This document shows, piece after piece, positions 1 through 64,000 of a DNA stretch of 64,000 bases. The translations under genes and the position numbers were made by a program. The stretch comes from Candidatus Omnitrophota bacterium (GTDB lineage: Bacteria; Omnitrophota; Gorgyraeia; Velamenicoccales; Velamenicoccaceae), in NCBI GenBank assembly GCA_016235185.1, contig JACRLT010000003.1:1-64000 (forward strand). The letters run 5' to 3'. Under the pieces are notes generated by a model. It ran no database searches and had not been told where the DNA came from. It saw only the letters and a program-made list of their open reading frames with translations. The first letter of the stretch is position 1; each line of letters starts with the position of its first letter.

Positions 1-144
1 GCGAGAAAGTTTTTAACCATCATTTATCGTACTCTAAAGAATAAATGGGTGTTCGAGGACTTTAACAAATTTAAATTAGCGCCAAGTCTATAACAACACA
101 GTCGTTAGAGTAGAGATATTTGACTTTTAACATAGGAGGTAGTT

Positions 145-618
145 ATGGGAGAGAGATTCAGAAAGACATCAGGGACAGACCTTAAGGAACTTATCGCAGA
201 TTTGAACAGGGCGTATTGCGATGAGTGGCTGGCTTTTTATGCCTATACTTACACAGCACAGGTAGTTTCCGGAAAAGGCTATGAGGATATGCAAGAGTTT
301 TTGGAAAAGATAGCCAAAGAAGAGTTGGAGCATCAGTCGGAATTGGCTGATATGATCGTCAAGCTCGGAGGCATGCCCACAGTTAATTTTAACGAGATCG
401 AGAAGAATGGTAATGCGCCGTTCCCTATGCCGCCGAAAAAGACCGATGATTATGACGGTATCATAGGGTTTGTAATGGCTGCCGAGGGCGGGGCTATCGA
501 GGTATACCGTAAGATCGCGAAAAAGACATTCGGCAAGGAAGACGTTGTTTATCAGCTGGTGACGCATATTTTAGGCGAAGAGGTCAATCACGAAGAGATA
601 TTTGAGAATCTGAAATAA
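145..618 (+). CDS. Ferritin-like (bacterioferritin/DPS-type) protein
   Basis: A 157-residue four-helix ferritin-like protein, probably a di-iron iron-storage or oxidative-stress protein of the cytoplasm. Visible ligands are Glu27 in the first helix (CDEWLAFYAY), an ExxH pair at Glu60/His63 (EELEH), a third-helix Glu in AAEGGAIEVY, and a final ExxH at Glu146/His149 (GEEVNH). This is the usual spacing for a carboxylate-bridged di-iron site. A strong Shine-Dalgarno (AGGAGG, about 134-139) fixes the ATG. It stands alone, with a palindromic repeat and then a ferredoxin downstream; a ferredoxin neighbour would suit redox-driven iron release, but that is inference. Rubrerythrin is less likely because no C-terminal rubredoxin cysteines are present. 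Confidence 0.85.
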   Translation: MGERFRKTSGTDLKELIADLNRAYCDEWLAFYAYTYTAQVVSGKGYEDMQEFLEKIAKEELEHQSELADMIVKLGGMPTVNFNEIEKNGNAPFPMPPKKTDDYDGIIGFVMAAEGGAIEVYRKIAKKTFGKEDVVYQLVTHILGEEVNHEEIFENLK

Positions 619-823
619 AATCCTAAATCCGAAACACTGAACAATAACCAAGCTCCAAGAAACAATAACCAAACAATGATCAATAACCAAATCCAAATAA
701 CCAAACAAACAAAAAATAATAATCTATTTGGTGATTGGTTATTGGATGTTGGATTTGTTTGGTAATTGTATCTTGATAATTGGTTTTTTGTTTCGAGTTT
801 AGAGTTTAACATGGGGGTATGAT
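619..823. repeat. Palindromic intergenic repeat, CAATAACCAA family (copy 1)
   Basis: This gene-free stretch holds many copies of CAATAACCAA on its left arm (about 645-710) and of the complement TTGGTTATTG on its right arm (about 728-785), so it can fold into a long imperfect hairpin. The same motif family recurs at 31237-31370 before dnaB. It looks like a dispersed palindromic element of this genome rather than a coding region. Confidence 0.7.
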
Positions 824-1006
824 ATGGTTAAGGTAGTAGTGGATGCGGCTACATGCGTGGGTTGCGGGCTTTGCGAACAGAATTGCCCCGAGGTCTTTGA
901 AGTCAAGGATGACGGTATTGCTTATGTCAAAGCGCAAACATGTGATAGCTGTAATTTAAAAGAAGTCGCTGAACAGTGCCCTGTGAATGCGATAACAGTA
1001 AGCTAA
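824..1006 (+). CDS. 4Fe-4S ferredoxin
   Basis: A 60-residue ferredoxin, a small soluble electron carrier. Cys11, Cys14 and Cys17 (CVGCGLC) plus the distal Cys52 (QCPVNAI) give the single [4Fe-4S] ligand set. Cys21, Cys40 and Cys43 are extra; in Desulfovibrio-type ferredoxins the equivalent residues form a disulfide or a second cluster. The length is typical for monocluster ferredoxins. The ATG follows a weak GGGGGT-type site, and a strong hairpin follows the stop, so it is probably monocistronic. The partner is unknown; the radical SAM gene downstream could be one, but that is only proximity. Confidence 0.92.
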   Translation: MVKVVVDAATCVGCGLCEQNCPEVFEVKDDGIAYVKAQTCDSCNLKEVAEQCPVNAITVS

Positions 1007-1010
1007 TTAG

Positions 1011-1054
1011 ACCCCGCCCTTTCTTAAAAGCATTTTAGAAAGGGCGGGGTTCGT
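1011..1054 (+). terminator. Rho-independent terminator-like hairpin (copy A)
   Basis: ACCCCGCCCTTTCT and AGAAAGGGCGGGGT form a perfect arm pair around a short AAAAGCATTTT core, directly after the ferredoxin stop. The same roughly 40-nt hairpin occurs at 40168-40211, so it is also a dispersed repeat. Confidence 0.8.
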
Positions 1055-1070
1055 CTGTCTAGGAGTGCTA

Positions 1071-1922
1071 ATGAAAGAAGCTCTCTTCTACAAGAATACA
1101 GGCGGTACAACCCTGCAATGTTTTCTTTGTCCGCATTTCTGTAGTATCAAAGACGGAGGTATTGGTTTCTGCGGAGTGCGCCAGAACAAAGATGGAAAGC
1201 TCTACACTGTCAACTACGGCCGCATAGCGGCTATCGCTTTAGACCCTATAGAGAAAAAACCACTTTACCACTACCATCCAGGAGAGTTTATCTTTTCTAT
1301 CGGCACAGTCGGGTGCAACTTATCGTGCCTTTTTTGCCAAAACTGGTCGATTGCCAAAGAAGTGCAGGCGCCCACAGAGCCTATGACGAGCGAAGAGATA
1401 ATAGAAAAAGCAAAACAGTTAAACTCTTTCGGCATCGCCTACACGTATAATGAACCTTTTATCTGGTATGAGTTTGTTTTAGAAACAGCCCGGCTTGCCA
1501 AAAAAGCAGGCTTGGAAAACGTTTTAGTGACCAATGGATACGTCTCGCCGGAGCCTTTAAAAGAACTTTTGCCTTTTATTGATGCGATGAACATCGATAT
1601 CAAATCCATGGAGGACGGATTTTATAAAAAGGTTTGTTCCGGCAGCGTCGCCGAAGTTTTGGAGACTGTCAAGACATCAGCCAGGAGTTGCCACGTGGAG
1701 TTGACTAATCTTGTCATCCCTACGCTGAATGATTCAGACGAAAACTTTACTAAGCTGGTTGATTGGATCTATGAGTCTGTTGGTGCGGATGTCCCGCTGC
1801 ACTTCTCGCGTTATTTTCCCTGCTATAAGATGACTATTGCGCCTACCCCTAAAGAGACTCTAAAGCGGGCCGAGGCTATAGCCAAAAAGAAGCTCAAATA
1901 CGTCTATTTAGGCAATATTTAG
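1071..1922 (+). CDS. amrS: AmrS-type radical SAM protein (AmmeMemoRadiSam system)
   Basis: A 283-residue radical SAM protein of the pyruvate-formate-lyase-activase-like AmrS family. The SAM-cluster motif C-x3-C-x2-C is at residues 82-89 (CNLSCLFCQNW). An N-terminal four-cysteine patch (Cys17, Cys20, Cys24, Cys34) is typical of the family, and TNG plus a proline-rich C-terminus match as well. ATG 1071 is preferred over an in-frame GTG at 1065 because AGGAG (1061-1065) is correctly spaced only for the ATG. The usual partners (AMMECR1 and Memo domains) are not in this window. The substrate is not known from sequence. A perfect hairpin, TTAGTTACCA/TGGTAACTAA (1919-1947), includes the stop codon. 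Confidence 0.85.
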   Translation: MKEALFYKNTGGTTLQCFLCPHFCSIKDGGIGFCGVRQNKDGKLYTVNYGRIAAIALDPIEKKPLYHYHPGEFIFSIGTVGCNLSCLFCQNWSIAKEVQAPTEPMTSEEIIEKAKQLNSFGIAYTYNEPFIWYEFVLETARLAKKAGLENVLVTNGYVSPEPLKELLPFIDAMNIDIKSMEDGFYKKVCSGSVAEVLETVKTSARSCHVELTNLVIPTLNDSDENFTKLVDWIYESVGADVPLHFSRYFPCYKMTIAPTPKETLKRAEAIAKKKLKYVYLGNI

Positions 1923-2089
1923 TTACCATTGGAAAAGTGGTAACTAACCGGGGGTTGATAAGGGGGTTGCGGGCAACCCACTTATGGGGTAACAGGAGCC
2001 CCCGAAGACAAGATTATAATCGGGGCGACGCCATAGGGGCGGGACCCCCTATGGAATAGTTAACGCCGGGATTCTTTAGCGTTAACTAT
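1923..2089. repeat. Hairpin-rich convergent intergenic region
   Basis: Lies between convergent genes. It contains a CCATAGGGG/CCCCTATGG hairpin (2031-2054), a core also found inside the 166-bp repeats at 41.5 and 44.2 kb, and a perfect 12-bp inverted repeat AATAGTTAACGC/GCGTTAACTATT (2055-2066 and 2079-2090) that abuts the stop of the minus-strand gene and may act as its terminator. No coding signal was seen. Confidence 0.6.
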
Positions 2090-3559
2090 TTAGCGATATT
2101 TTTCCACCATCGAATCTTGTATGTAGTTTACGAGTCTCGCCTTTTTCTTCAACTCTTCGAAGAAATCGTTAAAGGCTTTGTTGCGTTTATTCTCCAGGAG
2201 TTGCTTGGAAAATTCTTCTTTTTCTTTTTTGTATTTCTCTTCATCTATTGGGAAGGTTTCGATGGACTTGATCGCGTAAAACCCCTGTTGAAGCTCTATT
2301 GGGATGGCTGTAACCTCGTCTTTGGAGAGCGCAAACGCAGCATCTTTTAATGGTTGAGCCAAGCCCAGTTCGGGTATATACCCTTCGTGGCTGAAAAGTG
2401 GAGTTTCTTTGACCTCCAGAGCTTCCTTGGCAGCCGCCTGTTTGAAGTCCGATGGTTTTGTTTTTATTGCGTTGACAAAATCCGCGGCATTTTTTGCTGC
2501 CATATCCTTGGATCTTTCGCTCAAAAGGCCGTCTTTGGCCTTTTCCTTGGCATCATTAAAATCTGCAAGGTATGTATCTTTTTTCTCCTTGATCTTAAAA
2601 AGATATACTCCGCGGTTGAGCTCCACGACTTTGCTTGTGGCATCTTTGGGCAAGTCAAATAACAGTGTAGAAAGCTCCGGGATCCAGCCGAATCCGGGGA
2701 TAGGGTCCTCTAAACTAAAAAGGCCCGTTTCTTTGATCTCAAGTCCTTCAACTTTGGCAGCCTCCGCCAGTTCTTTTGTTTTTGCTGCTGCCGCTATTTT
2801 TTTGATCTTTTCTGCGGCCTCGGCCTTCTGGGCTTCTGTGGCATCGTTTTTTAGCTCTATCGCTGCATAAGCCGCATTTATCTGGGGCGGCACCCGGAAT
2901 TTATCCTTATGCGCCTCATAGTAGGCCTTTATTTCGTCATCTGAAATAGCTATTTTGCTCTTGTATCCGAGCGAAGGGAAGAAAACATATTCAATCCGTG
3001 TCTGGATGTTCTGTTTTTCGTATTCTTTCCGGATTTCATCTTCGGAAATATTGATCTTATCGGTAACTTCTTCGAATACCTTGGACATGGCGATATTTTG
3101 GCGCAGTTTTTCTTCAAAGATACGGGCCTGCTCGTTTAAAGAATATTTCAAAAACAGGTTATAGGTTTGAGGGTCAAAGCGGCCGTCTCTTTGTAAGAAC
3201 GGTAAATTTGTGATCATTGCCACTATATCGCTGTCTTTTACACTGATACGGCGCGCTCTGGCTTCATGAAGGATAATAAGCCTGTCCCAGGCCGCTTGAG
3301 CAGGGTTGAAAAAGGCTCCTGTAATCTCATTTGCTTTGTCGCCGTACTGGAGTTTCATCTGCATCCGCCATCCTGCAAGCGCGTCCTGGAATTCATCGAA
3401 ACTGATCTTTTTCCCGAAGATGACGCCTGCGTAATCCGGGGCCTTGCTTTTATTGATCACGCTCGCTGAACCCCAGATCACAAAGGCAGGGATGATGATG
3501 GCGGCAAGCACGTAAAATATCCTTTTTGCAACCTTTTTTTTGCGCAGCAGTTTTAACAT
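2090..3559 (-). CDS. PpiD/SurA-like periplasmic peptidyl-prolyl isomerase, membrane-anchored
   Basis: A 489-residue protein with one N-terminal membrane helix (about residues 14-34, RIFYVLAAIIIPAFVIWGSA), then a SurA_N-like segment with an FNPAQAAWDRLI helix and a repeated parvulin-like C-terminal half (two similar units containing GYIPEL / GWIPEL and the phrase ELNRGVYLFKI / ELQQGFYAIKS). The architecture matches PpiD-type chaperones that assist folding of outer-membrane proteins after Sec export. The ATG is supported by AGGAG upstream. The length is shorter than E. coli PpiD (623 aa). Catalytic parvulin residues are not clear by eye, so it may be chaperone-only. Confidence 0.8.
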   Translation of the reverse strand: MLKLLRKKKVAKRIFYVLAAIIIPAFVIWGSASVINKSKAPDYAGVIFGKKISFDEFQDALAGWRMQMKLQYGDKANEITGAFFNPAQAAWDRLIILHEARARRISVKDSDIVAMITNLPFLQRDGRFDPQTYNLFLKYSLNEQARIFEEKLRQNIAMSKVFEEVTDKINISEDEIRKEYEKQNIQTRIEYVFFPSLGYKSKIAISDDEIKAYYEAHKDKFRVPPQINAAYAAIELKNDATEAQKAEAAEKIKKIAAAAKTKELAEAAKVEGLEIKETGLFSLEDPIPGFGWIPELSTLLFDLPKDATSKVVELNRGVYLFKIKEKKDTYLADFNDAKEKAKDGLLSERSKDMAAKNAADFVNAIKTKPSDFKQAAAKEALEVKETPLFSHEGYIPELGLAQPLKDAAFALSKDEVTAIPIELQQGFYAIKSIETFPIDEEKYKKEKEEFSKQLLENKRNKAFNDFFEELKKKARLVNYIQDSMVEKYR

Positions 3560-3630
3560 AGGGGACTCCTGAAATTTTGAATTTTGATTTTTAAGTTTTG
3601 AATTTGTCCATTATACACCCCATTTTTTTC

Positions 3631-3659
3631 TTTACAAAGCATATTTTCAAATGTATAAT
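3631..3659 (+). promoter_or_regulatory. Sigma70-type promoter for hisG
   Basis: TTTACA (3631-3636) and a perfect TATAAT (3654-3659) with 17-bp spacing, about 66 bp before the hisG start. Confidence 0.75.
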
Positions 3660-3725
3660 GGCGCAGCCATTCGCCGGTGTAACGTGCAAGATGGCAAAGT
3701 AGTTACTCGAAGAGAGGAAAGTACA

Positions 3726-4619
3726 ATGACGAGAAAAGAAGATACAAAACGGCTCAAACTAGGCCTTCCGAAAGGCAGTTTGAGCGAGGCGACCTTAAAG
3801 ATGTTCGCTAAGGCCGGTTTTAACGTAGTGGTCAGCTCCCGCTCCTACATACCGTCCATCGATGACCCTGAAATAGAGCCTATTATGTTGAGAGCCCAGG
3901 AGATGTCGCGTTATGTTGATGACGGCGTGTTGGATTGCGGGATAACGGGCAATGACTGGATCCTGGAGAATAAGTCTAGCGTAGAGCGGCTGGCGGACTT
4001 GGCTTATGCCAAGCAGAGCATGAGCCCTGTGCGGTGGGTTTTGGCTATTCCCGAAGCCTCGGCTATTAAAAGTGTAGCTGATCTCGAAGGGAAAAGGATA
4101 GCTACTGAGCTTGTCCAGGTAACCCGCGATTTTTTGAAGAAGAATAAGGTTAATGCCGATGTTGAGTTCAGCTGGGGCGCCACCGAGGTTAAGGTTGCTG
4201 CACGGCTTGTGGATGCCATAGTTGAATTGACGGAAACCGGCTCAAGCCTTCGCGCCCACAACTTAAAAGAAATCGCTACGGTCTGCACATCAACTACGCA
4301 GTTCATCGCTAACAAAAAGGCCTGCTCTGACGTCTGGAAAAAAAAGAAGATGGAGCAGATCATTATTCTTTTGAAAGGCGCTATTGAGGCCGAAGGCAAG
4401 GTAGGTTTAAAGATGAATGTGCCCCAGGAAAATTTGGCGCGCTTGTTAAAGATACTGCCCGCGCTAAGGGAACCCACGGTATCCGGCCTCTCGGATAAGT
4501 TGTGGGTGGCTGTCGAGACTGTTATCGACGAGAAATTGGTCAGGAAGATCATCCCTGAATTAAAAGAAGCCGGCGCCGAAGGCATCATTGAATATGCGTT
4601 GAATAAATTGATACAGTAG
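3726..4619 (+). CDS. hisG: ATP phosphoribosyltransferase, long form (HisG-L)
   Basis: A 297-residue enzyme that joins ATP and PRPP in the first step of histidine biosynthesis. The N-terminus [10 protein letters not shown], the DCGITGNDW motif, and the [18 protein letters not shown]-binding loop identify the catalytic domain. Residues from about 220 on form the ACT-like regulatory domain of the long form, which binds histidine and needs no HisZ. Start ATG 3726 is chosen because GAGAGG precedes it and homologues begin near here; an upstream in-frame extension to 3651 would run through the -10 box. No other his genes are in the window; the next gene follows after 15 bp. Confidence 0.93.
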
Positions 4620-4634
4620 CAAAAGGAGTGAAAC

Positions 4635-4736
4635 ATGCCCTGTGGCAGAAAAAGAAAAAGACGCAAGATCAAGACGCACAAGAGAAAAAAAATGCGTCGT
4701 AAGCTTAGACATTTAAAGAAGAGAGACTGGGGATGA
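4635..4736 (+). CDS. Tiny basic protein, mS38/COX24 (AURKAIP1)-type
   Basis: A 33-residue, Lys/Arg-saturated protein (MPCGRKRKRRKIKTHKRKK...). The KTHKRKKMRRKLRH core resembles the AURKAIP1/COX24 domain, which in mitochondria is small-subunit ribosomal protein mS38; short bacterial versions are known in several phyla. AAAGGAG lies 7-13 nt upstream and the stop overlaps the next start (ATGA at 4733-4736), so it is translated with the TPR gene. It is too short for many gene callers. Binding to the ribosome is an inference from the mitochondrial homologue. Confidence 0.75.
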   Translation: MPCGRKRKRRKIKTHKRKKMRRKLRHLKKRDWG

Positions 4737-5614
4737 TCCCTGTGAGGGTTTTTTTGACCCTCGCTCTGGTCGTTTTCCTATCTTCTTGCGCAACTCAAGG
4801 CCCGGATGTCCGTCGAGCTTCTTACGCCTACAGCCGCTATATGAAGGGCTTGTTGAGCGATAGGGTAGGAAGCGTTGATGAAGCAGTTTCATTTTATCTG
4901 GATGCACAGGAATTAGATAAACAGGCGCCGGCTTTGCACCAACAGGCCGGGCTTGACTATATCCGGCTCAAAAATTTTAATAAAGCCGCAGCCGAGTTTG
5001 AAAAAGTCGTTGGCCTGGCTCCGGAAGATACCTATGCTCGCTATGTGCTCGCATTGTTATATGTCCAACTTAACGATTTCAAGAAAGCCGCAGGCCAGTA
5101 CGCAAGCCTGCTTGAAAAAAATCTCGAGGATAGAAATCAGAATATCGGGCTGAGACGCATCTTGTCTCAGCTTTATTTTTTGGACGAGGATTTTGATGCG
5201 GCCCGCAGGGAATCAAAAGAGATCTTGAAGCTCGCCCCAGTGGATGAATGGGGCTTGTATATGATAGCGATGATCGACGGCCAACAGGGCCGGGTGCAAG
5301 AAGCCATGGCCGGTTTTAAAGAAGTCCTTCTGCACTATCCGGATAATTCCGAGGCCATGAATGCCTTGGCCTATATGTACGCGGAGCAATCGATCGAGCT
5401 TGATCAGGCGCTTACCCTGGCAGAAAAAGCATTGGCGCTCGATCCGGCAAATGCCGCATATCTTGACACTGCCGGATGGATATATTTTAAGCTGGGTGAT
5501 ATTGACAGGGCGCTCGAGTTCCTTAAAAAGGCTCACAAGTTGATGTTGGACCCGGTCATCTCCGGGCATTTAAAAAAGGCAGAAGAAGCCAGTAAAAGTC
5601 TGAAAAAACCGTAA
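4733..5614 (+). CDS. TPR-repeat lipoprotein
   Basis: A 293-residue protein with a lipoprotein signal peptide ending in the lipobox LSSC (Cys19), followed by at least five tetratricopeptide repeats. The repeat signature is seen in NFNKAAAEFEKVVGLAPED, DIDRALEFLKKAHKL and QALTLAEKALALDPANAAYLDT. Probably an outer-membrane-anchored scaffold facing the periplasm; the partner is unknown. The start overlaps the stop of the 33-residue gene by 4 nt, giving translational coupling. A short GC hairpin (AGGCCGG/CCGGCCT, 5622-5640) separates it from transketolase. Confidence 0.85.
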   Translation: MIPVRVFLTLALVVFLSSCATQGPDVRRASYAYSRYMKGLLSDRVGSVDEAVSFYLDAQELDKQAPALHQQAGLDYIRLKNFNKAAAEFEKVVGLAPEDTYARYVLALLYVQLNDFKKAAGQYASLLEKNLEDRNQNIGLRRILSQLYFLDEDFDAARRESKEILKLAPVDEWGLYMIAMIDGQQGRVQEAMAGFKEVLLHYPDNSEAMNALAYMYAEQSIELDQALTLAEKALALDPANAAYLDTAGWIYFKLGDIDRALEFLKKAHKLMLDPVISGHLKKAEEASKSLKKP

Positions 5615-5654
5615 TACGATCAGGCCGGTCTATCCGGCCTTTAGCTGGAAAAAT

Positions 5655-6491
5655 ATGTTAGACTCAAGAAAAATAAAGGAATTAGAAGAAAAAGCGCGCC
5701 AGATCCGTATGATGATCGTGGAAATGTTGAGCCGCGCTGGCTCTGGCCATCCGGGCGGATCCCTTTCGAGTACAGATATTTTGACATGCCTTTATTTTTC
5801 CGTAATGCGGCATAATCCCAAGGACCCAGGCTGGCCGGAGAGGGACAGATTCCACTTATCCAAGGGCCACTGTTGCCCTGCGCTCTATGCGATCTTAGCA
5901 GAAAGCGGTTATTTTCTGAAAGAAGAATTAGCTAATCTTAGAAAGATCGGTTGTATGCTCCAGGGGCATCCGGAGAGGCACACGCCCGGCATTGAAGTCT
6001 GTAGCGGTTCTTTGGGCCAGGGTTTGTCCGTGGCTTTAGGTATGAGCCTGGCTGCGGAGCTGGATGGAAAAGATTACCGCACTTATTGCCTTATGGGTGA
6101 TGGCGAGATCCAGGAGGGAAATATTTGGGAAGCGGCCATGGCTGCCGCGCACTATAAGCGCGATAACCTGTGCGCTATCCTTGATTATAACGGATTCCAG
6201 ATCGACGGCCGCGTATCCGAAGTCATGGGTATTGAGCCTTTGGCCGAAAAATGGCGGAGCTTCGGCTGGTATGTGTTAGAGATCGACGGGCACAATATGG
6301 CGGCCATCCACAAAGCCTTTGATGCGGCAAAGAAGATAAAGGGGCAACCCACCATCATTATTGCAAAGACTATCAAGGGCAAGGGCGTCTCTTTTATGGA
6401 GAATGTAGTTGATTTTCATGGCCGTGCGCCTTCGGCGGAAGAGACGATCCAGGCTACAAAAGAGTTAAATAGTAACGAAAAAAATACCTGA
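5655..6491 (+). CDS. Transketolase, N-terminal subunit
   Basis: A 278-residue thiamine-diphosphate-binding half of a split transketolase, which moves two-carbon units between ketose and aldose phosphates in the non-oxidative pentose phosphate pathway. Seen: the GHPGGSLSS motif near residue 32, and the ThDP/Mg signature MGDGEIQEGNIWEA followed by the LDYNG asparagine. The C-terminal half is the next gene, 11 bp downstream, so the two subunits are made together. Split transketolases are normal in many anaerobes. Dihydroxyacetone-type enzymes are an alternative; a DXS assignment is unlikely because DXS is a single chain. Confidence 0.92.
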   Translation: MLDSRKIKELEEKARQIRMMIVEMLSRAGSGHPGGSLSSTDILTCLYFSVMRHNPKDPGWPERDRFHLSKGHCCPALYAILAESGYFLKEELANLRKIGCMLQGHPERHTPGIEVCSGSLGQGLSVALGMSLAAELDGKDYRTYCLMGDGEIQEGNIWEAAMAAAHYKRDNLCAILDYNGFQIDGRVSEVMGIEPLAEKWRSFGWYVLEIDGHNMAAIHKAFDAAKKIKGQPTIIIAKTIKGKGVSFMENVVDFHGRAPSAEETIQATKELNSNEKNT

Positions 6492-6502
6492 AGGATAGAT
6501 CC

Positions 6503-7432
6503 ATGGCAGAAATGCTTTATGCGCGCGATTGTTACGGCAAGACACTTGTTGAATTAGGCAAGCGCGGGGAAGATATAGTAGTTTGTGACGCCGACCTGTC
6601 CGGTTCTACGCGCACGAGCCTTTTTGCCCGGGAGTTTCCAGCCAGGTTTTTTAATTTTGGAGTTGCTGAACAGAATATGATGGCAACTGCCGCGGGCTTA
6701 GCCAGTTGCGGCAAGGTTGTTTTTGTTTCGACATTCGCAATGTTTGCATCAGGCCGAGCCTGGGACCAGGTAAGGAATACGATATGTTACAGCGGCTTAA
6801 ACGTCAAGATCGTGGCGACTCACTCCGGTATAACCGTAGGCCCGGATGGGGCCAGCCATCAGGCCTTGGAAGATATCGCCATACTGCGGGCGATCCCAAA
6901 CATTAATATAGTCGTTCCCTGCGACGGGCCAGAAACGCGTGAAGCGATATTTGCCGCTTATCAGACTCCCGGGCCGTTCTATATCCGTCTGGGGCGTTCC
7001 AAAGTGCCGACGATCGAAGGCAAGGCGCCTTTTAAATTGGGCAAGGGTTATATTTTAAGGGAAGGCAGCGACGTTACGATAGTTGCCTGCGGCCTTATGG
7101 TGCAGGAGGCTTTGCTTGCCTGTGATCAGTTAAAAAAAGAAAAGGTCTCGGCCCGAGTCATCAACATCCACACGGTTAAGCCCATTGACGAAGAACTTCT
7201 TCTGGATGCCGCGCGTAATACCCGGGGGTTAGTGGTATGCGAAGAACATTCTGTTATCGGAGGGCTTGCGTCGAGTGTCGCAGAGATCCTGTCTGAAAAA
7301 CACCCTACAAAAATTTTGAAAGTCGGCGTCAAGAACAGATTCGGCCAATCAGGCGAGGAAAAAGACCTGCTCCGGGAGTATCAGTTGACCTCTCATGATA
7401 TTGTGGCCCTGGCCAAATCGCTCATACTTTAA
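6503..7432 (+). CDS. Transketolase, C-terminal subunit
   Basis: A 309-residue pyrimidine-binding and C-terminal half of transketolase. It shows the catalytic Glu segment FFNFGVAEQNMMATAAGLA, the FASGRAWDQVRNTI helix, the TVGPDGASHQALEDI motif and the C-terminal NIHTVKPID strand. It pairs with the gene just upstream. The start ATG follows a GGAT-type weak site 11 bp after the N-subunit stop. It overlaps nothing at its 3' end; ispE begins 17 bp later. Length and motif order are normal. Confidence 0.92.
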   Translation: MAEMLYARDCYGKTLVELGKRGEDIVVCDADLSGSTRTSLFAREFPARFFNFGVAEQNMMATAAGLASCGKVVFVSTFAMFASGRAWDQVRNTICYSGLNVKIVATHSGITVGPDGASHQALEDIAILRAIPNINIVVPCDGPETREAIFAAYQTPGPFYIRLGRSKVPTIEGKAPFKLGKGYILREGSDVTIVACGLMVQEALLACDQLKKEKVSARVINIHTVKPIDEELLLDAARNTRGLVVCEEHSVIGGLASSVAEILSEKHPTKILKVGVKNRFGQSGEEKDLLREYQLTSHDIVALAKSLIL

Positions 7433-7448
7433 GTATCTGCCAACAGCT

Positions 7449-8375
7449 ATGTTTTCTTCTGCCGCGAAAACCCTCAAAGTATCTTCACCCGCCAAGCTGA
7501 ACCTTTTTTTGGATATTTTAAGTAAAAGGCCTGACGGCTACCACGACCTTGTGTCCCTTTTTGAGCGGATAAGCTTATGCGACAATATCCGTCTCACAAA
7601 GATCTCAAGCGATGAGATCGTGGTCGCGGTCCACGGTGAACTTGGTTTACCTACCGATTCCAGGAATTTAGCTTACCAGGCCGCTGATTTGATAAGAAGG
7701 TCTCAAGGGATAAGATCCGGGCTCAAGATAGAGATCGAGAAAAATATTCCTGTGGGGGCCGGGTTGGCCGGCGGGTCGAGCAATGCGGCATCCGTGCTTT
7801 TGGGTTATGCCAAGCTTTTGGGGCTCAAGCTTTCAAAAAAAGACCTGATCTCTTATGCAAATAGGCTTGGCAGCGATGTTGCTTTTTTTATCTTCAATCA
7901 GCCATTTGCAGTTGGAACCGGCCGCGGAGGGGATCTAAAAAGCGCATTGATCCCAAAAACGACGAAATTATGGCATCTTTTGTTCTCGCCCCCCATTAAA
8001 ATCATGACTAAAGATGTCTATGGGCTCCTGGATAGGGAGGTAAAGCTGCATTGTAGGGCTGGCCGTACGAATGTGTTGACAAAAAAATCTCATGATGTTA
8101 ATATACTAATCTCAAATTTAAGAAGAAATAACTCGCTTTTGCTTAACCAGAATATTTACAATCGGTTAAGCGAAACCGTAATGAAATCATATAGATTGGT
8201 TTCTGAACTAAGATCGGATCTTTTACAATCAGGCCTGAAATATGTACATATGTCTGGCAGCGGCCCAACGCTTTTTACGGTATTTGGTTCAAAAAAAGAA
8301 GCGCAAGGGGCAAGTGACCGTTTAAGCAGCCGGTTTAAAGATAGATGCAGGATCTTTTTAGCAAGCACTGCGTAG
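7449..8375 (+). CDS. ispE: 4-(cytidine 5'-diphospho)-2-C-methyl-D-erythritol kinase
   Basis: A 308-residue GHMP kinase that phosphorylates CDP-methylerythritol in the MEP isoprenoid pathway. Identifying motifs are SPAKLNLFLDILSKRPDGYH at the N-terminus, the ATP-binding glycine loop PVGAGLAGGSSNAAS, LGSDVAFFI, and the late MSGSGPTLF. ATG 7449 gives the normal N-terminus; the frame is open back to 7395 inside the transketolase gene, but that extension has no homologous look. No good Shine-Dalgarno is visible, so translation may be coupled to the upstream gene. Other MEP genes are not in the window. Confidence 0.93.
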   Translation: MFSSAAKTLKVSSPAKLNLFLDILSKRPDGYHDLVSLFERISLCDNIRLTKISSDEIVVAVHGELGLPTDSRNLAYQAADLIRRSQGIRSGLKIEIEKNIPVGAGLAGGSSNAASVLLGYAKLLGLKLSKKDLISYANRLGSDVAFFIFNQPFAVGTGRGGDLKSALIPKTTKLWHLLFSPPIKIMTKDVYGLLDREVKLHCRAGRTNVLTKKSHDVNILISNLRRNNSLLLNQNIYNRLSETVMKSYRLVSELRSDLLQSGLKYVHMSGSGPTLFTVFGSKKEAQGASDRLSSRFKDRCRIFLASTA

Positions 8376-8397
8376 GTCTCTTATAGGAGGACGAGCT

Positions 8398-8814
8398 ATG
8401 GAGATAACAGAGGTAAGGATTTTCTTAAAAGATAGCCCAGACAAGAAGCTAAAGGCTTATGCCACCGTGACTTTTGATAATGCCTTTGTGGTCAGAAATA
8501 TCAAGGTGATCGAAGGCAGCGGCGGTTTATTTATAGCCATGCCCTCAAGAAAACTTAAAGTTGCATGCCCTAAGTGCGGTTTTAGGAATGAAGTAAAGAG
8601 CAAATACTGTAATCAGTGCGCCACGCAGTTGCCTGCGGTATCGCGTCCTATCAGCTCGGAACACGAGGCCAATGGCTCCCAGTCTGAACACAGAGATATC
8701 GCTCATCCGATTACCCAAACCTTCAGGGATTATCTTCAGAAAAAGGTGTTGGAAGCTTACGATACAGATAAGGCAAAAGGCCCGTCGGCAGTTTCAAGAG
8801 ATACTGAATTTTGA
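8398..8814 (+). CDS. spoVG: SpoVG-domain protein with C-terminal zinc ribbon
   Basis: A 138-residue protein. Residues 1-53 match the SpoVG fold (MEITEVRIF...KLKAYATVTFDNAFVVRNIKVIEG..GLFIAMPSRK), a small nucleic-acid-binding regulator. Residues about 57-76 form a zinc ribbon of the form CPKCG-x8-YCNQC. The rest is low complexity. Firmicute SpoVG lacks the ribbon. The ribbon would strengthen RNA or DNA binding, by inference. The Shine-Dalgarno AGGAGG is ideally spaced. It follows ispE by 22 bp, an arrangement (ispE-spoVG) also common in Firmicutes. Confidence 0.9.
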   Translation: MEITEVRIFLKDSPDKKLKAYATVTFDNAFVVRNIKVIEGSGGLFIAMPSRKLKVACPKCGFRNEVKSKYCNQCATQLPAVSRPISSEHEANGSQSEHRDIAHPITQTFRDYLQKKVLEAYDTDKAKGPSAVSRDTEF

Positions 8815-8825
8815 TCTAGTCATTT

Positions 8826-8861
8826 TGCCCGGTAGTGTAATCGGTAACACTCCAGAATTTT
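8826..8861 (+). pseudogene. 5' half of a tRNA gene (Gln/Glu-like), truncated in the anticodon loop
   Basis: TGCCCGG-TA-GTGT-loop-ACAC-T-CCAGA-ATTTT reproduces acceptor 5' strand, a perfect D arm and the 5' half of an anticodon arm. The sequence then changes to CCCGCC-rich palindromes (8862-8930), and the matching 3' half is absent. An intact tRNA-Gln follows at 8949. Confidence 0.6.
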
Positions 8862-8935
8862 CCCGCCAGCAAGCTTAGAAATGGGCGGGATCCCGCCAGG
8901 GGCTAATAATACAAGGGCGGGAGGATCTAAGCCTC
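8862..8935. repeat. Nested GC palindrome between tRNA fragment and tRNA-Gln
   Basis: Contains GCTTAGA...TCTAAGC as outer arms and alternating CCCGCC/GGGCGGG segments inside, able to form competing hairpins. It fills the gap where the 3' half of the truncated tRNA would be. Confidence 0.55.
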
Positions 8936-10692
8936 AATGAATTATTTTTGGGATGTCGTCCAAGCGGTAGGACACGAGAATTTGGATCTCGTTATTCTGG
9001 TTCGAGTCCAGACGTCCCAGCCAACCTTGACGCTCAGGCGAACTTCGAGCGTTCGATACAGTAACAAGCGCCTTGCAGGCATCCCCTGCAGGGCGTTCTT
9101 GGTTTTTAGGGGCTTTTTGGGCCTCCGGGGCAGGCAGGCTGCATGAAAGGCTGTCTACCGTGGGCTGGTCTATATACATCTTGATTTCGATGTAGTCCTT
9201 GTAAACTATAATTTCCTTGATCAGGGCCTGAATAAGAGCTTTCTGTGCTTCCGGAGGGGCCTGTTCGATATATTGCATGGCAAATTTAAGATTCGAGTGC
9301 AGGAACTGCCCTGAGTTTGCCGACATTTGAGCCACGCTCTTTTTTGCCTGTAGTCTGTCCAGCTCGTCTTCCAGCCCGACAATTTCCTCATCCAGCTTCG
9401 CCATCTTATCCTTATAAGTTTTTCCCTGCGATACTTTATTATCCATAGCCAGCTCAAGGAGCCTGTTTGCTTCCTGCTGGATTGCCACCAGCTTGTCCTG
9501 GATAGGCCTCATTAGCTTCTCGAGGCCCTCAAGCTTTATCTGGGAATCCCGGATCGCATCTCCTCGCCTTTACGATGATTTCCTGGTCATTGGATGCCCG
9601 CTTGAAGTAATCGATTAGGGCCTCGTCAAAGCCCCTGGCAGAGAATCGGGACACATCGCAACCTAATTTCTGCTTGGATCGGCCGCAGACATAGTAGAAG
9701 AATTTCTCGGCAGTATGGCCGTTGCCGCTTTCGCAGACATAATGGCTTCCGCATTCGCCGCACTTAAGGAGTCCGGCTAAGAGATAGATATACTCCGGAG
9801 TTCGCTTTATAAAACGATGACCGGGCAGTTTCGCGGTCAGGACCCGGTTTGCTTTTTCCCACAACTCTTCGTCTACGATGGCAGGATGGGTGCCTTTATG
9901 GATCTCATCGCCATATTTTATATAGCCCTTATGAAACGGATTCTTTATGATCCAGGCTATGCTTTGTTTGCGCCAGATTTTTTGGCTGGGAGTTTTTATG
10001 CCTCGGCGTATTAATTCCTGCGCGATATCATAAAGCGATTTATTATTAGCGGCCATCTCCCAGATAAAACGCAGCTTATTTCCTACTTCGGGATCAACGA
10101 TGATTTTGTGCGGCTGTCTTCCGTTTGGCAGAGGATCGCCGTTGGGTATTAATTTATAGCCAAAAGGAACGTTGCCGCCCACCCACTTGCCGAGCCTCAC
10201 CCTGGCTATGCAGGAGGCTTTCACACGCTCGCCTATGAGCTCTCGCTCAAAAGCTGACAAAATCCCCAGTATGCCGATTACTACCCTGCCTATGGCGGTT
10301 GAGCTGTCGAGATTTTCTCTTACCGATACAAAATCAATTTCCTTTTCCCTGAATAGATCAATAAGCCAGTAAAGGTCCCGGGTATTACGGGTCAAGCGGT
10401 CGAGCCGGAAGAAAATTATTCCGTCAAACAGCGCTTTTTTACGTACGTGGTCGATAATCATTTGAATGCCGGGCCGGTTGAGATCTTTGCCGGAGTAACC
10501 GTCGTCTATTACTACGCCTTTCTTTCCAATGTCAGCAAGTTCATACCCGAAAGCATCCAGCATGTTCTTACAGTGATAGGCCTGCGCGTCCAGGGTGGTG
10601 AAATCTCCTTGGGCCTGGTCATCAGTAGAGCAGCGGGTATAAATAACATATTTCTTTTTGTCTTGTTTCTTATTGAGTGTTATCACGGTCAC
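8934..10692 (-). pseudogene. Serine recombinase (resolvase + recombinase + zinc ribbon), frameshifted
   Basis: A large serine recombinase in two frames. The 5' part (10692 down to about 9560) has the resolvase N-terminus VIYTRCSTDDQ with catalytic Ser, the RLDRLTRN motif, a recombinase domain (VPFGYKLI...; SIAWIIKNPFHKGYI), and a CGECG...C zinc ribbon. Near residue 375 the frame is lost by one base; the continuation (GDAIRDSQIKLEGLEKL, then the coiled coil from MRPIQDKL) is open down to 8934. The C-terminus overlaps tRNA-Gln in antisense. A single indel, a sequencing error or a programmed shift cannot be told apart here. The upstream IR at 10797 may belong to the same element. Confidence 0.8.
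8949..9023 (+). tRNA. tRNA-Gln(TTG)
   Basis: Acceptor TGGGATG pairs with CGTCCCA. The D arm, the anticodon arm CGAGA-ATTTGGA-TCTCG (anticodon TTG), and a normal TTCGAGT T-loop are all present. Discriminator G at 9020 is followed by an encoded CCA (9021-9023). It is the left boundary of the accessory island; a serine recombinase gene reads toward and across it on the opposite strand. Confidence 0.93.
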
Positions 10693-10796
10693 TCCTTTTT
10701 ACACCACAACCCCTATAACAAAAGTGCATACAAGTCAAGCGATATCAATGGTTTTTACAAGTTCCGGGGGATAATGTAAAGCATCGGCACCTATGC

Positions 10797-10865
10797 ATAT
10801 ATATTGGGTTTTTTTACGATTTGTCACAGGCGCAGTGTGACAGTTTTAAGAAAAACCCAATATAC
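10797..10865. repeat. Nested inverted repeat upstream of the recombinase
   Basis: Outer arms ATATTGGGTTTTT / AAAAACCCAATAT enclose an inner TGTCAC / GTGACA hairpin. It lies about 105-170 bp before the recombinase start, so it may be a promoter/operator, a recombinase binding site or a terminator for the divergent small genes. Confidence 0.55.
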
Positions 10866-10866
10866 A

Positions 10867-10939
10867 CGCGGAGATCAGGGAGCGTCTGGCAAGGCTCGAG
10901 ACACTCGTAGAGCGGATAGATAAGAAAATCGGAAATTGA
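10867..10939 (+). pseudogene. C-terminal fragment of a small coiled-coil protein
   Basis: An open frame with no start encodes HAEIRERLARLETLVERIDK-KIGN and a stop. It has the heptad pattern of small phage coiled-coil proteins (XhlA-like). The 5' part is replaced by the inverted repeat at 10797-10865. The next gene begins 12 bp on with GGAGGTG. Confidence 0.45.
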
Positions 10940-10951
10940 GGAGGTGCAAAG

Positions 10952-11062
10952 ATGAAGGTATTGATAGCTTTTACTCTGGGGAATATCGTTGGAGGGTTAG
11001 GGATGTTTTTCTATCTGTGGCTGAAAGGCAAGGTGCAGGATGGCGGAAAGCGAAAGATTTAG
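10952..11062 (+). CDS. Small single-span membrane protein
   Basis: A 36-residue protein: MKVLIAFTLGNIVGGLGMFF followed by YLWLKGKVQDGGKRKI, one transmembrane helix with a basic tail. A strong GAGGAGGTG site precedes the ATG by 7 nt. Its 3' end overlaps the next start (11040) by 23 nt. The family is not recognised. The pair of short membrane genes next to a coiled-coil fragment is reminiscent of phage lysis or spanin-like cassettes, but no holin or endolysin was found. Confidence 0.6.
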   Translation: MKVLIAFTLGNIVGGLGMFFYLWLKGKVQDGGKRKI

Positions 11063-11372
11063 CCTGTTTAAATTCGCCGGGAGCTTCTTTCAGTTTTTGC
11101 CGTGGGTAAAGACCTTACGTTATGCAGCCGGAATTGCGCTCATCGGCTTTGTGGGCCTGACGATTTACCGGGCGTTCTTTATGCCTACGGAATCGACTAA
11201 ACAGGAAATGCATATCATTGCTCAATCCGGGTCGCAGATAACGGTGGATCAGAAAAAACAGGAGAAAAAAACCGGGATTGAGGTTAGTCCTTTCGTTGAG
11301 GGATATGGTTTCGTGGAATCCGACGAGCGCAAGGGCGCAGGCGCCAAGGCTGGAGTGCGGGTAGATTTTTAA
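11040..11372 (+). CDS. Hypothetical membrane protein (110 aa)
   Basis: A 110-residue protein with one membrane segment (about residues 25-47, KTLRYAAGIALIGFVGLTIYR) and a hydrophilic C-terminus rich in Gln, Lys and Gly (VDQKKQEKKTG...). Overlaps the preceding 36-residue gene, so the two are probably co-translated. The family is not recognised. Position inside the recombinase-marked island and the small-gene context suggest a mobile-element gene. Confidence 0.6.
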   Translation: MAESERFSLFKFAGSFFQFLPWVKTLRYAAGIALIGFVGLTIYRAFFMPTESTKQEMHIIAQSGSQITVDQKKQEKKTGIEVSPFVEGYGFVESDERKGAGAKAGVRVDF

Positions 11373-11419
11373 AGAAAGACCTTGCCAACGATTAGACCCT
11401 ATGGCCTACTTACGGCATT

Positions 11420-11608
11420 ATGAGTAAGTATCAATGGCCAGCTTCCCGCTTGGATGGAAAAGAGATGGCTTTGCTGTTTCACGAAAAGCAGAAGACCAAA
11501 AATAGCATCTGCGAATTACTACGCAGGGCCGTCCATATTGCCTATGGCGAGGTTGCTGGTGAAGAGAATGGTAGAAAGATAAGAAAGGAGGTTCGGGATG
11601 GCGACTAA
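11420..11608 (+). CDS. Small hypothetical protein (62 aa), possible ribbon-helix-helix fold
   Basis: A 62-residue protein (MSKYQWPASRLDGKEMALLF...SICELLRRAVHIAYGE). The pattern of a short strand, then KEMALLFHEKQKTKNSICELLRRAV, resembles helix-turn-helix pairs of CopG/Arc-type regulators. Its 3' end overlaps the ATG of the next, broken gene. No strong Shine-Dalgarno is visible. The function is not assigned; it could regulate the element. Confidence 0.5.
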   Translation: MSKYQWPASRLDGKEMALLFHEKQKTKNSICELLRRAVHIAYGEVAGEENGRKIRKEVRDGD

Positions 11609-11906
11609 ACAAAAGCAAAGGGGTAAGAAATAAAAGGCCGTAAAAGATAAGAAGATTTCAGCTGAAAGCTCTCCGTCGCCCAAGGAAGGCATTATTCTGC
11701 ATGCTTGGGCTTCGCGCAATGAGCTGATGATGACAGCCAAGGAGCGCGGGGTTAAGAACTTCCGTGTACTTAATAAGCAGGAGTTGACGGACGTCTTAAA
11801 GAATATCGGTGATCAGAAAGCTGTTGATGCGATCGTGGCAGGGGCCGTTGCCAGATGGAAGTCTGGCTGGGGCAAGGGAAAGGATAAGACCAAGGCAAAA
11901 GCATAA
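11598..11906 (+). pseudogene. Small SAP/Rho-N-like protein gene with in-frame stop
   Basis: A good AAAGGAGG site and ATG (11598) open a 102-codon frame interrupted by TAA at codon 12 (11631-11633). Beyond it the frame stays open and encodes ISAESSPSPKEGIILHAW, ERGVKNFRVLNKQELTDVLK (a SAP or Rho-N-like helix-extension-helix) and a Lys-rich tail. The stop follows MATKQKQRGKK. An internal start is possible but the gene looks inactivated. Confidence 0.6.
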
Positions 11907-11926
11907 GACACCGATATCCCATTGAA

Positions 11927-11962
11927 CCTCCGCTGGTTTTAATAACTGGCGGAGGTTTTTTG
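11927..11962 (+). terminator. Rho-independent terminator
   Basis: CCTCCGC...GCGGAGG with inner GGTT/AACT pairing followed by TTTTTT. Closes the small-gene block of the island. Confidence 0.85.
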
Positions 11963-12044
11963 TTTCCAAAAGCAATGCTTTGTGCTATAATCCATAATTA
12001 TGGGGATACGGGTAAAATACTAAGCAACAATCCAAGGAGGTATA

Positions 12045-12206
12045 AAGAAAACAACCATCGAGATTACGCAAGATCAGTATTTTTTCTTAAAAGAAAAAGC
12101 TCTTGCACTTCAGAAACAAAGTAAGAACGCATCCATTGTTTCTATTATCCGGGATTTGATTGAGAAAGATAGGCAAAATTGGACGAAGAAGAAATATGGC
12201 ACATAA
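12045..12206 (+). pseudogene. Ribbon-helix-helix (antitoxin-like) gene lacking a start codon
   Basis: An ideal AAGGAGG (12034-12040) is followed by a 53-codon frame KKTTIEITQDQYFFLKEKAL... that ends at TAA 12204-12206. It reads like a MetJ/Arc-type strand followed by two helices (LQKQSKNASIVSIIRDLIEK). The codon where a start is expected is AAG at 12045 (ATA at 12042); no ATG, GTG or TTG is present. The start was lost by point mutation, or a rare start is used. Confidence 0.5.
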
Positions 12207-12235
12207 ATTACAAATGAAACTTAATCAGGACTAAG

Positions 12236-13564
12236 ATGAAAATTGTTCTTATCATGCCACGAGGAGCGCTTTACCGATATAAGGATGGTGTATTCAAGAA
12301 ACCAATTCGTTATGCGCCACTTACATTAACGACATTGGCTTCTTTAATTCCATCAGAGATTAATGCTGAAGTTGAAATAATCGATGAAGGTGTAGAAGAA
12401 ATTCCTAATGATTTTCAGGCTGATTTAGTAGGAATTACTGCAATTACTGGGACTGCAATACGTGCATATGCCATTGCGGATAATATACGAAATAAAAGAA
12501 TCCCTGTTGTTTTAGGAGGCGTCCATGCGACCTTAATGTCTCAAGAGGCAATGCAGCACGCGGATAGTGTTGTTACTGGTTTTGCTGAGGAATCTTGGCC
12601 ACAACTTTTGCGCGATTTTTTAAATAATAAAATGAAAAAACTTTATACCCAGTCTCCAAATTTATCGTTAGTTAACCTCCCTATACCACGAAGGGAACTT
12701 TTTAAGCAGCGAAAGAAAGGATTTGTAAGTATTGATACTGTCCAGGCTACTCGTGGATGTACGAATCTTTGTGATTTTTGTATAGTTCCCGTTGCATGGG
12801 GAAAGAGGATGTATTTTCGGCCAATAAAGGAAGTAATCGAAGAACTTCAACAGATTGAAAGTCAAAATATACTTTTTGTTGATGTCAGCCCAATCGAAGA
12901 CAAAAAATACGCCAAAGAACTTTATAGCGCCATGATTCCCCTTAAGAAGAGATGGGTTAGTCCCGCAACAATAAAGATGGCTGATGATGGAGAATTACTA
13001 AAGGTAGCAGCGAAAAGCGGCTGCAGAGGGTTGTTAATTGGCTTTGAATCGGTTTCGCAAGCAACTCTAAAACAGATGGGCAAGGCTTTTAATTACGCCG
13101 ATAAATACAAAACACAAGTAAAGAAATTACACGACTGCGGCATTGCGATCCAGGCTTGTTTTGTTTTCGGGTTTGATACCGATGATAAGACAGTTTTTGA
13201 AAAGACTATAGATTTGGTTAATAAGTTAAATTTAGACCTTCCTCGATTCACTGCATATACACCTTTTCCAGGAACACCAATTTTTAAAAAACTCAAATCT
13301 GAAAATCGCATTATTGAAGAAAACTGGTCATTTTACGACGCGCAGCATGTTGTATTTAGGCCTGCTTTGATGAGTCCCGAAGAATTACAGGCAGGTTTAT
13401 TTTGGGCTTGGAAGCAAAGCTATAAATCAAGCTCAATTTTTAAGCGTCTTTTAGGAGCTCGTTGTTTATTACCGTATATGATTCCTGCGAACATAGCTTA
13501 TAGATTCTATGCAAACAATTTGGCCAATTATAGCAAAGCAATGATTGCAGATTGCTTATGGTAA
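12236..13564 (+). CDS. B12-binding-type radical SAM protein 1
   Basis: A 442-residue protein with an N-terminal cobalamin-binding-like Rossmann region (about 1-135, with VVLGGVHATLM and GFAEESWPQLL) and a radical SAM core starting at the CTNLCDFC cluster motif near residue 177. The C-terminus has the FGFDTDDKTVF and PFPGTPIFKKL signatures of class B methylases and related enzymes. It starts the cluster of co-oriented biosynthetic genes. The next gene is a paralogue (GLLIGFES, FVFGYD.DD, PFPGTPLY). The substrate is unknown; class B enzymes methylate unactivated carbons or rearrange lipids and natural products. The region looks AT-rich. Confidence 0.85.
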   Translation: MKIVLIMPRGALYRYKDGVFKKPIRYAPLTLTTLASLIPSEINAEVEIIDEGVEEIPNDFQADLVGITAITGTAIRAYAIADNIRNKRIPVVLGGVHATLMSQEAMQHADSVVTGFAEESWPQLLRDFLNNKMKKLYTQSPNLSLVNLPIPRRELFKQRKKGFVSIDTVQATRGCTNLCDFCIVPVAWGKRMYFRPIKEVIEELQQIESQNILFVDVSPIEDKKYAKELYSAMIPLKKRWVSPATIKMADDGELLKVAAKSGCRGLLIGFESVSQATLKQMGKAFNYADKYKTQVKKLHDCGIAIQACFVFGFDTDDKTVFEKTIDLVNKLNLDLPRFTAYTPFPGTPIFKKLKSENRIIEENWSFYDAQHVVFRPALMSPEELQAGLFWAWKQSYKSSSIFKRLLGARCLLPYMIPANIAYRFYANNLANYSKAMIADCLW

Positions 13565-13580
13565 CAATAAGGAGTTATTT

Positions 13581-14915
13581 TTGAAAGTAACTTTTATTAT
13601 GCCATCAGTAGGGAGAAAGGACAATGAGCCTTATGTAGACTCATGGAAGATGGAGCCTTTGGCTTTGGCTACTTTAGCTGGGTTAACTCCACCGGATATT
13701 GAGATTGATTTCCTTGATGATAGGATAGAAACAATTGACTATAATCGTGCAACTGATTTGGTGGCGATAAATGTCGAGACTTATACAGCCCAAAGGGCAT
13801 ATGAAATTTCTAAGCGGTATCGTCAATTAGGCAAACAAGTTGTTTTAGGTGGTTTCCACCCTACACTTATACCCAATGAGGCAATTGAATTTGCCGATGC
13901 AATAGTTATAGGTGAGGTAGAGAATATTTGGACTCAGGTTATTGAGGATTCTCAAGAGAGAAAACTAAAGAAGTACTACAAATCTGATGTGAGACCTGTG
14001 CTAAATGGAGTAAAACCAAGACGGGAAATATTCAAGCATAAGCAATATCTGCCCATCTCATTAGTCGAATCTGGCAGAGGGTGTAAATTTGCATGTAATT
14101 TTTGTTCTATAAGCAGTTTTTTTAATCAATCGTACATTGCCCGTCCAATTCAAGAGATTGTCAAAGAGATAGAGTCTTTAAACAAAAAGTTTATTTTTTT
14201 AGTCGATGACAATATCAATGTGGATAGTAAAAGGTCAAAGGAGCTTTTCAGGGCTCTTATACCTTTGCGTATTTCATGGGCTAGCCAAGGCAGCATCAAT
14301 ATAGCTGAAGATGAAGAGCTCCTCTGTTTAATGAAAAAGAGTGGTTGTTTTGGCCTTTTAATTGGATTCGAATCATTAAGCAAAAATAATCTTAATCAGA
14401 TGGGAAAAAATTGGAATGGTGGTTTAGAACGGTATATGCAGGCGCTGAAGAAATTCCGGGACCATGGAATCGGAATCTACGCTACCTTTGTTTTTGGCTA
14501 CGACTATGACGATATAAACTCATTTGATACAACTTTAGATTTTGCAATTAAAAATAAATTTTTTCTTGCGGCATTTAACCATCTAGTTCCATTTCCCGGA
14601 ACACCTTTATATAATCAACTAAAAAAAGAAGGTCGATTACTGTTTGATAATTGGTGGCTAGATCCTAAATATAGATTTGGCGATGTTGCCTTTATGCCTA
14701 AACAAATGAGTCCAGAGGAACTATCACGAGGTTGCATGGAAGCGCGAAGAAAATTCTATCGGTTTAGTTCTATTTTAAGAAGATTTTCTGATTTTAAGGC
14801 AAATTGTAGGAATCCGTATAATGCAGTACAATTCCTATCATTAAATCTTTTTTCGCAAAAAGAGATTATTAAAAGACAAGGATTGCCGCTTGGAAGGGAG
14901 GCGGCTGTTCAATAA
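13581..14915 (+). CDS. B12-binding-type radical SAM protein 2
   Basis: A 444-residue paralogue of the gene upstream. The N-terminal Rossmann-like domain has VVLGGFHPTLIPNEA; the radical SAM motif is CKFACNFC (near residue 172); the C-terminus has GIYATFVFGYDYDD and PFPGTPLYNQL. TTG 13581 is taken as start: AAGGAG lies 6 nt before it, and the N-terminus KVTFIMPSVGRK then aligns with KIVLIMPRGAL of the first enzyme. Two adjacent B12-type enzymes suggest successive methylations or C-C bond steps on one substrate, by inference. Confidence 0.85.
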   Translation: MKVTFIMPSVGRKDNEPYVDSWKMEPLALATLAGLTPPDIEIDFLDDRIETIDYNRATDLVAINVETYTAQRAYEISKRYRQLGKQVVLGGFHPTLIPNEAIEFADAIVIGEVENIWTQVIEDSQERKLKKYYKSDVRPVLNGVKPRREIFKHKQYLPISLVESGRGCKFACNFCSISSFFNQSYIARPIQEIVKEIESLNKKFIFLVDDNINVDSKRSKELFRALIPLRISWASQGSINIAEDEELLCLMKKSGCFGLLIGFESLSKNNLNQMGKNWNGGLERYMQALKKFRDHGIGIYATFVFGYDYDDINSFDTTLDFAIKNKFFLAAFNHLVPFPGTPLYNQLKKEGRLLFDNWWLDPKYRFGDVAFMPKQMSPEELSRGCMEARRKFYRFSSILRRFSDFKANCRNPYNAVQFLSLNLFSQKEIIKRQGLPLGREAAVQ

Positions 14916-14916
14916 G

Positions 14917-16029
14917 ATGGGTAGATTCAACTTTAAAATAGCTCAGGATTCGGATGATTGTGCGATCCGGGAAGTTTTCCATGATACTCCTATGGATGGC
15001 AAGATAGGCGTTGCCTTTAAACGGGAGCCAAGTTATTTTACTGCCACAAAGGTTGGGAACGAATTTCACCAGACTATAATAGCTACAGATGAAAAGACAA
15101 ACGATATTGTTGGATTAGGGAGCCGTTCAATAAAACCCTGCTACATAAATGGCGAGGTTGCAAATATTGGTTATTTAAGTAGTCTGAGAATAAAAAACGA
15201 TTATCGTAATAATATCTTATTAGCTCGGGGCTACGAATATCTTCATAAATTACATCAGGACAAAAAAGCGTCTATTTATATCACCTCAATAATAGAAGAT
15301 AACAATTACGCTATCGGTTTATTGACTAGCAAAAGAGCGGGTTTACCCCGCTATCTTGATATGGGATTATATTGCACAACAGCAATTGGATTATCGCGAA
15401 AGAAGCATGACATAAGCGGTAATATTAAGGTTGTCAAAGGTTCGTATAAAAACATTGATGCTATTGTTGAGTACTTAAACAGAAATGGAAAAAATAAACA
15501 ATTCTATCCATATTATACAAGGGAATCTTTTCTTTCAAATAACGGCATATTAAAAGATTTTCAGATTGATAATTTTTATATAGCACTTAGAAATAATAAT
15601 GTTGTCGGCACAATAGCAACGTGGTATCAAGGCAATTTCAAACAAACCATCATTACGGGATATAACGGACTTTTACGCTTCATTAAACCTTTTTATAACT
15701 TAGGTGCTACGGTAATAGGGTTGCCCAAGTTACCTAGATCAAATACGCAGTTAAAATTTTTGTATACCGGATTTATCGCTATTGATTCTAATGATATGGA
15801 GATTTTTCGTGCATTATTGCGCACAATATATAACGATGCAGTGAATTCTAATTATGACTATCTTTTAGTTGGTTTACACGAAAGCGATCCTTTGTTGAGA
15901 GCTATTAAAGAAGATTATCGCTTTATTAAGTACAGTAGTAGGGTTTTTGTGGTTTGTTGGGATGACGGTGTAGATTTGTTTAATAAGTTAGATAACCGGA
16001 TCCCTTATTTGGAATTGGCAACTTTGTAG
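14917..16029 (+). CDS. GNAT-like acyltransferase (two-domain)
   Basis: A 370-residue protein starting one base after the preceding stop. The first half reads like an N-acetyltransferase fold (FKIAQDSDDCAIREVFHD; DIVGLGSRSIKPCYINGE; YLSSLRIKNDYRNNILLARGYEYL, the acetyl-CoA pyrophosphate-loop region being the RNNILLARG part). The second half looks like a second, degenerate GNAT copy (NVVGTIATWYQGNFKQT; TGFIAIDSNDMEIFRALLRTIYNDAV). An alternative TTG start at 14890 has a slightly better Shine-Dalgarno distance. Role by context: acyl transfer in the biosynthetic cluster; donor and acceptor are unknown. Confidence 0.6.
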   Translation: MGRFNFKIAQDSDDCAIREVFHDTPMDGKIGVAFKREPSYFTATKVGNEFHQTIIATDEKTNDIVGLGSRSIKPCYINGEVANIGYLSSLRIKNDYRNNILLARGYEYLHKLHQDKKASIYITSIIEDNNYAIGLLTSKRAGLPRYLDMGLYCTTAIGLSRKKHDISGNIKVVKGSYKNIDAIVEYLNRNGKNKQFYPYYTRESFLSNNGILKDFQIDNFYIALRNNNVVGTIATWYQGNFKQTIITGYNGLLRFIKPFYNLGATVIGLPKLPRSNTQLKFLYTGFIAIDSNDMEIFRALLRTIYNDAVNSNYDYLLVGLHESDPLLRAIKEDYRFIKYSSRVFVVCWDDGVDLFNKLDNRIPYLELATL

Positions 16030-16050
16030 CTTCAATTAAGGAGGTAAGTC

Positions 16051-16791
16051 TTGTCCCGTCTTAAAGGTGATATTTTAGAAATCTCGCAGCTTTCCATTAA
16101 CCAAAAAAACGAAATGTTCAATCTTTTTTGTTTGTACTTCAATCGTGTTGAAAGAACCCAATTTGATATGGATTTACAAGAAAAAAATTGGGTAATAATT
16201 TTAAAGGACTATATTTCTGGGCAAATTAAGGGGTTTTCAACGCAAATGATTATGGAGAGCGAAGTCGATGGGAGTGTTATTAAAGCAATTTTCTCCGGGG
16301 ATACAATTATTCATAAGGATTTCTGGGGTGAATCAACGCTTGCTAAGGTTTGGTTAAATTTTGTTTGTTCTTTAGCACGTCTCTATAAAGAGACTAAGTT
16401 ATATTGGTTTCTTGTAGCTATGGGCTATAAGACTTATCGTTTTCTCCCTGTATATTTCAAAGAATTTTACCCCTGTTACAATAAACTGACCCCTGAATTC
16501 GAACAGGTTGTTTTAGATTGTTTTGCGTCTTACAAATATCCCTTAGAATATAATAAAACGACAGGCATAATTAAACATTTATCAGCGAAAGAGAGTTTAA
16601 AGCCCGGAGTGGCTGACATTACTGCTGCAAAATTGCATAATCCGCACATTGACTTTTTTATGAAGAAAAATCCTGGTTATCCGTATGGTGATGAATTGGC
16701 CTGTTTGACTCTTATAAATGAAGAAAATCTAAAACCGGTTGCTTATCGTGTTATGGGAATAAAGGAAGCATATTCTACAAAAAGCATATAA
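16051..16791 (+). CDS. GNAT-like hypothetical protein
   Basis: A 246-residue protein, TTG start at 16051 set by a perfect AAGGAGG 8 nt upstream. It has a GNAT-like arrangement (NWVIILKDYISGQIKGFSTQM; AIFSGDTIIHKDFWGESTLAK; WFLVAMGYKTYRFLPVYFKEF). The FWGESTLAKVWLNF helix sits where acyl-CoA binds in the fold. The family is not firmly recognised. The stop overlaps the next start by 1 nt (TAATG), showing translational coupling with the PLP enzyme. Confidence 0.55.
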   Translation: MSRLKGDILEISQLSINQKNEMFNLFCLYFNRVERTQFDMDLQEKNWVIILKDYISGQIKGFSTQMIMESEVDGSVIKAIFSGDTIIHKDFWGESTLAKVWLNFVCSLARLYKETKLYWFLVAMGYKTYRFLPVYFKEFYPCYNKLTPEFEQVVLDCFASYKYPLEYNKTTGIIKHLSAKESLKPGVADITAAKLHNPHIDFFMKKNPGYPYGDELACLTLINEENLKPVAYRVMGIKEAYSTKSI

Positions 16792-17768
16792 TGAAATACA
16801 CTGTTAACACACCTAATAAATATATAAATTCGATAGATAACGTTCCCCGGTTATCGCTGGGAGAATTTCCTACTCCTATAAAGAAAATTCATTTACATAA
16901 TGGCTGTTATTTTTGGTTTAAAGACGACGGTTTAAGCTCACCTTTATATGGGGGTAATAAAGTTCGCAAGCTGGAATATCTTTTAGCTGAGGCGAAACAG
17001 AGCCATGCTACAAGGCTAATTACCTATGGTGATTATGGTTCTCATAATTTGCTTGCCTGCGCTCTTTTTGGCAAAAAACTAGGATTTAATTTAGACATCA
17101 TAACATTTCCCTCTCCTGATGGATATAATACTGAAAACAGTTTATCAATTTATGAAAAACTAAACGCAAACATTATAACAACCAAAAATATGATTACCGC
17201 ATCAATTCACGCTTTAAAACTCAGAAAAAAAGGAAGTTATCTAATGCCTCTCGGGAGCTCCTCTCCTCTATCTACTTTGGGTTATGTAAAAGCAGGATTA
17301 GAATTAAGCGCACAGATTCAAGAAGGTATTTTACCGCCCCCCAAAAAGATTTATGTTGCATTAGGTACTACTGGGACAGTTGCTGGATTACTTATTGGTT
17401 TAACCTTAGCTGAAGTGCCGACTTGCGTTGTGGCAGTACGAACCATAGAACCCATTATTGCTAATAGATTCCGTCTCTCTAAATTAGTTTTAGGGGCTCT
17501 AAAGTGTTTACAGTTGCCCAAATCATTTTATAAAGCGACAATGAACCGCCTTGAGTATATTGATGGTAATTGGTTAGGTAAAGGGTATGGTTATTCAACC
17601 CCAGAATCTCAAAAGGCTGTGGAATTGATGGTAAAAATTGATGTAGATTTAGAGCCTGTGTTTACAGGTAAAACAATGGCAGCAATGCTTAATCGATTGT
17701 CAGAATATCCTAGTGGAGAATTATTATTTTGGAATACTCACTCTAGAATCAAAGAAAGTCAATTATAG
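16791..17768 (+). CDS. PLP-dependent D-cysteine desulfhydrase/ACC deaminase family protein
   Basis: A 325-residue fold-type II PLP enzyme. The lysine motif YGGNKVRKLEYLLAEA (about residues 50-65), the YGDYGSHNLLACA segment (usually GAVQSNHAR in this family) and the glycine loop ALGTTGTVAGLLIGL support the family. It may deaminate or desulfhydrate a D-amino acid, or make a beta-replacement product for the pathway. The altered GDYGSHN motif suggests the substrate differs from D-cysteine. Overlaps its neighbours by about 1-3 nt on the 5' side, and the next gene begins 2 nt after its stop. Confidence 0.8.
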   Translation: MKYTVNTPNKYINSIDNVPRLSLGEFPTPIKKIHLHNGCYFWFKDDGLSSPLYGGNKVRKLEYLLAEAKQSHATRLITYGDYGSHNLLACALFGKKLGFNLDIITFPSPDGYNTENSLSIYEKLNANIITTKNMITASIHALKLRKKGSYLMPLGSSSPLSTLGYVKAGLELSAQIQEGILPPPKKIYVALGTTGTVAGLLIGLTLAEVPTCVVAVRTIEPIIANRFRLSKLVLGALKCLQLPKSFYKATMNRLEYIDGNWLGKGYGYSTPESQKAVELMVKIDVDLEPVFTGKTMAAMLNRLSEYPSGELLFWNTHSRIKESQL

Positions 17769-17770
17769 CG

Positions 17771-18952
17771 ATGTTAACTCATAGGGATAGAGATATTCAT
17801 TTGTTAAACCGCTTAGTAGGCTTGGGGGCCAAGAAGATATGTTCTGTCAGCAATCAACAAGCGCAGAAGTTGATTCGTGAAGAAATTGCACTTAGGATAC
17901 CCGGTAAATATGCTTATTCGGAAGAAAAATTCCCAGTGAAAGTATGTAGCTGTAGTCAGGCAAGGGTATGTTTCGATAATAAACACTGCAACGCATATTT
18001 ACTTGATTATACTGGTTCGCAAGGCACTAGCGTAAAGGGTGAGCTTATTTATTTAGGTAGTGGTGCTGAAAGAGATTTTAAGAATAACGATGTACAAGGT
18101 AAGATTGTTGCCTGTAGGTACGGTTTAGCTAACCATCGGATTCTACAGGTCGAGCGAGCTAAAAAATATAATGCAGCAGGAATAATCATTATTTCTGGAC
18201 ATAATGACCTTTTCCAGATAGGGACTGGTTATCCTGAGTTTAAAGAACCATCTGTTATACCTGCGCTTTCTATCACTAAGAATGATTGGTCATCTTTATC
18301 TAAATATGTCAGAAAGCAGATAACGCTGGAATATCAACAAAGGATAGAATCTGGGCAAGCAAGGAATCTGATTTTCGACCTTTTGCATGACGAAATAAAA
18401 GAATACATCGTCATTGGCACACACTTTGATAGCTGGAACAGCGGAGCTCAGGATAATAGCATTGGAGTAGTAATGCTTGTTGCCTTAGCGGAATCTGTTG
18501 CAAGAAGGGAGTATAAGAAAAATATACGTTTAATATTCTTTGATGCTGAAGAAATTGGAATGGTGGGTTCGAAATGGCATGTTAATCACACTGACACTAA
18601 CAACTATATTGCATATATTAATTTGGAGATGCCCATACCTTGTAAAAACACAAATATGAGGACAATCTTATTTTCTAATGAGCCGCATATACGTAATTCG
18701 GTTTCTTTCACACAATTATTGTGTAATCGATTTTTACCTGTGCCTTTAAATTGGTTTTATTGGATAAGCAATTCTTTATTTCCTTCTGATGTAGATAGTT
18801 TTTTCCAAAAAGGTATTCCCTGCATGACTACATATTGCAGTAATATCTACTATCATACTTCAGAAGATACTGTGGATAAGCTAAATTTAAAAATGTACCC
18901 AGTGGTTTTATCGATGATAGAAAAATTTATCAGAAAGCTAGAGAGTTTCTAA
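17771..18952 (+). CDS. M28-family metallopeptidase with PA-like insert
   Basis: A 393-residue zinc aminopeptidase/carboxypeptidase-like protein. Metal ligands: His in GTHFDSWNSGAQDNS (His and Asp), Glu-Glu in FFDAEEIGMVG, and the final His in YYHTSEDT. A PA-like segment (GELIYLGSG...GKIVACRYG...AKKYNAAGIIIISG) precedes the catalytic region. No signal peptide is visible (MLTHRDRDIHLLNRL), so it is probably cytoplasmic. In biosynthetic clusters such enzymes trim or condense aminoacyl groups (glutaminyl-cyclase-type M28 members are known), so it may be a tailoring enzyme. Confidence 0.85.
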   Translation: MLTHRDRDIHLLNRLVGLGAKKICSVSNQQAQKLIREEIALRIPGKYAYSEEKFPVKVCSCSQARVCFDNKHCNAYLLDYTGSQGTSVKGELIYLGSGAERDFKNNDVQGKIVACRYGLANHRILQVERAKKYNAAGIIIISGHNDLFQIGTGYPEFKEPSVIPALSITKNDWSSLSKYVRKQITLEYQQRIESGQARNLIFDLLHDEIKEYIVIGTHFDSWNSGAQDNSIGVVMLVALAESVARREYKKNIRLIFFDAEEIGMVGSKWHVNHTDTNNYIAYINLEMPIPCKNTNMRTILFSNEPHIRNSVSFTQLLCNRFLPVPLNWFYWISNSLFPSDVDSFFQKGIPCMTTYCSNIYYHTSEDTVDKLNLKMYPVVLSMIEKFIRKLESF

Positions 18953-20244
18953 ATGGTTATTAACAAGACAACATCATATTGTTGTGAATGTCGCCAGAGC
19001 CATAATGCAACTATTGAACAAAATGGTGAGCATATTGATTTTCATGTTGATTGCCCTAAGAGAGTAAAGTCTTCTCGGATTTCTTCTAATGCCAGTATTT
19101 TTTTAGGGATTAGGAAGAAATATTCTAGGGATATTTTGAGCCCCTCAAGCCATAATGGTAAAAAGTGGTTCCACTTAGTAGAAATAACTGATGATTGTAA
19201 TTTTAAGTGTCCGGTATGCTATGTAAATGCTGGCAGCAGCTCCTCGAAGACTTTTTTATCAGTAGAATCTGTTTTAGAGAAAGCAGCCTATGTAAAGAAT
19301 AGTGGCGGTAAGATTGTTACGCTTACTGGTGGTGAGCCGACGCTGCACTCTGGTTTACCCACAATGGTTAAGAAAATTTCAGATATGGGATTGAAAGTCG
19401 AAATTGCTACAAATGGTTTACAAATCGCAGAAGATTCTAACTATGCAAGAATTCTTAAGAAAAGTGGATTGCGGCGGGCATGGTTACAGTTAGACACTTT
19501 TGATGAAGATACACATAAGAAAATGCGAGGTAATAACTTTATAGAGCAGAAAAAAAAGGCAACTGAGCACATTATTTCTTCTGGGTTGCGCTTAGGCATT
19601 ATTGTTACTGTAACCAGTCTGAATATTAATGATATCGATAGTATCTTGGATTATGCTCTCAAATTAGGATCGAAACTAGATTTTATTGTTTTCCAGGTAG
19701 CTGTGCCTGCTGGGAGATACCAGTTACCACAAGATACACTGGTAGATCGAGAGGCAGTGATAAAAAGGCTAATGGATTCTAGGATACTTAATATGGTCCG
19801 ATCTTTAGACTGTTTCTGGCCTATGCCAGCTTTTAGGCCATGGCAATTAGAAGTGCATCCGGACTGTGCAGCTGTTCTATTTCTTCTTGTTGAAGGAGAA
19901 ACATGGCAAGGTTTTATCGGCGGTTAAGCACAAACAATATGAATCCTAACTTTTTTACCAGAAATATAGTGCCTATTTTTTATGCTCTAAGAGAAACTGA
20001 CCTTACAAAAATAATAAATCTGATACATTTTTTTTATGGGTTTATTACCGGAAAAGGCAAAAAAAGTATGGTGGTTATATCAATTGATAGTTTTTTAGGA
20101 GCTGAATATCAAGATGAACAAAGGCTCTCTAGATGTGCCAATTCTCATGTTACTCCCCAAGGTTTAATATCTCCCTGTATTTACAACTATCCTGATAAAA
20201 GAAGACAGGATTCGCGTAAAAATTTGGAGGGACAATGGGCCTAA
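18953..20244 (+). pseudogene. Radical SAM protein resembling the MJ0619/tetraether-synthase family, frameshifted
   Basis: Frame one (18953-19927) has an N-terminal Cys pair region (TTSYCCECRQSHNATIEQNG; VDCPKRVKS) and the SAM-cluster motif CNFKCPVC in EITDDCNFKCPVCYVNAG, then TLTGGEPTLHSGLP, ATNGL and HPDCAAV. Frame two (about 19903-20244) continues with VPIFYALRETDLTK and a C-terminal cysteine patch (CANSHVTPQGLISPC). The layout of an N-terminal Cys-rich knuckle, HPDC and a C-terminal Cys patch is that of MJ0619/Tes-type enzymes, which join lipid tails in archaea. A one-base shift near 19900 splits it. It may be a pseudogene, an assembly error or two peptides. Confidence 0.65.
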
Positions 20245-21326
20245 TTACTAATTTACGATATAATTTTATTAGTGCTGCATTAACCCTGCCCACATTTAAG
20301 AAATTTAAAGAAACGGCAGTTAAGTTACTTTTAGGGCATAATAAGATTATTGGCTGGGAAGGCTCATTGCCGGTTCGTAGTTTAATTATACCTGCTGAGT
20401 ATAGCCAATCCTTTATCAAATCTGCAGCCCGTCTGTATAATTCAGGACGATATGATTTACATTATCCGGGATTAGTCACTCTCTCTATTACTGCCAAATG
20501 TGATTGTAGTTGTTTCCATTGTACTGCCTATGGGCAAGAAGGAAAAGAACTCTCAACAGAGCAATGGATTGATATTATTCGACAATCAGTTGATTTGGGT
20601 GTTTTTAGCTTTGCTTTTACCGGTGGAGAGCCTCTCTTGCGAGATGACCTTTCAGAGATAATAAAAGCCGTGGACAAAAAGAGCGCCATCTGCGTCATCT
20701 ATACTAACGGATCTAAATTAAAGGAGCAGGCAAAAGAATTGTATAAAGCAGGTTTAAAGCGAGTTCTCATAAGTATAGATTTTTCGGATGAGAAATCACA
20801 TGATGAGCACCGTAGACATAGCGGATTGATGAGAAAGGCGCTCGCAGGGTTGGAAGAAGCACAGCGTTTAGGTATGCTAGTTGGTTTCTCAACCTTTATT
20901 TCACCCGAACGTCTCTATTCAGGAACAGTTGAGAAAATATTCAAACTTGGGATTGAAAAAAAAGTTAAAGAAATCGCAGTGTTTGATGCATTGCCTTCGG
21001 GAAGGCTAGAAAATCAAACAGACCTTAAAAATCCGCCACCGAAATATAAATTAGACCTGCGTAAATTTATGGAGTCTTGGTGGAACAAAAAAAATGCTCC
21101 GGGTATTTGGTGGTATGGTCATTTTCGGTCCTTCCAAGCCTGTGGCTGTCCAGGTGGTACATCAATGTTTAATATCTCTGCCGATGGTGAATTCCGGCCT
21201 TGCGACTTTTGTAAAGTTAGTGTTGGTTCAATAACTAAAAATGATTTATTGACGCTGTGGATTAAGCTGAACAATCTGGCAAAAGAACAACGAAGTAAGG
21301 GCAATGAATGTTGGCTGTTACGGTAA
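20235..21326 (+). CDS. Radical SAM protein with SPASM-like C-terminus
   Basis: A 363-residue radical SAM enzyme. The cluster motif CDCSCFHC sits near residue 89 (SITAKCDCSCFHCTAYG), with FTGGEPLLRDDL and YTNGS after it. The C-terminus has further cysteines (CGCPGGTSMFNISADGEFRPCDFCK), typical of SPASM or twitch domains that hold extra Fe-S clusters. A GGAGGG site precedes ATG 20235, which overlaps the previous frame by 10 nt. SPASM enzymes often modify peptides; others act on small molecules. It belongs to the same operon-like run. No precursor peptide gene was found nearby. Confidence 0.85.
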   Translation: MGLITNLRYNFISAALTLPTFKKFKETAVKLLLGHNKIIGWEGSLPVRSLIIPAEYSQSFIKSAARLYNSGRYDLHYPGLVTLSITAKCDCSCFHCTAYGQEGKELSTEQWIDIIRQSVDLGVFSFAFTGGEPLLRDDLSEIIKAVDKKSAICVIYTNGSKLKEQAKELYKAGLKRVLISIDFSDEKSHDEHRRHSGLMRKALAGLEEAQRLGMLVGFSTFISPERLYSGTVEKIFKLGIEKKVKEIAVFDALPSGRLENQTDLKNPPPKYKLDLRKFMESWWNKKNAPGIWWYGHFRSFQACGCPGGTSMFNISADGEFRPCDFCKVSVGSITKNDLLTLWIKLNNLAKEQRSKGNECWLLR

Positions 21327-21346
21327 TGAAAGGCTTTTGAACAATT

Positions 21347-23140
21347 ATGCAAAATTTATTAATATTAAGAAGAATTAAATTATTATTTGCGAATTTCTCT
21401 TGGATGATATTGTGTTTCAAACGTAGCTATTATTTTCATATAGCAACATCTAATGTCGAAAATGCGCAGAAAAAAGTCTTATTACGTATTCTAAAGAAAA
21501 ATAGCGATACAGCGTTTGGTAAAGAGCACAAATTGGTTTCGATAACTAATGTCGTAGATTTCCAGTCCAGGGTAGAAGTTAATCCATACGATTTTTATAA
21601 AGGATATATAGATTCAATCGCTCAGGGTGAAAAAGCAATATTAACATCTGATCCCATAGTGTTATTGGAACCTTCGAGTGGGTCAACTTCTAGCTCAAAA
21701 TACATTCCCTATACTCTAAGTTTGTATGAAGAATTTAAGAATGGACTATCATCATGGATTTACGATCTATTTACAAAAAGAAATCATCTTCTTTCGGGCA
21801 GCGCCTATTGGTCAATTTCACCAATAACGAAAATAAATAAGACAAATTCAAAAATTCCTATTGGTTTTGGAAACGATGCTAGTTATTTTGGAAGAATCGA
21901 ACAAAGGTTGTTAAATACTATTTTTGCTGTGCCATCGATAGTAAGTGAAATCGAAGATGTAGAGACATTCAGATATGTTACCCTGCGTTTTCTTTTATGT
22001 GATAAGCACCTTGCTTTTATTTCAATTTGGAATCCTTCTTTCTTGACTCTTTTATTAGAACCTCTTGAAGAATGGTCTCTCCAGCTAATAAGAGACATAG
22101 AAAATGGAACCCTAACTCCTCCTGGCAGTGTTAATTCAGATCTTAAGCGGGAGTTTCTTAAAAAATGTCTTAGAGATAAGCAAAGGGCAAGAGAGTTACA
22201 AGATATCATTGTTCATTGGGATGTGAAAAACTCAGCTTTTGTTGATAAGAAGACTATTTACGAGAAAATTTGGCCAAATTTAACTTTAATCAGCTGTTGG
22301 GCTGACAGTCATGCTGCCCCGCAAATCAAAGAATTAAAGGTGTTATTTCCCAATATAGAAATTCAACCCAAAGGTTTACTTGCTACTGAAGGCATTGTGT
22401 CATTTCCGTTAATCGGAGAAAAAGGAGCTGCGCTCAGTATCCGTTCGCATTTTTTTGAGTTTATAGAGATTAAGAATGAGTTTAGGAATAGTAGCAACGC
22501 TCTTAAGACAAAATTAGCGCATCAATTAGAAAAAGAAAAGCTCTATTCTGTTGTGGTGACTACGTGTGGTGGATTATATAGGTACAAGTTGCAAGATATT
22601 ATAAAAGTTGTCGGCTTCAAAAACCAATGTCCATTGATTCAATTTATAAGCAAGGAGTCTAATATATCTGACTTAGTTGGCGAGAAGCTAAATGAATTTC
22701 ATATCTCAACAATTTTGAATGATAGCTTTAATAAATATTCACTCAAGCCAAGCTTCTTTTTATTGGCGCCAGAAAGAAGCATAAAAAAAGGAGCTTATTT
22801 TTATGCCTTATTTATCGAATTACAAGAAAATAATATTATAGATGATGATTCGCTTTCTTTATTGGCAGAAGAGCTGGAAAAAAGATTGGAAGAGAATTAT
22901 CACTATGCCCATTGTATAAATTTAGGGCAACTCTTATCAGCTAAGCTTTTTGTAATTAAGAATAATAGCCAGGCAGCATATATTTATGTAAACATCTGTC
23001 GAAAAGCTGGTCAAAAAATAGGTAATATTAAACCCTCTGTTCTTAGTTCTAGGGTTGGTTGGTCTGAATTTCTTGAAGGAAGATTTATTGGAGAATTAAA
23101 TGTTCAAAATATACACTCCTGTATTAACAAAGATTCGTAA
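21347..23140 (+). CDS. GH3-family acyl-adenylating amide synthetase
   Basis: A 597-residue member of the GH3 (auxin-responsive) fold, an ATP-dependent adenylating enzyme that joins a carboxylate to an amine. Seen: the N-terminal helices with NVENAQKKVLLRILKKNSDTAFGKEH, the nucleotide loop LEPSSGSTSSSKYIPYT (near residue 107), the GLLATEGIVSFPL strand, and VVTTCGGLYRYKLQDIIKVVGF. Plant members conjugate jasmonate or auxin with amino acids; bacterial ones are mostly uncharacterised. Here it would form the amide bond of the cluster product, with the amine perhaps supplied through the PLP enzyme or released by the M28 peptidase. Its 3' end overlaps the TPR gene by 41 nt. Confidence 0.85.
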   Translation: MQNLLILRRIKLLFANFSWMILCFKRSYYFHIATSNVENAQKKVLLRILKKNSDTAFGKEHKLVSITNVVDFQSRVEVNPYDFYKGYIDSIAQGEKAILTSDPIVLLEPSSGSTSSSKYIPYTLSLYEEFKNGLSSWIYDLFTKRNHLLSGSAYWSISPITKINKTNSKIPIGFGNDASYFGRIEQRLLNTIFAVPSIVSEIEDVETFRYVTLRFLLCDKHLAFISIWNPSFLTLLLEPLEEWSLQLIRDIENGTLTPPGSVNSDLKREFLKKCLRDKQRARELQDIIVHWDVKNSAFVDKKTIYEKIWPNLTLISCWADSHAAPQIKELKVLFPNIEIQPKGLLATEGIVSFPLIGEKGAALSIRSHFFEFIEIKNEFRNSSNALKTKLAHQLEKEKLYSVVVTTCGGLYRYKLQDIIKVVGFKNQCPLIQFISKESNISDLVGEKLNEFHISTILNDSFNKYSLKPSFFLLAPERSIKKGAYFYALFIELQENNIIDDDSLSLLAEELEKRLEENYHYAHCINLGQLLSAKLFVIKNNSQAAYIYVNICRKAGQKIGNIKPSVLSSRVGWSEFLEGRFIGELNVQNIHSCINKDS

Positions 23141-24008
23141 AAAATCGTCAATCAAGACCTATTTGATTTTAGTTTTGATGTGGATTGTCATTTGCCCTTG
23201 TGATCTTTATGCTGCGAGTTTAAAAGAGCTGCATGAAAAAGCATATCTATCCACTTTAGAGGAATTAAGAAAATACGCCGACTCATTATCAAACAAATCC
23301 GAAAGCCATTATATACTTGGATTGGGGTATTTAAAAAATCACTTGGAACAGAAAGCGTCTAAAGAATTTGAGGAAGTTCTGAGACTAGAACCCGGTAATA
23401 TAAATGCTTTATGGGGGCAAGCTGAGGTATTACGGCGAAATAATGAATATGAGAAATCTATAAAAATACTCGATGAAGTTCTAAGGAAAAACCCAGAGCA
23501 TGCCCCCGCGTTAATTACTAAATCCTATACGCAGCTTCTGTTAGGCGATTTACAACAAGCAATTAAAACAGCTGCGGTAGTTGAAAGATTGCAAGAAACA
23601 GGTAAACCTGTCGATAAGCCGAATTTGGCACGCGCCTATCTTATTATTGCTACGGCTAAGATTCGAATAGTAGAAAAGAGTATATTTTTAGGGAAATTGC
23701 AGGCTCTTACGATTAAAGGTTACATAATGAAAGCTGCAGAAATAAATCCGGATGCTGCTGAGGTACGTTTCGCATTGGGAAATTTTTACCTCTTTGCTCC
23801 CGGGTTCTGGGGCGGCAATGTTGATTTAGCTATTGAAGAGTTCAAAAAAGCATTAAACAAAGATCCACAATTCATGGATGCCTATGTTCGATTAGCTCAA
23901 ACCTATCGTAAGAAAAATGATTTACCCCAGCTTAATTATTATTTAGATAAAATCAAGAAATTAGATCCCAATAATAAACTCGCTAAAGAACTGGGGTATT
24001 TAAAGTAA
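23100..24008 (+). CDS. TPR-repeat protein, probably exported
   Basis: A 302-residue protein with an N-terminal hydrophobic segment (residues about 19-40, TYLILVLMWIVICPCDLYAA; a Cys-containing signal peptide or anchor) and tetratricopeptide repeats (KASKEFEEVLRLEPGNINAL; KSIKILDEVLRKNPEHAPAL; LAIEEFKKALNKDPQFMDAY). Start ATG 23100 lies inside the end of the GH3 gene with GGAG upstream. The last member of the biosynthetic run; probably a scaffold, no catalytic motif seen. Confidence 0.75.
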   Translation: MFKIYTPVLTKIRKKSSIKTYLILVLMWIVICPCDLYAASLKELHEKAYLSTLEELRKYADSLSNKSESHYILGLGYLKNHLEQKASKEFEEVLRLEPGNINALWGQAEVLRRNNEYEKSIKILDEVLRKNPEHAPALITKSYTQLLLGDLQQAIKTAAVVERLQETGKPVDKPNLARAYLIIATAKIRIVEKSIFLGKLQALTIKGYIMKAAEINPDAAEVRFALGNFYLFAPGFWGGNVDLAIEEFKKALNKDPQFMDAYVRLAQTYRKKNDLPQLNYYLDKIKKLDPNNKLAKELGYLK

Positions 24009-24092
24009 CGAGAAAGGGGGTGATATATTTTTATTGATTTCTTTAGAAATGTCTCAGATAATATATGAATACAAAACTCAGGGAGGTGGAAG

Positions 24093-24426
24093 ATGGAGAG
24101 CAAATCGTTAGCACCTATTAAATTTTTTTGTGGTTTGATTTGTATCTATCATGTGGTTGAGGGATTGATTGCAACAATTTCTGGTGAAATGATTTGCAAT
24201 CGCCTTTGGCGTTTTAATGGGGTTTGCTGCTATAAATCCCGTTAAAAACAAGGCTATCATTTACGGTGGCATTGTGTTTTTTGCAGTAAGAGCTTTCGAT
24301 AGAATTGTGTTTGCAAATGTGCTTCGGGAAGCCTTCGATGTTTCCACTGGAAGAAACTTAATTAGCCTTGTTTTTGTGATTATTATGTTGCTTGGTTTGC
24401 TAATTTTTAAACCCGAAGAGGCCTAA
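24093..24426 (+). pseudogene. Small membrane protein gene, frameshifted
   Basis: GGGAGGTGG precedes ATG 24093 and a frame MESKSLAPIKFFCGLICIYHVVEG... that becomes unreadable near 24200. From there the +1-related frame (AIAFGVLMGFAAINPVKNKAIIYGGIVFFAVRAFDR...) continues to 24426. Together they make a roughly 110-residue protein with three or four hydrophobic helices. One indel separates the halves. The family is not recognised. A downstream start at 24217 could still give a 69-residue product. Confidence 0.55.
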
Positions 24427-24478
24427 TTTCAAAACTCTATGCTGAACTGGACAAAAAGGGTCGGGGAAACTATAGCTA

Positions 24479-24946
24479 TTATTTTGACAATAGGCGTGTA
24501 ATTTCGTTTCGGCGTTCTTTCTCGGTTTTTAGGCGGGAGATTTGCAAAAGCCGTCTGCCGTTGAAGATTTTTAGCTTCGCTTCATTGGTGCAGGATTTCA
24601 TATCTGCGACAAAATCCGAAGGCAGTGTATTGACTATTTTTAGCAGGTGTGCTAACTTGGCTTCTGAGATATTTAGCTCTTTACGGGTTTTTGCCCAGGT
24701 TATTCTTTCCGGGTCGCTATTGATGAAAGCCTGGATTTTTAGGCCCTCATAGATGGTATTTTTGATAATTCGCTTTGCCCGCTGAGGTTTCTCAGGTAAA
24801 GGATCGCCAAAACGGATTAATTGTTTCCTGCCCCTACGGGTGTATATTTTCACAACCATATGCACTATATGGAGTTGTGAAGTTCGTCTGGCGTCCAGTT
24901 CGGGCAGCCAGTTCGCCGAAGTTCGATCATCTATAGTTTTTATCAT
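24479..24946 (-). CDS. HTH protein resembling the C-terminal part of serine recombinases (remnant?)
   Basis: A 155-residue frame. KIYTRRGRKQLIRFGD and the helix-turn-helix-like WAKTRKELNISEAKLAHLLKIVNTLP resemble the region following the catalytic domains in some site-specific recombinases (RRGGRK...; an HTH ending in LAPDI). No catalytic domain is found beside it. The annotated ATG coincides with a CATG shared with the divergent gene; an internal start at MVVKIYT is also possible. It may mark the right edge of the accessory island that begins at tRNA-Gln. Confidence 0.5.
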   Translation of the reverse strand: MIKTIDDRTSANWLPELDARRTSQLHIVHMVVKIYTRRGRKQLIRFGDPLPEKPQRAKRIIKNTIYEGLKIQAFINSDPERITWAKTRKELNISEAKLAHLLKIVNTLPSDFVADMKSCTNEAKLKIFNGRRLLQISRLKTEKERRNEITRLLSK

Positions 24947-25442
24947 GATACTTTACGAAGAGATATTCCGGGAATTCCATAAGCAAAAGGTTAAGTATGT
25001 GCTTGTAGGAGGGCTGGCGGTAAATCTTTTAGGCTCTTTGAGAAGTACGGCAGACATGGATATTCTTGTTGAGATGAGCGACGGAAATCTTAAGAAGGTC
25101 GTGACTATTCTAAAAAAGAAAGGATACCGGGTAAAACAACCTGTGGATCCTATGGGAATAGCTGATGAAAAGACGAGGTATGACTGGATCCACAATAAGC
25201 ATATGAGGGCGTTCAATTTTTACAAATACGATGAAATGAAAGAAGTGGATATCATCATAGAATCGCCAGTTACTTTTGAGATCGCGAATAAGGATCCTGT
25301 CCGGATTAAAATAAATGATATGATATTGTTCGTTATATCGATAACCAATCTTATAAAAATGAAGATGGCCGCTGGGCGCGATACTGACAAGCTTGATATC
25401 AAGGAATTAAAAAAAATAAAGGAATTAAAGAGGAAAAAATGA
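24945..25442 (+). CDS. Nucleotidyltransferase-fold protein (MNT/AbiEii-like)
   Basis: A 165-residue protein of the DNA polymerase-beta-like nucleotidyltransferase superfamily. Motif VGGLAVNLLGSLRSTADMDILVEM has the GG and DxD of the fold; a later VDIIIES supplies a third acidic residue. Such proteins act in toxin-antitoxin or abortive-infection pairs or as stand-alone AMP/CMP transferases. Start ATG 24945 shares the CATG with the divergent gene, so no leader is possible unless transcription starts inside that gene. The stop overlaps the next start (ATGA), so the 53-residue protein is its likely partner. Confidence 0.75.
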   Translation: MILYEEIFREFHKQKVKYVLVGGLAVNLLGSLRSTADMDILVEMSDGNLKKVVTILKKKGYRVKQPVDPMGIADEKTRYDWIHNKHMRAFNFYKYDEMKEVDIIIESPVTFEIANKDPVRIKINDMILFVISITNLIKMKMAAGRDTDKLDIKELKKIKELKRKK

Positions 25443-25600
25443 TATTTAAATGGGAGAGCCAGGAGCAGAGATTGCGGCGTTTTATGGCGATTTCTCCGAA
25501 GAAGAAATTAGAATGGCTCTGCCAGATGAATAATTTTTTGCTCAAAGCATCGAATAAAAAGCGCAGGGATATTTATTGGCGTTTGAGAACCAGCAGGTGA
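25439..25600 (+). CDS. Small basic protein (53 aa) coupled to the nucleotidyltransferase
   Basis: A 53-residue protein (MIFKWESQEQRLRRFMAISP...) starting in ATGA overlap with the stop of the nucleotidyltransferase. ISPKKKLEWLCQMNNFLLKAS resembles short helical partners (SPEEKLxWL) often seen beside this nucleotidyltransferase class. It lacks HEPN catalytic residues, so it is not an obvious toxin. Confidence 0.6.
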   Translation: MIFKWESQEQRLRRFMAISPKKKLEWLCQMNNFLLKASNKKRRDIYWRLRTSR

Positions 25601-25612
25601 TTTTTTATTTTT

Positions 25613-26875
25613 ATGTCAAACTTCTGCATAATAATTTTGGCGGCGGGAGAAGGCAAACGGATGAAGTCCGGTTTGCCGAAGGTCCTGCATTGTATAAATT
25701 TAAGGCCGATGATCGATTATGTGGTTGATGCTGCAAAAAGGTTGGACCCTAAAAAGATCATTGTAGTCGTGGCGCGCAAGCGTCTTGAGGTGCGCGATGC
25801 GCTCCCCAAAGATGTAAAGGTGTCAATACAGGAGAAGCAGCTGGGTACAGCGGATGCCGTCAAAGCCGCCCTCAAAAATATCCCCTCGGGTGTCAGGGAT
25901 GTGGTTGTGCTTTACGGCGATACGCCTTTGATCACAGAAGAAACAGTGCGTGCGCTTTATGATTTTCACGTAGGCCGGGATGCCTCTTGTACGGTCCTGA
26001 CCACTATATTGCCTAACCCAAGGGGTTATGGCAGGATATTACGCAGTGATGCAGGGCAGCTTATCGGCATTATCGAAGATAAAGACGCCAATTTCCAGCA
26101 AAGGGCTATAAACGAGATCAATACAGGGCTTTACTGTTTTAAAAAAGATGATCTTTTTACCGCATTGGAGCATATCAAGCCATTAAATAATGCCGGCGAA
26201 CTTTATTTGACGGATGCATTCTCGTGGCTTTTCAATAGGAACAAAAAGATAGAAGCATACATCACGGATAATTATCATGAAGTATTAGGAGTAAATTCTC
26301 AAACCGAGCTTATGGAAGCAGCAGGGATCATACGCAAGAGGGCCCTTACCAAATATGTGGAGAATGGCGTGTCGGTCGATGATTTTTCGACCGTATTTAT
26401 TGACGAGTCTGTTGTCATCGGGGCAGGTACAAGGATCTTTCCTTTCACATATATCGAAGAGGGCGTTATTATCGGAGCAAATTGCAGCGTAGGGCCTTTT
26501 GTGCATCTGCGTCACGGGGCAGTGTTAAAAGATAAGGTGCGCGTTGGTAATTTTGCAGAAATAAAAAATTCTACGCTTGGCCAGGGCACTACTATGGGGC
26601 ATGTCGGCTATCTCGGAGATACATATGTCGGCAAGGATGTAAATATCGGCGCAGGCACGGTCGTGGCAAATTTTGACGGCAAGAAGAAAAATAAGACCGT
26701 TATCAAAGATAAGGCTTTTATCGGATGCGATTCTGTATTGGTCGCACCGGTAGTTGTCGGACGCAGGGCTGTGGTCGGTGCCGGCAGTGTTGTAACTCGA
26801 GGCCATGATGTGGCTGACGGAGCTATTGTCGTAGGAGTTCCGGCAAGGCCTATAAATAAAATGAAAAAGAAATAA
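25613..26875 (+). CDS. glmU: Bifunctional GlcNAc-1-P uridyltransferase/GlcN-1-P acetyltransferase
   Basis: A 420-residue enzyme making UDP-GlcNAc, the precursor of peptidoglycan and lipid A. The N-terminal pyrophosphorylase motif is LAAGEGKRMKSGLPKVLH (about residues 9-26) and LYGDTPL follows; the C-terminal left-handed beta-helix begins near 245 with the DDFSTVFIDESVVIG repeats. The acetyltransferase signature GHVGYLGDTYVGKDVNIGAG is present. It is slightly shorter than E. coli GlmU (456 aa). It forms an operon with prs 11 bp downstream. No clear Shine-Dalgarno is seen before ATG 25613. Confidence 0.93.
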   Translation: MSNFCIIILAAGEGKRMKSGLPKVLHCINLRPMIDYVVDAAKRLDPKKIIVVVARKRLEVRDALPKDVKVSIQEKQLGTADAVKAALKNIPSGVRDVVVLYGDTPLITEETVRALYDFHVGRDASCTVLTTILPNPRGYGRILRSDAGQLIGIIEDKDANFQQRAINEINTGLYCFKKDDLFTALEHIKPLNNAGELYLTDAFSWLFNRNKKIEAYITDNYHEVLGVNSQTELMEAAGIIRKRALTKYVENGVSVDDFSTVFIDESVVIGAGTRIFPFTYIEEGVIIGANCSVGPFVHLRHGAVLKDKVRVGNFAEIKNSTLGQGTTMGHVGYLGDTYVGKDVNIGAGTVVANFDGKKKNKTVIKDKAFIGCDSVLVAPVVVGRRAVVGAGSVVTRGHDVADGAIVVGVPARPINKMKKK

Positions 26876-26886
26876 GAGAGGGCAAT

Positions 26887-27822
26887 ATGAATAAATTAGA
26901 GATTTTTACGGGTAATGCGAATCCTATGCTGGCCGAGGATATTGCAAAGGAGCTCGGTAAAAAGTTGGGCGGGATGATGGTGGCGCGCTTCAGCGAAGGC
27001 GAGATCCGCGTCAAGATCGACGATAACGTGCGCGGCAAAGACGTTTTTGTAGTGCAGCCGACATGTCCGCCTCCTAACGAGAACTTGATGGAATTATTGG
27101 TCATACTAGACGCGCTAAAGCGCGCCTCCGCCGGAAGGATCACCGCGGTCATGCCTTATTATGGTTATGCGCGCCAGGACAGAAAAGACCAGCCGCGCGT
27201 GCCTATAACAGCCAAGCTTGTAGCCAATCTCCTTACCGTAGCCGGCGCTGACAGGGTCCTGACCATGGACCTACATGCCGGCCAGATCCAGGGATTTTTT
27301 GATATCCCGCTGGACCATCTCTTCGCCATCAATGTTTTTGTGGAATATATCCAAAGATTGAAACTCAATGATCTCGTAGTCGTCTCTCCCGACGTGGGGG
27401 GCATCAAGACCGCGCGGGCATATGCCAAGCGCTTAGGTGCCGCGCTCGCCATTGTTGACAAACGCCGCATCTCTCCGGAAAAGGCCGAAGCGATGAATAT
27501 ATTGGGCGAAGTGGAGGGCAAAAATGCGGTGCTGGTCGATGATCTTATCGCGACAGGCGGGTCGCTGCTTGAAGCAGCCCACGCTTTAAAGAAGGCAGGA
27601 GTAAAAAAGATATTTGCCGGAGTGGTGCACGGTATCTTGACGGGTAACGCCATAAAAAATATAGAAGATTCGATCTTAGAAGAACTTATCATAACCGATA
27701 CAATACCGTTGCCGGACCATAAAAAGCATCCTAAGATAAAGGTTTTATCGGTCGCACCGCTTTTGGCGGAGGCCATAAAGAGGATCCACAGGGAAGAATC
27801 CATCAGTTGCTTGTTCGATTAA
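26887..27822 (+). CDS. prs: Ribose-phosphate pyrophosphokinase
   Basis: A 311-residue PRPP synthase that makes the activated ribose used by HisG and nucleotide pathways. Seen: N-terminal IFTGNANPMLAEDIAKEL, the RQDRKDQPRVPITAKL flexible-loop region, VVSPDVGGIKTARAYAKRLG, and the PRPP-binding VLVDDLIATGGSLLEAA. GAGGGC precedes the ATG. It follows glmU, a widely conserved pairing, and is followed by the structured rplY leader. Confidence 0.95.
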   Translation: MNKLEIFTGNANPMLAEDIAKELGKKLGGMMVARFSEGEIRVKIDDNVRGKDVFVVQPTCPPPNENLMELLVILDALKRASAGRITAVMPYYGYARQDRKDQPRVPITAKLVANLLTVAGADRVLTMDLHAGQIQGFFDIPLDHLFAINVFVEYIQRLKLNDLVVVSPDVGGIKTARAYAKRLGAALAIVDKRRISPEKAEAMNILGEVEGKNAVLVDDLIATGGSLLEAAHALKKAGVKKIFAGVVHGILTGNAIKNIEDSILEELIITDTIPLPDHKKHPKIKVLSVAPLLAEAIKRIHREESISCLFD

Positions 27823-27830
27823 AAGGGAAA

Positions 27831-27933
27831 ACTCCTTGCCTAAACAATCTAAAAATCTCTTTCGATATTTTTAGATTAGACTTCGGAGTCAATTTTGTAA
27901 GGAATAAGCCTAAATAAAGGCAAAATTGAGGAG
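27831..27933 (+). promoter_or_regulatory. Structured 5' leader, recurring RNA motif (copy 1, rplY)
   Basis: Outer stem ACTCC (27831-27835)/GGAGT (27885-27889); inner 11-bp hairpin AATCTAAAAAT/ATTTTTAGATT (27846-27877) with loop CTCTTTCGAT; then TCAATTTT (27889-27896)/AAAATTGA (27922-27929), enclosing GCCT/AGGC. The last stem ends at the Shine-Dalgarno GAGGAG. Relative to other copies T:A has become C:G in the last stem, a compensatory change. Confidence 0.75.
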
Positions 27934-27942
27934 AGTAAAGAA

Positions 27943-28656
27943 ATGGAAGCGATTTATTTGGAAGCGGAAGTTCGACAAGATTCAGAGGTGGGAAAGAGCC
28001 ATCTCTTGCGCAAAAGTAACTTTGTGCCTTGTGTTGTCTATGGCGAGGGCAAAAAGACAGTGCCTTTAAAAATAGAGCGGGGCCGTTTGATAAAGTTTAT
28101 GCATGCGCATCACGGAGGCGAGAACATGGTCATTACGCTCAAGGTAGCATCGTCTGCGAAGAAGGGCTTTGAGGAAAGGGCTGTCCTTATCAAGGAGCTC
28201 CAGACTCATCCTGTGAGCGGTGATATCCTGCACGTGGATTTCAATGAGATCTCTCTGACTAAGCGCATAGAGGTCAAAGTTCCTATTCATAGCAAGGGTG
28301 ACGCTGTCGGCGTCAAGCAGGACGGTGGAACTCTTGAGCACATCCTATGGGAAGTTGAGGTAGAGTGTTTGCCTACGCAGATCCCTGAAAAGATCGAGGT
28401 AGACGTCACTAATATGAAGATCGGAGATTCTGTACAGGTTAAAGATCTGATAATGCCGGAAGGCGTTATGCTTAAGCACGAGCTTGATGCTATAGTATTT
28501 TCTCTGGTGCCTCCGTTTAAAGAAGAAGCGGCTGCGCCTGAAGCGGCAGTGGGCGAGGCGGCTACGAGCGCGGAACCCGAGGTCATCAAGAAAGAAAAGA
28601 AACCGGTTGAAGGCGAAGAAGAGGCTGCCAAGCCAGCCAAGCCGGAGGCAAAGTAG
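27943..28656 (+). CDS. rplY: Large ribosomal subunit protein bL25 (CTC form)
   Basis: A 237-residue 5S-rRNA-binding protein of the long, general-stress CTC type: an N-terminal L25 domain (residues 1-95; LRKSNFVPCVVYGEGKKTVP, HPVSGDILHVDFNEI) and the C-terminal TL5/CTC beta domain (about 100-187). The tail is a low-complexity Ala/Glu/Lys stretch of about 45 residues. It is preceded by a structured leader that may control translation. pth follows on TTG 28658, and rplY-pth is a common gene pair. Confidence 0.93.
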   Translation: MEAIYLEAEVRQDSEVGKSHLLRKSNFVPCVVYGEGKKTVPLKIERGRLIKFMHAHHGGENMVITLKVASSAKKGFEERAVLIKELQTHPVSGDILHVDFNEISLTKRIEVKVPIHSKGDAVGVKQDGGTLEHILWEVEVECLPTQIPEKIEVDVTNMKIGDSVQVKDLIMPEGVMLKHELDAIVFSLVPPFKEEAAAPEAAVGEAATSAEPEVIKKEKKPVEGEEEAAKPAKPEAK

Positions 28657-28657
28657 T

Positions 28658-29272
28658 TTGTCAGTGTCAACCCGCATAAAAGCCGAACTTAAGTTGATCG
28701 TCGGGCTAGGCAATCCCGGGGCGGCCTACAAACGCACGCGGCACAATACAGGCGCTCTTACGGTTGAGAGACTCGCGCGAAAAACCGGGCTAACGCTAAA
28801 GCCAAATAGTTCTTTTAAAAGTTTGTCAGCAATAGGCGGATATGCCGGCCGTACGGTAATTTTATTCTTGCCGCAGACGTTCATGAATCTTTCCGGAGAG
28901 GCTGTGGCAGGTATTGTCAGGAAAAAGCATATTGCGCCCAGTGATATCTTGGTCGTCTATGATGATGTGGCCTTGCCCTTTGGCGAGATTCGCCTGAAAG
29001 CATCCGGCGGCTCCGGAGGGCATAATGGCATGGTATCTGTGATAGAACGTCTGGGCACAAAAGATTTTGCGCGCCTGAAGTTGGGCATAGGCAGCGAGGG
29101 CGCAGCAGGCAACCTATCCGATTATGTCCTTTCCAAATTTAATAAAAATGAACAAGTTGTCCTTGGGGAGATGTTAGAGAAAGCTGCGGATGCGATAGAG
29201 GTTTGGGCTACGCAAGGAATCGATGCAGCCATGAACTGCTTTAACATAAAAACTAAAGGAAAAAAAACGTGA
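28658..29272 (+). CDS. pth: Peptidyl-tRNA hydrolase
   Basis: A 204-residue enzyme that frees tRNA from stalled peptidyl-tRNA. Motifs: LIVGLGNPGAAYKRTRHNTG (with the catalytic His and Asn), LPQTFMNLSGEAV, VYDDVALPFGEIRLK, and GGHNGMVSVIERLGT. TTG 28658 is taken as start because GGAGG (28643-28647) lies 10 nt before it and the N-terminus then matches homologues; it overlaps rplY by no codons. Its stop TGA (29270-29272) touches the next structured leader. Confidence 0.9.
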   Translation: MSVSTRIKAELKLIVGLGNPGAAYKRTRHNTGALTVERLARKTGLTLKPNSSFKSLSAIGGYAGRTVILFLPQTFMNLSGEAVAGIVRKKHIAPSDILVVYDDVALPFGEIRLKASGGSGGHNGMVSVIERLGTKDFARLKLGIGSEGAAGNLSDYVLSKFNKNEQVVLGEMLEKAADAIEVWATQGIDAAMNCFNIKTKGKKT

Positions 29273-29420
29273 CTCTTGGCTTAACCACTTCAAAATTCTC
29301 TTCCGATAATTTTGAAGTAAGCTGCAGAGTTTCAGCCACAAGGATTGGCTGATCCGCTAAAGAATTGTGGCGGAAATTTTGTAAGGAAGAGTCTGAATAA
29401 AGCAAAATTAAGAGAGGAGT
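29272..29420 (+). promoter_or_regulatory. Structured 5' leader, recurring RNA motif (copy 2, rpsF)
   Basis: ACTCT (29272-29276)/AGAGT (29326-29330); GCTTA/TAAGC; 11-bp hairpin ACTTCAAAATT/AATTTTGAAGT (29287-29318) with loop CTCTTCCGAT, nearly the same loop as in rplY on an unrelated stem sequence. It also has CAGCC/GGCTG and CCGC/GCGG hairpins shared with the ssb leader, then AATTTT/AAAATT before the ribosome-binding site. Confidence 0.75.
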
Positions 29421-29430
29421 TATTAAAAGC

Positions 29431-29751
29431 ATGAAAAAGTATGAAGCGATGTTTATAATCAAGCCAGATTTGAAAGACGAAGAAAAGAGCGCTGTTATGA
29501 AGGGTATCAAAGAACAGGTAACCAAACATAACGGCACAGTGACAGGCGATCAGATATGGGCCGAGAGACGCAAGCTCGCCTATGACCTGTTCCCTTTGGG
29601 CGGCCAGGCGCGTTTCAAGGAAGGGATGTATTACCTTATGAATTTTGACATTGACCCTTTGCAGATAACGCCTCTTAGGAGTCTTTATGGCCTCAATGAG
29701 AATGTCTTAAGATATATGGTCGTAAAGATCGAAGAAAAGGGAAAGAAATAG
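29431..29751 (+). CDS. rpsF: Small ribosomal subunit protein bS6
   Basis: A 106-residue ribosomal protein with the typical KKYEAMFIIKPDLKDEE start, the QIWAERRKLAYDL segment and LNENVLRYMVVKI near the end. It binds 16S rRNA with bS18, encoded two genes downstream. The leader before it is of the recurring folded type. The order rpsF-ssb-rpsR-rplI is a conserved bacterial operon. Confidence 0.95.
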   Translation: MKKYEAMFIIKPDLKDEEKSAVMKGIKEQVTKHNGTVTGDQIWAERRKLAYDLFPLGGQARFKEGMYYLMNFDIDPLQITPLRSLYGLNENVLRYMVVKIEEKGKK

Positions 29752-29768
29752 GCTAAAATTAAGGGATT

Positions 29769-29840
29769 TCAGCCGAAGGCTGATCCGCCTATGGCGGAAA
29801 CTTTGTAAGGAGTAAGCCTAAAATAAGGCAAAGTTAAGGA
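29769..29840 (+). promoter_or_regulatory. Structured 5' leader, recurring RNA motif (copy 3, ssb)
   Basis: CAGCC/GGCTG (29770-29782) and CCGCC/GGCGG (29785-29797) hairpins, then AACTTT/AAAGTT (29799-29804 and 29830-29835) enclosing GCCT/AGGC and ending at AAGGAG. The outer ACTCC/GGAGT stem is missing here. The AACTTT/AAAGTT pair differs from TTAATTTT at both strands, so pairing is kept. Confidence 0.7.
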
Positions 29841-29847
29841 GCTGAAT

Positions 29848-30330
29848 ATGGCGAATTTAAATAAGGTATTTATTATCGGAAATCTGACCCGAGACCCAGA
29901 GTTGCGCTATACTCCGGGAGGAACGGCTGTGGCAAATCTGCGGATGGCTACCAACCGTCGTTATAAAGATAAGGCCGGAGAGGTCAAACAGGACGTATGC
30001 TACCTTACGGTCGTAACTTGGGATAAGCAGGCAGAAGTATGTAACCAATATTTGCATAAGGGCAGCCCGCTTTTTGTCGAGGGCCGCTTACAATCCCGCA
30101 GCTGGGACGGGCCGGATGGGAAAAAGAGGACGGTCCTTGAAATCCGGGCAGAAAGGGTTCAGTTCCTGGGGGCAGGCGGCGGCGCTCCAGCTGCAAAAAC
30201 AGCCGGCGGGACTGAAGATGTTAGTCAGGCAGTTGATGAGAAGGCCGATACTGGGGCCACGGGTTCTGGCGCGGATCTCGCCGCGGGAGAAGTTCCTTGG
30301 GGCCAGGATATGGCTGAAGATATGAGCTAA
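29848..30330 (+). CDS. ssb: Single-stranded DNA-binding protein
   Basis: A 160-residue OB-fold protein. Residues 1-110 carry NKVFIIGNLTRDPELRYTPGGTAVANLRMATNRRY, FLTV-like CYLTVVTWDKQAE, and GSPLFVEGRLQSRSWDGPDGKKR. The C-terminal tail is acidic and Ala/Gly-rich and ends GEVPWGQDMAEDMS. The usual DDDIPF-type acidic tip, which recruits repair and replication partners, is absent or replaced. AAGGAG precedes the ATG. Confidence 0.93.
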   Translation: MANLNKVFIIGNLTRDPELRYTPGGTAVANLRMATNRRYKDKAGEVKQDVCYLTVVTWDKQAEVCNQYLHKGSPLFVEGRLQSRSWDGPDGKKRTVLEIRAERVQFLGAGGGAPAAKTAGGTEDVSQAVDEKADTGATGSGADLAAGEVPWGQDMAEDMS

Positions 30331-30346
30331 AGGAAAATTACCTGAA

Positions 30347-30450
30347 TAGATCCCGATGCCTAATCGCTTCGCAGGCACGGGATTAATTCCGACAAATAGC
30401 TTACGTCGCAAAAAGCTCCGTAAGTTATGTCGTCATTTAAGGAGGCTAAA
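30347..30450 (+). promoter_or_regulatory. Two-hairpin leader of rpsR
   Basis: A 123-nt gap before rpsR holds ATCCCG.TGCCT/AGGCA.CGGGAT (about 30350-30384) and CGACA..CTTACG/CGTAAG..TGTCG (about 30391-30433), then TTTAAGGAGG. It could be a bS6:bS18-type autoregulatory leader, but the CCG-containing signature of known examples was not confirmed. Confidence 0.55.
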
Positions 30451-30455
30451 AAGGT

Positions 30456-30785
30456 ATGTTTAAGAAAAAAGAAAGCACTAGTAGAGGCAGAGGAACAGAG
30501 AAGTCAAGGACCGGCGGACCGGGCGGGCGTACGTTTGGCCGTCGCCGTGAAAAAAAAGAAGATGTCCTGATGGCGCGCATGAAGAAGAAGACGTGCCGTT
30601 TCTGTGAAGAGAAGATCACAACACTCGATTATAAAGATTACAGAAGGCTTGAGCGCCTGATCAGCGAGAGAGGCAAGATCTTGTCCCGTCGTGTCACAGG
30701 CACATGCGCCAAGCATCAGAGAAAAGTGGAAGACGCAGTCAAGAAGGCCAGGTTTATCGCATTGCTTCCGTTCCTGAAGGGGTGA
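30456..30785 (+). CDS. rpsR: Small ribosomal subunit protein bS18 (zinc-type, N-terminal extension)
   Basis: A 109-residue ribosomal protein. Residues about 46-109 are the bS18 core ([30 protein letters not shown]...). The first 45 residues are a basic, Gly/Arg-rich extension. CRFC and the later CAKH give a four-ligand zinc site of the C+ type. It heterodimerises with bS6 on the platform of the 30S subunit. It is 4 bp upstream of rplI. Confidence 0.93.
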
Positions 30786-30789
30786 ATTC

Positions 30790-31236
30790 ATGATTAAGGT
30801 TATCTTGAAAGAAGATGTTGCGGGTTTGGGTAAAAGCGGCGAGGTGAAACAGGTCAAAGACGGTTTCGCAAGGAATTTTCTTTTTCCCCGCAACCTGGCG
30901 CTTATCGCTACCGGTTATAATCTGGAACAGATAGAGGCAGACGCAAAAAAGAAAGAGGCCAAGAATGCGCTTGAGAAAAAGAAGGCGCAGGAATTGGCGC
31001 AGAGGCTGGCGAATTTGTCAGTCACAATAGCTGTAGAGGTCAACGAAGATGGTAAACTATACGGAAGCCTGACGCAGCAGGATATTGCCAAGGCTGTATC
31101 GGCAGAAGGGGCAGAGATCGAAAAGTCGAGTATTGCGCTAGATAGCCCTATCAAGGAACTCGGTATTTATGATCTGGATATGAAATTGCATCCTGAAGTA
31201 GTCTCTAAGGTCAAAGTCTGGGTAGTCAAAAAATAA
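30790..31236 (+). CDS. rplI: Large ribosomal subunit protein bL9
   Basis: A 148-residue ribosomal protein: N-terminal domain MIKVILKEDVAGLGKSGEV...GFARNFLFPRNLA, a long central helix (about 41-75, rich in Lys/Ala) and a C-terminal domain with GKLYGSLTQQDIAKAV. Length and motifs are normal. It ends the rpsF operon; a palindromic repeat separates it from dnaB. Confidence 0.95.
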   Translation: MIKVILKEDVAGLGKSGEVKQVKDGFARNFLFPRNLALIATGYNLEQIEADAKKKEAKNALEKKKAQELAQRLANLSVTIAVEVNEDGKLYGSLTQQDIAKAVSAEGAEIEKSSIALDSPIKELGIYDLDMKLHPEVVSKVKVWVVKK

Positions 31237-31376
31237 AAAGAAAAATAATCAATAACCAAGATACAATCACCAAACAACAGGAAATCTTTTAGTTTGTTTT
31301 GTTATTTGAATTTGGTTATTGGTTATTGTTTGATTATTGTTTCTTGGAACTTGGTTATTTAAAGAGTTTTATATCT
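31237..31376. repeat. Palindromic intergenic repeat, CAATAACCAA family (copy 2)
   Basis: The left arm (31246-31282) has AATAACCAAGATACAATCACC and related text; the right arm (31288-31365) repeats TTGGTTATTG and TTTGATTATTG. Same family as 619-823. The dnaB start lies just beyond. Confidence 0.7.
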
Positions 31377-32765
31377 ATGGCAAGAAATCCGAAGCGTTCA
31401 GATAAAGAACCCGCCAAAAATCCTTTTATAGAGCGGCTCCCTCCTCAAAACATCGAAGCTGAAATGGCTGTATTGGGTTCGATGCTGATAGAGGAGGATG
31501 CTATCTCTATTTCTGTCGAGCACCTGCAGGCAGACGATTTCTATAAAGACGCCCACAAAAAAATATTTTCAGGCATAGTCGAGCTTTACGATAAGAGGAA
31601 GGCCGTAGATCTCATCACCCTCGTTGAAAAGCTTAAAAGCGAAAATGACTTGGAGGCAGTAGGCGGGGCTAGCTACTTGGCAGGGTTGACCAATATCGTG
31701 CCGACAGCCGCAAATGTCGCCCATTATGCGCATATCGTCAAAGAGAAAAATATTTTGAGGATGCTCATTGCCCACGCGACACAGATCGTCACAAACGCTT
31801 ATGAAACAGAGGAAAATGTCGACGATGTGCTGGACCATTCCGAAAAAATGATATTTGATATTGCCGAGCGCCGGATCGGCCAGGGCAATGTCGTGCCCAT
31901 CAAAGAGCTTATCAAAGACGGCATGGAGACCATAGATAGGCTTTATCAGCAGAAGACCCATGTCACGGGCGTCGAGACCGGTTTCACGGATTTTGATATC
32001 GTGACCGCCGGGCTGCAACCTTCGGATCTGATCGTTATGGCCGGCAGGCCTTCCATGGGCAAGAGCGCTTTTGCGATCAATATTATGGAGCATGCGGCTA
32101 TTGTCAACAAGGTTCCTGTGGCCTTTTTTAGCTTAGAGATGTCGAAGGAACAATTGGTCCAGAGGCTTTTGTGTTCTTTGGCCAAGGTGGACGGCCGCAG
32201 TATCCGTACAGGTTTTTTATCTGCCAGGGATTGGGAAAAGTTGCCGGGTGCCGCGAACGAACTTTCGAAGGCCTCTATTTTTATCGATGATTCGACGAAT
32301 ATTTCCGTATTGGAATTGCGCGCTAAAGCGCGGCGGCTTAAGTCTCACCATGATATACAGATGATGGTTGTGGATTACTTGCAGCTTATGCGAGGCACGA
32401 TGGGCAGCGAGAGCCGCCAGCAGGAGATATCAGAGATCTCCCGTTCGCTTAAGGCCCTGGCAAGGGAGTTGCGTATTCCGATCGTCGCCATCAGCCAGTT
32501 GTCTCGCGCTGTGGAAAGCCGTGAAGACCACAGGCCGCAGCTTTCGGACCTAAGGGAGTCGGGCGCCATCGAGCAGGATGCGGACGTGGTCGTGCTTCTT
32601 ATGCGGCCGGAATATTACGGCCAGACTGAAGAAAACAAAGGCATTGCTGAAGTCAATATTGCCAAGCAGCGCAACGGCCCGACAAAACTCGTAAAACTCG
32701 CCTTTATCAGGGAGTTTACCCGTTTTGAAAATCTGGCTACTGTCGGCGAGCAGGAATTCGCTTGA
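31377..32765 (+). CDS. dnaB: Replicative DNA helicase DnaB
   Basis: A 462-residue RecA-type hexameric helicase for chromosome replication. The N-terminal domain begins LPPQNIEAEMAVLGSMLIEEDA; the Walker A is GRPSMGKSAFAINI (near residue 225), the Walker B MMVVDYLQLMRG, and the arginine-finger region follows SQLSRAVE and LRESGAIEQDADVV. ATG 31377 is chosen because homologues begin near LPPQN and the longer frame to 31299 runs through the repeat. No intein is present. Confidence 0.94.
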   Translation: MARNPKRSDKEPAKNPFIERLPPQNIEAEMAVLGSMLIEEDAISISVEHLQADDFYKDAHKKIFSGIVELYDKRKAVDLITLVEKLKSENDLEAVGGASYLAGLTNIVPTAANVAHYAHIVKEKNILRMLIAHATQIVTNAYETEENVDDVLDHSEKMIFDIAERRIGQGNVVPIKELIKDGMETIDRLYQQKTHVTGVETGFTDFDIVTAGLQPSDLIVMAGRPSMGKSAFAINIMEHAAIVNKVPVAFFSLEMSKEQLVQRLLCSLAKVDGRSIRTGFLSARDWEKLPGAANELSKASIFIDDSTNISVLELRAKARRLKSHHDIQMMVVDYLQLMRGTMGSESRQQEISEISRSLKALARELRIPIVAISQLSRAVESREDHRPQLSDLRESGAIEQDADVVVLLMRPEYYGQTEENKGIAEVNIAKQRNGPTKLVKLAFIREFTRFENLATVGEQEFA

Positions 32766-32772
32766 GAATGGG

Positions 32773-32801
32773 TTGACTTTCGGTGCAAGCTAGCTTATAA
32801 T
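32773..32801 (+). promoter_or_regulatory. Strong promoter for bamA with almost no leader
   Basis: TTGACT (32773-32778), 17 bp, TATAAT (32796-32801). The expected start of transcription is only about 7 nt before ATG 32816, and there is no Shine-Dalgarno, so the bamA message may be near-leaderless. Confidence 0.75.
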
Positions 32802-32815
32802 TAAAAAATATAATT

Positions 32816-35149
32816 ATGCGTAATAAAATATTTCCTTTCATCGTAGCTGCACTATTTTTTTCTAATCTGCCTTTAGGACATGCTCAAGGAGAAGCTGCTC
32901 TGGATAAAGAGCCCGCTGTTTCTACGAGCGCTTCAGAAGTTATAAAAGCCATTGAGATCAAAGGTAATAAGGCCATAAGCACAGAGACTATCATGGCCAA
33001 GATCAAGACGCGCGTAGGCCAGCCTTATTATTCACAGACGTCACGGGATGACATCAAGAGGCTTTATGAAACCGGATTTTTTTCCGATATCAGCCTGGAG
33101 CTTGAAAATGTCGAGCTCGGAGTGAAAGTTGTCTTTAAGGTTGAGGAACGGCCGGTCATAGAGGATATCAAGATCGAGGGTAATAAGGCTTTGAGCCGCA
33201 GCGCGATCATGCGCAAACTCAAGACCAAGGCAGGCCAATATTTCAATCTTTCGGTTTTGAAAGAAGATATCGCGGCCATCAAAAATGAATATGAGCGCAT
33301 AGGCTTGCTGCAAGTGAGTGTCGACCACGCTGTGGATACGGACGCAGCGACCAATAAGACAAAGATCAATATTAAGATCGGCGAAGGCAAACGGGTGAAG
33401 ATCCGCCGAATTTTTGTGGACGGCAACCTGCATTTTACGGACAGGAGGATCATCGGCCTGATCAAGACAAGGGCGGCCAGCATTTTGAACGCGGGTTTCT
33501 TTAAAGAAGAGCAGTTTGATGAGGACCTGGAGCGGATCAAGGCTTTCTATCTTCGAAACGGTTATCTTGATATTAAGGTGGAATACCGCATGGATTACGA
33601 TTCCAAGGGGTATCTTTACCTGCGGTTATTGGTAGATGAGGGCAAGCAATACAGCGTCGGAAGCATAACCGTACAAGGTAATGAAAAATTTTCTGAAAGC
33701 GAGATCTTGGCCAGCCTGAAAACCTGCCTTGTCGGCAACGTCTTTACTTACGATGCCCTTAAGGAGGATGTGTCTAATATCCAGGGTTTTTATTTCGGCA
33801 AAGGTTATATTTTTGTCCAGCTCAAGGACGCGACGTCCCTTGATCCTTTGAGCGGTAAGGTAGATATCGCCTACGACATCGTAGAAAACGAAGTCGCATA
33901 CGTTGACAGGATAGAGGTCCGAGGCAACTTAAAGACACAGGACAAGGTGATCCGCAGAGAATTAAGGATCAATCCCGGAGAGCGTTTTGACGGCGATAAG
34001 CTCAAGCGCAGCAAGGAAAGGCTTTACAATCTGGGGTTCTTCGAAGAAGTCAATTATGATACGGAGCCCGGCACAGAAGCCAACCAGCGCAATTTGATCG
34101 TTGATGTCAAAGAGGCTAAAACCGGTTCTTTGAGCTTTGGCGGCGGCTACAGCTCTATCGACCAGTTTGTAGGTTTTGTTGAGATAGAGCAGAAGAATTT
34201 TGACTGGAAGAACTGGAAGACCTTTACAGGCGCAGGCCAGGATCTGAAACTAAGAGGCGAGATGGGTTCTGTGCGACAGAATTTTGAACTAAGTTTCACC
34301 GAACCATGGATGTTCGACCGTCCGATTTCCTTCGGATTTGACGTTTATAAACGCGTGCATGACAAAGAATCCGATGTCGGTTATGGTTATGTGGAAAAGA
34401 GGACCGGCGGTGACTTAAGGTTGGGCAAGGAATTCAACGAATATTTTAAAGGCGGGGTCACGTACCGTCTTGAAGAAGTCGATATCTCCGATGTGGAGTC
34501 AACAGCCACGGCAGATCTAAAGAGTGAAGAAGGCAAGAACATCATCAGCAGCGCGGAATTCGCCTTGACGCGTGATACTACGGATAACGTATTCAATCCC
34601 AGCCGCGGCCTGGTCTTAAGCGGTTCATATGAGATCGCCGGAGGCCTGTTCGGCGGCGATAAGGATTTTAATAAGTTCTTCGCTTTGGCCGCACAGTATT
34701 TTCCGCTGTTCTCTAAAAGCGTGCTTCAGCTGCAGGCAAGGGCCGGCGTAGCCCAGCCGTTCAGCGACCAGGAAAGGGTCCCTATTTATGAAAGGTTTTA
34801 TGCAGGCGGGGCCAATACTATAAGGGGCTACGAGGAGAGAAGCGTCGGGCCTGTTGATCTTGTTACAAGCGATCCTTTGGGAGGCGAGGCCTTGGTCGTG
34901 TTAAACGCCGAGATCACAGTGCCTTTGCTTGAATTCATCAAGGGAGCTGTCTTTATGGATACAGGGAATGTCTGGTCCGAAGCCTCGGATATCGGCAGAG
35001 GGGGTTTTAAGACCGGCGTAGGTTTCGGCGTCAGGATAAAGACGCCGATAGGGCCTTTGAAATTGGATTATGGTATACCGCTTAACAAACAGCCAGGCAA
35101 AGAGAATAAAGAGGGAAGGTTCCATTTTAGCATGAGCCACGGGTTTTAA
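32816..35149 (+). CDS. bamA: Outer-membrane assembly factor BamA
   Basis: A 777-residue Omp85 protein that inserts beta-barrels into the outer membrane. A signal peptide (residues 1-23, ending LGHAQG) is followed by five POTRA domains (about 40-430; repeated EIKGNKAIS.., IKIEGNKALS, IFVDGNLHFT, ITVQGNEKFS, IEVRGNLKTQ) and a C-terminal 16-strand barrel ending in the aromatic FHFSMSHGF. VYERFYAGGANTIRGYEERSVGP is the conserved VRGF/Y loop. It heads the lipid-A/envelope operon. Confidence 0.95.
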   Translation: MRNKIFPFIVAALFFSNLPLGHAQGEAALDKEPAVSTSASEVIKAIEIKGNKAISTETIMAKIKTRVGQPYYSQTSRDDIKRLYETGFFSDISLELENVELGVKVVFKVEERPVIEDIKIEGNKALSRSAIMRKLKTKAGQYFNLSVLKEDIAAIKNEYERIGLLQVSVDHAVDTDAATNKTKINIKIGEGKRVKIRRIFVDGNLHFTDRRIIGLIKTRAASILNAGFFKEEQFDEDLERIKAFYLRNGYLDIKVEYRMDYDSKGYLYLRLLVDEGKQYSVGSITVQGNEKFSESEILASLKTCLVGNVFTYDALKEDVSNIQGFYFGKGYIFVQLKDATSLDPLSGKVDIAYDIVENEVAYVDRIEVRGNLKTQDKVIRRELRINPGERFDGDKLKRSKERLYNLGFFEEVNYDTEPGTEANQRNLIVDVKEAKTGSLSFGGGYSSIDQFVGFVEIEQKNFDWKNWKTFTGAGQDLKLRGEMGSVRQNFELSFTEPWMFDRPISFGFDVYKRVHDKESDVGYGYVEKRTGGDLRLGKEFNEYFKGGVTYRLEEVDISDVESTATADLKSEEGKNIISSAEFALTRDTTDNVFNPSRGLVLSGSYEIAGGLFGGDKDFNKFFALAAQYFPLFSKSVLQLQARAGVAQPFSDQERVPIYERFYAGGANTIRGYEERSVGPVDLVTSDPLGGEALVVLNAEITVPLLEFIKGAVFMDTGNVWSEASDIGRGGFKTGVGFGVRIKTPIGPLKLDYGIPLNKQPGKENKEGRFHFSMSHGF

Positions 35150-35166
35150 CCAAAAGGAGGAATAGC

Positions 35167-35691
35167 ATGTCGGAGAGAAAAACAAAAGTAATGTTCGGGG
35201 TTTTGGCCGCAGCATTTTTCGGGATCTGCATTAACGCCTATGCAGCCGGGAAGATAGGCTATGTAGACTTATCTTCCACCTTCGATAAATACGAAAAGAC
35301 GAAAGTTTATGACGAGGCACTGGCTTCTACGCAAGGCGCTAAGGAGAAAGAGCTGGAAAAGATCTCCGGAGATATAAAGGCCATTGAAGACAAGATGTCT
35401 TTATTGAGCGAGAAAGAAAAGGCCACAAAGCAGAAAGAGTTAGAAGATAAGAATAACAAGTTAAAAACAATGGGCCAGGAGATAGCGCTGGACTTAAGAA
35501 AAGAGCGCGATGAAAAACTAAAAGAGATCCTGCAGGATATCGAGAAAGTCATTCAGTCGTATGCGCAGAAGAATGGCTTTGATTTTATTTTAAATGACAG
35601 GGTCCTTCTATACGGAGCCGCTACATCGGATGTAACGCAAGATATCGTAGATCTGCTCAACACAAATTATAAAAAACCGGAAAAGAAATAA
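35167..35691 (+). CDS. ompH: OmpH/Skp-family periplasmic chaperone
   Basis: A 174-residue periplasmic chaperone for outer-membrane proteins. Signal peptide about residues 1-27 ([20 protein letters not shown]), then [18 protein letters not shown] and a long coiled coil (residues about 55-130) rich in Lys/Glu, typical of the Skp tentacles; [15 protein letters not shown] is the body strand. An AAAAGGAGG site precedes it. It sits between bamA and lpxD as in many diderms. Confidence 0.92.
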
Positions 35692-35711
35692 GTCCCGTTT
35701 TTATCTTTAAG

Positions 35712-36755
35712 ATGCCTAAGACCTTAGAAGAGATCGCGTCGGCCGTAGGAGGCGAGGTTGTCGGCGACCCGTCGATCGTTATTACCGGGGCAAAGGGTAT
35801 AAGAGAGGCCAAGGAAGGCGATATCACGTTCGTGGCCAATCCACGTTACGTGATACTCATAGATAAGACCGCTGCCTCCGCTATCATTACCTCTTTAGAA
35901 GTCACAGCCGCCTCCAAGCCCATAATCAGGGTAAAAGACCCGTCCCTTGCATTTGCGCAAGCGGTGGCCGCGCTGTATCCGGTAGAGATCCGCCATCCGA
36001 AGGGCATCCACAAGACAGCTGTTATCGCCAAAAGCGCCAAGGTAGGCCGTGGCGTAAGCATGGGCCCCTACGTTGTTGTTGAAGAGGGCGCCGTTATAGG
36101 CGACAATACGATAATTTACGCAGGTTCTTTTATAGGGCACGATACCAGGATCGGCCGAGATTGCCTGATCTGGGCTAATGTTTCCATACGTGAAAGAGTA
36201 GATATAGGTAACAGGGTATTTATTCAGAGCGGCGCTGTTATCGGGTCTGAAGGATTCGGCTATGTCAATGTTGACGGCAGTTATAAGCTGATACCGCAGA
36301 TCGGTACGGTCTCGATCGAGGATGATGTTGAGATCGGAGCAAATGTCACGATCGACAGGGCGCGTTTTGAGAAGACCATCATAGGCCGCGGCACAAAGAT
36401 AGATAATCTTGTGCAAATAGCCCATAATGTTGTCATCGGCCAGAATTCCATTATTGTGGCGCAAGCCGGCATCTCCGGCAGCACCCATATAGGCAATAAC
36501 GTCACCATAGCAGGACAAGCTGGGCTTGTCGGCCATATTGATATAGGCGATGGCGCTATCCTTGCGGCACAGGCAGGAGTCATGAAATCCGTTGCGCCAA
36601 AAACGATGGTTTCAGGTTATCCGGCCCGTCCGCATCATGAAGCGATGCGGATATATGCGGCTATGAGCAAGCTCCCGGATCTTATAAAGGCCGTCAACGA
36701 ATTGAAGAAAAAATTCCAGGAGTGGCAGGACAGGTTAACAAAAGGCGAGGAATAA
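35712..36755 (+). CDS. lpxD: UDP-3-O-(acyl)glucosamine N-acyltransferase
   Basis: A 347-residue left-handed beta-helix acyltransferase adding the second acyl chain in lipid A synthesis. N-terminal uridine-binding domain ([35 protein letters not shown]), then hexapeptide repeats, with GSEGFGYVN and the catalytic IAHNVVIG. C-terminal helix [19 protein letters not shown]. No Shine-Dalgarno is visible; it follows ompH by 20 bp. Confidence 0.95.
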
Positions 36756-36756
36756 A

Positions 36757-38067
36757 TTGCAGAGGACGATCAAGAACGAGACGAGCGTAGAGGGAGTAGG
36801 GCTACATACGGGCAATTCCGCTAAAATGACATTTAAGCCCTTGGGGCCCAACATGGGTATAATTTTTCAGCGCGTAGATCTACCCGACAGGCCTTTGATC
36901 AAGGCGGATGTCAGCGCCATGCTCTGTATGAAGAAGAACCCCAGGCGCACAACGATATGCGGCGGTACTGCCGAAGTCCAGACTGTTGAGCATCTTTTAG
37001 CGACTTTTTGCGGTTTGGGCATTGATAATATTTTGATCGAGATCGATAATACCGAGGTCCCGGGCCTTGACGGCAGCGCCTTAGGTTATGTAGAAGCTAT
37101 AAAGCGCGCCGGCATCGTCGAGCAAGGCGTTGAGCGCCGTACATATAAAGTTACATCTCCCCTTTGGGCAACAGACGAAGACTCTTCCATTGTGGTATTG
37201 CCTTCTTCCGAGTTTAAAATTTCCTATACCTTAAGTTATGCGCATCCCGCTTTAGGCAGCCAGTTCATGGACCTTATATGGAACAATGAGACTTTCGAAA
37301 AGGAGATCGCGCCGGCACGGACATTTTGCCTTCAGGAAGAGGCGGATGCGCTTATCAAAAGCGGCTTAGGCAAGGGCGCCAACTATGAGAATACGCTGGT
37401 TGTTTCCGATACCGGGGTAGTCGAGAACAAGCTGCGTTTTGAAAATGAATTTATCCGCCATAAGATCCTTGATCTGGTGGGAGATTTTTACCTGCTCGGG
37501 ATACCGATCAAAGGCCATGTTATCGCTATCAAAAGCGGGCATACCTTGAATATGAAACTTGTGCAGAAGATCAAATCCCAGATGGAACGCGAGCTAATGG
37601 TGGCTATAAAGTCGGTCGAAGGCCTTTCGAAGGACCAGGAGATCGATGCGATGACCATCATGAAGATCCTGCCGCATCGTTATCCTTTCCTTCTTGTTGA
37701 CAGGGTGGTCTCGGTAGAGGAGGGCAAGCGCGCAGTCGGTATCAAGAATGTGACTATAAACGAGAGTTTCTTCCAGGGGCATTTTCCCGGCCGCCCTGTC
37801 ATGCCGGGTGTTTTGATAATCGAGGCCATGGCCCAGGTGGGTGGGGTTTTGATGTTGAGCCCAGCCGATAACAGGGGCAAGCTTGCATATTTCATGGCTG
37901 CCGATGGCGTGAAGTTCAGAAAACCGGTTATCCCCGGAGACCAATTAAGAATAGAAGTCGAGGTAGGTAAATTGCGTTCAAAAACAGGGCAGGTTAAGAC
38001 TAGGGCTTTAGTGGACGGCGAGGTCGTTGCCGAAGGTGAGCTCATGTTTGCCCTAGTAGATAAATAA
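36757..38067 (+). CDS. lpxC/fabZ: LpxC-FabZ fusion
   Basis: A 436-residue bifunctional protein. Residues 1 to about 275 are LpxC, the zinc deacetylase committing UDP-acyl-GlcNAc to lipid A ([51 protein letters not shown]). Residues about 288-436 are FabZ, the 3-hydroxyacyl-ACP dehydratase ([36 protein letters not shown]). The fusion is known from Bacteroidota, Chlorobi and Omnitrophota. TTG 36757 has GAGGA 6 nt before it and starts one nucleotide after the lpxD stop. Confidence 0.95.
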
Positions 38068-38070
38068 ATT

Positions 38071-38841
38071 ATGAAGATCCATACGACAGCTATTGTATCC
38101 GGGAATGCGCAGCTTGAGAGCGATGTTGAGGTCGGGCCGTATGCCATTATAGGCGACGGCGTCAAGCTTGGCCGCGGCGTCAAGATAGCCAGTTTTTGTG
38201 TCCTTGAAAACGATACTACGATCGGGGCGGGATCAAAAATTTTTACGGGTGCAGTCATAGGCAGCATCCCGCAGGATTTAAAGTATGATGGCGCAAAGAG
38301 CGCCGTTGTCATAGGAGAAAATAATATTATCCGCGAGTATGTCACTATTAATTTGAGCACGTCCGAAGGCAGTAAAACCATTGTAGGCAGCAATAATCTT
38401 ATTATGGCCTATAGCCATGTTGCCCATGATTGCGTGGTCGGCAACAATTGCATCATAGCAAATAACGGCACACTCGCCGGGCACGTTACCTTAGAAGACA
38501 GGGTCGTGGTAGGAGGATTGGTCGCCATACACCAGTTTGTCAGGGTTGGCACCTTGTCTATCATTGGCGGCTGTTCGAAGGTCGTTACCGATATCCCGCC
38601 GTATTCTACTTGTGATGGCCACCCGGCAAAGTTTTACGGTTTAAACCTCGTAGGCTTAAGGAGGGCGGGGGTTACTTCCGTTGCCATGCAGCACTTAAAG
38701 GCAGCTTACAAGATCTTCTACCAGTCGGGTTTGACAAAAGCCCACGCTTTAGAAGAGATTAAAAAGGCCGTACCGCAGTGTGAAGAGGTCGGGCACCTCA
38801 TAGAGTTTATCGCGTCTTCACAAAGAGGGTTGTGCCATTGA
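38071..38841 (+). CDS. lpxA: UDP-GlcNAc O-acyltransferase
   Basis: A 256-residue hexapeptide acyltransferase, first step of lipid A synthesis. IHTTAIVSGNAQLESDVEVGPYAIIG starts the beta-helix; HDCVVGNNCIIANNGTLAGHV and the catalytic-histidine segment AYSHVAHDC are present; YSTCDGHPAKFYGLN and the C-terminal helical domain close it. It lies 3 bp after the fusion gene and overlaps lpxI. Confidence 0.95.
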   Translation: MKIHTTAIVSGNAQLESDVEVGPYAIIGDGVKLGRGVKIASFCVLENDTTIGAGSKIFTGAVIGSIPQDLKYDGAKSAVVIGENNIIREYVTINLSTSEGSKTIVGSNNLIMAYSHVAHDCVVGNNCIIANNGTLAGHVTLEDRVVVGGLVAIHQFVRVGTLSIIGGCSKVVTDIPPYSTCDGHPAKFYGLNLVGLRRAGVTSVAMQHLKAAYKIFYQSGLTKAHALEEIKKAVPQCEEVGHLIEFIASSQRGLCH

Positions 38842-39656
38842 GCGAGCTTAATGGTATCAAAAAAATAGGCCTTATCGCCGGGAACGGCAGGTTCCCGCTG
38901 CTCTTTGCCGGAGCCGCAAGGCATCACGGCTTGGATGTAGTGGCCATCGCTATCAAAAAAGATACATCTCACCTCATTACGCCTCTTGTCAATAAGGTCT
39001 ATTGGTTGAGCCTTAAAGATTATGCGCGGATGTTTGACATATTTAAAAATGAAGGCATCCGTAAAGTTATCATGGCAGGCCAGGTAAATCCGCAAAATCT
39101 TTTTTACAAGGATGTAGGCGATAAGGCTTTAAAGGTGCTTCTTGCCGCGATAAAAGATAAGCGGCCGGATACGGTCTTCGGAGCTGTTGCAGATCAGTTG
39201 GCAGAGCGCGAAATAGAATTGATCGATTCGACATTTTTGCTTGAAGATTTCATGGCGAAAAAGGGTGTCTTGACAAGTACACAACCCGATACACAGACGT
39301 GGGACGATATCCGTTTTGGTTTTGATATGGCTAAGAAGATAGCCGGCCTGGACATCGGACAGACCCTTGTTGTAAAAAACGGGGCTATTGTTGCCGTAGA
39401 AGCTATCGAGGGTACGGATGCATGTATCCTGCGCGGCGGAAAACTTGCTGCCGGAGGTATCGTTGTTATTAAAGTCAGTAAGCCCAACCAGGATATGCGC
39501 TTTGACGTTCCGGTTGTGGGCCCGCGCACTATCAAGTACTTAAGCCGTGTGCATTCCAGGTGCCTGGCTATAGAAGCCGATAAGACGCTTGTGATCGACC
39601 GGGAGCTTTGCGTTAAGGCAGCCGATAGAAATAAGATCAGCATTGTCGCGTTATAG
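38838..39656 (+). CDS. lpxI: UDP-2,3-diacylglucosamine hydrolase, LpxI type
   Basis: A 272-residue DUF1009 enzyme that cleaves UDP-diacylglucosamine to lipid X, replacing LpxH. Motifs KKIGLIAGNGRFPLLFAGAA and GQVNPQNLF occur in the N-domain; ILRGGKLAAGGIVVIKVSKPNQDMRFDVPVVGPRTI occupies the C-domain. TTG 38838 is favoured: AGAGGG is 8 nt upstream, whereas the in-frame GTG 38832 would be too close. Its start overlaps the lpxA stop. The order lpxA-lpxI is conserved. Confidence 0.92.
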   Translation: MSELNGIKKIGLIAGNGRFPLLFAGAARHHGLDVVAIAIKKDTSHLITPLVNKVYWLSLKDYARMFDIFKNEGIRKVIMAGQVNPQNLFYKDVGDKALKVLLAAIKDKRPDTVFGAVADQLAEREIELIDSTFLLEDFMAKKGVLTSTQPDTQTWDDIRFGFDMAKKIAGLDIGQTLVVKNGAIVAVEAIEGTDACILRGGKLAAGGIVVIKVSKPNQDMRFDVPVVGPRTIKYLSRVHSRCLAIEADKTLVIDRELCVKAADRNKISIVAL

Positions 39657-39685
39657 GATATTTGTTGCCGGCAGGCATTGCGGTA

Positions 39686-39714
39686 TTGACAAACGCTCGA
39701 AACCTTTATAAAAT
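39686..39714 (+). promoter_or_regulatory. Consensus sigma70 promoter for the CBM48 gene
   Basis: Perfect TTGACA (39686-39691), 17-bp spacer, TAAAAT (39709-39714). Predicts a leader of about 140 nt that holds the recurring structured RNA. Confidence 0.85.
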
Positions 39715-39738
39715 GTAAGAATTAACGGATGGAAATTT

Positions 39739-39855
39739 ACTCCTCGCCTAAACGCTCGTGATTTTTTTCAGAAGTATTCGGGAATAAATCACTTCGCAGG
39801 CTTCGGAGTTAACTTTGTAAGGAATAAGCCTTAAATCAAGGCAAAGTTAAGGAGG
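39739..39855 (+). promoter_or_regulatory. Structured 5' leader, recurring RNA motif (copy 4, CBM48 gene)
   Basis: ACTCC (39739-39743)/GGAGT (39805-39809); hairpin GTGATTT/AAATCAC (39758-39792); TTAACTTT (39809-39816)/AAAGTTAA (39843-39850) enclosing GCCTT/AAGGC; then AAGGAGG. The last stem is T:A to C:G changed on both strands relative to copies 5 and 6. The clear promoter upstream shows that the element is transcribed. Confidence 0.75.
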
Positions 39856-39861
39856 CGTGTC

Positions 39862-40137
39862 ATGGCAAAGAAGATAGAGATAAAGAGGGTCGAATTCAAA
39901 ATTACAGCTCCGAACGCGAGGTGGGTTGGTGTAGCAGCAGATTTTAACGGCTGGAAGCCGGATGCTTTGACGGCTCAAAGAGATAAGGCCGGTGTCTGGA
40001 AGGCAAGCGCTACCGTCCCTACGGGCACATACGAATATAAGTTTGTCATAGATGGTTCCTGGATCGTGGACCCATCTTGTTCGCGCCGTACGATCAATTC
40101 TTTCGGTTCGGAAAACTCCGTTTTGGTCGTTAAATAA
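39862..40137 (+). CDS. Stand-alone CBM48 (AMPK-type glycogen-binding) domain protein
   Basis: A 91-residue protein consisting only of the isoamylase-N/AMPK-beta-like carbohydrate-binding module: VEFKITAPNARWVGVAADFNGWKP, VWKASATVPTGTYEYKFVIDGSWIVDP. It probably binds glycogen-like glucans; no catalytic domain is attached, so it may regulate or tether a partner. It has its own strong promoter and a long structured leader, followed by a strong terminator, so it is a separately controlled transcript. Confidence 0.88.
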   Translation: MAKKIEIKRVEFKITAPNARWVGVAADFNGWKPDALTAQRDKAGVWKASATVPTGTYEYKFVIDGSWIVDPSCSRRTINSFGSENSVLVVK

Positions 40138-40167
40138 AACAAGCAAACTTCTGTTCTTAGTTTTTTT

Positions 40168-40212
40168 GACCCCGCCCTTTCTTAAAAGCATTTTAGAAAG
40201 GGCGGGGTTTTT
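40168..40212 (+). terminator. Rho-independent terminator (copy B)
   Basis: Same hairpin as 1011-1054 (CCCCGCCCTTTCT/AGAAAGGGCGGGG), followed by TTTTTAT. Terminates the CBM48 transcript. Confidence 0.88.
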
Positions 40213-40231
40213 ATCAAAGAAATGACATGCC

Positions 40232-40350
40232 GCCCCTCGTCTAAGCATCCCCACCGTTTTGTTTCGCTTTGCGAAAGCAAAACGAAACAGTGGGGATAGA
40301 CATCGGGGTTAATTTTGTAAAGAATTAAAACCAAATATAGGCAAAATTAA
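40232..40350 (+). promoter_or_regulatory. Structured 5' leader, recurring RNA motif (copy 5, radical SAM gene)
   Basis: CCCC (40233-40236)/GGGG (40305-40308), a compensated version of ACTCC/GGAGT; GTCT/AGAC (40239-40242, 40298-40301); CCCCAC/GTGGGG with the inner GTTTTG-TTTCGC hairpin, almost identical to copy 6; TTAATTTT (40309-40316)/AAAATTAA (40343-40350). Here the start codon overlaps the end of the last stem and no Shine-Dalgarno remains. Confidence 0.7.
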
Positions 40351-41066
40351 TGAAATATGTTTACGGCCCGGTAAAATCACGCAGGTTAGGGTTTTCTCTA
40401 GGCATAACTACGGTACCTTATAAGGTCTGCAGTTTCGATTGTGTTTATTGTCAATTAAGTAAGACAACCGAAAAGATAATGGCCAGGAAAGAATATGTTG
40501 ACGAAAAAGATATCCTGGCTGAAGTGCGGGCGTTTTTTAAAAATAAACCCGATGACCTGAAGGTCGACTGCATTACTTTTTCTGGGTCCGGGGAGCCCAC
40601 ATTAAACTCCCGCCTTGGGCGGCTTATAAAGGGCGTACGAGAGATAACCGGTATCCCGGTCGTCCTTATTACCAACAGTTCCCTGCTTGTAGAACCCGAA
40701 GTCCGTCGCCAGGCAGCCGGAGTTGACCTGATAATTCCTTCGCTTGACGCCGTGACGCAAGATGTTTTTGAAGAGATCGACAGGCCGGTAAAGGGCTCGA
40801 ATGTCAGCAAAATCATCGATAGTCTTATTGAGTTCAAAAAGATATTTAAGGGCCGGATGTGGCTGGAAATTATGTTGGTCCGCGGCATCAATGATGGAGA
40901 GAGTTATTTAAGAAAGATTAAAAAAGTAGTCGATAAAATAAAGCCGGACAGGGTGCAGATAAATTCGCCTGTACGGCCTCCGGCAGAAAAATGGGTCAAG
41001 CCGCCTAGCGTTGCTACTCTGAAAAAAGCCAGGCAAATTTTCGGAGAGAATTGTGATATCGTATGA
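40350..41066 (+). CDS. Radical SAM protein, COG0731-like
   Basis: A 238-residue radical SAM protein: KYVYGPVKSRRLGFSLGITTVPYKVCSFDCVYC has the C-x3-C-x2-C motif (near residues 27-34), then TFSGSGEPTLNSRLG and LITNSSLL. It belongs to the Fe-S oxidoreductase group related to Tyw1 but lacks the flavodoxin domain; the substrate is unknown. ATG 40350 lies at the end of the AAAATTAA stem with no Shine-Dalgarno. The tRNA-Arg repeats begin immediately after its stop. Confidence 0.8.
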   Translation: MKYVYGPVKSRRLGFSLGITTVPYKVCSFDCVYCQLSKTTEKIMARKEYVDEKDILAEVRAFFKNKPDDLKVDCITFSGSGEPTLNSRLGRLIKGVREITGIPVVLITNSSLLVEPEVRRQAAGVDLIIPSLDAVTQDVFEEIDRPVKGSNVSKIIDSLIEFKKIFKGRMWLEIMLVRGINDGESYLRKIKKVVDKIKPDRVQINSPVRPPAEKWVKPPSVATLKKARQIFGENCDIV

Positions 41067-41070
41067 TATT

Positions 41071-41340
41071 GCGCCTGTAGCTCACGCCGATGGTTCTCTA
41101 CCATCGGCACTTCCTCGGGAAGCAAAAGATGCTTCCCTCGGTCGTTGGCCATAAGGTAGTTGAGCTATAGAATACAAAAAGCGTTGGCCATAAGGTAGTT
41201 GAGCTATAGAATACAAAAAGATTCTGCGCCTATAGCTCACGCCGATGGTTCTGACCATCGGCACTTCCTCGGGAAGCAAAAGATGCTTCCCTCGGTCGTT
41301 GGCCATAAGGTAGTTGAGCTATAGAATACAAAAAGATTCT
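41071..41340. repeat. Tandem repeats carrying copies of the tRNA-Arg 5' end
   Basis: GCGCCTGTAGCTCA at 41071 and GCGCCTATAGCTCA at 41226 copy positions 1-14 of tRNA-Arg (41341). Each is followed by CGCCGATGGT/ACCATCGGC and CTTCCTCGGGAAGC hairpins and by TTGAGCTATAG, the reverse complement of tRNA positions 5-15, so each unit can close on itself. A 39-bp piece ending ATAGAATACAAAAA is duplicated within the first unit. There is no gene here. Confidence 0.85.
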
Positions 41341-41414
41341 GCGCCTATAGCTCAATTGGATAGAGCGCCAGCCTTCGGAGCTGGGCGTTGGGGGTTCGAG
41401 TCCCTCTAGGCGCA
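41341..41414 (+). tRNA. tRNA-Arg(TCG)
   Basis: Acceptor GCGCCTA/TAGGCGC, anticodon arm CCAGC-CTTCGGA-GCTGG (anticodon TCG), a normal T arm, discriminator A at 41414 and no encoded CCA. Positions 57-73 (41398-41414) recur exactly at 41578-41594, and its first 14 nt recur twice upstream. Confidence 0.93.
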
Positions 41415-41577
41415 TGTTTAATGCTGTAGGACGAGAACCCAAGGGGTGCGGGGAGACCGTCCCCGCGCTTTCGGGGTGACAGCTACGATCCGCCGTAGGC
41501 GAAGAGTAGCGCCATAGGGGCAGAGCCCCTATGGAGAGCGAGGCGGAAGCCGAGCGAGGGTTCTAGGCCGAAGGCCG
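41412..41577. repeat. 166-bp palindrome-rich repeat, copy 1
   Basis: Begins GCATGTTTAATGCTGTAGG and ends GGCCGAAGGCCG. It contains CGGGGAGACCGTCCCCG, CCATAGGGGC/GCCCCTATGG and AGAACCC/GGGTTCT arms. It is 166 bp and differs from copy 2 (44063-44228) at two positions. It fills the space between tRNA-Arg and the second copy of its 3' end. Confidence 0.88.
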
Positions 41578-41594
41578 GAGTCCCTCTAGGCGCA
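41578..41594. repeat. 17-nt duplicate of the tRNA-Arg 3' end
   Basis: GAGTCCCTCTAGGCGCA, identical to tRNA positions 57-73 (41398-41414); the preceding base differs (G versus C). It is followed by CCATTT. The CTA of this repeat supplies the TAG stop of the recombinase read on the minus strand. Confidence 0.92.
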
Positions 41595-43052
41595 CCATTT
41601 AGGAAATTGCAAGGAAAATGTGTTCGCCTCGCTTCGCTCGGCGACTAACTTGTATTCAATTTTGGGGGTAAAAACGAATTCACGATTTCGCAAAATATGG
41701 TTCGAGCCGATGTTTTTCAGAAATGTTGGCAATTCGGAAAGATTTTCTGTCTCAACGAGATTAGCGGCTTGATTTAAGGATTTTACGAACTCACGAGCCG
41801 GTTCGAGCCAAGACAACCCTTTTGTCTCAAAGTCGCTAATTTTTTCACTCAACGACATTTTTTCGGAAATCAAACTTTGTTTTTTGGCGGCGTATTCTTC
41901 TGTGGATAAAGCGTCGGCAAGATATATGTCCAACAATTTTAGAAGTTTGGTTTCAATACTTGCTAATTGCTCTTTCAAAACGCTAATCTCGCTTTGCGCG
42001 TCCTCTCTCGCTTTATCCTGTTCACTATCCAACGCCGCCAAAACTTTTTCGGTGTCTTGGCTCGATAAAGAAACTTTTTGAAGAAAACTTTTGATTTGTT
42101 CGGTTAGTACTTCTTCTCGGAGATAATGCTTTTCTTGGCAAGGACCTTTCTTGCGAGTACAGCGATAATAGTTATGACCCTTTTGTCTTTCGGCAGTAAT
42201 TGAACAACCACACGAAGCGCATTTGAGAAGGCCAAGAAAAGCAAAATTATTTTTGTGAGATTCCTGTACTTTACCTCGTTTACTCATCACTTCTTGGCAT
42301 GTATCAAAAAGTTTCTTTGAAATTAACGGCTCGTGTTGTCCCTCAAAAATTTCCCCTTTCCACTTCATCAATCCAAGATAGAAAATATTTTGTAGATTTT
42401 TCTGAATATTGGCGATGACGAGTGGTTTTCCGAGATTACCACGCAGACCTTTTTCCTCGCACCAATTTGCGAGAGAGTGAAGTGTATACGCTCCGGTGGC
42501 GTACATTTCAAACATTTTGCGGACTTTCGGTGCTTTCTCACTATCAACATCAACACCGCGAGTTTTAGCGTTGTTTAGGTAGCCCACTGGAGCCCAACCG
42601 GGCCATGTACCATTTCGTATTTTCTGTCGCAAACCTCGCTTCACATTCTCTCGCAAATTATCTACAAAATATTTTGATTGCCCGAAAGCGATATTTAACA
42701 TGAACAACCCTTGTGGTGTTGGTTCAAACCAAAAGGTGGGAAATTTGAGGGACTTAATCAAGCCGCGATCTACAAGGTGAATAATCTTTCCGCCGTCTAC
42801 CGAATTTCTCGCCAACCTATCGGGGTGCCACGAGATTATTCCGTCCGCTTTTCCGGCTTCGAGAATTGCCAACATTTCTGCGAATTTCATTCGGCCGGGT
42901 TCTTTTGCGGTTTTGGCCTCGCAAAGCGAGGCGACAATTTCAAGTTTTTCTTTGGCGGCATACTCTTGCAACTCTACGAGTTGCGCTTCAATCGAAAGCA
43001 CTTGTCTGTCGTCTTCCTCTGTAGATTTTCTTGCGTAAAGTATGTATTTCAT
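41586..43052 (-). CDS. Serine recombinase of Patescibacteria character
   Basis: A 488-residue large serine recombinase: resolvase N-terminus YILYARKSTEEDDRQVLSIEAQ with catalytic Ser near residue 10, WHPDRLARNSVDGG, a recombinase domain (GWAPVGYLNNAKTRG; IANIQKNLQNIFYLGLMKWKGE), the zinc ribbon LKCASCGC...RCTRKKGPC, and a coiled coil (about 340-420). The C-terminus (RNREFVFTPKIEYKLVAERSEAN) is one I associate with Patescibacteria recombinases. The stop codon lies within the duplicated tRNA-Arg end. A 71-bp inverted copy of its 3' coding end lies just upstream of its start. Intact, so it may be active. Confidence 0.9.
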   Translation of the reverse strand: MKYILYARKSTEEDDRQVLSIEAQLVELQEYAAKEKLEIVASLCEAKTAKEPGRMKFAEMLAILEAGKADGIISWHPDRLARNSVDGGKIIHLVDRGLIKSLKFPTFWFEPTPQGLFMLNIAFGQSKYFVDNLRENVKRGLRQKIRNGTWPGWAPVGYLNNAKTRGVDVDSEKAPKVRKMFEMYATGAYTLHSLANWCEEKGLRGNLGKPLVIANIQKNLQNIFYLGLMKWKGEIFEGQHEPLISKKLFDTCQEVMSKRGKVQESHKNNFAFLGLLKCASCGCSITAERQKGHNYYRCTRKKGPCQEKHYLREEVLTEQIKSFLQKVSLSSQDTEKVLAALDSEQDKAREDAQSEISVLKEQLASIETKLLKLLDIYLADALSTEEYAAKKQSLISEKMSLSEKISDFETKGLSWLEPAREFVKSLNQAANLVETENLSELPTFLKNIGSNHILRNREFVFTPKIEYKLVAERSEANTFSLQFPKWCA

Positions 43053-43389
43053 ATTGTTATTTGATTAAGAATTAAAAAATTTTCTTCCCCCAAAATGCGA
43101 AATCGTGAATTCGTTTTTACCCCCAAAATTGAATACAAGTTAGTCGCCGAGCGAAGCGAGGCGAACCAAAACTCTTTGACTTTTCCTACGTGGTGCAGTA
43201 TTCTTGAATTAGTCCGAACGCATTTCGCCGCCTGCGGCGGCGAGGAAGTCCCCTCGCGAAAATTCGGAAAGGCGGCGGAGCCGCACCGCTCAAAACCGCA
43301 AAAGAACCCGGAGAAAAACATCGGCTCGAACCATATTTTAATTTTGGGGGAAGAAAATTTCTAATCATAAGACCGAAAATTAATTTTTA
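43053..43389. repeat. Inverted-repeat region with a second recombinase C-terminus
   Basis: Holds 43096-43166, a 71-bp perfect inverted copy of the recombinase end at 41622-41692, encoding on the plus strand MRNREFVFTPKIEYKL...SEANQNSL (a variant tail). 20-bp perfect inverted repeats AAATTTTCTTCCCCCAAAAT (43077-43096) and ATTTTGGGGGAAGAAAATTT (43341-43360) bracket it. 43194-43290 is one arm of a 97-bp inverted pair with 43969-44065. There is no complete gene. Confidence 0.85.
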
Positions 43390-43926
43390 ATGAATAATAT
43401 GAACCAAAAAGGATTTGCAAATATTATTTTAGTAGTTGTAATTGTCCTACTTGTAGGTACAGTTGGATATTTTGTATTTGTTAAAAAATCTGTAACTCCT
43501 TCAGAAACGCAACAATCTAATAAAATAGAAAGTAATTTCCAGTATAGTGAAGTCATAAAAAACAAAATCGGAATTAATGGCGGAATAATGCAAAACGCAG
43601 AAAAATCAGTCATCGTAACTATTCCTCCATTAAAACAAGAAACAGAATTTACCTTGAGTTTTAAGAAAAGTAATTTTGAAGTAAAGTCTGGCATAGGTTC
43701 ACCTGTGACAATTAGCATTTATCCCGATATAAACCTCATGGATTCCCCGACGCCGATAAATATAAAAGTAAAATATGATGCGAAATATAATTTACCAGTG
43801 CCATATTTGATTGATGAAAAAAATAAGTTGCATGTGGTAGATATAGGAGGGCTAGATAAAGAAAATCATTATCTTACAATGTACACATTTCACGGCGGTG
43901 ATTACTCTTGGATTTATGCGAATTAA
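43390..43926 (+). CDS. Membrane-anchored protein with pilin-like N-terminus, Patescibacteria type
   Basis: A 178-residue protein. NQKGFANIILVVVIVLLVGTVGYFVFVKK is a membrane anchor of the kind very common in Parcubacteria-type proteins, with a GF junction similar to type IV pilins but no obvious prepilin Glu at +5. The rest is a beta-rich extracytoplasmic region (SVIVTIPPLKQETEFTLSF; PINIKVKYDAKYNLPVPYLID) with no family recognised. It is flanked by the 97-bp inverted repeats and looks AT-rich, so it is passenger cargo of the recombinase element. Confidence 0.7.
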   Translation: MNNMNQKGFANIILVVVIVLLVGTVGYFVFVKKSVTPSETQQSNKIESNFQYSEVIKNKIGINGGIMQNAEKSVIVTIPPLKQETEFTLSFKKSNFEVKSGIGSPVTISIYPDINLMDSPTPINIKVKYDAKYNLPVPYLIDEKNKLHVVDIGGLDKENHYLTMYTFHGGDYSWIYAN

Positions 43927-44062
43927 TAATTAAAAGAATTTGCCGCCAAAGAAAAACTTGAAATTGTCAGCGGTGCGGCTCCGCCGCCTTTCCGAATTTT
44001 CGCGGGGGGACTTCCTCGCCGCCGCAGGCGGCGAAATGCGTTCGGACTAATTCAAGAATACT
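43927..44062. repeat. Right end of the recombinase element
   Basis: 43943-43968 is an inverted copy of part of the recombinase 5' coding end (encodes AAKEKLEIV), followed by the 97-bp arm (43969-44065) that pairs with 43194-43290 with one mismatch. It stops exactly at GCA, where the second 166-bp repeat begins. Confidence 0.8.
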
Positions 44063-44228
44063 GCATGTTTAATGCTGTAGGACGAGAACCCAAGGGGTGC
44101 GGGGAGACCGTCCCCGCGCTTGCGGGGTGACAGTTACGATCCGCCGTAGGCGAAGAGTAGCGCCATAGGGGCAGAGCCCCTATGGAGAGCGAGGCGGAAG
44201 CCGAGCGAGGGTTCTAGGCCGAAGGCCG
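44063..44228. repeat. 166-bp palindrome-rich repeat, copy 2
   Basis: Same sequence as 41412-41577 apart from two substitutions (CTTT/CTTG; CAGCTAC/CAGTTAC). It is followed by CAGGTGCACC, a degraded remnant of the tRNA-Arg end (AGGCGCACC in the intact copy). Confidence 0.88.
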
Positions 44229-44241
44229 CAGGTGCACCCAT

Positions 44242-44499
44242 ATGTTCGATCTAAGCGAGGGAGGTATGGCCATCCGTACAGATAAACCTCTTGGTATCGG
44301 CACAGAGCTTGATATAACATTCCACGTCATCTTTAGAGACAGGCAATCTCCGCCTATGGAGGCCAAGGCTAGAGTTATTCATTGTATTCCTATCCCAGAA
44401 AAAAAATTATTCCGCACAGGTATCGAATTTTCGAAAATTCTGCCCGAGGATAAAAAAGAGATCGCTGCTTTGGTAAGATCGAAACCAGGAAAGAAGTAA
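44242..44499 (+). pseudogene. PilZ-domain protein, 5'-truncated
   Basis: An 85-residue frame starting MFDLSEGGMAIRTDKPLGIGTELDITFHV and continuing as the PilZ beta barrel (AKARVIHCIPIPEKKLFRTGIEFSKI). PilZ proteins bind cyclic di-GMP using an RxxxR motif just before the (D/N)xSxxG motif. Here the DLSEGG motif is the very first part and the RxxxR segment is missing because the frame upstream is the repeat. The element insertion seems to have removed the 5' end; a shortened product might be made from the ATG but would not bind c-di-GMP normally. Confidence 0.7.
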
Positions 44500-44588
44500 G
44501 AATGTGTCGTCTTAGGAGGTCCTCTTTTTCCTTTACACCCCGAGCATAATTTGCTATTATTGATTTTCGTCAAATCTATGTATTTTAC

Positions 44589-44664
44589 GGGCCGTTAGCT
44601 CAGCTGGTAGAGCAAGTGACTCTTAATCACTGGGTCGGAGGTTCGAATCCTCCACGGCTCACCA
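44589..44664 (+). tRNA. tRNA-Lys(CTT)
   Basis: Acceptor GGGCCGT/ACGGCTC (one G:T), anticodon arm AGTGA-CTCTTAA-TCACT (anticodon CTT), discriminator A at 44661 and encoded CCA 44662-44664. Positions 57-73 (44645-44661) recur at 44818-44834. Confidence 0.93.
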
Positions 44665-44834
44665 TGTTACAAGCCTTTCGGATTTATCTCGGAGGGCTTG
44701 TTTATTTGGTGAGCCCATCTGGATTCGAACCGAAGGGTGCTGGTGCGACGAATAAGTCGCACCGCTTAGCACGCCCGACGAGATGTGAGGCGGGCTGGTG
44801 GCGAGCGTAGCGAGACAGAATCCTCCACGGCTCA
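44665..44834. repeat. tRNA-Lys(CTT) tail element with 17-nt end duplication
   Basis: 153 bp (44665-44817) followed by GAATCCTCCACGGCTCA (44818-44834), identical to the tRNA-Lys end. Inside are GGTGCGAC/GTCGCACC and an antisense tRNA-like 3' end (44708-44731, complement of GGTTCGAATCC...GGGCTCACC). CAAAATTTTTTC/GAAAAATTTTG follows at 44833-44860. Confidence 0.85.
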
Positions 44835-44908
44835 AAATTTTTTCTAAAAGAAAAATTTTGATTCTGAACCCACAATAGTATTATTTTAGGGTGAAGAATC
44901 TTATTTTT

Positions 44909-44940
44909 AGCACATAGGCAATTTGCTATGTGCTTTTTTT
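44909..44940. terminator. Bidirectional terminator hairpin
   Basis: AGCACATAG/CTATGTGCT with inner CAA/TTG and a T7 run on the plus strand. It serves the tRNA-Lys side; on the minus strand it follows lpxB. Confidence 0.8.
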
Positions 44941-44961
44941 ATAGGGAGAGCCTCGGAGGGG

Positions 44962-46104
44962 TTAACCTAAAAATTTAGCTATTTCTTCAGCAGCCCGAAC
45001 GTAAGCACCCGGGATGCCCAGGGTATTTTTGAGGGCATATAACTCGGCATACATCTTCTCTTGCATCTTTTTATCCCCCAGGATCTCAAGGCTGGCCTTG
45101 GAGATCTTTTTTGCAGTTGCATCGAACTGGATAAGTTCAGGCACTATCCTTTGCCCTGCCACCACGTTCACAAGCCCAATATCCGGGATTTTTACGAATA
45201 GCTTAGCCAGGGCCCATGTCAGGAATGAAACTTTATAGATAATTATCATGGGTTTGTTCAATATTGCAGTCTCGAGCGTGGCAGTCCCCGACGCTACAAT
45301 AACCATGTTTGAGGCGTTGATTCCGTCATAAGCAGCATCATCCAGGATCTTATAAGGGAAGTCGATCTTTGAGTTATAGATTATCTCTTTGAAAATTTCT
45401 TTTCCCACGGTGGAGGCACGGCAGATAAGGAATTGTGTATCTTTTCTCTTAGAGTATATTTTTCCAGCCGCCTCCAGCATGACGGGCAGATGGTTAGTGA
45501 CTTCTTTGCTGCGGGAGCCGGGCAATAGGCCGATGGTAACATGGTTTCTTCTAAAACCAACGGAGTCAAGCAATGTATCGCGGCTTTTCACCGGCCTTAC
45601 AACGTCTAAGAGCGGATGGCCGACAAATTTCACATTGAATTTTCCGTCCCTATAAATGATCTCTTCGAACTTGAACAAGACGAGCATGAGGCCTATTGTC
45701 CTGCGGATGAAATTTATGCGTTCCCTGCCCCAGGCCCAAACCTGCGGGCTGATGAAGTAGATGACAGGGATGCCCATCTTTTTTAATTCACCTGCGAGGC
45801 GCAAATTAAAACCCGGATAATCCACAAGGATGGCAGCGTCTGGTTTTTCTATTTTTGCCTTTTCGACCAGGCCGTTGAATATCTTTTTAAAAAGCGAGTA
45901 GTGTTTAAGGATTTCTACAAAACCGACGACAGCTATCGACGTCAGGTCAAAACTGATGTCAACGCCTGCTGCTGCCATGTTCTTTCCACCCAGGCCGTAG
46001 AAGCGCGCTTGGGGACAGGTTTTTTTAAGCTGGTTTACGAGGTTAGCTGCGTGGAGGTCGCCCGATGCTTCGCCTGCTACAATAAGGATCTTTTTTGAGC
46101 TCAT
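44962..46104 (-). CDS. lpxB: Lipid-A-disaccharide synthase
   Basis: A 380-residue GT-B glycosyltransferase that condenses UDP-diacylglucosamine with lipid X. Motifs: KKILIVAGEASGDLHAANLV at the N-terminus, PQVWAWGRERI, LLPGSRSKEVTNHLPVML, and ASGTATLETAILNKPMIIIYK. It is separated from its pathway partners (lpxD-lpxI, plus strand) by the repeat and recombinase cluster, and it points the other way. The next gene upstream on the same strand is a Gfo/Idh oxidoreductase. Confidence 0.95.
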   Translation of the reverse strand: MSSKKILIVAGEASGDLHAANLVNQLKKTCPQARFYGLGGKNMAAAGVDISFDLTSIAVVGFVEILKHYSLFKKIFNGLVEKAKIEKPDAAILVDYPGFNLRLAGELKKMGIPVIYFISPQVWAWGRERINFIRRTIGLMLVLFKFEEIIYRDGKFNVKFVGHPLLDVVRPVKSRDTLLDSVGFRRNHVTIGLLPGSRSKEVTNHLPVMLEAAGKIYSKRKDTQFLICRASTVGKEIFKEIIYNSKIDFPYKILDDAAYDGINASNMVIVASGTATLETAILNKPMIIIYKVSFLTWALAKLFVKIPDIGLVNVVAGQRIVPELIQFDATAKKISKASLEILGDKKMQEKMYAELYALKNTLGIPGAYVRAAEEIAKFLG

Positions 46105-46151
46105 CTGTGTAATATTTAGCGAAATCCGCCGATGGTTCAGTGGCGGATATT

Positions 46152-47081
46152 TCAGTTAAAGTTTTTTTTGCGGATCATATCTCTTATCTTGGTAGCAAGC
46201 TTCAAGGCTTCATATGCCTCTATCCCTGATACTACGGGTTTCCTGTTGTTGCGCACGCATAAACAGAATGATTCGATCTCTTTTTTGATGGGTTCTTCTT
46301 TCTCTATAGGGATGGCCGTCTTGACAATGGATGTTTTTTCTTTTTTGTAGCAGAATGCTTCCTGCGCCTGGTAATCCAGCGAAATATAGGTGTCTTTGAG
46401 GAATATCCTGATCTTGCGCAGCGGTTCGTCCGATATGCGAGAGGCGGTCAGGTTTACCGTGCAGCCATTGGCGAAATTCAGGCGGACATTGGCGATATCC
46501 TCGAAAGGCGTAAGGACACTGACGCCTACGGCATCTATCCTGCGCAAACGCGAATGGACTAGGCCCAGGATAATATCGATATCGTGGATCATCAGGTCAA
46601 AAACAACACCGATGTCAAGGGAACGGTTTGGGAACGGGCTTAAGCGGTGGCATTCGATGAATCTGGGGTTTAAGGCCAGTTTCTGTGTGGCTAGAAATGC
46701 CGAATTGAATCTTTCTACGTGGCCGACCTGCAAGATCACTTTTTTGCGCTTGGCCAGCCGCATGAGTGTGCGGGCAGCCCTTAGGTTGTCAGTGATCGGT
46801 TTTTCAATCAAGACGTGTTTTCTGTTAAGGATGGCGTATTTGGCGATCTCAAAGTGGGTATTGGTCGGGGTAGCGATACTGACAATATCAACCAGGGGGA
46901 TCAGGCTTTTGTAATCTCCGAAGGCGCGGGTGTTGAACTGATGGGCCACGGCCGCCGCTTTATTGATGTCCGTGTCACAGACCCCAGCGAGTTTTATATG
47001 CGGGATTTCCGTATAAACCCTGGTGTGGATAGTACCAAGCCTGCCTGTTCCTATTACGCCTGCTTTTACCTCAATAGCCAT
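46152..47081 (-). CDS. Gfo/Idh/MocA-family oxidoreductase
   Basis: A 309-residue NAD(P)-dependent oxidoreductase. The Rossmann motif VKAGVIGTGRLGTIHTRVY, the LIEKPITDNL motif and HDIDIILGLVHSRLRRIDAVG in the C-terminal domain identify the family. Start at 47081 is taken from MAIEVKAGVIG; the open frame to 47159 would put a foreign 26-residue leader in front. It lies beside lpxB; in several diderms (including Omnitrophota and Chlamydiae-like lineages) a Gfo/Idh gene is found in lipid A clusters, probably acting on a UDP-sugar. Confidence 0.85.
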   Translation of the reverse strand: MAIEVKAGVIGTGRLGTIHTRVYTEIPHIKLAGVCDTDINKAAAVAHQFNTRAFGDYKSLIPLVDIVSIATPTNTHFEIAKYAILNRKHVLIEKPITDNLRAARTLMRLAKRKKVILQVGHVERFNSAFLATQKLALNPRFIECHRLSPFPNRSLDIGVVFDLMIHDIDIILGLVHSRLRRIDAVGVSVLTPFEDIANVRLNFANGCTVNLTASRISDEPLRKIRIFLKDTYISLDYQAQEAFCYKKEKTSIVKTAIPIEKEEPIKKEIESFCLCVRNNRKPVVSGIEAYEALKLATKIRDMIRKKNFN

Positions 47082-47103
47082 AAAAGCAATAGTAACAAAT
47101 ATC

Positions 47104-47132
47104 TTGAGGGATGTCAACAAGTGTGGTAGGAT
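47104..47132 (+). promoter_or_regulatory. Probable promoter for the ABC transporter
   Basis: TTGAGG (47104-47109) and TAGGAT (47127-47132), 17-bp spacing, in the divergent intergenic region. Confidence 0.5.
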
Positions 47133-47184
47133 AAAACCCTTATCAAGAAAAATAATCATAACAACTTACCAAAAAAAGGGTTTT

Positions 47185-48996
47185 GTGCCTAAAAATAAGC
47201 GTTTTTTCTTTCAGGACTACAGGGATCTTTTCCAATTTACGCGGCCCCATCTTAGGATCTTGAGTTTTGCTGTTGTCTGCATGGTGATTTCTACGATTTT
47301 TGACGGCGTTTCCATGGGGATGATAGTGCCGTTCTCGGATAAAATCCTGTCAAACAGCAAGATCGTAGTTCCTACCAAACTGCCGGCCTTTTTGGAAGAT
47401 TTTATAGCTAAGATAAATGCCATGTCCCAGCTGGACCTGCTTTACTCAATGGCTGTTTTTTTGGCTGTTTTGTTTTTTTTAAAGGGGCTTTTTACGTTTT
47501 TGCAGTCGTCTTTGATGTCAGATGTGGGCCAGAGGGTTATGCGCGATATTCGTGCGCGGCTCTATGCAAAGTTCCAGAGTTTGGATCTGGAGTATTTTTC
47601 CAGAAAACGCAGCGGAGAACTCATTTCCCGTATTACCAATGATGTGGCTATGGTTGAAAATGCGGTTTCCTATGGGTTCACGGATCTGGTTTATCAGACG
47701 CTTCAGATAATTTTGTTTTCGATCATTATCATCTTTGTTTACTGGCGGCTTGCGTTTTTTGCCCTTATTATGATCCCTTTTATTTCTATCCCTATTGTCA
47801 TGGTAGGAAAAAAATTAAGGAAATTGAGCAGGTCTACGCAGGAAAAAATGGCGGATATAAACTCTTTGCTCTATGAGACGATATCAGGGGTGCGGATCGT
47901 CCGGGCATTCGGTGCCGAGAATTATGAAGTGGATAAGTTCAAGCACCAAAACCAGGATTATTACAAGCTGAACATGAAATCTATCCGGCGCACGCTGGCT
48001 TTAGGCCCGTCGACGGAATTTTTCGGCGCTATTGGCGGGGTGCTTATTTTGCTTTACATCGGCCGCCAGGTTGTAGACGGCGTCCTTTCATTCGGGATTT
48101 TCGGGTTATTTTTGGGCTCTGTAATGATGATGATAAGGCCTTTCAAGAAGCTTAGCGCGGTCAGTGCCATCATGCAGAAGGCCTTTGCCGCATCGACAAG
48201 GATATATGAGGTGTTAGAGGTCGAGCCGAAAATTAAGGATGACGCCCGATCATGGGATCTGGCCGGCATAAAGGATGGCGTGGAGTTTAAGGGCCTCTGG
48301 TTTAAGTATGAAGAGGCCGACGTTTTAAAAGGTATTAATCTGAAGTGCCGCAGGGGAGATATTCTGGCTATTGTGGGCCCTAGCGGCGCCGGCAAGAGCA
48401 CATTAGTCGACCTTATCCCGCGTTTTTATGATCCGCAGAAGGGCGCCCTGTTGATCGACGGGCGTGATATCCGCTCATTCAATATCAAGTCTCTGCGCCG
48501 CCATATAGGCATGGTAACACAGGAGACCATTCTTTTTAATGATTCGGTAAAGGATAACATAGCCTATGGCAAAAGGGGGGCAAGCTACGATGAGATAGTC
48601 GATGCCGCCAAAAAGGCCTTTGCTCACGAGTTTATCCTGAATCTGCCGAATGGCTATGATACGTTCATAGGTGACCGCGGGGTCAAGCTTTCCGGAGGGG
48701 AGAGGCAACGCCTGGCCATTGCGAGGGCTATTTTAAAGAACCCGCCTATTTTGATCTTAGATGAGGCTACCTCACAGCTGGATACCCAGTCTGAAAGACT
48801 GGTCCAGGAGGCCTTAAACAGCCTTATACAAGGCCGGACTGTTTTTGTCATTGCACACAGGCTTTCAACTGTCAAACATGCATCTAAAATCGTGGTTATA
48901 AACGATGGGATCATTGCTGAAGAGGGGTCCCACGAGGAGTTATTGGCCCTGGGCGGGCTGTATAAACGCCTTTATGACATTCAGTTCCAGTCCTAA
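47185..48996 (+). CDS. msbA: MsbA-like lipid A flippase (ABC exporter half-transporter)
   Basis: A 603-residue fused TMD-NBD ABC exporter. Six membrane helices lie in residues 20-330 (e.g. LRILSFAVVCMVISTIFDGVS; QIILFSIIIIFVYW). The NBD has Walker A GPSGAGKSTLVDL, Q-loop, signature LSGGERQRLAIARAIL, Walker B ILILDEATSQLD, and the H-loop IAHRLST. Position beside lpxB and the Gfo/Idh gene points to lipid A-core flipping rather than drug export. GTG 47185 gives the standard N-terminus; no strong Shine-Dalgarno is present. Confidence 0.9.
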   Translation: MPKNKRFFFQDYRDLFQFTRPHLRILSFAVVCMVISTIFDGVSMGMIVPFSDKILSNSKIVVPTKLPAFLEDFIAKINAMSQLDLLYSMAVFLAVLFFLKGLFTFLQSSLMSDVGQRVMRDIRARLYAKFQSLDLEYFSRKRSGELISRITNDVAMVENAVSYGFTDLVYQTLQIILFSIIIIFVYWRLAFFALIMIPFISIPIVMVGKKLRKLSRSTQEKMADINSLLYETISGVRIVRAFGAENYEVDKFKHQNQDYYKLNMKSIRRTLALGPSTEFFGAIGGVLILLYIGRQVVDGVLSFGIFGLFLGSVMMMIRPFKKLSAVSAIMQKAFAASTRIYEVLEVEPKIKDDARSWDLAGIKDGVEFKGLWFKYEEADVLKGINLKCRRGDILAIVGPSGAGKSTLVDLIPRFYDPQKGALLIDGRDIRSFNIKSLRRHIGMVTQETILFNDSVKDNIAYGKRGASYDEIVDAAKKAFAHEFILNLPNGYDTFIGDRGVKLSGGERQRLAIARAILKNPPILILDEATSQLDTQSERLVQEALNSLIQGRTVFVIAHRLSTVKHASKIVVINDGIIAEEGSHEELLALGGLYKRLYDIQFQS

Positions 48997-49005
48997 AATT
49001 TTTAT

Positions 49006-49033
49006 TTGAAAATAAAAGCCTTTATGTTATATT
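49006..49033 (+). promoter_or_regulatory. Promoter for rpsB
   Basis: TTGAAA (49006-49011) and TATATT (49028-49033), 16-bp spacing (or TATTAT with 18 bp). Confidence 0.65.
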
Positions 49034-49048
49034 ATAGCGGAAAAATAA

Positions 49049-49160
49049 CCCTGAAATCTTACGAAAACCATGCCGTTTTCTTTATAAGATCCTGTCAGGG
49101 CGGGATACGGCAAGAGGATCGTAATTAAAGCGGGGCGCAAGCGCCGCTTGAGAAAGGAGA
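49049..49160 (+). promoter_or_regulatory. Structured leader of rpsB
   Basis: A nested stem CCCTG/CAGGG (49049-49053, 49096-49100), TCTTA/TAAGA and GAAAAC/GTTTTC with loop CATGCC, then a second hairpin AAGC..GGGCGC/GCGCC..GCTT just before the Shine-Dalgarno AAAGGAG. Probably an r-protein S2 autoregulatory leader, by analogy with known rpsB leaders of other phyla. Confidence 0.65.
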
Positions 49161-49168
49161 AAGGCAAA

Positions 49169-50041
49169 TTGACTACAGAGTTGATCAAGCAATTATTGGA
49201 GGCTGGGGTCCACTTCGGGCACCAGACAAAGAGATGGAATCCAAAGATGAGGCCTTATATCTTTGGCGAAAAGAGCGGCATCTACATTATCGACCTGGAA
49301 AAAACAGAGAAACTTTTAAATGTTGCCAGGGCGTTTATTTCGGAAGTCGCAGCGCAGGGAAAACCGGTGCTTTTCGTAGGCACCAAGAAGCAGTCGCAGG
49401 AAGTCGTGGAAGTTGAGGCGAAACGCTGCGGCGCGTTTTATATAAACCACCGCTGGCTCGGCGGGCTTTTGACGAACTTTGCTACAATAAAAAAGAGCAT
49501 CAAGCGCTATAAAGAAATTATGCAGATGGAAAAGGACGGTATTTTCAATAGCCTTACCAAGAAAGAAATATCCTCTTTGAATAAGGAGAGGGAGAAGCTC
49601 TTGAAGAACCTATCCGGAGTTATCGAGATGGATAGGCTGCCCAGCGCGATCTTCATTGTCGATTCCAAAAAAGAAGAGACGGCGGTCCTGGAGGCCAAAA
49701 AGCTCCATATACCCATAGTGGCCCTTATCGATACCAACTGTAATCCGGACTTTATTGACTATGCTATTCCTGGAAATGACGACGCGATCAAGTCCATTAA
49801 ACTTATCACCTCGTTTATGGCCGAAAGTATCTTAGACGGCAAGAAGCGTTATGAGGAAGTCAAGAGCGCCATCAGGGAGACAGAGGCCAAAGAACGCGAA
49901 GCAACAGGCGAAGAGGGCGCTGAAACCATTATTGCGCCTGAAATCGAGGAAGAGGTGATAAAGAAGCTCGAGCTCGATAAAGAAGCTGGCGCTAAAGAAA
50001 GGCCAGTGCGCGGCAAAAAGACCCGCACTGATAAGGATTAG
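49169..50041 (+). CDS. rpsB: Small ribosomal subunit protein uS2
   Basis: A 290-residue ribosomal protein: [55 protein letters not shown], and [25 protein letters not shown]. The C-terminal 60 residues are a charged tail beyond the core. TTG 49169 is chosen as the start (AAAGGAG 10 nt upstream and correct N-terminus). It heads the conserved rpsB-tsf-pyrH-frr operon. Confidence 0.95.
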
Positions 50042-50058
50042 AGAAACTACCACTTTAT

Positions 50059-50138
50059 CAGAGAACAGAGGACAGAAAACAGAAGAGAGATTTAAAAGAT
50101 TTTTCCGACATCTGTTATCTGATCTCTGTCCTCTGAAA
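50059..50138. repeat. Palindromic repeat, CAGAGGACAGA family
   Basis: TCAGAGAACAGAGGACAGA on the left and CTGATCTCTGTCCTCTGA on the right form a long imperfect hairpin between rpsB and tsf. No partner copy was found in this window. Confidence 0.6.
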
Positions 50139-50222
50139 CTAAAAATAGCCGGCGACAGGCGAGCTAACCATTTACCGAAGAACAAAGTGGATTTTTCGGA
50201 GCAAAAGTAAGAGAGGATAACA

Positions 50223-50762
50223 ATGTCAGTTTCTATTGAGTTGATCAAGCAGTTGAGAGAACTAACGTCCGCATCCGTCTCGGACTGTAAAACCGCTATA
50301 GACCAGGCCAAGGGGGATATCCATACGGCTGCGGAAATTTTAAAAAAGAGAGGGTTGGAGATCGCGGCTAAAAAAGCGTCGCGTGCGGCTAACCAGGGAA
50401 GGGTCGAGGCCTATATTCACCACGGCAATAAGATCGGCGTATTGGTGGAGGTCAATTGTGAGACTGATTTTGTGGCGCGTAACGAGGAGTTTATCCGTTT
50501 TTCCAAAGACGTAGCTATGCAGATAGCAGCTACTGACCCGAGATATTTGAAGAAAGAAGATGTCCCTGCCGATGTAGTTGCCGATATGAGCGATAAACAG
50601 AAGTCGGACTTTTTTAAGGTCAACTGCCTGTTGAGCCAACCTTTTATCAAAGATGACAAAGTCGCTATCCAGGATTACCTGACATCCATTGTAGCGAAAA
50701 TAGGCGAAAATATCCTTGTCAGAAGATATGAGCGCTATCGTCTGGGCGAAGATGAAAAATAA
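50223..50762 (+). CDS. tsf: Elongation factor Ts (short form)
   Basis: A 179-residue EF-Ts, nucleotide-exchange factor for EF-Tu. The UBA-like start [24 protein letters not shown] and the core motif [27 protein letters not shown] are present, with VAMQIAA and [13 protein letters not shown]. It is shorter than E. coli EF-Ts (283 aa) and lacks the long C-terminal extension, as in many bacteria. It overlaps pyrH by 11 nt. Confidence 0.93.
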
Positions 50763-51471
50763 GCCGGTCTATAAACGCGTAGTCTTGAAGCTAAGCGGCG
50801 AAGCCCTTCAGGGCAGACAAGCCCACGGAATAGATTTTAAGGTCTTAGACACTTTGGCGCAACAGATCGCCGAGGTGCACGCGATGGGTGTCCAGATCGC
50901 CCTTGTCTTGGGCGGCGGAAATATCTTTCGGGGTGCCTCCGGCAGTAAAGTTTTTGAGATCGAGCGGGCCGTGGGCGATTATATGGGGATGTTGGCTACC
51001 GTCATAAATGGCCTGGCTTTTCAGGATGTTATCGAAAAAAAAGGCATTCCGACGCGCGTTATGACAGCTATCGAGATGCACCAGATAGGCGAGCCGTATA
51101 TCAGGCGGCGGGCCATTCGACATTTGGAAAACGGGCGGGTAATTATTTTTGTGGCAGGCACAGGTAATCCTTATTTTACGACGGATACGGCAGCGGCGCT
51201 GCGCGCAATGGAGATCGGCGCGGATGTTATCCTGAAGGCTACCAAAGTAGACGGTGTTTATACCGCCGATCCCATGAAAGACAAAAGCGCCAGAAAATTT
51301 ACGGGTTTGAAATATATAGACGTTTTAAAAAAGGGGCTAAAGGTCATGGATGCGACGGCAATAAGTCTTTGTATGGATAATAATCTGCCGATCGTGGTAT
51401 TTGATTTGACTAAGGAAGGTAACATCAGAAAGATCATTACCGGAGAGAAATTGGGCACAGTGGTAAGCTGA
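50752..51471 (+). CDS. pyrH: UMP kinase
   Basis: A 239-residue hexameric amino-acid-kinase-fold enzyme: [14 protein letters not shown] at the N-terminus, [43 protein letters not shown] 50752 overlaps the end of tsf. It is part of the rpsB operon, the normal position. Confidence 0.95.
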
Positions 51472-51487
51472 AAACAGGGGGGTGTTT

Positions 51488-52048
51488 ATGACGGCTAAAG
51501 AAGTCATTCGGGAATCCGAAAGCAAGATGAAGAAGGCTTTGGAGGCTGCGCGCCGCAATTTTGCCGAGATCAGGACCGGACGGGCCAATCCGCACATGGT
51601 GGAAGGACTTCATATAGACTACTTTGGCACGCCTACGGTTTTAAAGTCATTGGCCCAGATCACTATACCGGATGCGCGTCTTATCGTTATACAGCCGTGG
51701 GATGCTTCTGTCATCCCGGAGATCGAAAAGGCCATTAATAAGTCTAATTTCGGGGTTACGCCTTTTAACGACGGAAAAGTTATAAGGCTACAGATCCCGC
51801 AGTTGACGCAGGAGAGACGGGAAGAGTTGAGGAAGGTCGTCAAGGCCATGGCTGAAGACGGCCGCGTGTCTTTGCGCACCATCCGCCGGGATTCCAACGA
51901 AGCCATCAAAAAGCTCGAATCTGATAAAGCTATCGCCGAGGATGACCGTTTCAAGTCCCAGGAAGAAATGCAGAAGTTGACTGATAAATGTATGGCAGAG
52001 CTGGAAGGCCTTTTGAAAGAAAAAGAAAAGGAACTTACCGAGCTTTAG
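51488..52048 (+). CDS. frr: Ribosome recycling factor
   Basis: A 186-residue coiled-coil protein that splits ribosomes after termination: KKALEAARRNFAEIRTGRANPHMVEGLHIDYFGTPT, VIQPWDASVIPEIEKAI, and RREELRKVVKAMAEDGRVSLRTIRRDSNEAIKKL. ATG 51488 follows a GGGGGTG site. It closes the operon; tRNA-Lys(TTT) follows 16 bp later. Confidence 0.95.
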   Translation: MTAKEVIRESESKMKKALEAARRNFAEIRTGRANPHMVEGLHIDYFGTPTVLKSLAQITIPDARLIVIQPWDASVIPEIEKAINKSNFGVTPFNDGKVIRLQIPQLTQERREELRKVVKAMAEDGRVSLRTIRRDSNEAIKKLESDKAIAEDDRFKSQEEMQKLTDKCMAELEGLLKEKEKELTEL

Positions 52049-52064
52049 CTTTTTTAAGTAGATT

Positions 52065-52137
52065 TGGGCCGCTAGCTCATTTGGTAGAGCACCGCCCTTT
52101 TAAGGCGGGTGTGCCGCGTTCGAGCCGCGGGCGGCTC
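52065..52137 (+). tRNA. tRNA-Lys(TTT)
   Basis: Acceptor GGGCCGC/GCGGCTC, anticodon arm CCGCC-CTTTTAA-GGCGG (anticodon TTT), discriminator A at 52137, no CCA. The T-loop is TTCGAGC. Confidence 0.92.
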
Positions 52138-52298
52138 ATTAAATTTTGCTTCGCAAAATTTAATCCCGAGTAGCCCTCTTATGCAGATCGGCCACGAGGG
52201 ATAAAAGATTCGAGCCGTCCCTCGTTGTTAGGCATCGCAAAATAGTACAACTCGGGATCTCGCTGCGAAGATATATTGTAGCTCGACGGGCGGCTCAT
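52138..52298. repeat. Tail element of tRNA-Lys(TTT), degenerate end duplication
   Basis: Starts with the 11-bp hairpin TTAAATTTTGC/GCAAAATTTAA (52138-52162). Later parts repeat GATTCGAGCCG (52208) and CGGGCGGCTCAT (52287-52298), pieces of the tRNA-Lys end but not an exact 17-mer. A further ATAAATTTTTC/GAAAATTTAT hairpin follows (52297-52327). Confidence 0.6.
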
Positions 52299-52330
52299 AA
52301 ATTTTTCTGTCGCGTAGGAAAATTTATAGG

Positions 52331-52360
52331 GCGGATGGCGAAATTGGCAGACGCGATTTT
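52331..52360 (+). pseudogene. 5' fragment of a tRNA-Leu-like gene
   Basis: GCGGATGGCGAAATTGGCAGACGCGATTTTG resembles the acceptor 5' strand and D arm of a class II tRNA. It is cut before the anticodon arm is complete and abuts intact tRNA-Leu (52371). Confidence 0.6.
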
Positions 52361-52370
52361 GAAAGACTTT

Positions 52371-52454
52371 GCCGCGGTGGCGGAATTGGCATACGCGTTA
52401 GGCTTAGGACCTAATGTCCGCAAGGACTTGAGAGTTCGACTCTCTCCCGCGGCA
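52371..52454 (+). tRNA. tRNA-Leu(TAG)
   Basis: Class II tRNA of 84 nt with acceptor GCCGCGG/CCGCGGC, anticodon arm TTAGG-CTTAGGA-CCTAA (anticodon TAG), a short variable arm (TGTCCGCAAGGACTT) and discriminator A; no CCA. Confidence 0.92.
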
Positions 52455-52544
52455 TTAGATATTTGAAATCAGCGGACAGGTTTCCCGCCGGAGGCGGGTC
52501 CGCCTGCGGCGGAAAATCCTCTTCCGCCCATTTGAAAAATTTTT
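52455..52544. other. Gap between tRNA-Leu and tRNA-Gly
   Basis: A 90-bp spacer with CCCGCCGGAGGCGGG and CCGCCTGCGGCGG palindromes and no gene. Confidence 0.55.
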
Positions 52545-52617
<73 letters not shown>

Positions 52618-52751
52618 CTTTAATTTTGCTACTCGCATTTTTTGCTGGATTCGAAGCCGACCCGAGCGCCACTGGTTCAAGCGAGGGCGGCCGGTTGCGG
52701 GGGAGACCCGACGAATGTCGGGTCGCAGGAGCAAGAATCCCGTCTCCCGCT
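52618..52751. repeat. tRNA-Gly tail element with 17-nt end duplication
   Basis: 117 bp (52618-52734) followed by GAATCCCGTCTCCCGCT (52735-52751), identical to the tRNA end. GACCCGACGAATGTCGGGTC is a perfect hairpin inside. TTAAATTTTCGC/GCGAAAATTTAA (52751-52778), the presumed terminator, comes next. Confidence 0.85.
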
Positions 52752-52831
52752 TAAATTTTCGCTTTTGCGAAAATTTAACCCCGCGAAGCGAACGTTTTGG
52801 CGAGCGGGGTCTTTTCGAATAATCATATTTG

Positions 52832-52955
52832 ACTCCTTGTCTATGCGTCCCCACCGTTTTGTTTCGCTTTGCGAAAGCAAAACGAAACAGTGGGGACAGA
52901 CTGCGGAGTTAATTTTGTAATGAATTACCCTAAATTGCGGCAAAATTAAGGAGGT
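52832..52955 (+). promoter_or_regulatory. Structured 5' leader, recurring RNA motif (copy 6, EIIA gene)
   Basis: ACTCC (52832-52836)/GGAGT (52905-52909); GTCT/AGAC; CCCCAC/GTGGGG with GTTTTGTTTCGC hairpin, nearly identical to copy 5; TTAATTTT (52909-52916)/AAAATTAA (52942-52949); then AAGGAGG. ACTCCTT can alternatively pair with AAGGAG of the ribosome-binding site. Confidence 0.75.
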
Positions 52956-52964
52956 AAGCACATA

Positions 52965-53435
52965 ATGAAGATAATGGATTTTCTCACGGAAGACGCTGCT
53001 ACCGTAGATTTGAAGAGCGTTAATAAGAATGACGCCATCAAAGAACTGGTTGACCTTTTGATCGGCGCAGGTGAAGTTGACAAGAAAGACAAGGCCAAGG
53101 TTGTGGAGCTTCTTATGGCCCGCGAGGCCCTGGGGTCTACTGCCATAGGCCATAACGTCGGTATCCCGCACGCCAAGACCGATTGCGTTAAGGACTTGAT
53201 AGGCGCGTTCGGCTTATCTAAAAAAGGCGTAGATTTTGATTCTCTGGATGGAGAGCCGGTGTATATTTTCTTTCTGCTTTTGGCCCCGCAGGATTCAGCC
53301 GGCCCGCACTTAAAGGCCCTGGCGCGTATCTCTCGCCTTATCAAAGATAAATATTTCCGCGATATTTTAAGGCAGTCAAAAGACAAGAAGGATGTGGTCA
53401 GGATCATCGAGGCCGAGGATGAGAAGAAACTATAG
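52965..53435 (+). CDS. ptsN: PTS EIIA component, fructose/nitrogen type
   Basis: A 156-residue EIIA domain. The phosphorylated His lies in GSTAIGHNVGIPHAKTDCV. N-terminal DFLTEDAATVDLKSVNKNDAIKELVDLL is the usual lead. There is no EIIB or EIIC in the window, so this is a regulatory PTS of the PtsN kind: it probably acts with HPr and EI (encoded at 54.7-56.7 kb). Its 3' end overlaps the next start by 17 nt. Confidence 0.88.
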   Translation: MKIMDFLTEDAATVDLKSVNKNDAIKELVDLLIGAGEVDKKDKAKVVELLMAREALGSTAIGHNVGIPHAKTDCVKDLIGAFGLSKKGVDFDSLDGEPVYIFFLLLAPQDSAGPHLKALARISRLIKDKYFRDILRQSKDKKDVVRIIEAEDEKKL

Positions 53436-54693
53436 GGCCTGGTCGATCTTCAAGTGGCTCTATCCTGGCATGCGCATCAAGCGTTGGGGCTTTTTGTCTC
53501 TTTTAGGCATAGTCCTGATCTTGATAGGGGTCAGCGGTGCCACGAGACTGCCGCGTGATTTCGCCGGTGCCGTAATATATGTCTATTACGCAAATGCCGT
53601 TCTTGGCATCATCCTTATTATTTTAGGTTTTAAGAATATGATGGTATCGGTGGTGAGCCTGCTTTTGCCCCACAAAGACGGGCATCTTATTGATATCATG
53701 TACCAAAAAAGATTTTTAGAGCAGGGGCCGCGCATTGTAGCTCTCGGCGGCGGCACGGGGTTGTCTACGATACTGCACGGCATCAAGGAATATACGTCGA
53801 ACATCACTGCCATAGTGACTGTAGCCGATGACGGAGGAAGTTCAGGGAGGTTGCGGCAGCAGTTTGATATCGTGGCGCCCGGGGATATCCGCAACTGCCT
53901 TGTAGCTCTGGCTGCCGATGAGACAATGATGCAGGAGCTCTTTCAGTATCGCTTTGGCAAGGAAACGGAGTTTGGCGGCCACAGTTTCGGAAATCTTTTT
54001 ATCACTGCGATGACCCAGGTGACCGGTGATTTCGAAAAGGCTGTCAAAGAATCAAGCAAGGTTTTATCTATCCGCGGCCAGGTATTGCCGTCAACGCTTG
54101 ATAAAGTCACACTTATGGCCGAGCATAAAGACGGCCGCGTGACCGAGGGTGAAGCGCAGATCCCTAAGGTTGGTGTGCCGATCAAGAAGATATTTATCAG
54201 GCCTCAATCTGCGGTGGGGGCGCCTGATGCCATACGTGCTATTTTGGATGCGGAGTTGATCATTTTGGGCCCAGGGAGCCTGTATACAAGTATTATTCCT
54301 AATCTCTTGCTCAAAGAGATCCGCGATGCTGTTGTGGCGGCAACTGTATCTAAGATATATGTTTGTAATATAATGACGCAGCCCGGAGAAACCGACAATT
54401 TTAAGGCCTCTGACCATGTAAAGGAATTGGTGGCGCATACACATCCCAAGGTCCTGGATGCATGTATTGTCAATGTAGGCAAGATCTCCAAGCACATGCT
54501 TGAAAAATATGCCTTGGAACGCTCGATACCGGTCGTGGCTGATTCTCAGGCCATCAAGGACATTGGTTACGGTGTTATTGAAGAGGATCTTGTGAATTCG
54601 ACTGATCTTGTCCGTCATGATGCCAATAAATTGGCCAGGATCATCGGTAATTTGTTGAACCTTGAGAAGCGCGCGGCCAAAAAGGCCGCTTAA
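53419..54693 (+). CDS. yvcK: YvcK/CofD-like gluconeogenesis-factor protein with membrane anchor
   Basis: A 424-residue protein. Two N-terminal hydrophobic helices (about residues 23-40 and 53-80) precede the YvcK domain: PRIVALGGGTGLSTILHGIK, TVADDGGSSGRLRQQF, APGDIRNCLVALA, LGPGSLYTSIIPNLL, NIMTQPGETDNF. YvcK binds UDP-sugars and supports cell-wall growth in Firmicutes; an N-terminal membrane anchor occurs in some other phyla. ATG 53419 sits inside the EIIA gene. Confidence 0.88.
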   Translation: MRRNYRAWSIFKWLYPGMRIKRWGFLSLLGIVLILIGVSGATRLPRDFAGAVIYVYYANAVLGIILIILGFKNMMVSVVSLLLPHKDGHLIDIMYQKRFLEQGPRIVALGGGTGLSTILHGIKEYTSNITAIVTVADDGGSSGRLRQQFDIVAPGDIRNCLVALAADETMMQELFQYRFGKETEFGGHSFGNLFITAMTQVTGDFEKAVKESSKVLSIRGQVLPSTLDKVTLMAEHKDGRVTEGEAQIPKVGVPIKKIFIRPQSAVGAPDAIRAILDAELIILGPGSLYTSIIPNLLLKEIRDAVVAATVSKIYVCNIMTQPGETDNFKASDHVKELVAHTHPKVLDACIVNVGKISKHMLEKYALERSIPVVADSQAIKDIGYGVIEEDLVNSTDLVRHDANKLARIIGNLLNLEKRAAKKAA

Positions 54694-54719
54694 AAGAACT
54701 CTCGAGATAGGGAAGCAGG

Positions 54720-54986
54720 ATGATCACAAGGATAGAGAAGAAGATCAAAGTCAGGAATAAGCAGGGGTTGCACGCCAGGCCCGCAGCTTTATTCGTTCAA
54801 ATAGCAAACAAGTATGATTCGACGATCAAAGTCTTAAAAGATGATCAGATAGTCAACGGTAAATCCATTATGGGTATTTTGATGCTTGCGGCGGAAAAGG
54901 ACAGCGAGGTCATACTTGTTGCCGAGGGTACGGATAGCCAAGAGGCTGTGCGCGAATTGGAATTATTATTGGGTTCAGATGAGTGA
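54720..54986 (+). CDS. ptsH: Phosphocarrier protein HPr
   Basis: An 88-residue HPr. The active-site motif KQGLHARPAALFV carries the phospho-His, and GKSIMGILML the regulatory Ser46-equivalent, which suggests HPr kinase control (hprK is not in the window). It overlaps ptsI by 8 nt. With EIIA it forms the PTS relay. Confidence 0.93.
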   Translation: MITRIEKKIKVRNKQGLHARPAALFVQIANKYDSTIKVLKDDQIVNGKSIMGILMLAAEKDSEVILVAEGTDSQEAVRELELLLGSDE

Positions 54987-56730
54987 GATCACATTAAAAG
55001 GGATACCGGCAGCACCGGGCATTGTAATAGGCCGCGCCTATATTTTCGGCAAGGAAGACTTGGATGTCGAAGAGCAGCCTATTTCCGATGAACAGGTGCC
55101 TTTGGAGATCTCGCGTTTCGAGGATGCGCTTATCCAGACGCGCCAGGAGATCATTGCGCTTCAGAAAAAAATAGCCCAGGAGATGGGTTCTGAACACGGC
55201 GAGGTTTTTGACGCGCACCTTCTTGTGTTGGAAGACCGCATGCTCATAGAAGAGGTCATCTCTAAAGTCAAAAAAGATAAGCTCATAGTGGATTTTGTTT
55301 TCTCCGAAGTTTTAAAAAGATATGCCAGCGTTTTTTCGCGTATCGAGGACGAGTATTTAAAAGAGCGCATTAGCGATATCAATGACGTGGGCCGCCGCAT
55401 CCTGCGTAATCTTCTGGGTAAAAAACGCAAAGGGCTGGCAGATCTGGAAGAAGAAGTGATCGTCATCGCCCATGACCTTTCGCCTTCGGATACGGCGACG
55501 ATGCATAAGAATAAGGTCATCGGTTTTGTAACAGACATAGGCGGTAAGACGTCGCATACCGCCATTATGGCCAAGTCCCTGGAGATCCCGGCAGTCGTGG
55601 GTTTGGAGATCGGCACAGAAAAGATCAAAAATTCCGACCTGGTGATAGTCGACGGGTCTTCTGGAGTCGTTATAGTCGCGCCTGACCCCGAGACTTTGAA
55701 AAAATACGAGGTCCAGGAAGAGAAGATGAAGGGGCTGACCGCCACCCTGACATCTATCAGGGACCTGCCGGCGCAGACCACAGACGGCAAGATCGTAAGC
55801 CTTGCGGCCAATATCGAATTTCCTGAAGAGATACCGTCGGTGCTGCAGCATGGAGCCGATGGCGTGGGGTTATACCGCACAGAATATTTTTATATGAACC
55901 GTAAGGATCTGCCAACTGAAGACGAACAGTTTGACGCCTATAAGCGCCTGGCAGAGGCCTTCGGCGAGAAGCCGGTCATTATCCGCACCATGGACTTGGG
56001 CGGAGATAAGTTTATATCGCAGTTTAATCTGCCCAAGGAGATGTCGCCTTTTATGGGCTGGCGTGCTATACGCTTTTGCCTTGCCCGTCCGGACGTTTTT
56101 AAGACGCAGCTGCGCGCAATTTTGCGGGCTTCTGTCGCAGGTAATTTAAAAGTTATGTTCCCTATGATCTCCGGGGTCGAGGAGCTCAAACGTTCCAAGG
56201 AATTGCTCCAGGAGTGCAGGGAGGAATTAAAGGCCAAAGGGATCGCTTACAACGATCAACTGGAAGTAGGCGTCATGATAGAAGTACCGTCAGCGGCCCT
56301 GACGGGCGATGTTCTTTCCCGTGAAGCGGCATTCTTCAGCATTGGCACAAACGACCTTATACAGTATTCTCTGGCCGTAGACAGGACGAATGAGAAGATC
56401 GCATATCTTTATGAACCGACTCACCCGGCGGTATTACGCCTGATCAAAAGTGTCATTGACGCCGGGCACCTATCGAATATCTGGGTGGGTATGTGCGGTG
56501 AGATGTCAGGCGAACCGTCTCTGGCGCTTTTGCTTTTAGGGTTGGGCTTAGATGAGTTCAGTATGCCATCCGCATCTATTTTGGAGATAAAGAATATTAT
56601 CCGCAGCGTGTCTTATGCGCAGGCAAAACAGATAGCTGACGAAGCCATGACGCTTTTAACAGGTAAGGATGTAGAAGTTTTTCTAAAGAGTAAATTGAGA
56701 GAGCTTTTGCCTGCGCTTTACGGAAATTAA
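54979..56730 (+). CDS. ptsI: PTS enzyme I (PEP-protein phosphotransferase)
   Basis: A 583-residue enzyme that takes phosphate from PEP and passes it to HPr. Seen: N-terminal GIPAAPGIVIGRAYI, phospho-His segment TDIGGKTSHTAIMAKSL, RTEYFYMNRKDLPTEDEQF, PVIIRTMDLGGDK and the catalytic-Cys region WVGMCGEMSG. Length is typical. It may serve the regulatory EIIA rather than sugar uptake in this organism. Confidence 0.94.
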   Translation: MSEITLKGIPAAPGIVIGRAYIFGKEDLDVEEQPISDEQVPLEISRFEDALIQTRQEIIALQKKIAQEMGSEHGEVFDAHLLVLEDRMLIEEVISKVKKDKLIVDFVFSEVLKRYASVFSRIEDEYLKERISDINDVGRRILRNLLGKKRKGLADLEEEVIVIAHDLSPSDTATMHKNKVIGFVTDIGGKTSHTAIMAKSLEIPAVVGLEIGTEKIKNSDLVIVDGSSGVVIVAPDPETLKKYEVQEEKMKGLTATLTSIRDLPAQTTDGKIVSLAANIEFPEEIPSVLQHGADGVGLYRTEYFYMNRKDLPTEDEQFDAYKRLAEAFGEKPVIIRTMDLGGDKFISQFNLPKEMSPFMGWRAIRFCLARPDVFKTQLRAILRASVAGNLKVMFPMISGVEELKRSKELLQECREELKAKGIAYNDQLEVGVMIEVPSAALTGDVLSREAAFFSIGTNDLIQYSLAVDRTNEKIAYLYEPTHPAVLRLIKSVIDAGHLSNIWVGMCGEMSGEPSLALLLLGLGLDEFSMPSASILEIKNIIRSVSYAQAKQIADEAMTLLTGKDVEVFLKSKLRELLPALYGN

Positions 56731-56744
56731 GAAGGGAGTCTACG

Positions 56745-57509
56745 GTGAAGGCGATCATCCTGGCTGCTGGATACGCGACACGGCTTTATCCGTTGACCTT
56801 AAATATGCCGAAGCCGCTTTTGCGCGTAACTCCCGATAAGACCGTTATTGATTTTATCGTAGATGATTTGATTACTGTTGCCGGTTTAGATGAAATAGTA
56901 GTCGTCACGAACCATAAATTTTATTCCGATTTTCTTAAATGGGCCGGGCGCCGTAAATTGCCGTGCCGTCTAAGCATATTAGACGACGGCACCAGGACTA
57001 ACATTGACCGTTTGGGGGCAGTGGGTGATATTATCTATGCCGTCACTAAAAAAAAGATAGATTCGGACCTGGCTGTTGTCGGCGGAGATAATCTTTTTGA
57101 CAGGGGGTTCAAAAAGTTTTTTGACTTTGCTTTTGCAAGGCAGCCTTACGCATCTTTGGGGGTATTCGATATAAAGAGCAAGAAAGAAGCCGTGAATTTT
57201 GGCGTGGTAAGCATTACGCCGCGCGGCCGCGTTATCAGTTTTGAGGAGAAACCTGCTCATCCGAGATCTAGTTGTGTAGCGACATGCCTGTATTATTTTC
57301 CGAGGCAGACCCTGAAGTTCCTTCACCGCTATGCGGCTGATCCGCGGACTGTCAAGGATGCGCCGGGCAACTATATACGATGGCTTATGCAAAAAGACAG
57401 GGTCTATGGGTTTGCTTTAAAGAAGGGCCATTGGCACGATATCGGGCATTTTGATTCTTATAAAGAAGTGGTAAATCAGTTTACAAACAAAAAACAAAGG
57501 GGGAAGTGA
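56745..57509 (+). CDS. Sugar-phosphate nucleotidyltransferase
   Basis: A 254-residue nucleotidyltransferase of the RmlA/GlmU-N fold: [49 protein letters not shown], and the late [14 protein letters not shown]. It activates a sugar 1-phosphate with a nucleotide; the sugar is unknown. GTG start at 56745, 14 bp after ptsI. It lacks a hexapeptide domain. Confidence 0.85.
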
Positions 57510-57510
57510 A

Positions 57511-58677
57511 ATGAGTCATAATAGGAAATTCTTTTTTGCATCCGAATCTGTAGGTGAGGGCCATCCTGACAAGGTTTGCGACCAGATATCCGATGCGGTT
57601 TTGGATGAAGTATTGAGGCAGGATACGAAAGGCCGGGTTGCCTGCGAAACTTATGTCACCATGGGGCTTATCATTGTCGGCGGCGAGATCACGACGAAAG
57701 GTTACCTGGATGTCCACGCCCTTACGCGCAAGGTTTTAAAGGATATCGGCTACACTCATCCCAAATACGGTTTTGATTATCATACATGCGCGATCTTGAA
57801 TGCCATCAACAAACAGTCTCCGGATATCTCACAGGGGGTTGATGCCGGCGGTGCCGGTGACCAGGGTATCATGATAGGATATGCTAACGATGAGACAGAA
57901 GAGCTGATGCCTCTGCCTATAATGCTTGCGCACAGGCTGGTAAGGCGGTTCGCGCAGGTCAGAAAAGACGGTATATTGAAATATCTTGGACCTGACTGCA
58001 AATCGCAGGTCACAGTGGAATACGACAAGGGTTTGCCTGTCCGCGTAGATAATGTTGTTTTGGCATGCCAGCATACGGAAGACATCCTTGATTCTACAGG
58101 CGATAAGATCACCAAGGCAGCGCGCGAAGAGATAATCCGCGTTGTTTCCGGCCCTATTTTAAAAGGCCTGGCAGATAAGTCGACGTCTTATTATGTCAAT
58201 GAGACCGGCAAGTTCGTAGTCGGCGGGCCGCAGTCTGATACGGGCATGACAGGCCGTAAGATAGTAGTCGATACGTATGGCGGCATCACAGCCCACGGCG
58301 GAGGAGCTTTTTCAGGTAAAGATCCGACCAAGGTGGATCGTTCGGCAACCTACATGGCGCGTTATGTGGCAAAGAATATTGTTGCTGCCAAACTTGCAAA
58401 GAAATGTTTTATACAGCTGGCTTATTGCATAGGTAAGGCTGAACCGGTCAATGTATTTATCGATACGCTCGGCACAGGCAAGGTCGAGGATGAAAAATTG
58501 GAAAAGGCTGTCCGCAAAGTTTTTGACCTGACTCCGCGCGGCATCATAACGACACTTGATCTATTGAAGCCCAAGTTTTTGAGCACCGCCTGTTACGGCC
58601 ATTTTGGCAGGACGGAAGAAGGTTTTACATGGGAAAAGACAGATAAAGTTGAGGCGCTGAAAAAAGAGGTTAAATAA
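57511..58677 (+). CDS. metK: S-adenosylmethionine synthase
   Basis: A 388-residue enzyme making SAM from methionine and [43 protein letters not shown], the flexible loop near [12 protein letters not shown] and [21 protein letters not shown] are all present. SAM is the cofactor of the many radical SAM enzymes in this window. No SAM riboswitch is visible upstream; it begins 2 nt after the previous stop, so it is in one operon with it. Confidence 0.95.
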
Positions 58678-58688
58678 TAAAGGAGAGC

Positions 58689-59936
58689 ATGAATTACGAT
58701 ATCAAGGATATTTCATTAAGCAAAAAGGGTAAATTAAGGATCGAATGGGCAGGCGATAATATGCCGGTGCTTTCTCTCATCAGGGAAAGATTTTCGAAAG
58801 AGAAGCCGCTTAGCGGTACCAAGATCGCTTGTTGCCTTCATGTTACAACAGAGACTGCGGTTTTGATGCTGACATTGAAGGCCGGCGGCGCAGATATAGT
58901 GTTATGCGCCTCTAATCCTTTGTCAACGCAGGATGACGTTGCAGCCTCGCTTGTCCGTGATTACAAGATCCCGGTTTTTGCCATCAAAGGCGAAGACAAC
59001 GATGTATATTATAAGCATATCGAGGCGGCATTAAGCGTCAATCCTGACATCACTATGGATGACGGCGCAGACCTGGTGTCCACCATCCATAAAGAAAAAA
59101 AGCATATCCCATTAGGCGGGACCGAAGAGACGACAACAGGCGTTATCCGGCTTCGCGCCATGGAAGCGCAGCATAGGCTATTGCATCCGATCATTGCGGT
59201 TAACGACGCCCAGACAAAGTATTTATTCGACAACCGCTATGGCACAGGACAATCCACCATTGACGGTATAATCCGTGCGACCAATAAACTTTTGGCAGGT
59301 TCTAATTTTGTTGTCTGCGGCTATGGCTGGTGCGGCCGGGGCTGCGCAATGCGCGCCAAAGGCCTGGGCGCAAATGTGATCATCGTTGAGGTAGACCCAT
59401 TTAAGGCGCTTGAGGCAGTGATGGATGGATATCTCGTCATGCCTATTGCGCAGGCAGCCAAGATCGGCGACATCTTTGTCACCGTTACCGGAGATATCAA
59501 CGTAATACGCGCCGAACACTTTAAAGCGATGAAGGATAAGGCAATAGTCGCCAATTCCGGACACTTTAACGTCGAGATCGATATACCGGCGCTGCAGAAG
59601 ATGAGCAAGTCGCGAAGGCTCATCCGTGATTTTGTTGAGGAGTTTGTTATGTCCGACGGGCGAAGGTTATATCTATTGGGAGACGGCCGCCTGATAAATT
59701 TGGCTGCTGCCGAAGGGCATCCGGCGCAGGTCATGGATATGAGTTTTGCAAACCAGGCTTTATCAGCCGAGTTCATGAAAAAGAATTATAAGAAACTGGA
59801 GAAAAAGGTTTACAAGGTGCCTGCTGATATCGACAGGCGCATCGCGGAATTAAAACTCGCGTCAATGGGCGTAAAGATAGATAAGCTGACAGCGGAACAA
59901 AAGAAGTACCTTGCTAGTTGGGAGATAGGGACATAG
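58689..59936 (+). CDS. ahcY: Adenosylhomocysteinase
   Basis: A 415-residue NAD-dependent enzyme that hydrolyses S-adenosylhomocysteine. [56 protein letters not shown], the Rossmann [20 protein letters not shown], and the C-terminal tail are as expected. It pairs with metK to run the activated methyl cycle. Start has AGGAGAG upstream. Confidence 0.95.
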
Positions 59937-59943
59937 GGGAGGC

Positions 59944-61629
59944 ATGATGAAAAGATCTTTATTGTTCGGGTCCGTTATTTTTTTATTATTGTTCGCTGCG
60001 GCAAATTGTCTTTTTGCCTCGGAAGTAGCTGTGGAGTCAAAGATCGTGCGTGTGACTATTTATCCTGACTCGGCCCTTTTGACAAGGCAGGGGAGCGTTC
60101 AGTCAGTCCCCGGGACTTATCAATTCGTGTTTGGCGACATAATCCCGAATATCGACGAGAGCTCCATCAGGGTAAAAGGTGAGGGTACGGCTCGCGCCAG
60201 GATCTTCGGGGCACAGCTTAAAAAAGACTATTTAAGCGAGAAACCCGCAGAACGTGTCATGCAGCTGGAAAAAGAGATAGAGGGCTTAAACAATGAAAAA
60301 AGTAAGTTAAACGATAGCCATAATATTGTAATGCAGGAGCGCGAGTGGTTGAATTCCTTGAAGTTCTTTTCGCAGCAACAGGTGCCCCGGGACCTTATAA
60401 CAAAGGTTCCGCAGGCTAAAGATATCGGCGATCTCCTTAAGTTCTTGGACGAAAATCTAAAAGCGAATTTTGCAAGTTCCTACGATTTGAAATTAAAGAT
60501 AAGGGAACTGGATAAGAAGATAGAGGCGCTTGAAAACGAATTGGCCCAGATACAGACGCCCAATAAGATTAAAAGGACGATCGTAGTTGACGCCGAAGTC
60601 TTAAAGGCCGGCTCGCTGGATATCTTAGTATCATATCGCGTCTTTGGCGCAGCGTGGCAGCCTATGTATGATGCCAGGGCTGTTGTTGAGAAGTCAGAGG
60701 CGGAGTTGGTAACTTACGGGGTCGTGCGCCAGACAACAGGCGAAGATTGGAAAGATGTGGAAGCTATCTTGTCTACTGCGAAGCCCAGCATCGGCGGAAG
60801 AATGCCTGAAGTCTTGTCGTGGTTTTTAAGTTTCTACCATCCAAGGCCAAGGTTACCCAAAGGATTAGCAGCCAAGGGCATGATGGTGGCAGATTCACTG
60901 CAGATGGATGGAGGAGTCCAAAGAGAGGCTGATTGGGAAGAAATGCCTATGGAGCAGGCTGAAGTAGCTTATGCTGATGTGCAGCAAAAAGGTGTTTCCG
61001 TTACATATAAGATACCGCGGAAGGCCACGATCAAATCAGACGGCTCTGATGTCAGACTGCCTGTTTCTTCTCAAAATTTGGCGGCCAAGTTTAAATACTC
61101 CGCATTTCCTAAAGCGTCGGACTTTGCGTATCTGGCAGCACAGGTGACAAACAATAAAGAGCTGCAATTACCGGCAGGCAGCGTAAGCGTGTTCTTAGGC
61201 GAAGATTTCGTAGGCAAATCAGCCATTGACAACATCGGGCCTGGAGAGACATTCGACCTTTTTCTTGGTGTTGACGAGAATGTGAAGGTTAAAAGAGAGC
61301 AGTTAGAAAAGAAGGTAGACGATGTAATTGTCGGCAATATCCCGTCGCCCAATAGGAAGATAACCTTTAAATATAAGGTCGCAGTCGAGAATTATAAAAA
61401 TAAGAAAATCAGCTTTGAGCTCTTTGAGGCCATGCCTGTTTCCCAGGATGAGCGCATTAAGGTCAAGATAGAGCAGACCAACTTAGAGCCAAAGTCAAAG
61501 AACAAGGACTACAAGGATAAGCCGGGCGTATGGCGGTGGGAATTTGAAATAGAGCCTCAAGCGAAAAAAGAGATTTTCTACACCGTGATCGTGGAGTATC
61601 CGCGCAATATGCAGGTTGAAGGTTTGTAA
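59944..61629 (+). CDS. DUF4139/MuiA-like exported protein
   Basis: A 561-residue protein with a signal peptide (residues about 1-25, LLFGSVIFLLLFAAANCLFAS), an N-terminal DUF4140-like segment (SKIVRVTIYPDSALLTRQG), a coiled coil (about residues 90-125 and 170-205) and the large C-terminal DUF4139 beta domain (ISYRVFGAAWQPMYDARAV; VRQTTGEDWKDVEAILSTAKP). Homologues (mucoidy inhibitor A family) are exported and of unknown function. The stop overlaps the pfkA start by 1 nt, so it is cotranscribed with glycolytic genes. Confidence 0.85.
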   Translation: MMKRSLLFGSVIFLLLFAAANCLFASEVAVESKIVRVTIYPDSALLTRQGSVQSVPGTYQFVFGDIIPNIDESSIRVKGEGTARARIFGAQLKKDYLSEKPAERVMQLEKEIEGLNNEKSKLNDSHNIVMQEREWLNSLKFFSQQQVPRDLITKVPQAKDIGDLLKFLDENLKANFASSYDLKLKIRELDKKIEALENELAQIQTPNKIKRTIVVDAEVLKAGSLDILVSYRVFGAAWQPMYDARAVVEKSEAELVTYGVVRQTTGEDWKDVEAILSTAKPSIGGRMPEVLSWFLSFYHPRPRLPKGLAAKGMMVADSLQMDGGVQREADWEEMPMEQAEVAYADVQQKGVSVTYKIPRKATIKSDGSDVRLPVSSQNLAAKFKYSAFPKASDFAYLAAQVTNNKELQLPAGSVSVFLGEDFVGKSAIDNIGPGETFDLFLGVDENVKVKREQLEKKVDDVIVGNIPSPNRKITFKYKVAVENYKNKKISFELFEAMPVSQDERIKVKIEQTNLEPKSKNKDYKDKPGVWRWEFEIEPQAKKEIFYTVIVEYPRNMQVEGL

Positions 61630-62594
61630 TGGCTATAAAAAGAATAGGTGTTTTGACTTCCGGCGGAGATGCGCCAGGCATGAATGCCGCGATCCGCGGC
61701 GTTGTGCGGGCGGGATTTTACCATAAAGTCGAGATAGTAGGTATCTTCAGGGGTTTTAGCGGGCTTTTAAATGACGAGATAAAAGTTTTGTCGCACCGCT
61801 CGGTCTCTAATATCATCAGCCGTGGAGGTACGATATTGAAAACCTCCCGTTGCCCTGAATTTATGACCTATGAAGGCCAGAAGAGGGCAGTGGAGATCTT
61901 GCAGCGCAATAGCATTGATGCGTTAGTCGTTATCGGAGGAGACGGCAGTTATCGCGGGGCAGATGTGTTATCGCGCGAATGGAATTTCCCCTGCGTAGGC
62001 CTGCCGGGCACCATTGACAATGATTTGAACGGTACGGATAGGACGATCGGTTCGGATACTGCCTTAGAGACAGCGCTCGACGCCATTGATAAGATAAAAG
62101 ATACGGTAAATTCCATGGAGAGGATATTTATCGTAGAGGTCATGGGACGCAATTGCGGCTACTTGGCATTAAAAGCTGCTGTGGCAGGGGGTGCCGAACA
62201 GGTGCTCATCCCGGAAGTGCCGTATGAGCTTCCTGACATATGTCAGGAGATAACAGAGGGCTATATACGCGGCAAGGCTAGCTGGATAATAATCGTTGCC
62301 GAGGGCGCTGGTTCGGCAGTTGATCTGGCCAAAAAGATAACTGATATTACGGATCTCGAGACCAGGGTTGTGGTCTTAGGCCATATCCAGCGAGGCGGCG
62401 ATCCTACTGCAGAAGACCGTATCCTTGGAAGCCGACTGGGTGTTGCGGCGGTTGACTTACTTGTCAAGGGCGAGAGCGGCAAGGCTGTAGGCATTGTCTG
62501 CGACAAGGTCAATTTGGTTTCTTTGGAGGCCGCATGCAGTCCATATAAATTAGACACAAGTTCAGATCTGAAACTTATCAGGATACTAACATAG
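61629..62594 (+). CDS. pfkA: ATP-dependent 6-phosphofructokinase
   Basis: A 321-residue PfkA-family enzyme making fructose 1,6-bisphosphate. Motifs: IGVLTSGGDAPGMNAAIRGVV, VIGGDGSYRGADVL (glycine at the position that favours ATP over PPi), LPGTIDNDLNGTD, and the effector-site region GHIQRGGDPTAEDRI. Stop TAG at 62592-62594 is followed by an 11-bp hairpin (TAGACC..TTCCC/GGGAA..GGTCTA, 62592-62626) ahead of the aldolase. Confidence 0.93.
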   Translation: MAIKRIGVLTSGGDAPGMNAAIRGVVRAGFYHKVEIVGIFRGFSGLLNDEIKVLSHRSVSNIISRGGTILKTSRCPEFMTYEGQKRAVEILQRNSIDALVVIGGDGSYRGADVLSREWNFPCVGLPGTIDNDLNGTDRTIGSDTALETALDAIDKIKDTVNSMERIFIVEVMGRNCGYLALKAAVAGGAEQVLIPEVPYELPDICQEITEGYIRGKASWIIIVAEGAGSAVDLAKKITDITDLETRVVVLGHIQRGGDPTAEDRILGSRLGVAAVDLLVKGESGKAVGIVCDKVNLVSLEAACSPYKLDTSSDLKLIRILT

Positions 62595-62638
62595 ACCCTT
62601 CCCTTATAAGGAATTGGGAAGGTCTACCCATTCTGGGT
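62592..62638 (+). promoter_or_regulatory. Hairpins in the pfkA-aldolase gap
   Basis: TAGACCcTTCCC/GGGAAGGTCTA followed by CCCATTCTGGG. No U-run, so a processing or attenuation signal is more likely than a terminator. Confidence 0.5.
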
Positions 62639-62658
62639 TAGCGGAGGAAAAAGAAGAA

Positions 62659-63972
62659 ATGGATAAGAATAAAATCGACAATCTGGTAATGGATTTTGTC
62701 GTCGGATCTGACGTCAAAAAAAAGGAAGATGCTATTAATGCGATTTGGAGCCAGGCTAATGCCCAGGGCGTTTACCCGGCATCTATCCATGATCTATATA
62801 AGGCGCGCGGTGAAGGTAAGTTCGGAGGCTTCACCGTACCTGCAATGAACTTGCGTTCTTTGACGTATCATCTGGCTCGCGCCATTTTCCGCGAGGCCCT
62901 AAAGATCAACGCCGGCGCTTTTATTTTTGAGATCGCGCGTTCCGAGATGGGTTATACCGACCAGAAACCATTGGAATATACTACTGTGATCCTGGCTGCT
63001 GCGTTAGCCGAAGGGTACAGAGGGCCTGTATTTATACAGGGCGATCATTTCCAGGTCAATGCCAAGAGTTATAAGGAGGATCCAAAGGCCGAGGTGGAAG
63101 GTTTAAAGAAACTTATCAAGGAATCTATCGAGGCTGGTTTTTATAATATTGATATCGACAGCTCTACGGTTGTCGATATATCCAAAGAGGACCTGTTGGC
63201 CCAGCAGAAACTTAATTCCGAACTTTGCGCAGAGCTGACCGCTTATATCCGTAGTATCCAGCCAAAAGGCATAAATATTTCAGTGGGCGGAGAGATAGGA
63301 GAGGTGGGCACTAAGAATTCTACCACAGATGACCTGCGCGCTTTTATGCAGCTTTATCTAAAGAATTTACCCAAAGGTATTGAAGGGATCTCCAAGATCA
63401 GCGTCCAGACAGGGACCAGCCACGGCGGGACAGTGCTTGCGGACGGATCCATCGCTAAGGTGAACCTTGATTTCAATGTTTTAAAGAGCATATCAGAAGC
63501 CTGTAAAAAAGAGTACAAGATGGCCGGCTCTGTACAGCACGGGGCATCGACCCTGCCGGAATCGGAATTCCATAAATTCCCTGGTTTTGACGCTGCAGAA
63601 GTCCATTTGGCAACGCAGTTCCAGAATATGGTATTTGACAGCAAGTATTTTGCCGCTGATCTTAAAAAGAAGATATATGACTGGCTAAAGGTAGAGGCAA
63701 AAAATGAGTTTAAGCCAGGAATGACAGACGAGCAATTCTTCTATAAGTCAAGAAAGAAAGCCCTTGGTCCTTTTAAGAAGGATATTATGACTATGCGCGA
63801 CCGCGAGAAGATCGCCGTAGAAGTAGAGAAGACATTCGCATTTTTATTCGACCAATTAAAGATCAAGGATACTGCCAAGCTCGTTAAGCAATACATAAAA
63901 GATCAGAATATGAAACGTCATTTTGAGCTTTTGCACGACAAAAAGGCCGAGAGCTTCGAAGGCGACGACTAA
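62659..63972 (+). CDS. Class II fructose-bisphosphate aldolase family protein (long form)
   Basis: A 437-residue zinc aldolase-like enzyme, longer than E. coli FbaA (359 aa). Probable zinc-ligand histidines lie in FIQGDHFQVN, QTGTSHGGTVL and AAEVHLATQF; the phosphate-binding GSVQHGASTLPE loop is also present. The ~85-residue C-terminal extension (KSRKKALGPFKKDIMTM...) is specific to this branch. It probably cleaves fructose 1,6-bisphosphate after pfkA. GGAGG lies 12 nt before ATG 62659. Confidence 0.82.
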   Translation: MDKNKIDNLVMDFVVGSDVKKKEDAINAIWSQANAQGVYPASIHDLYKARGEGKFGGFTVPAMNLRSLTYHLARAIFREALKINAGAFIFEIARSEMGYTDQKPLEYTTVILAAALAEGYRGPVFIQGDHFQVNAKSYKEDPKAEVEGLKKLIKESIEAGFYNIDIDSSTVVDISKEDLLAQQKLNSELCAELTAYIRSIQPKGINISVGGEIGEVGTKNSTTDDLRAFMQLYLKNLPKGIEGISKISVQTGTSHGGTVLADGSIAKVNLDFNVLKSISEACKKEYKMAGSVQHGASTLPESEFHKFPGFDAAEVHLATQFQNMVFDSKYFAADLKKKIYDWLKVEAKNEFKPGMTDEQFFYKSRKKALGPFKKDIMTMRDREKIAVEVEKTFAFLFDQLKIKDTAKLVKQYIKDQNMKRHFELLHDKKAESFEGDD

Positions 63973-63985
63973 AAAAGAGGTATCT

Positions 63986-64000
63986 ATGAATTTGAGATCC
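63986..64000 (+). CDS. Start of a gene cut by the window end
   Basis: ATG 63986 with AAAGAGG 7 nt before it opens a frame MNLRS that runs off the window. Nothing can be said about its function. Confidence 0.4.

Follow-up and report, generated by a model that had tools for sequence, protein, structure and literature searches.

The closest described counterpart of a bacterial GH3 enzyme encoded within a lipid gene set is the planctomycete OlsH/OlsI pathway for ornithine lipids, in which OlsH forms N-acyl ornithine from free fatty acids with the consumption of ATP (PMC12493201). In eukaryotic N-myristoyltransferases (NMT), the carboxylate of the last residue acts as the catalytic base (PMC4964394, PMC7048800); the last residue was also suggested as the base in Eis. 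The B12-dependent radical SAM enzymes BchE, HpnR and PhpK share an N-terminal B12-binding region that is followed by a radical SAM domain with a CX3CX2C motif. Tes (GDGT-MAS), another radical SAM enzyme, is distinguished by a rubredoxin-type CX2CX20CX2H motif and by N-terminal auxiliary-cluster cysteines (PMC9433317). The open-access literature, to which our search extended, contained no description of a cluster of GH3 and radical SAM genes, nor of bacterial NMT-like enzymes.

Genes with likeness to each of these systems lie together in the window, that is the whole stretch of 64,000 nucleotides analysed from a Candidatus Omnitrophota bacterium (GCA_016235185.1, contig JACRLT010000003.1). By ORF reading they form a co-oriented series on the plus strand at 12236-23140, in which the genes mostly touch or overlap and all are open at the coordinates given below. 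The initial annotation had described a co-oriented run of twelve kb with four radical SAM enzymes. The co-orientation and the overlaps are confirmed, but the run measures 10.9 kb and belongs to a larger unit that extends beyond it (a genomic island at about 8861-24922); all four radical SAM genes are present, but the third is frame-shifted and only the two B12 types belong to the conserved core, so that the number four is not a defining feature. Pfam families were matched by the genes starting at 12236, 13545, 16791, 17771, 18953, 20235 and 21347, while the genes at 14890 and 16051 had no Pfam family match in the window scan and their GNAT folds were recognised from structure. NCBIfam returned superfamily-level matches only for the cluster proteins, all far under every equivalog cut-off. 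We interpret the locus as a horizontally moving cluster whose product would be an N-acyl amide altered by B12-dependent radical SAM enzymes, and probably an amino lipid; we judge the chances of this prediction being correct to be about even.

The core consists of B12-type radical SAM enzymes of type 1 and type 2, GNAT1, GNAT2 and GH3, which were found together in eight genomes including that of the window. The seven further genomes are six Omnitrophota and one MAG (L040) deposited as Nitrospirota; counted among them is L046, whose contig starts at GNAT2 and runs in the order GNAT2, GH3, GNAT1, so that any radical SAM genes would lie off the contig. Among 147 related genomes, GNAT1 is present in three (the window, G146 and G098), and the cluster-type GH3 coincides with it exactly, occurring in the same three; the same-genus and same-family genomes carry neither GNAT1 nor a GH3 of the window type. 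A GNAT1 profile search added four more Omnitrophota (7/384 in total), and scanning of GTDB contigs with a three-member GNAT1 profile added L040, whereas a contig scan with the window GNAT1 alone as query gave no match. No further copy was detected in the nine genomes searched from the phylum of L040. Reading of the loci by ORFs and tblastn revealed a complete order in six of them: the type 1 enzyme, one or two of type 2, GNAT1, GNAT2, and then GH3 either directly or past accessory genes. In G098 the genes are distributed over two contigs and keep this order through GNAT2, the link to GH3 falling between the contigs. The divergence of GNAT1, GNAT2 and GH3 is correlated over the eight loci (Mantel r 0.86, 0.65 and 0.80, with 118, 445 and 57 of 40,320 permutations as high). 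Co-occurrence in other genomes, the test that the initial annotation had set beforehand, was thus observed in seven of them, and together with the correlated divergence it rules out a chance assembly of the gene set.

The fixed core order, the overlapping genes and the correlated divergence lead us to read the cluster as a pathway. They speak against the idea that membrane-repair and fatty-acid-scavenging genes are kept together by mobility and have no dedicated product, as does the separate clade formed by the cluster GH3s (see below). This idea might draw on the Aas-type fusion found beside some clusters, which recycles lysophospholipids, and on the mosaic exchange of genes: the type 1 enzymes of L030 (11659-12948) and L045 (5925-7214) are 81% identical, whereas the GNATs and GH3 of these loci are only about 36% identical. 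Judged by such comparisons, the clusters are mosaics in which genes appear to have been swapped between clusters; the type 1 enzymes of G098_a and L044_a, at 72% identity, are another such case. Overall, we regard an assemblage for lipid maintenance as very improbable and retain the amide pathway.

The cluster resides on a mobile island that is inserted into a tRNA-Gln gene. At the left edge of the island, 35 nt of the native tRNA-Gln 5' half (8826..8860, plus strand) are kept, cut at the anticodon loop; they match the intact tRNA-Gln of G001, a genome of the same genus (L063 8966-9038), through CCAGAATTT and then diverge. The acquired segment (about 8861-24922) is absent from G001 and G003, in which a few hundred bases separate its flanks, and has a GC content of 38.7% compared to 46.9% elsewhere in the window. 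It brings a replacement tRNA-Gln (UUG), identified by ARAGORN at 8949..9023 on the plus strand, whose sequence, apart from the anticodon region, is unlike that of the native gene. A large serine recombinase is encoded on the minus strand in split form (8934..10692): 9529-10692 contains Resolvase, Recombinase and Zn_ribbon_recom domains, and 8934-9512 is the probable C-terminal part, as judged from coiled-coil-like sequence alone. Since the native tRNA-Gln 3' half was searched for in the window and not found, the right edge was set where homology resumes. A large serine recombinase also adjoins the cluster in L045. The initial annotation had not included the island. The association of a serine recombinase with a tRNA anticodon loop seems unusual. 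The 1.4-kb gap between recombinase and cluster contains a small membrane-type ORF (11040-11372) that is not common to other clusters.

The first two genes of the cluster encode the B12-type radical SAM enzymes. Type 1 (12236..13564, plus strand; CTNLCDFC) exceeds the Pfam cut-offs for both Radical_SAM and B12-binding, the latter with 40.5 against 32.1 bits; type 2 (13545..14915, plus strand; CKFACNFC) exceeds that for Radical_SAM, carries DUF4070 and stays below for B12-binding (28.6 bits). Both B12-type enzymes of the initial annotation are confirmed, with a B12-binding match over the Pfam cut-off in the first gene only. The CX3CX2C motif is conserved in all 19 cluster copies, and the type 1 enzymes form one clade with a member in every cluster whose 5' end is present, one per cluster except in G098, which has a second; type 2 is found in one to three copies in other clusters. 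This architecture is shared with BchE, HpnR and PhpK, from which the cluster enzymes differ by their two own types that are fixed in the cluster. Their scores of 88-96 bits, compared to 481 bits for BchE, indicate likeness at superfamily level only, which weakens the case for a lipid amide. B12-type radical SAM enzymes are abundant in general, and a role of those in the cluster as carbon modifiers is speculative.

The genes at 14890..16029 (GNAT1) and 16051..16791 (GNAT2), both on the plus strand, gave AF2 models with pLDDT of 87.6 and 90.2, and their GNAT folds, as identified by Foldseek, agree with the two GNAT-like proteins of the initial annotation. GNAT1 is a tandem GNAT acyltransferase with an NMT-like predicted fold. 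The 36 best solved matches of its model were all N-myristoyltransferases (TM about 0.6 over the full length), the best of them with E 7e-16 and TM 0.62, and rank 37 was a mycobacterial tandem GNAT (E 8.5e-14). Pfam provided a weak GNAT hint for GNAT1 and nothing more, and the PDB yielded nothing useful when searched with the GNAT1 and GNAT2 sequences. The eight GNAT1 copies, with pairwise identities of 24-57%, all end in the same alignment column (consensus PYLExATL; ...PYLELATL-COOH in the window), unlike GNAT2 and GH3, whose C-termini are ragged in the alignments of the eight clusters. Such a fixed end is as predicted for a catalytic C-terminal carboxylate and suggests that GNAT1 may use one. 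Like eukaryotic N-myristoyltransferases, GNAT1 combines a predicted tandem GNAT fold over the full length with a fixed C-terminus; unlike them, it is set among radical SAM and GH3 genes, has a sequence identity to NMT of only 8-13%, and did not match the Pfam NMT models at E up to 1 in any of its eight members. The low identity and the lack of a Pfam NMT match count against a lipid amide, as do the predicted nature of the model, the other tandem GNAT close behind and the proposal of a last-residue base for Eis too. As a member of its family, GNAT1 would be expected to catalyze N-acylation. GNAT2, conserved in the eight clusters, consists of one GNAT fold and a C-terminal part of its own; its Foldseek matches were GNATs with TMq of about 0.40, and it resembles acetyltransferases such as AAC(2').

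The last core gene encodes a GH3-family acyl-acid amido synthetase (21347..23140, plus strand). Its GH3, GH3_M and GH3_C domains are all over the Pfam cut-offs (GH3 178.2 bits against 23.6; the further domains 72.0 and 23.8 bits), as proposed initially, and the columns SG, TE and RY..D of the adenylation and nucleotide-binding motifs are invariant in the eight copies. Membership in this family gives good grounds for inferring the ATP-dependent joining of an acid to an amine. The cluster GH3s make up one side of a 100/100 branch, so the phylogeny that had been suggested as a check places them in one clade, separate from 15 other Omnitrophota GH3s. The latter were considered as members of the cluster group and ruled out by the tree. 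A separate GH3 group (L005-L021), about 32% identical to the window GH3, is found in many Omnitrophota. A TPR protein (23100-24008) overlaps the end of the GH3 gene and is absent from the ORF lists of other clusters. The resemblance to the OlsH/OlsI pathway lies in a bacterial GH3 within a putative lipid gene set, but the window protein scores 49.9 bits in the OlsH equivalog NF052613 (cut-off 620), radical SAM genes are part of the window cluster and none is mentioned for OlsH (PMC12493201), and a counterpart of OlsI was not identified in the window cluster.

The nearest solved relative of the window GH3 is the plant enzyme JAR1, to which it aligns over the full length (E 4e-36), and jasmonate, auxin and benzoates are the substrates of its closest relatives of solved structure. 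GH3 enzymes also join aromatic acids and hormones, so that a fatty acyl group is not a given, which is a further point against a lipid amide. The main rival reading is accordingly a small-molecule pathway for a signal, a siderophore-like compound or an antibiotic amide, in which GH3 would couple an amino acid with a non-fatty acid, while acetylation would fall to the GNATs and methylation to the B12-type radical SAM enzymes. The acetyltransferase likeness of GNAT2 would fit such a pathway, the PLP enzyme could provide a building block derived from an amino acid, and the patchy spread together with the mobile island is typical of secondary metabolism. On the other hand, the clusters showed no dedicated exporter, regulator, carrier protein or NRPS/PKS, their neighbours include some of lipid type (Aas, PAP2, the small membrane protein), and the predicted GNAT1 structure is nearest to NMT. 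We consider a small-molecule amide possible, although doubtful.

Between GNAT2 and GH3 the window cluster contains accessory genes: the PLP enzyme, the M28 peptidase and the two other radical SAM enzymes. The PLP enzyme (16791..17768, plus strand; PALP 83 bits) belongs to the D-cysteine desulfhydrase/ACC deaminase superfamily and scores 119.9 bits in the D-cysteine desulfhydrase family TIGR01275, below the cut-off of 289.4 bits; it carries the GDYGSHN motif noted initially and the PLP-lysine motif GGNKVRKLEY, and occurs in the window and L043. Its GSHN reads GSNH (GSNHA) in the L043 relative, at residues that are usually near the cofactor. The M28 peptidase with a PA domain (17771..18952, plus strand; Peptidase_M28 90.5 bits), also correctly called at first, and the radical SAM/SPASM enzyme (20235..21326, plus strand; Radical_SAM and SPASM over cut-off) are found in the window and L030, with identities of 53% and 52%, respectively. 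The M28 protein has NLE in the window and NLD in L030 at an expected metal-ligand position (Asp to Glu).

The SPASM enzyme has NCBIfam matches to RiPP maturases, and with an aminopeptidase family (M28) for trimming and an NMT-like GNAT1 that could acylate a peptide amine, a RiPP pathway might be imagined in which radical SAM/SPASM enzymes alter a peptide. Such a pathway would need a precursor, but none of 101 candidate short ORFs was common to any two clusters, no gene was recognised as a transporter, and the SPASM enzyme and the M28 peptidase are accessory; we consider it improbable and return to the amide lipid.

The third radical SAM enzyme (18953..20244, plus strand), of the Tes/TrsS group, is present in three of the eight clusters (window, L030 and L044). 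The closest solved relative of the intact L030 orthologue, a single 434-aa ORF at L030:4629-5930, is Tes (7tol; E 1e-19, the next 1.5e-8), but the scores in the Tes family NF045702 are 101 bits for the window part and 110.8 for L030, against a cut-off of 450. Like Tes, it has the radical SAM core, CX2C-X20-C and conserved C-terminal cysteines; unlike Tes, it lacks the His at the fourth rubredoxin position and the N-terminal auxiliary-cluster cysteines, and it is broken in the window. On these features it is best regarded as a relative of Tes and not as a Tes, and its presence in only three clusters, without Tes features, lessens its weight for a lipid product. An Aas-type fusion (MFS, PlsC-type acyltransferase, AMP ligase) lies beside three of the eight clusters (L032, L040 and L046), that of L040 scoring 1337 bits (cut-off 1221) as acyl-ACP-phospholipid O-acyltransferase, but such fusions are common housekeeping genes. 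A small membrane protein is encoded in L030, L031/L032, L040, L044 and L046. Further neighbours are PAP2, an amidohydrolase and a hexapeptide-type protein in L043, the last two of which also occur in L045 as read from its ORFs; L030 has an alpha/beta hydrolase and a further GNAT. Some of these neighbours, the Aas-type acyltransferase and the small membrane protein, point to a link with lipids.

An N-acyl amide or modified lipid, as already proposed in the initial annotation, is thus the best-supported product class, because of the core in eight genomes, the GH3 motifs and the alignment with JAR1, the OlsH precedent, the NMT-like GNAT1, the Aas neighbours, a third radical SAM enzyme nearest to Tes and the lack of a conserved short ORF resembling a RiPP precursor among the clusters. 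In the proposed pathway, GH3 would use ATP to adenylate a free carboxylic acid and then link this acid to an amine, in the manner of OlsH and the plant GH3s. GNAT1 would N-acylate the same building block or the product from long-chain acyl-CoA or acyl-ACP, with its C-terminal carboxylate as base, and GNAT2 might assist or perform a second acylation. The two types of B12-type radical SAM enzymes would install C-methyl groups or modify carbon in another way. The Aas-type fusion, in clusters that have it, could supply acyl-ACP and O-acylate; likewise, where they occur, the Tes-like enzyme could couple carbons that are not activated, and the small membrane protein would be located at the membrane.

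A more far-reaching version, which we think unlikely, is a new class of bacterial membrane amide lipids made by GH3 and an NMT-like enzyme, with methyl branches from radical SAM enzymes, the genes being carried between uncultured phyla on a mobile cassette; in some clusters, Tes-like chain coupling would lead to a membrane-spanning amide lipid. If the amide pathway is correct, a GH3 synthetase, an NMT-like GNAT and cobalamin-dependent radical SAM enzymes would be joined in one pathway to an undescribed product. To our knowledge, GNATs of the NMT-like kind are so far known from eukaryotes, and GNAT1 might provide a bacterial relative for asking about the origin of the eukaryotic NMT fold. The cluster might also serve as a gene marker for lipids yet to be described in anoxic habitats of uncultured bacteria. 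The set of L040 is compact and intact (Aas, two radical SAM enzymes, two GNATs, GH3 and the small membrane protein in about 10 kb), which makes the pathway directly testable.

In the window itself, two genes are broken and the pathway copy is therefore probably impaired. The Tes-like gene is distributed over two ORFs (18953-19927 and 19903-20244), and compared to L030 about 28 nt are missing near 19,895, where the frames change; its reading as one ORF was ruled out by this frame break relative to the 434-aa orthologue. The gene of the DUF4345-like small membrane protein (24093..24426, plus strand), detected by tblastn with several relatives, has its N-terminal part in another frame and lacks an internal segment, while it is intact in five other genomes. 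Both breaks look like deletions and not like single-base errors, so the copy is probably decaying, although an assembly error may be the source of both. The island carries at its right end a minus-strand ORF without family (24479-24946), which may be a remnant of a recombinase.
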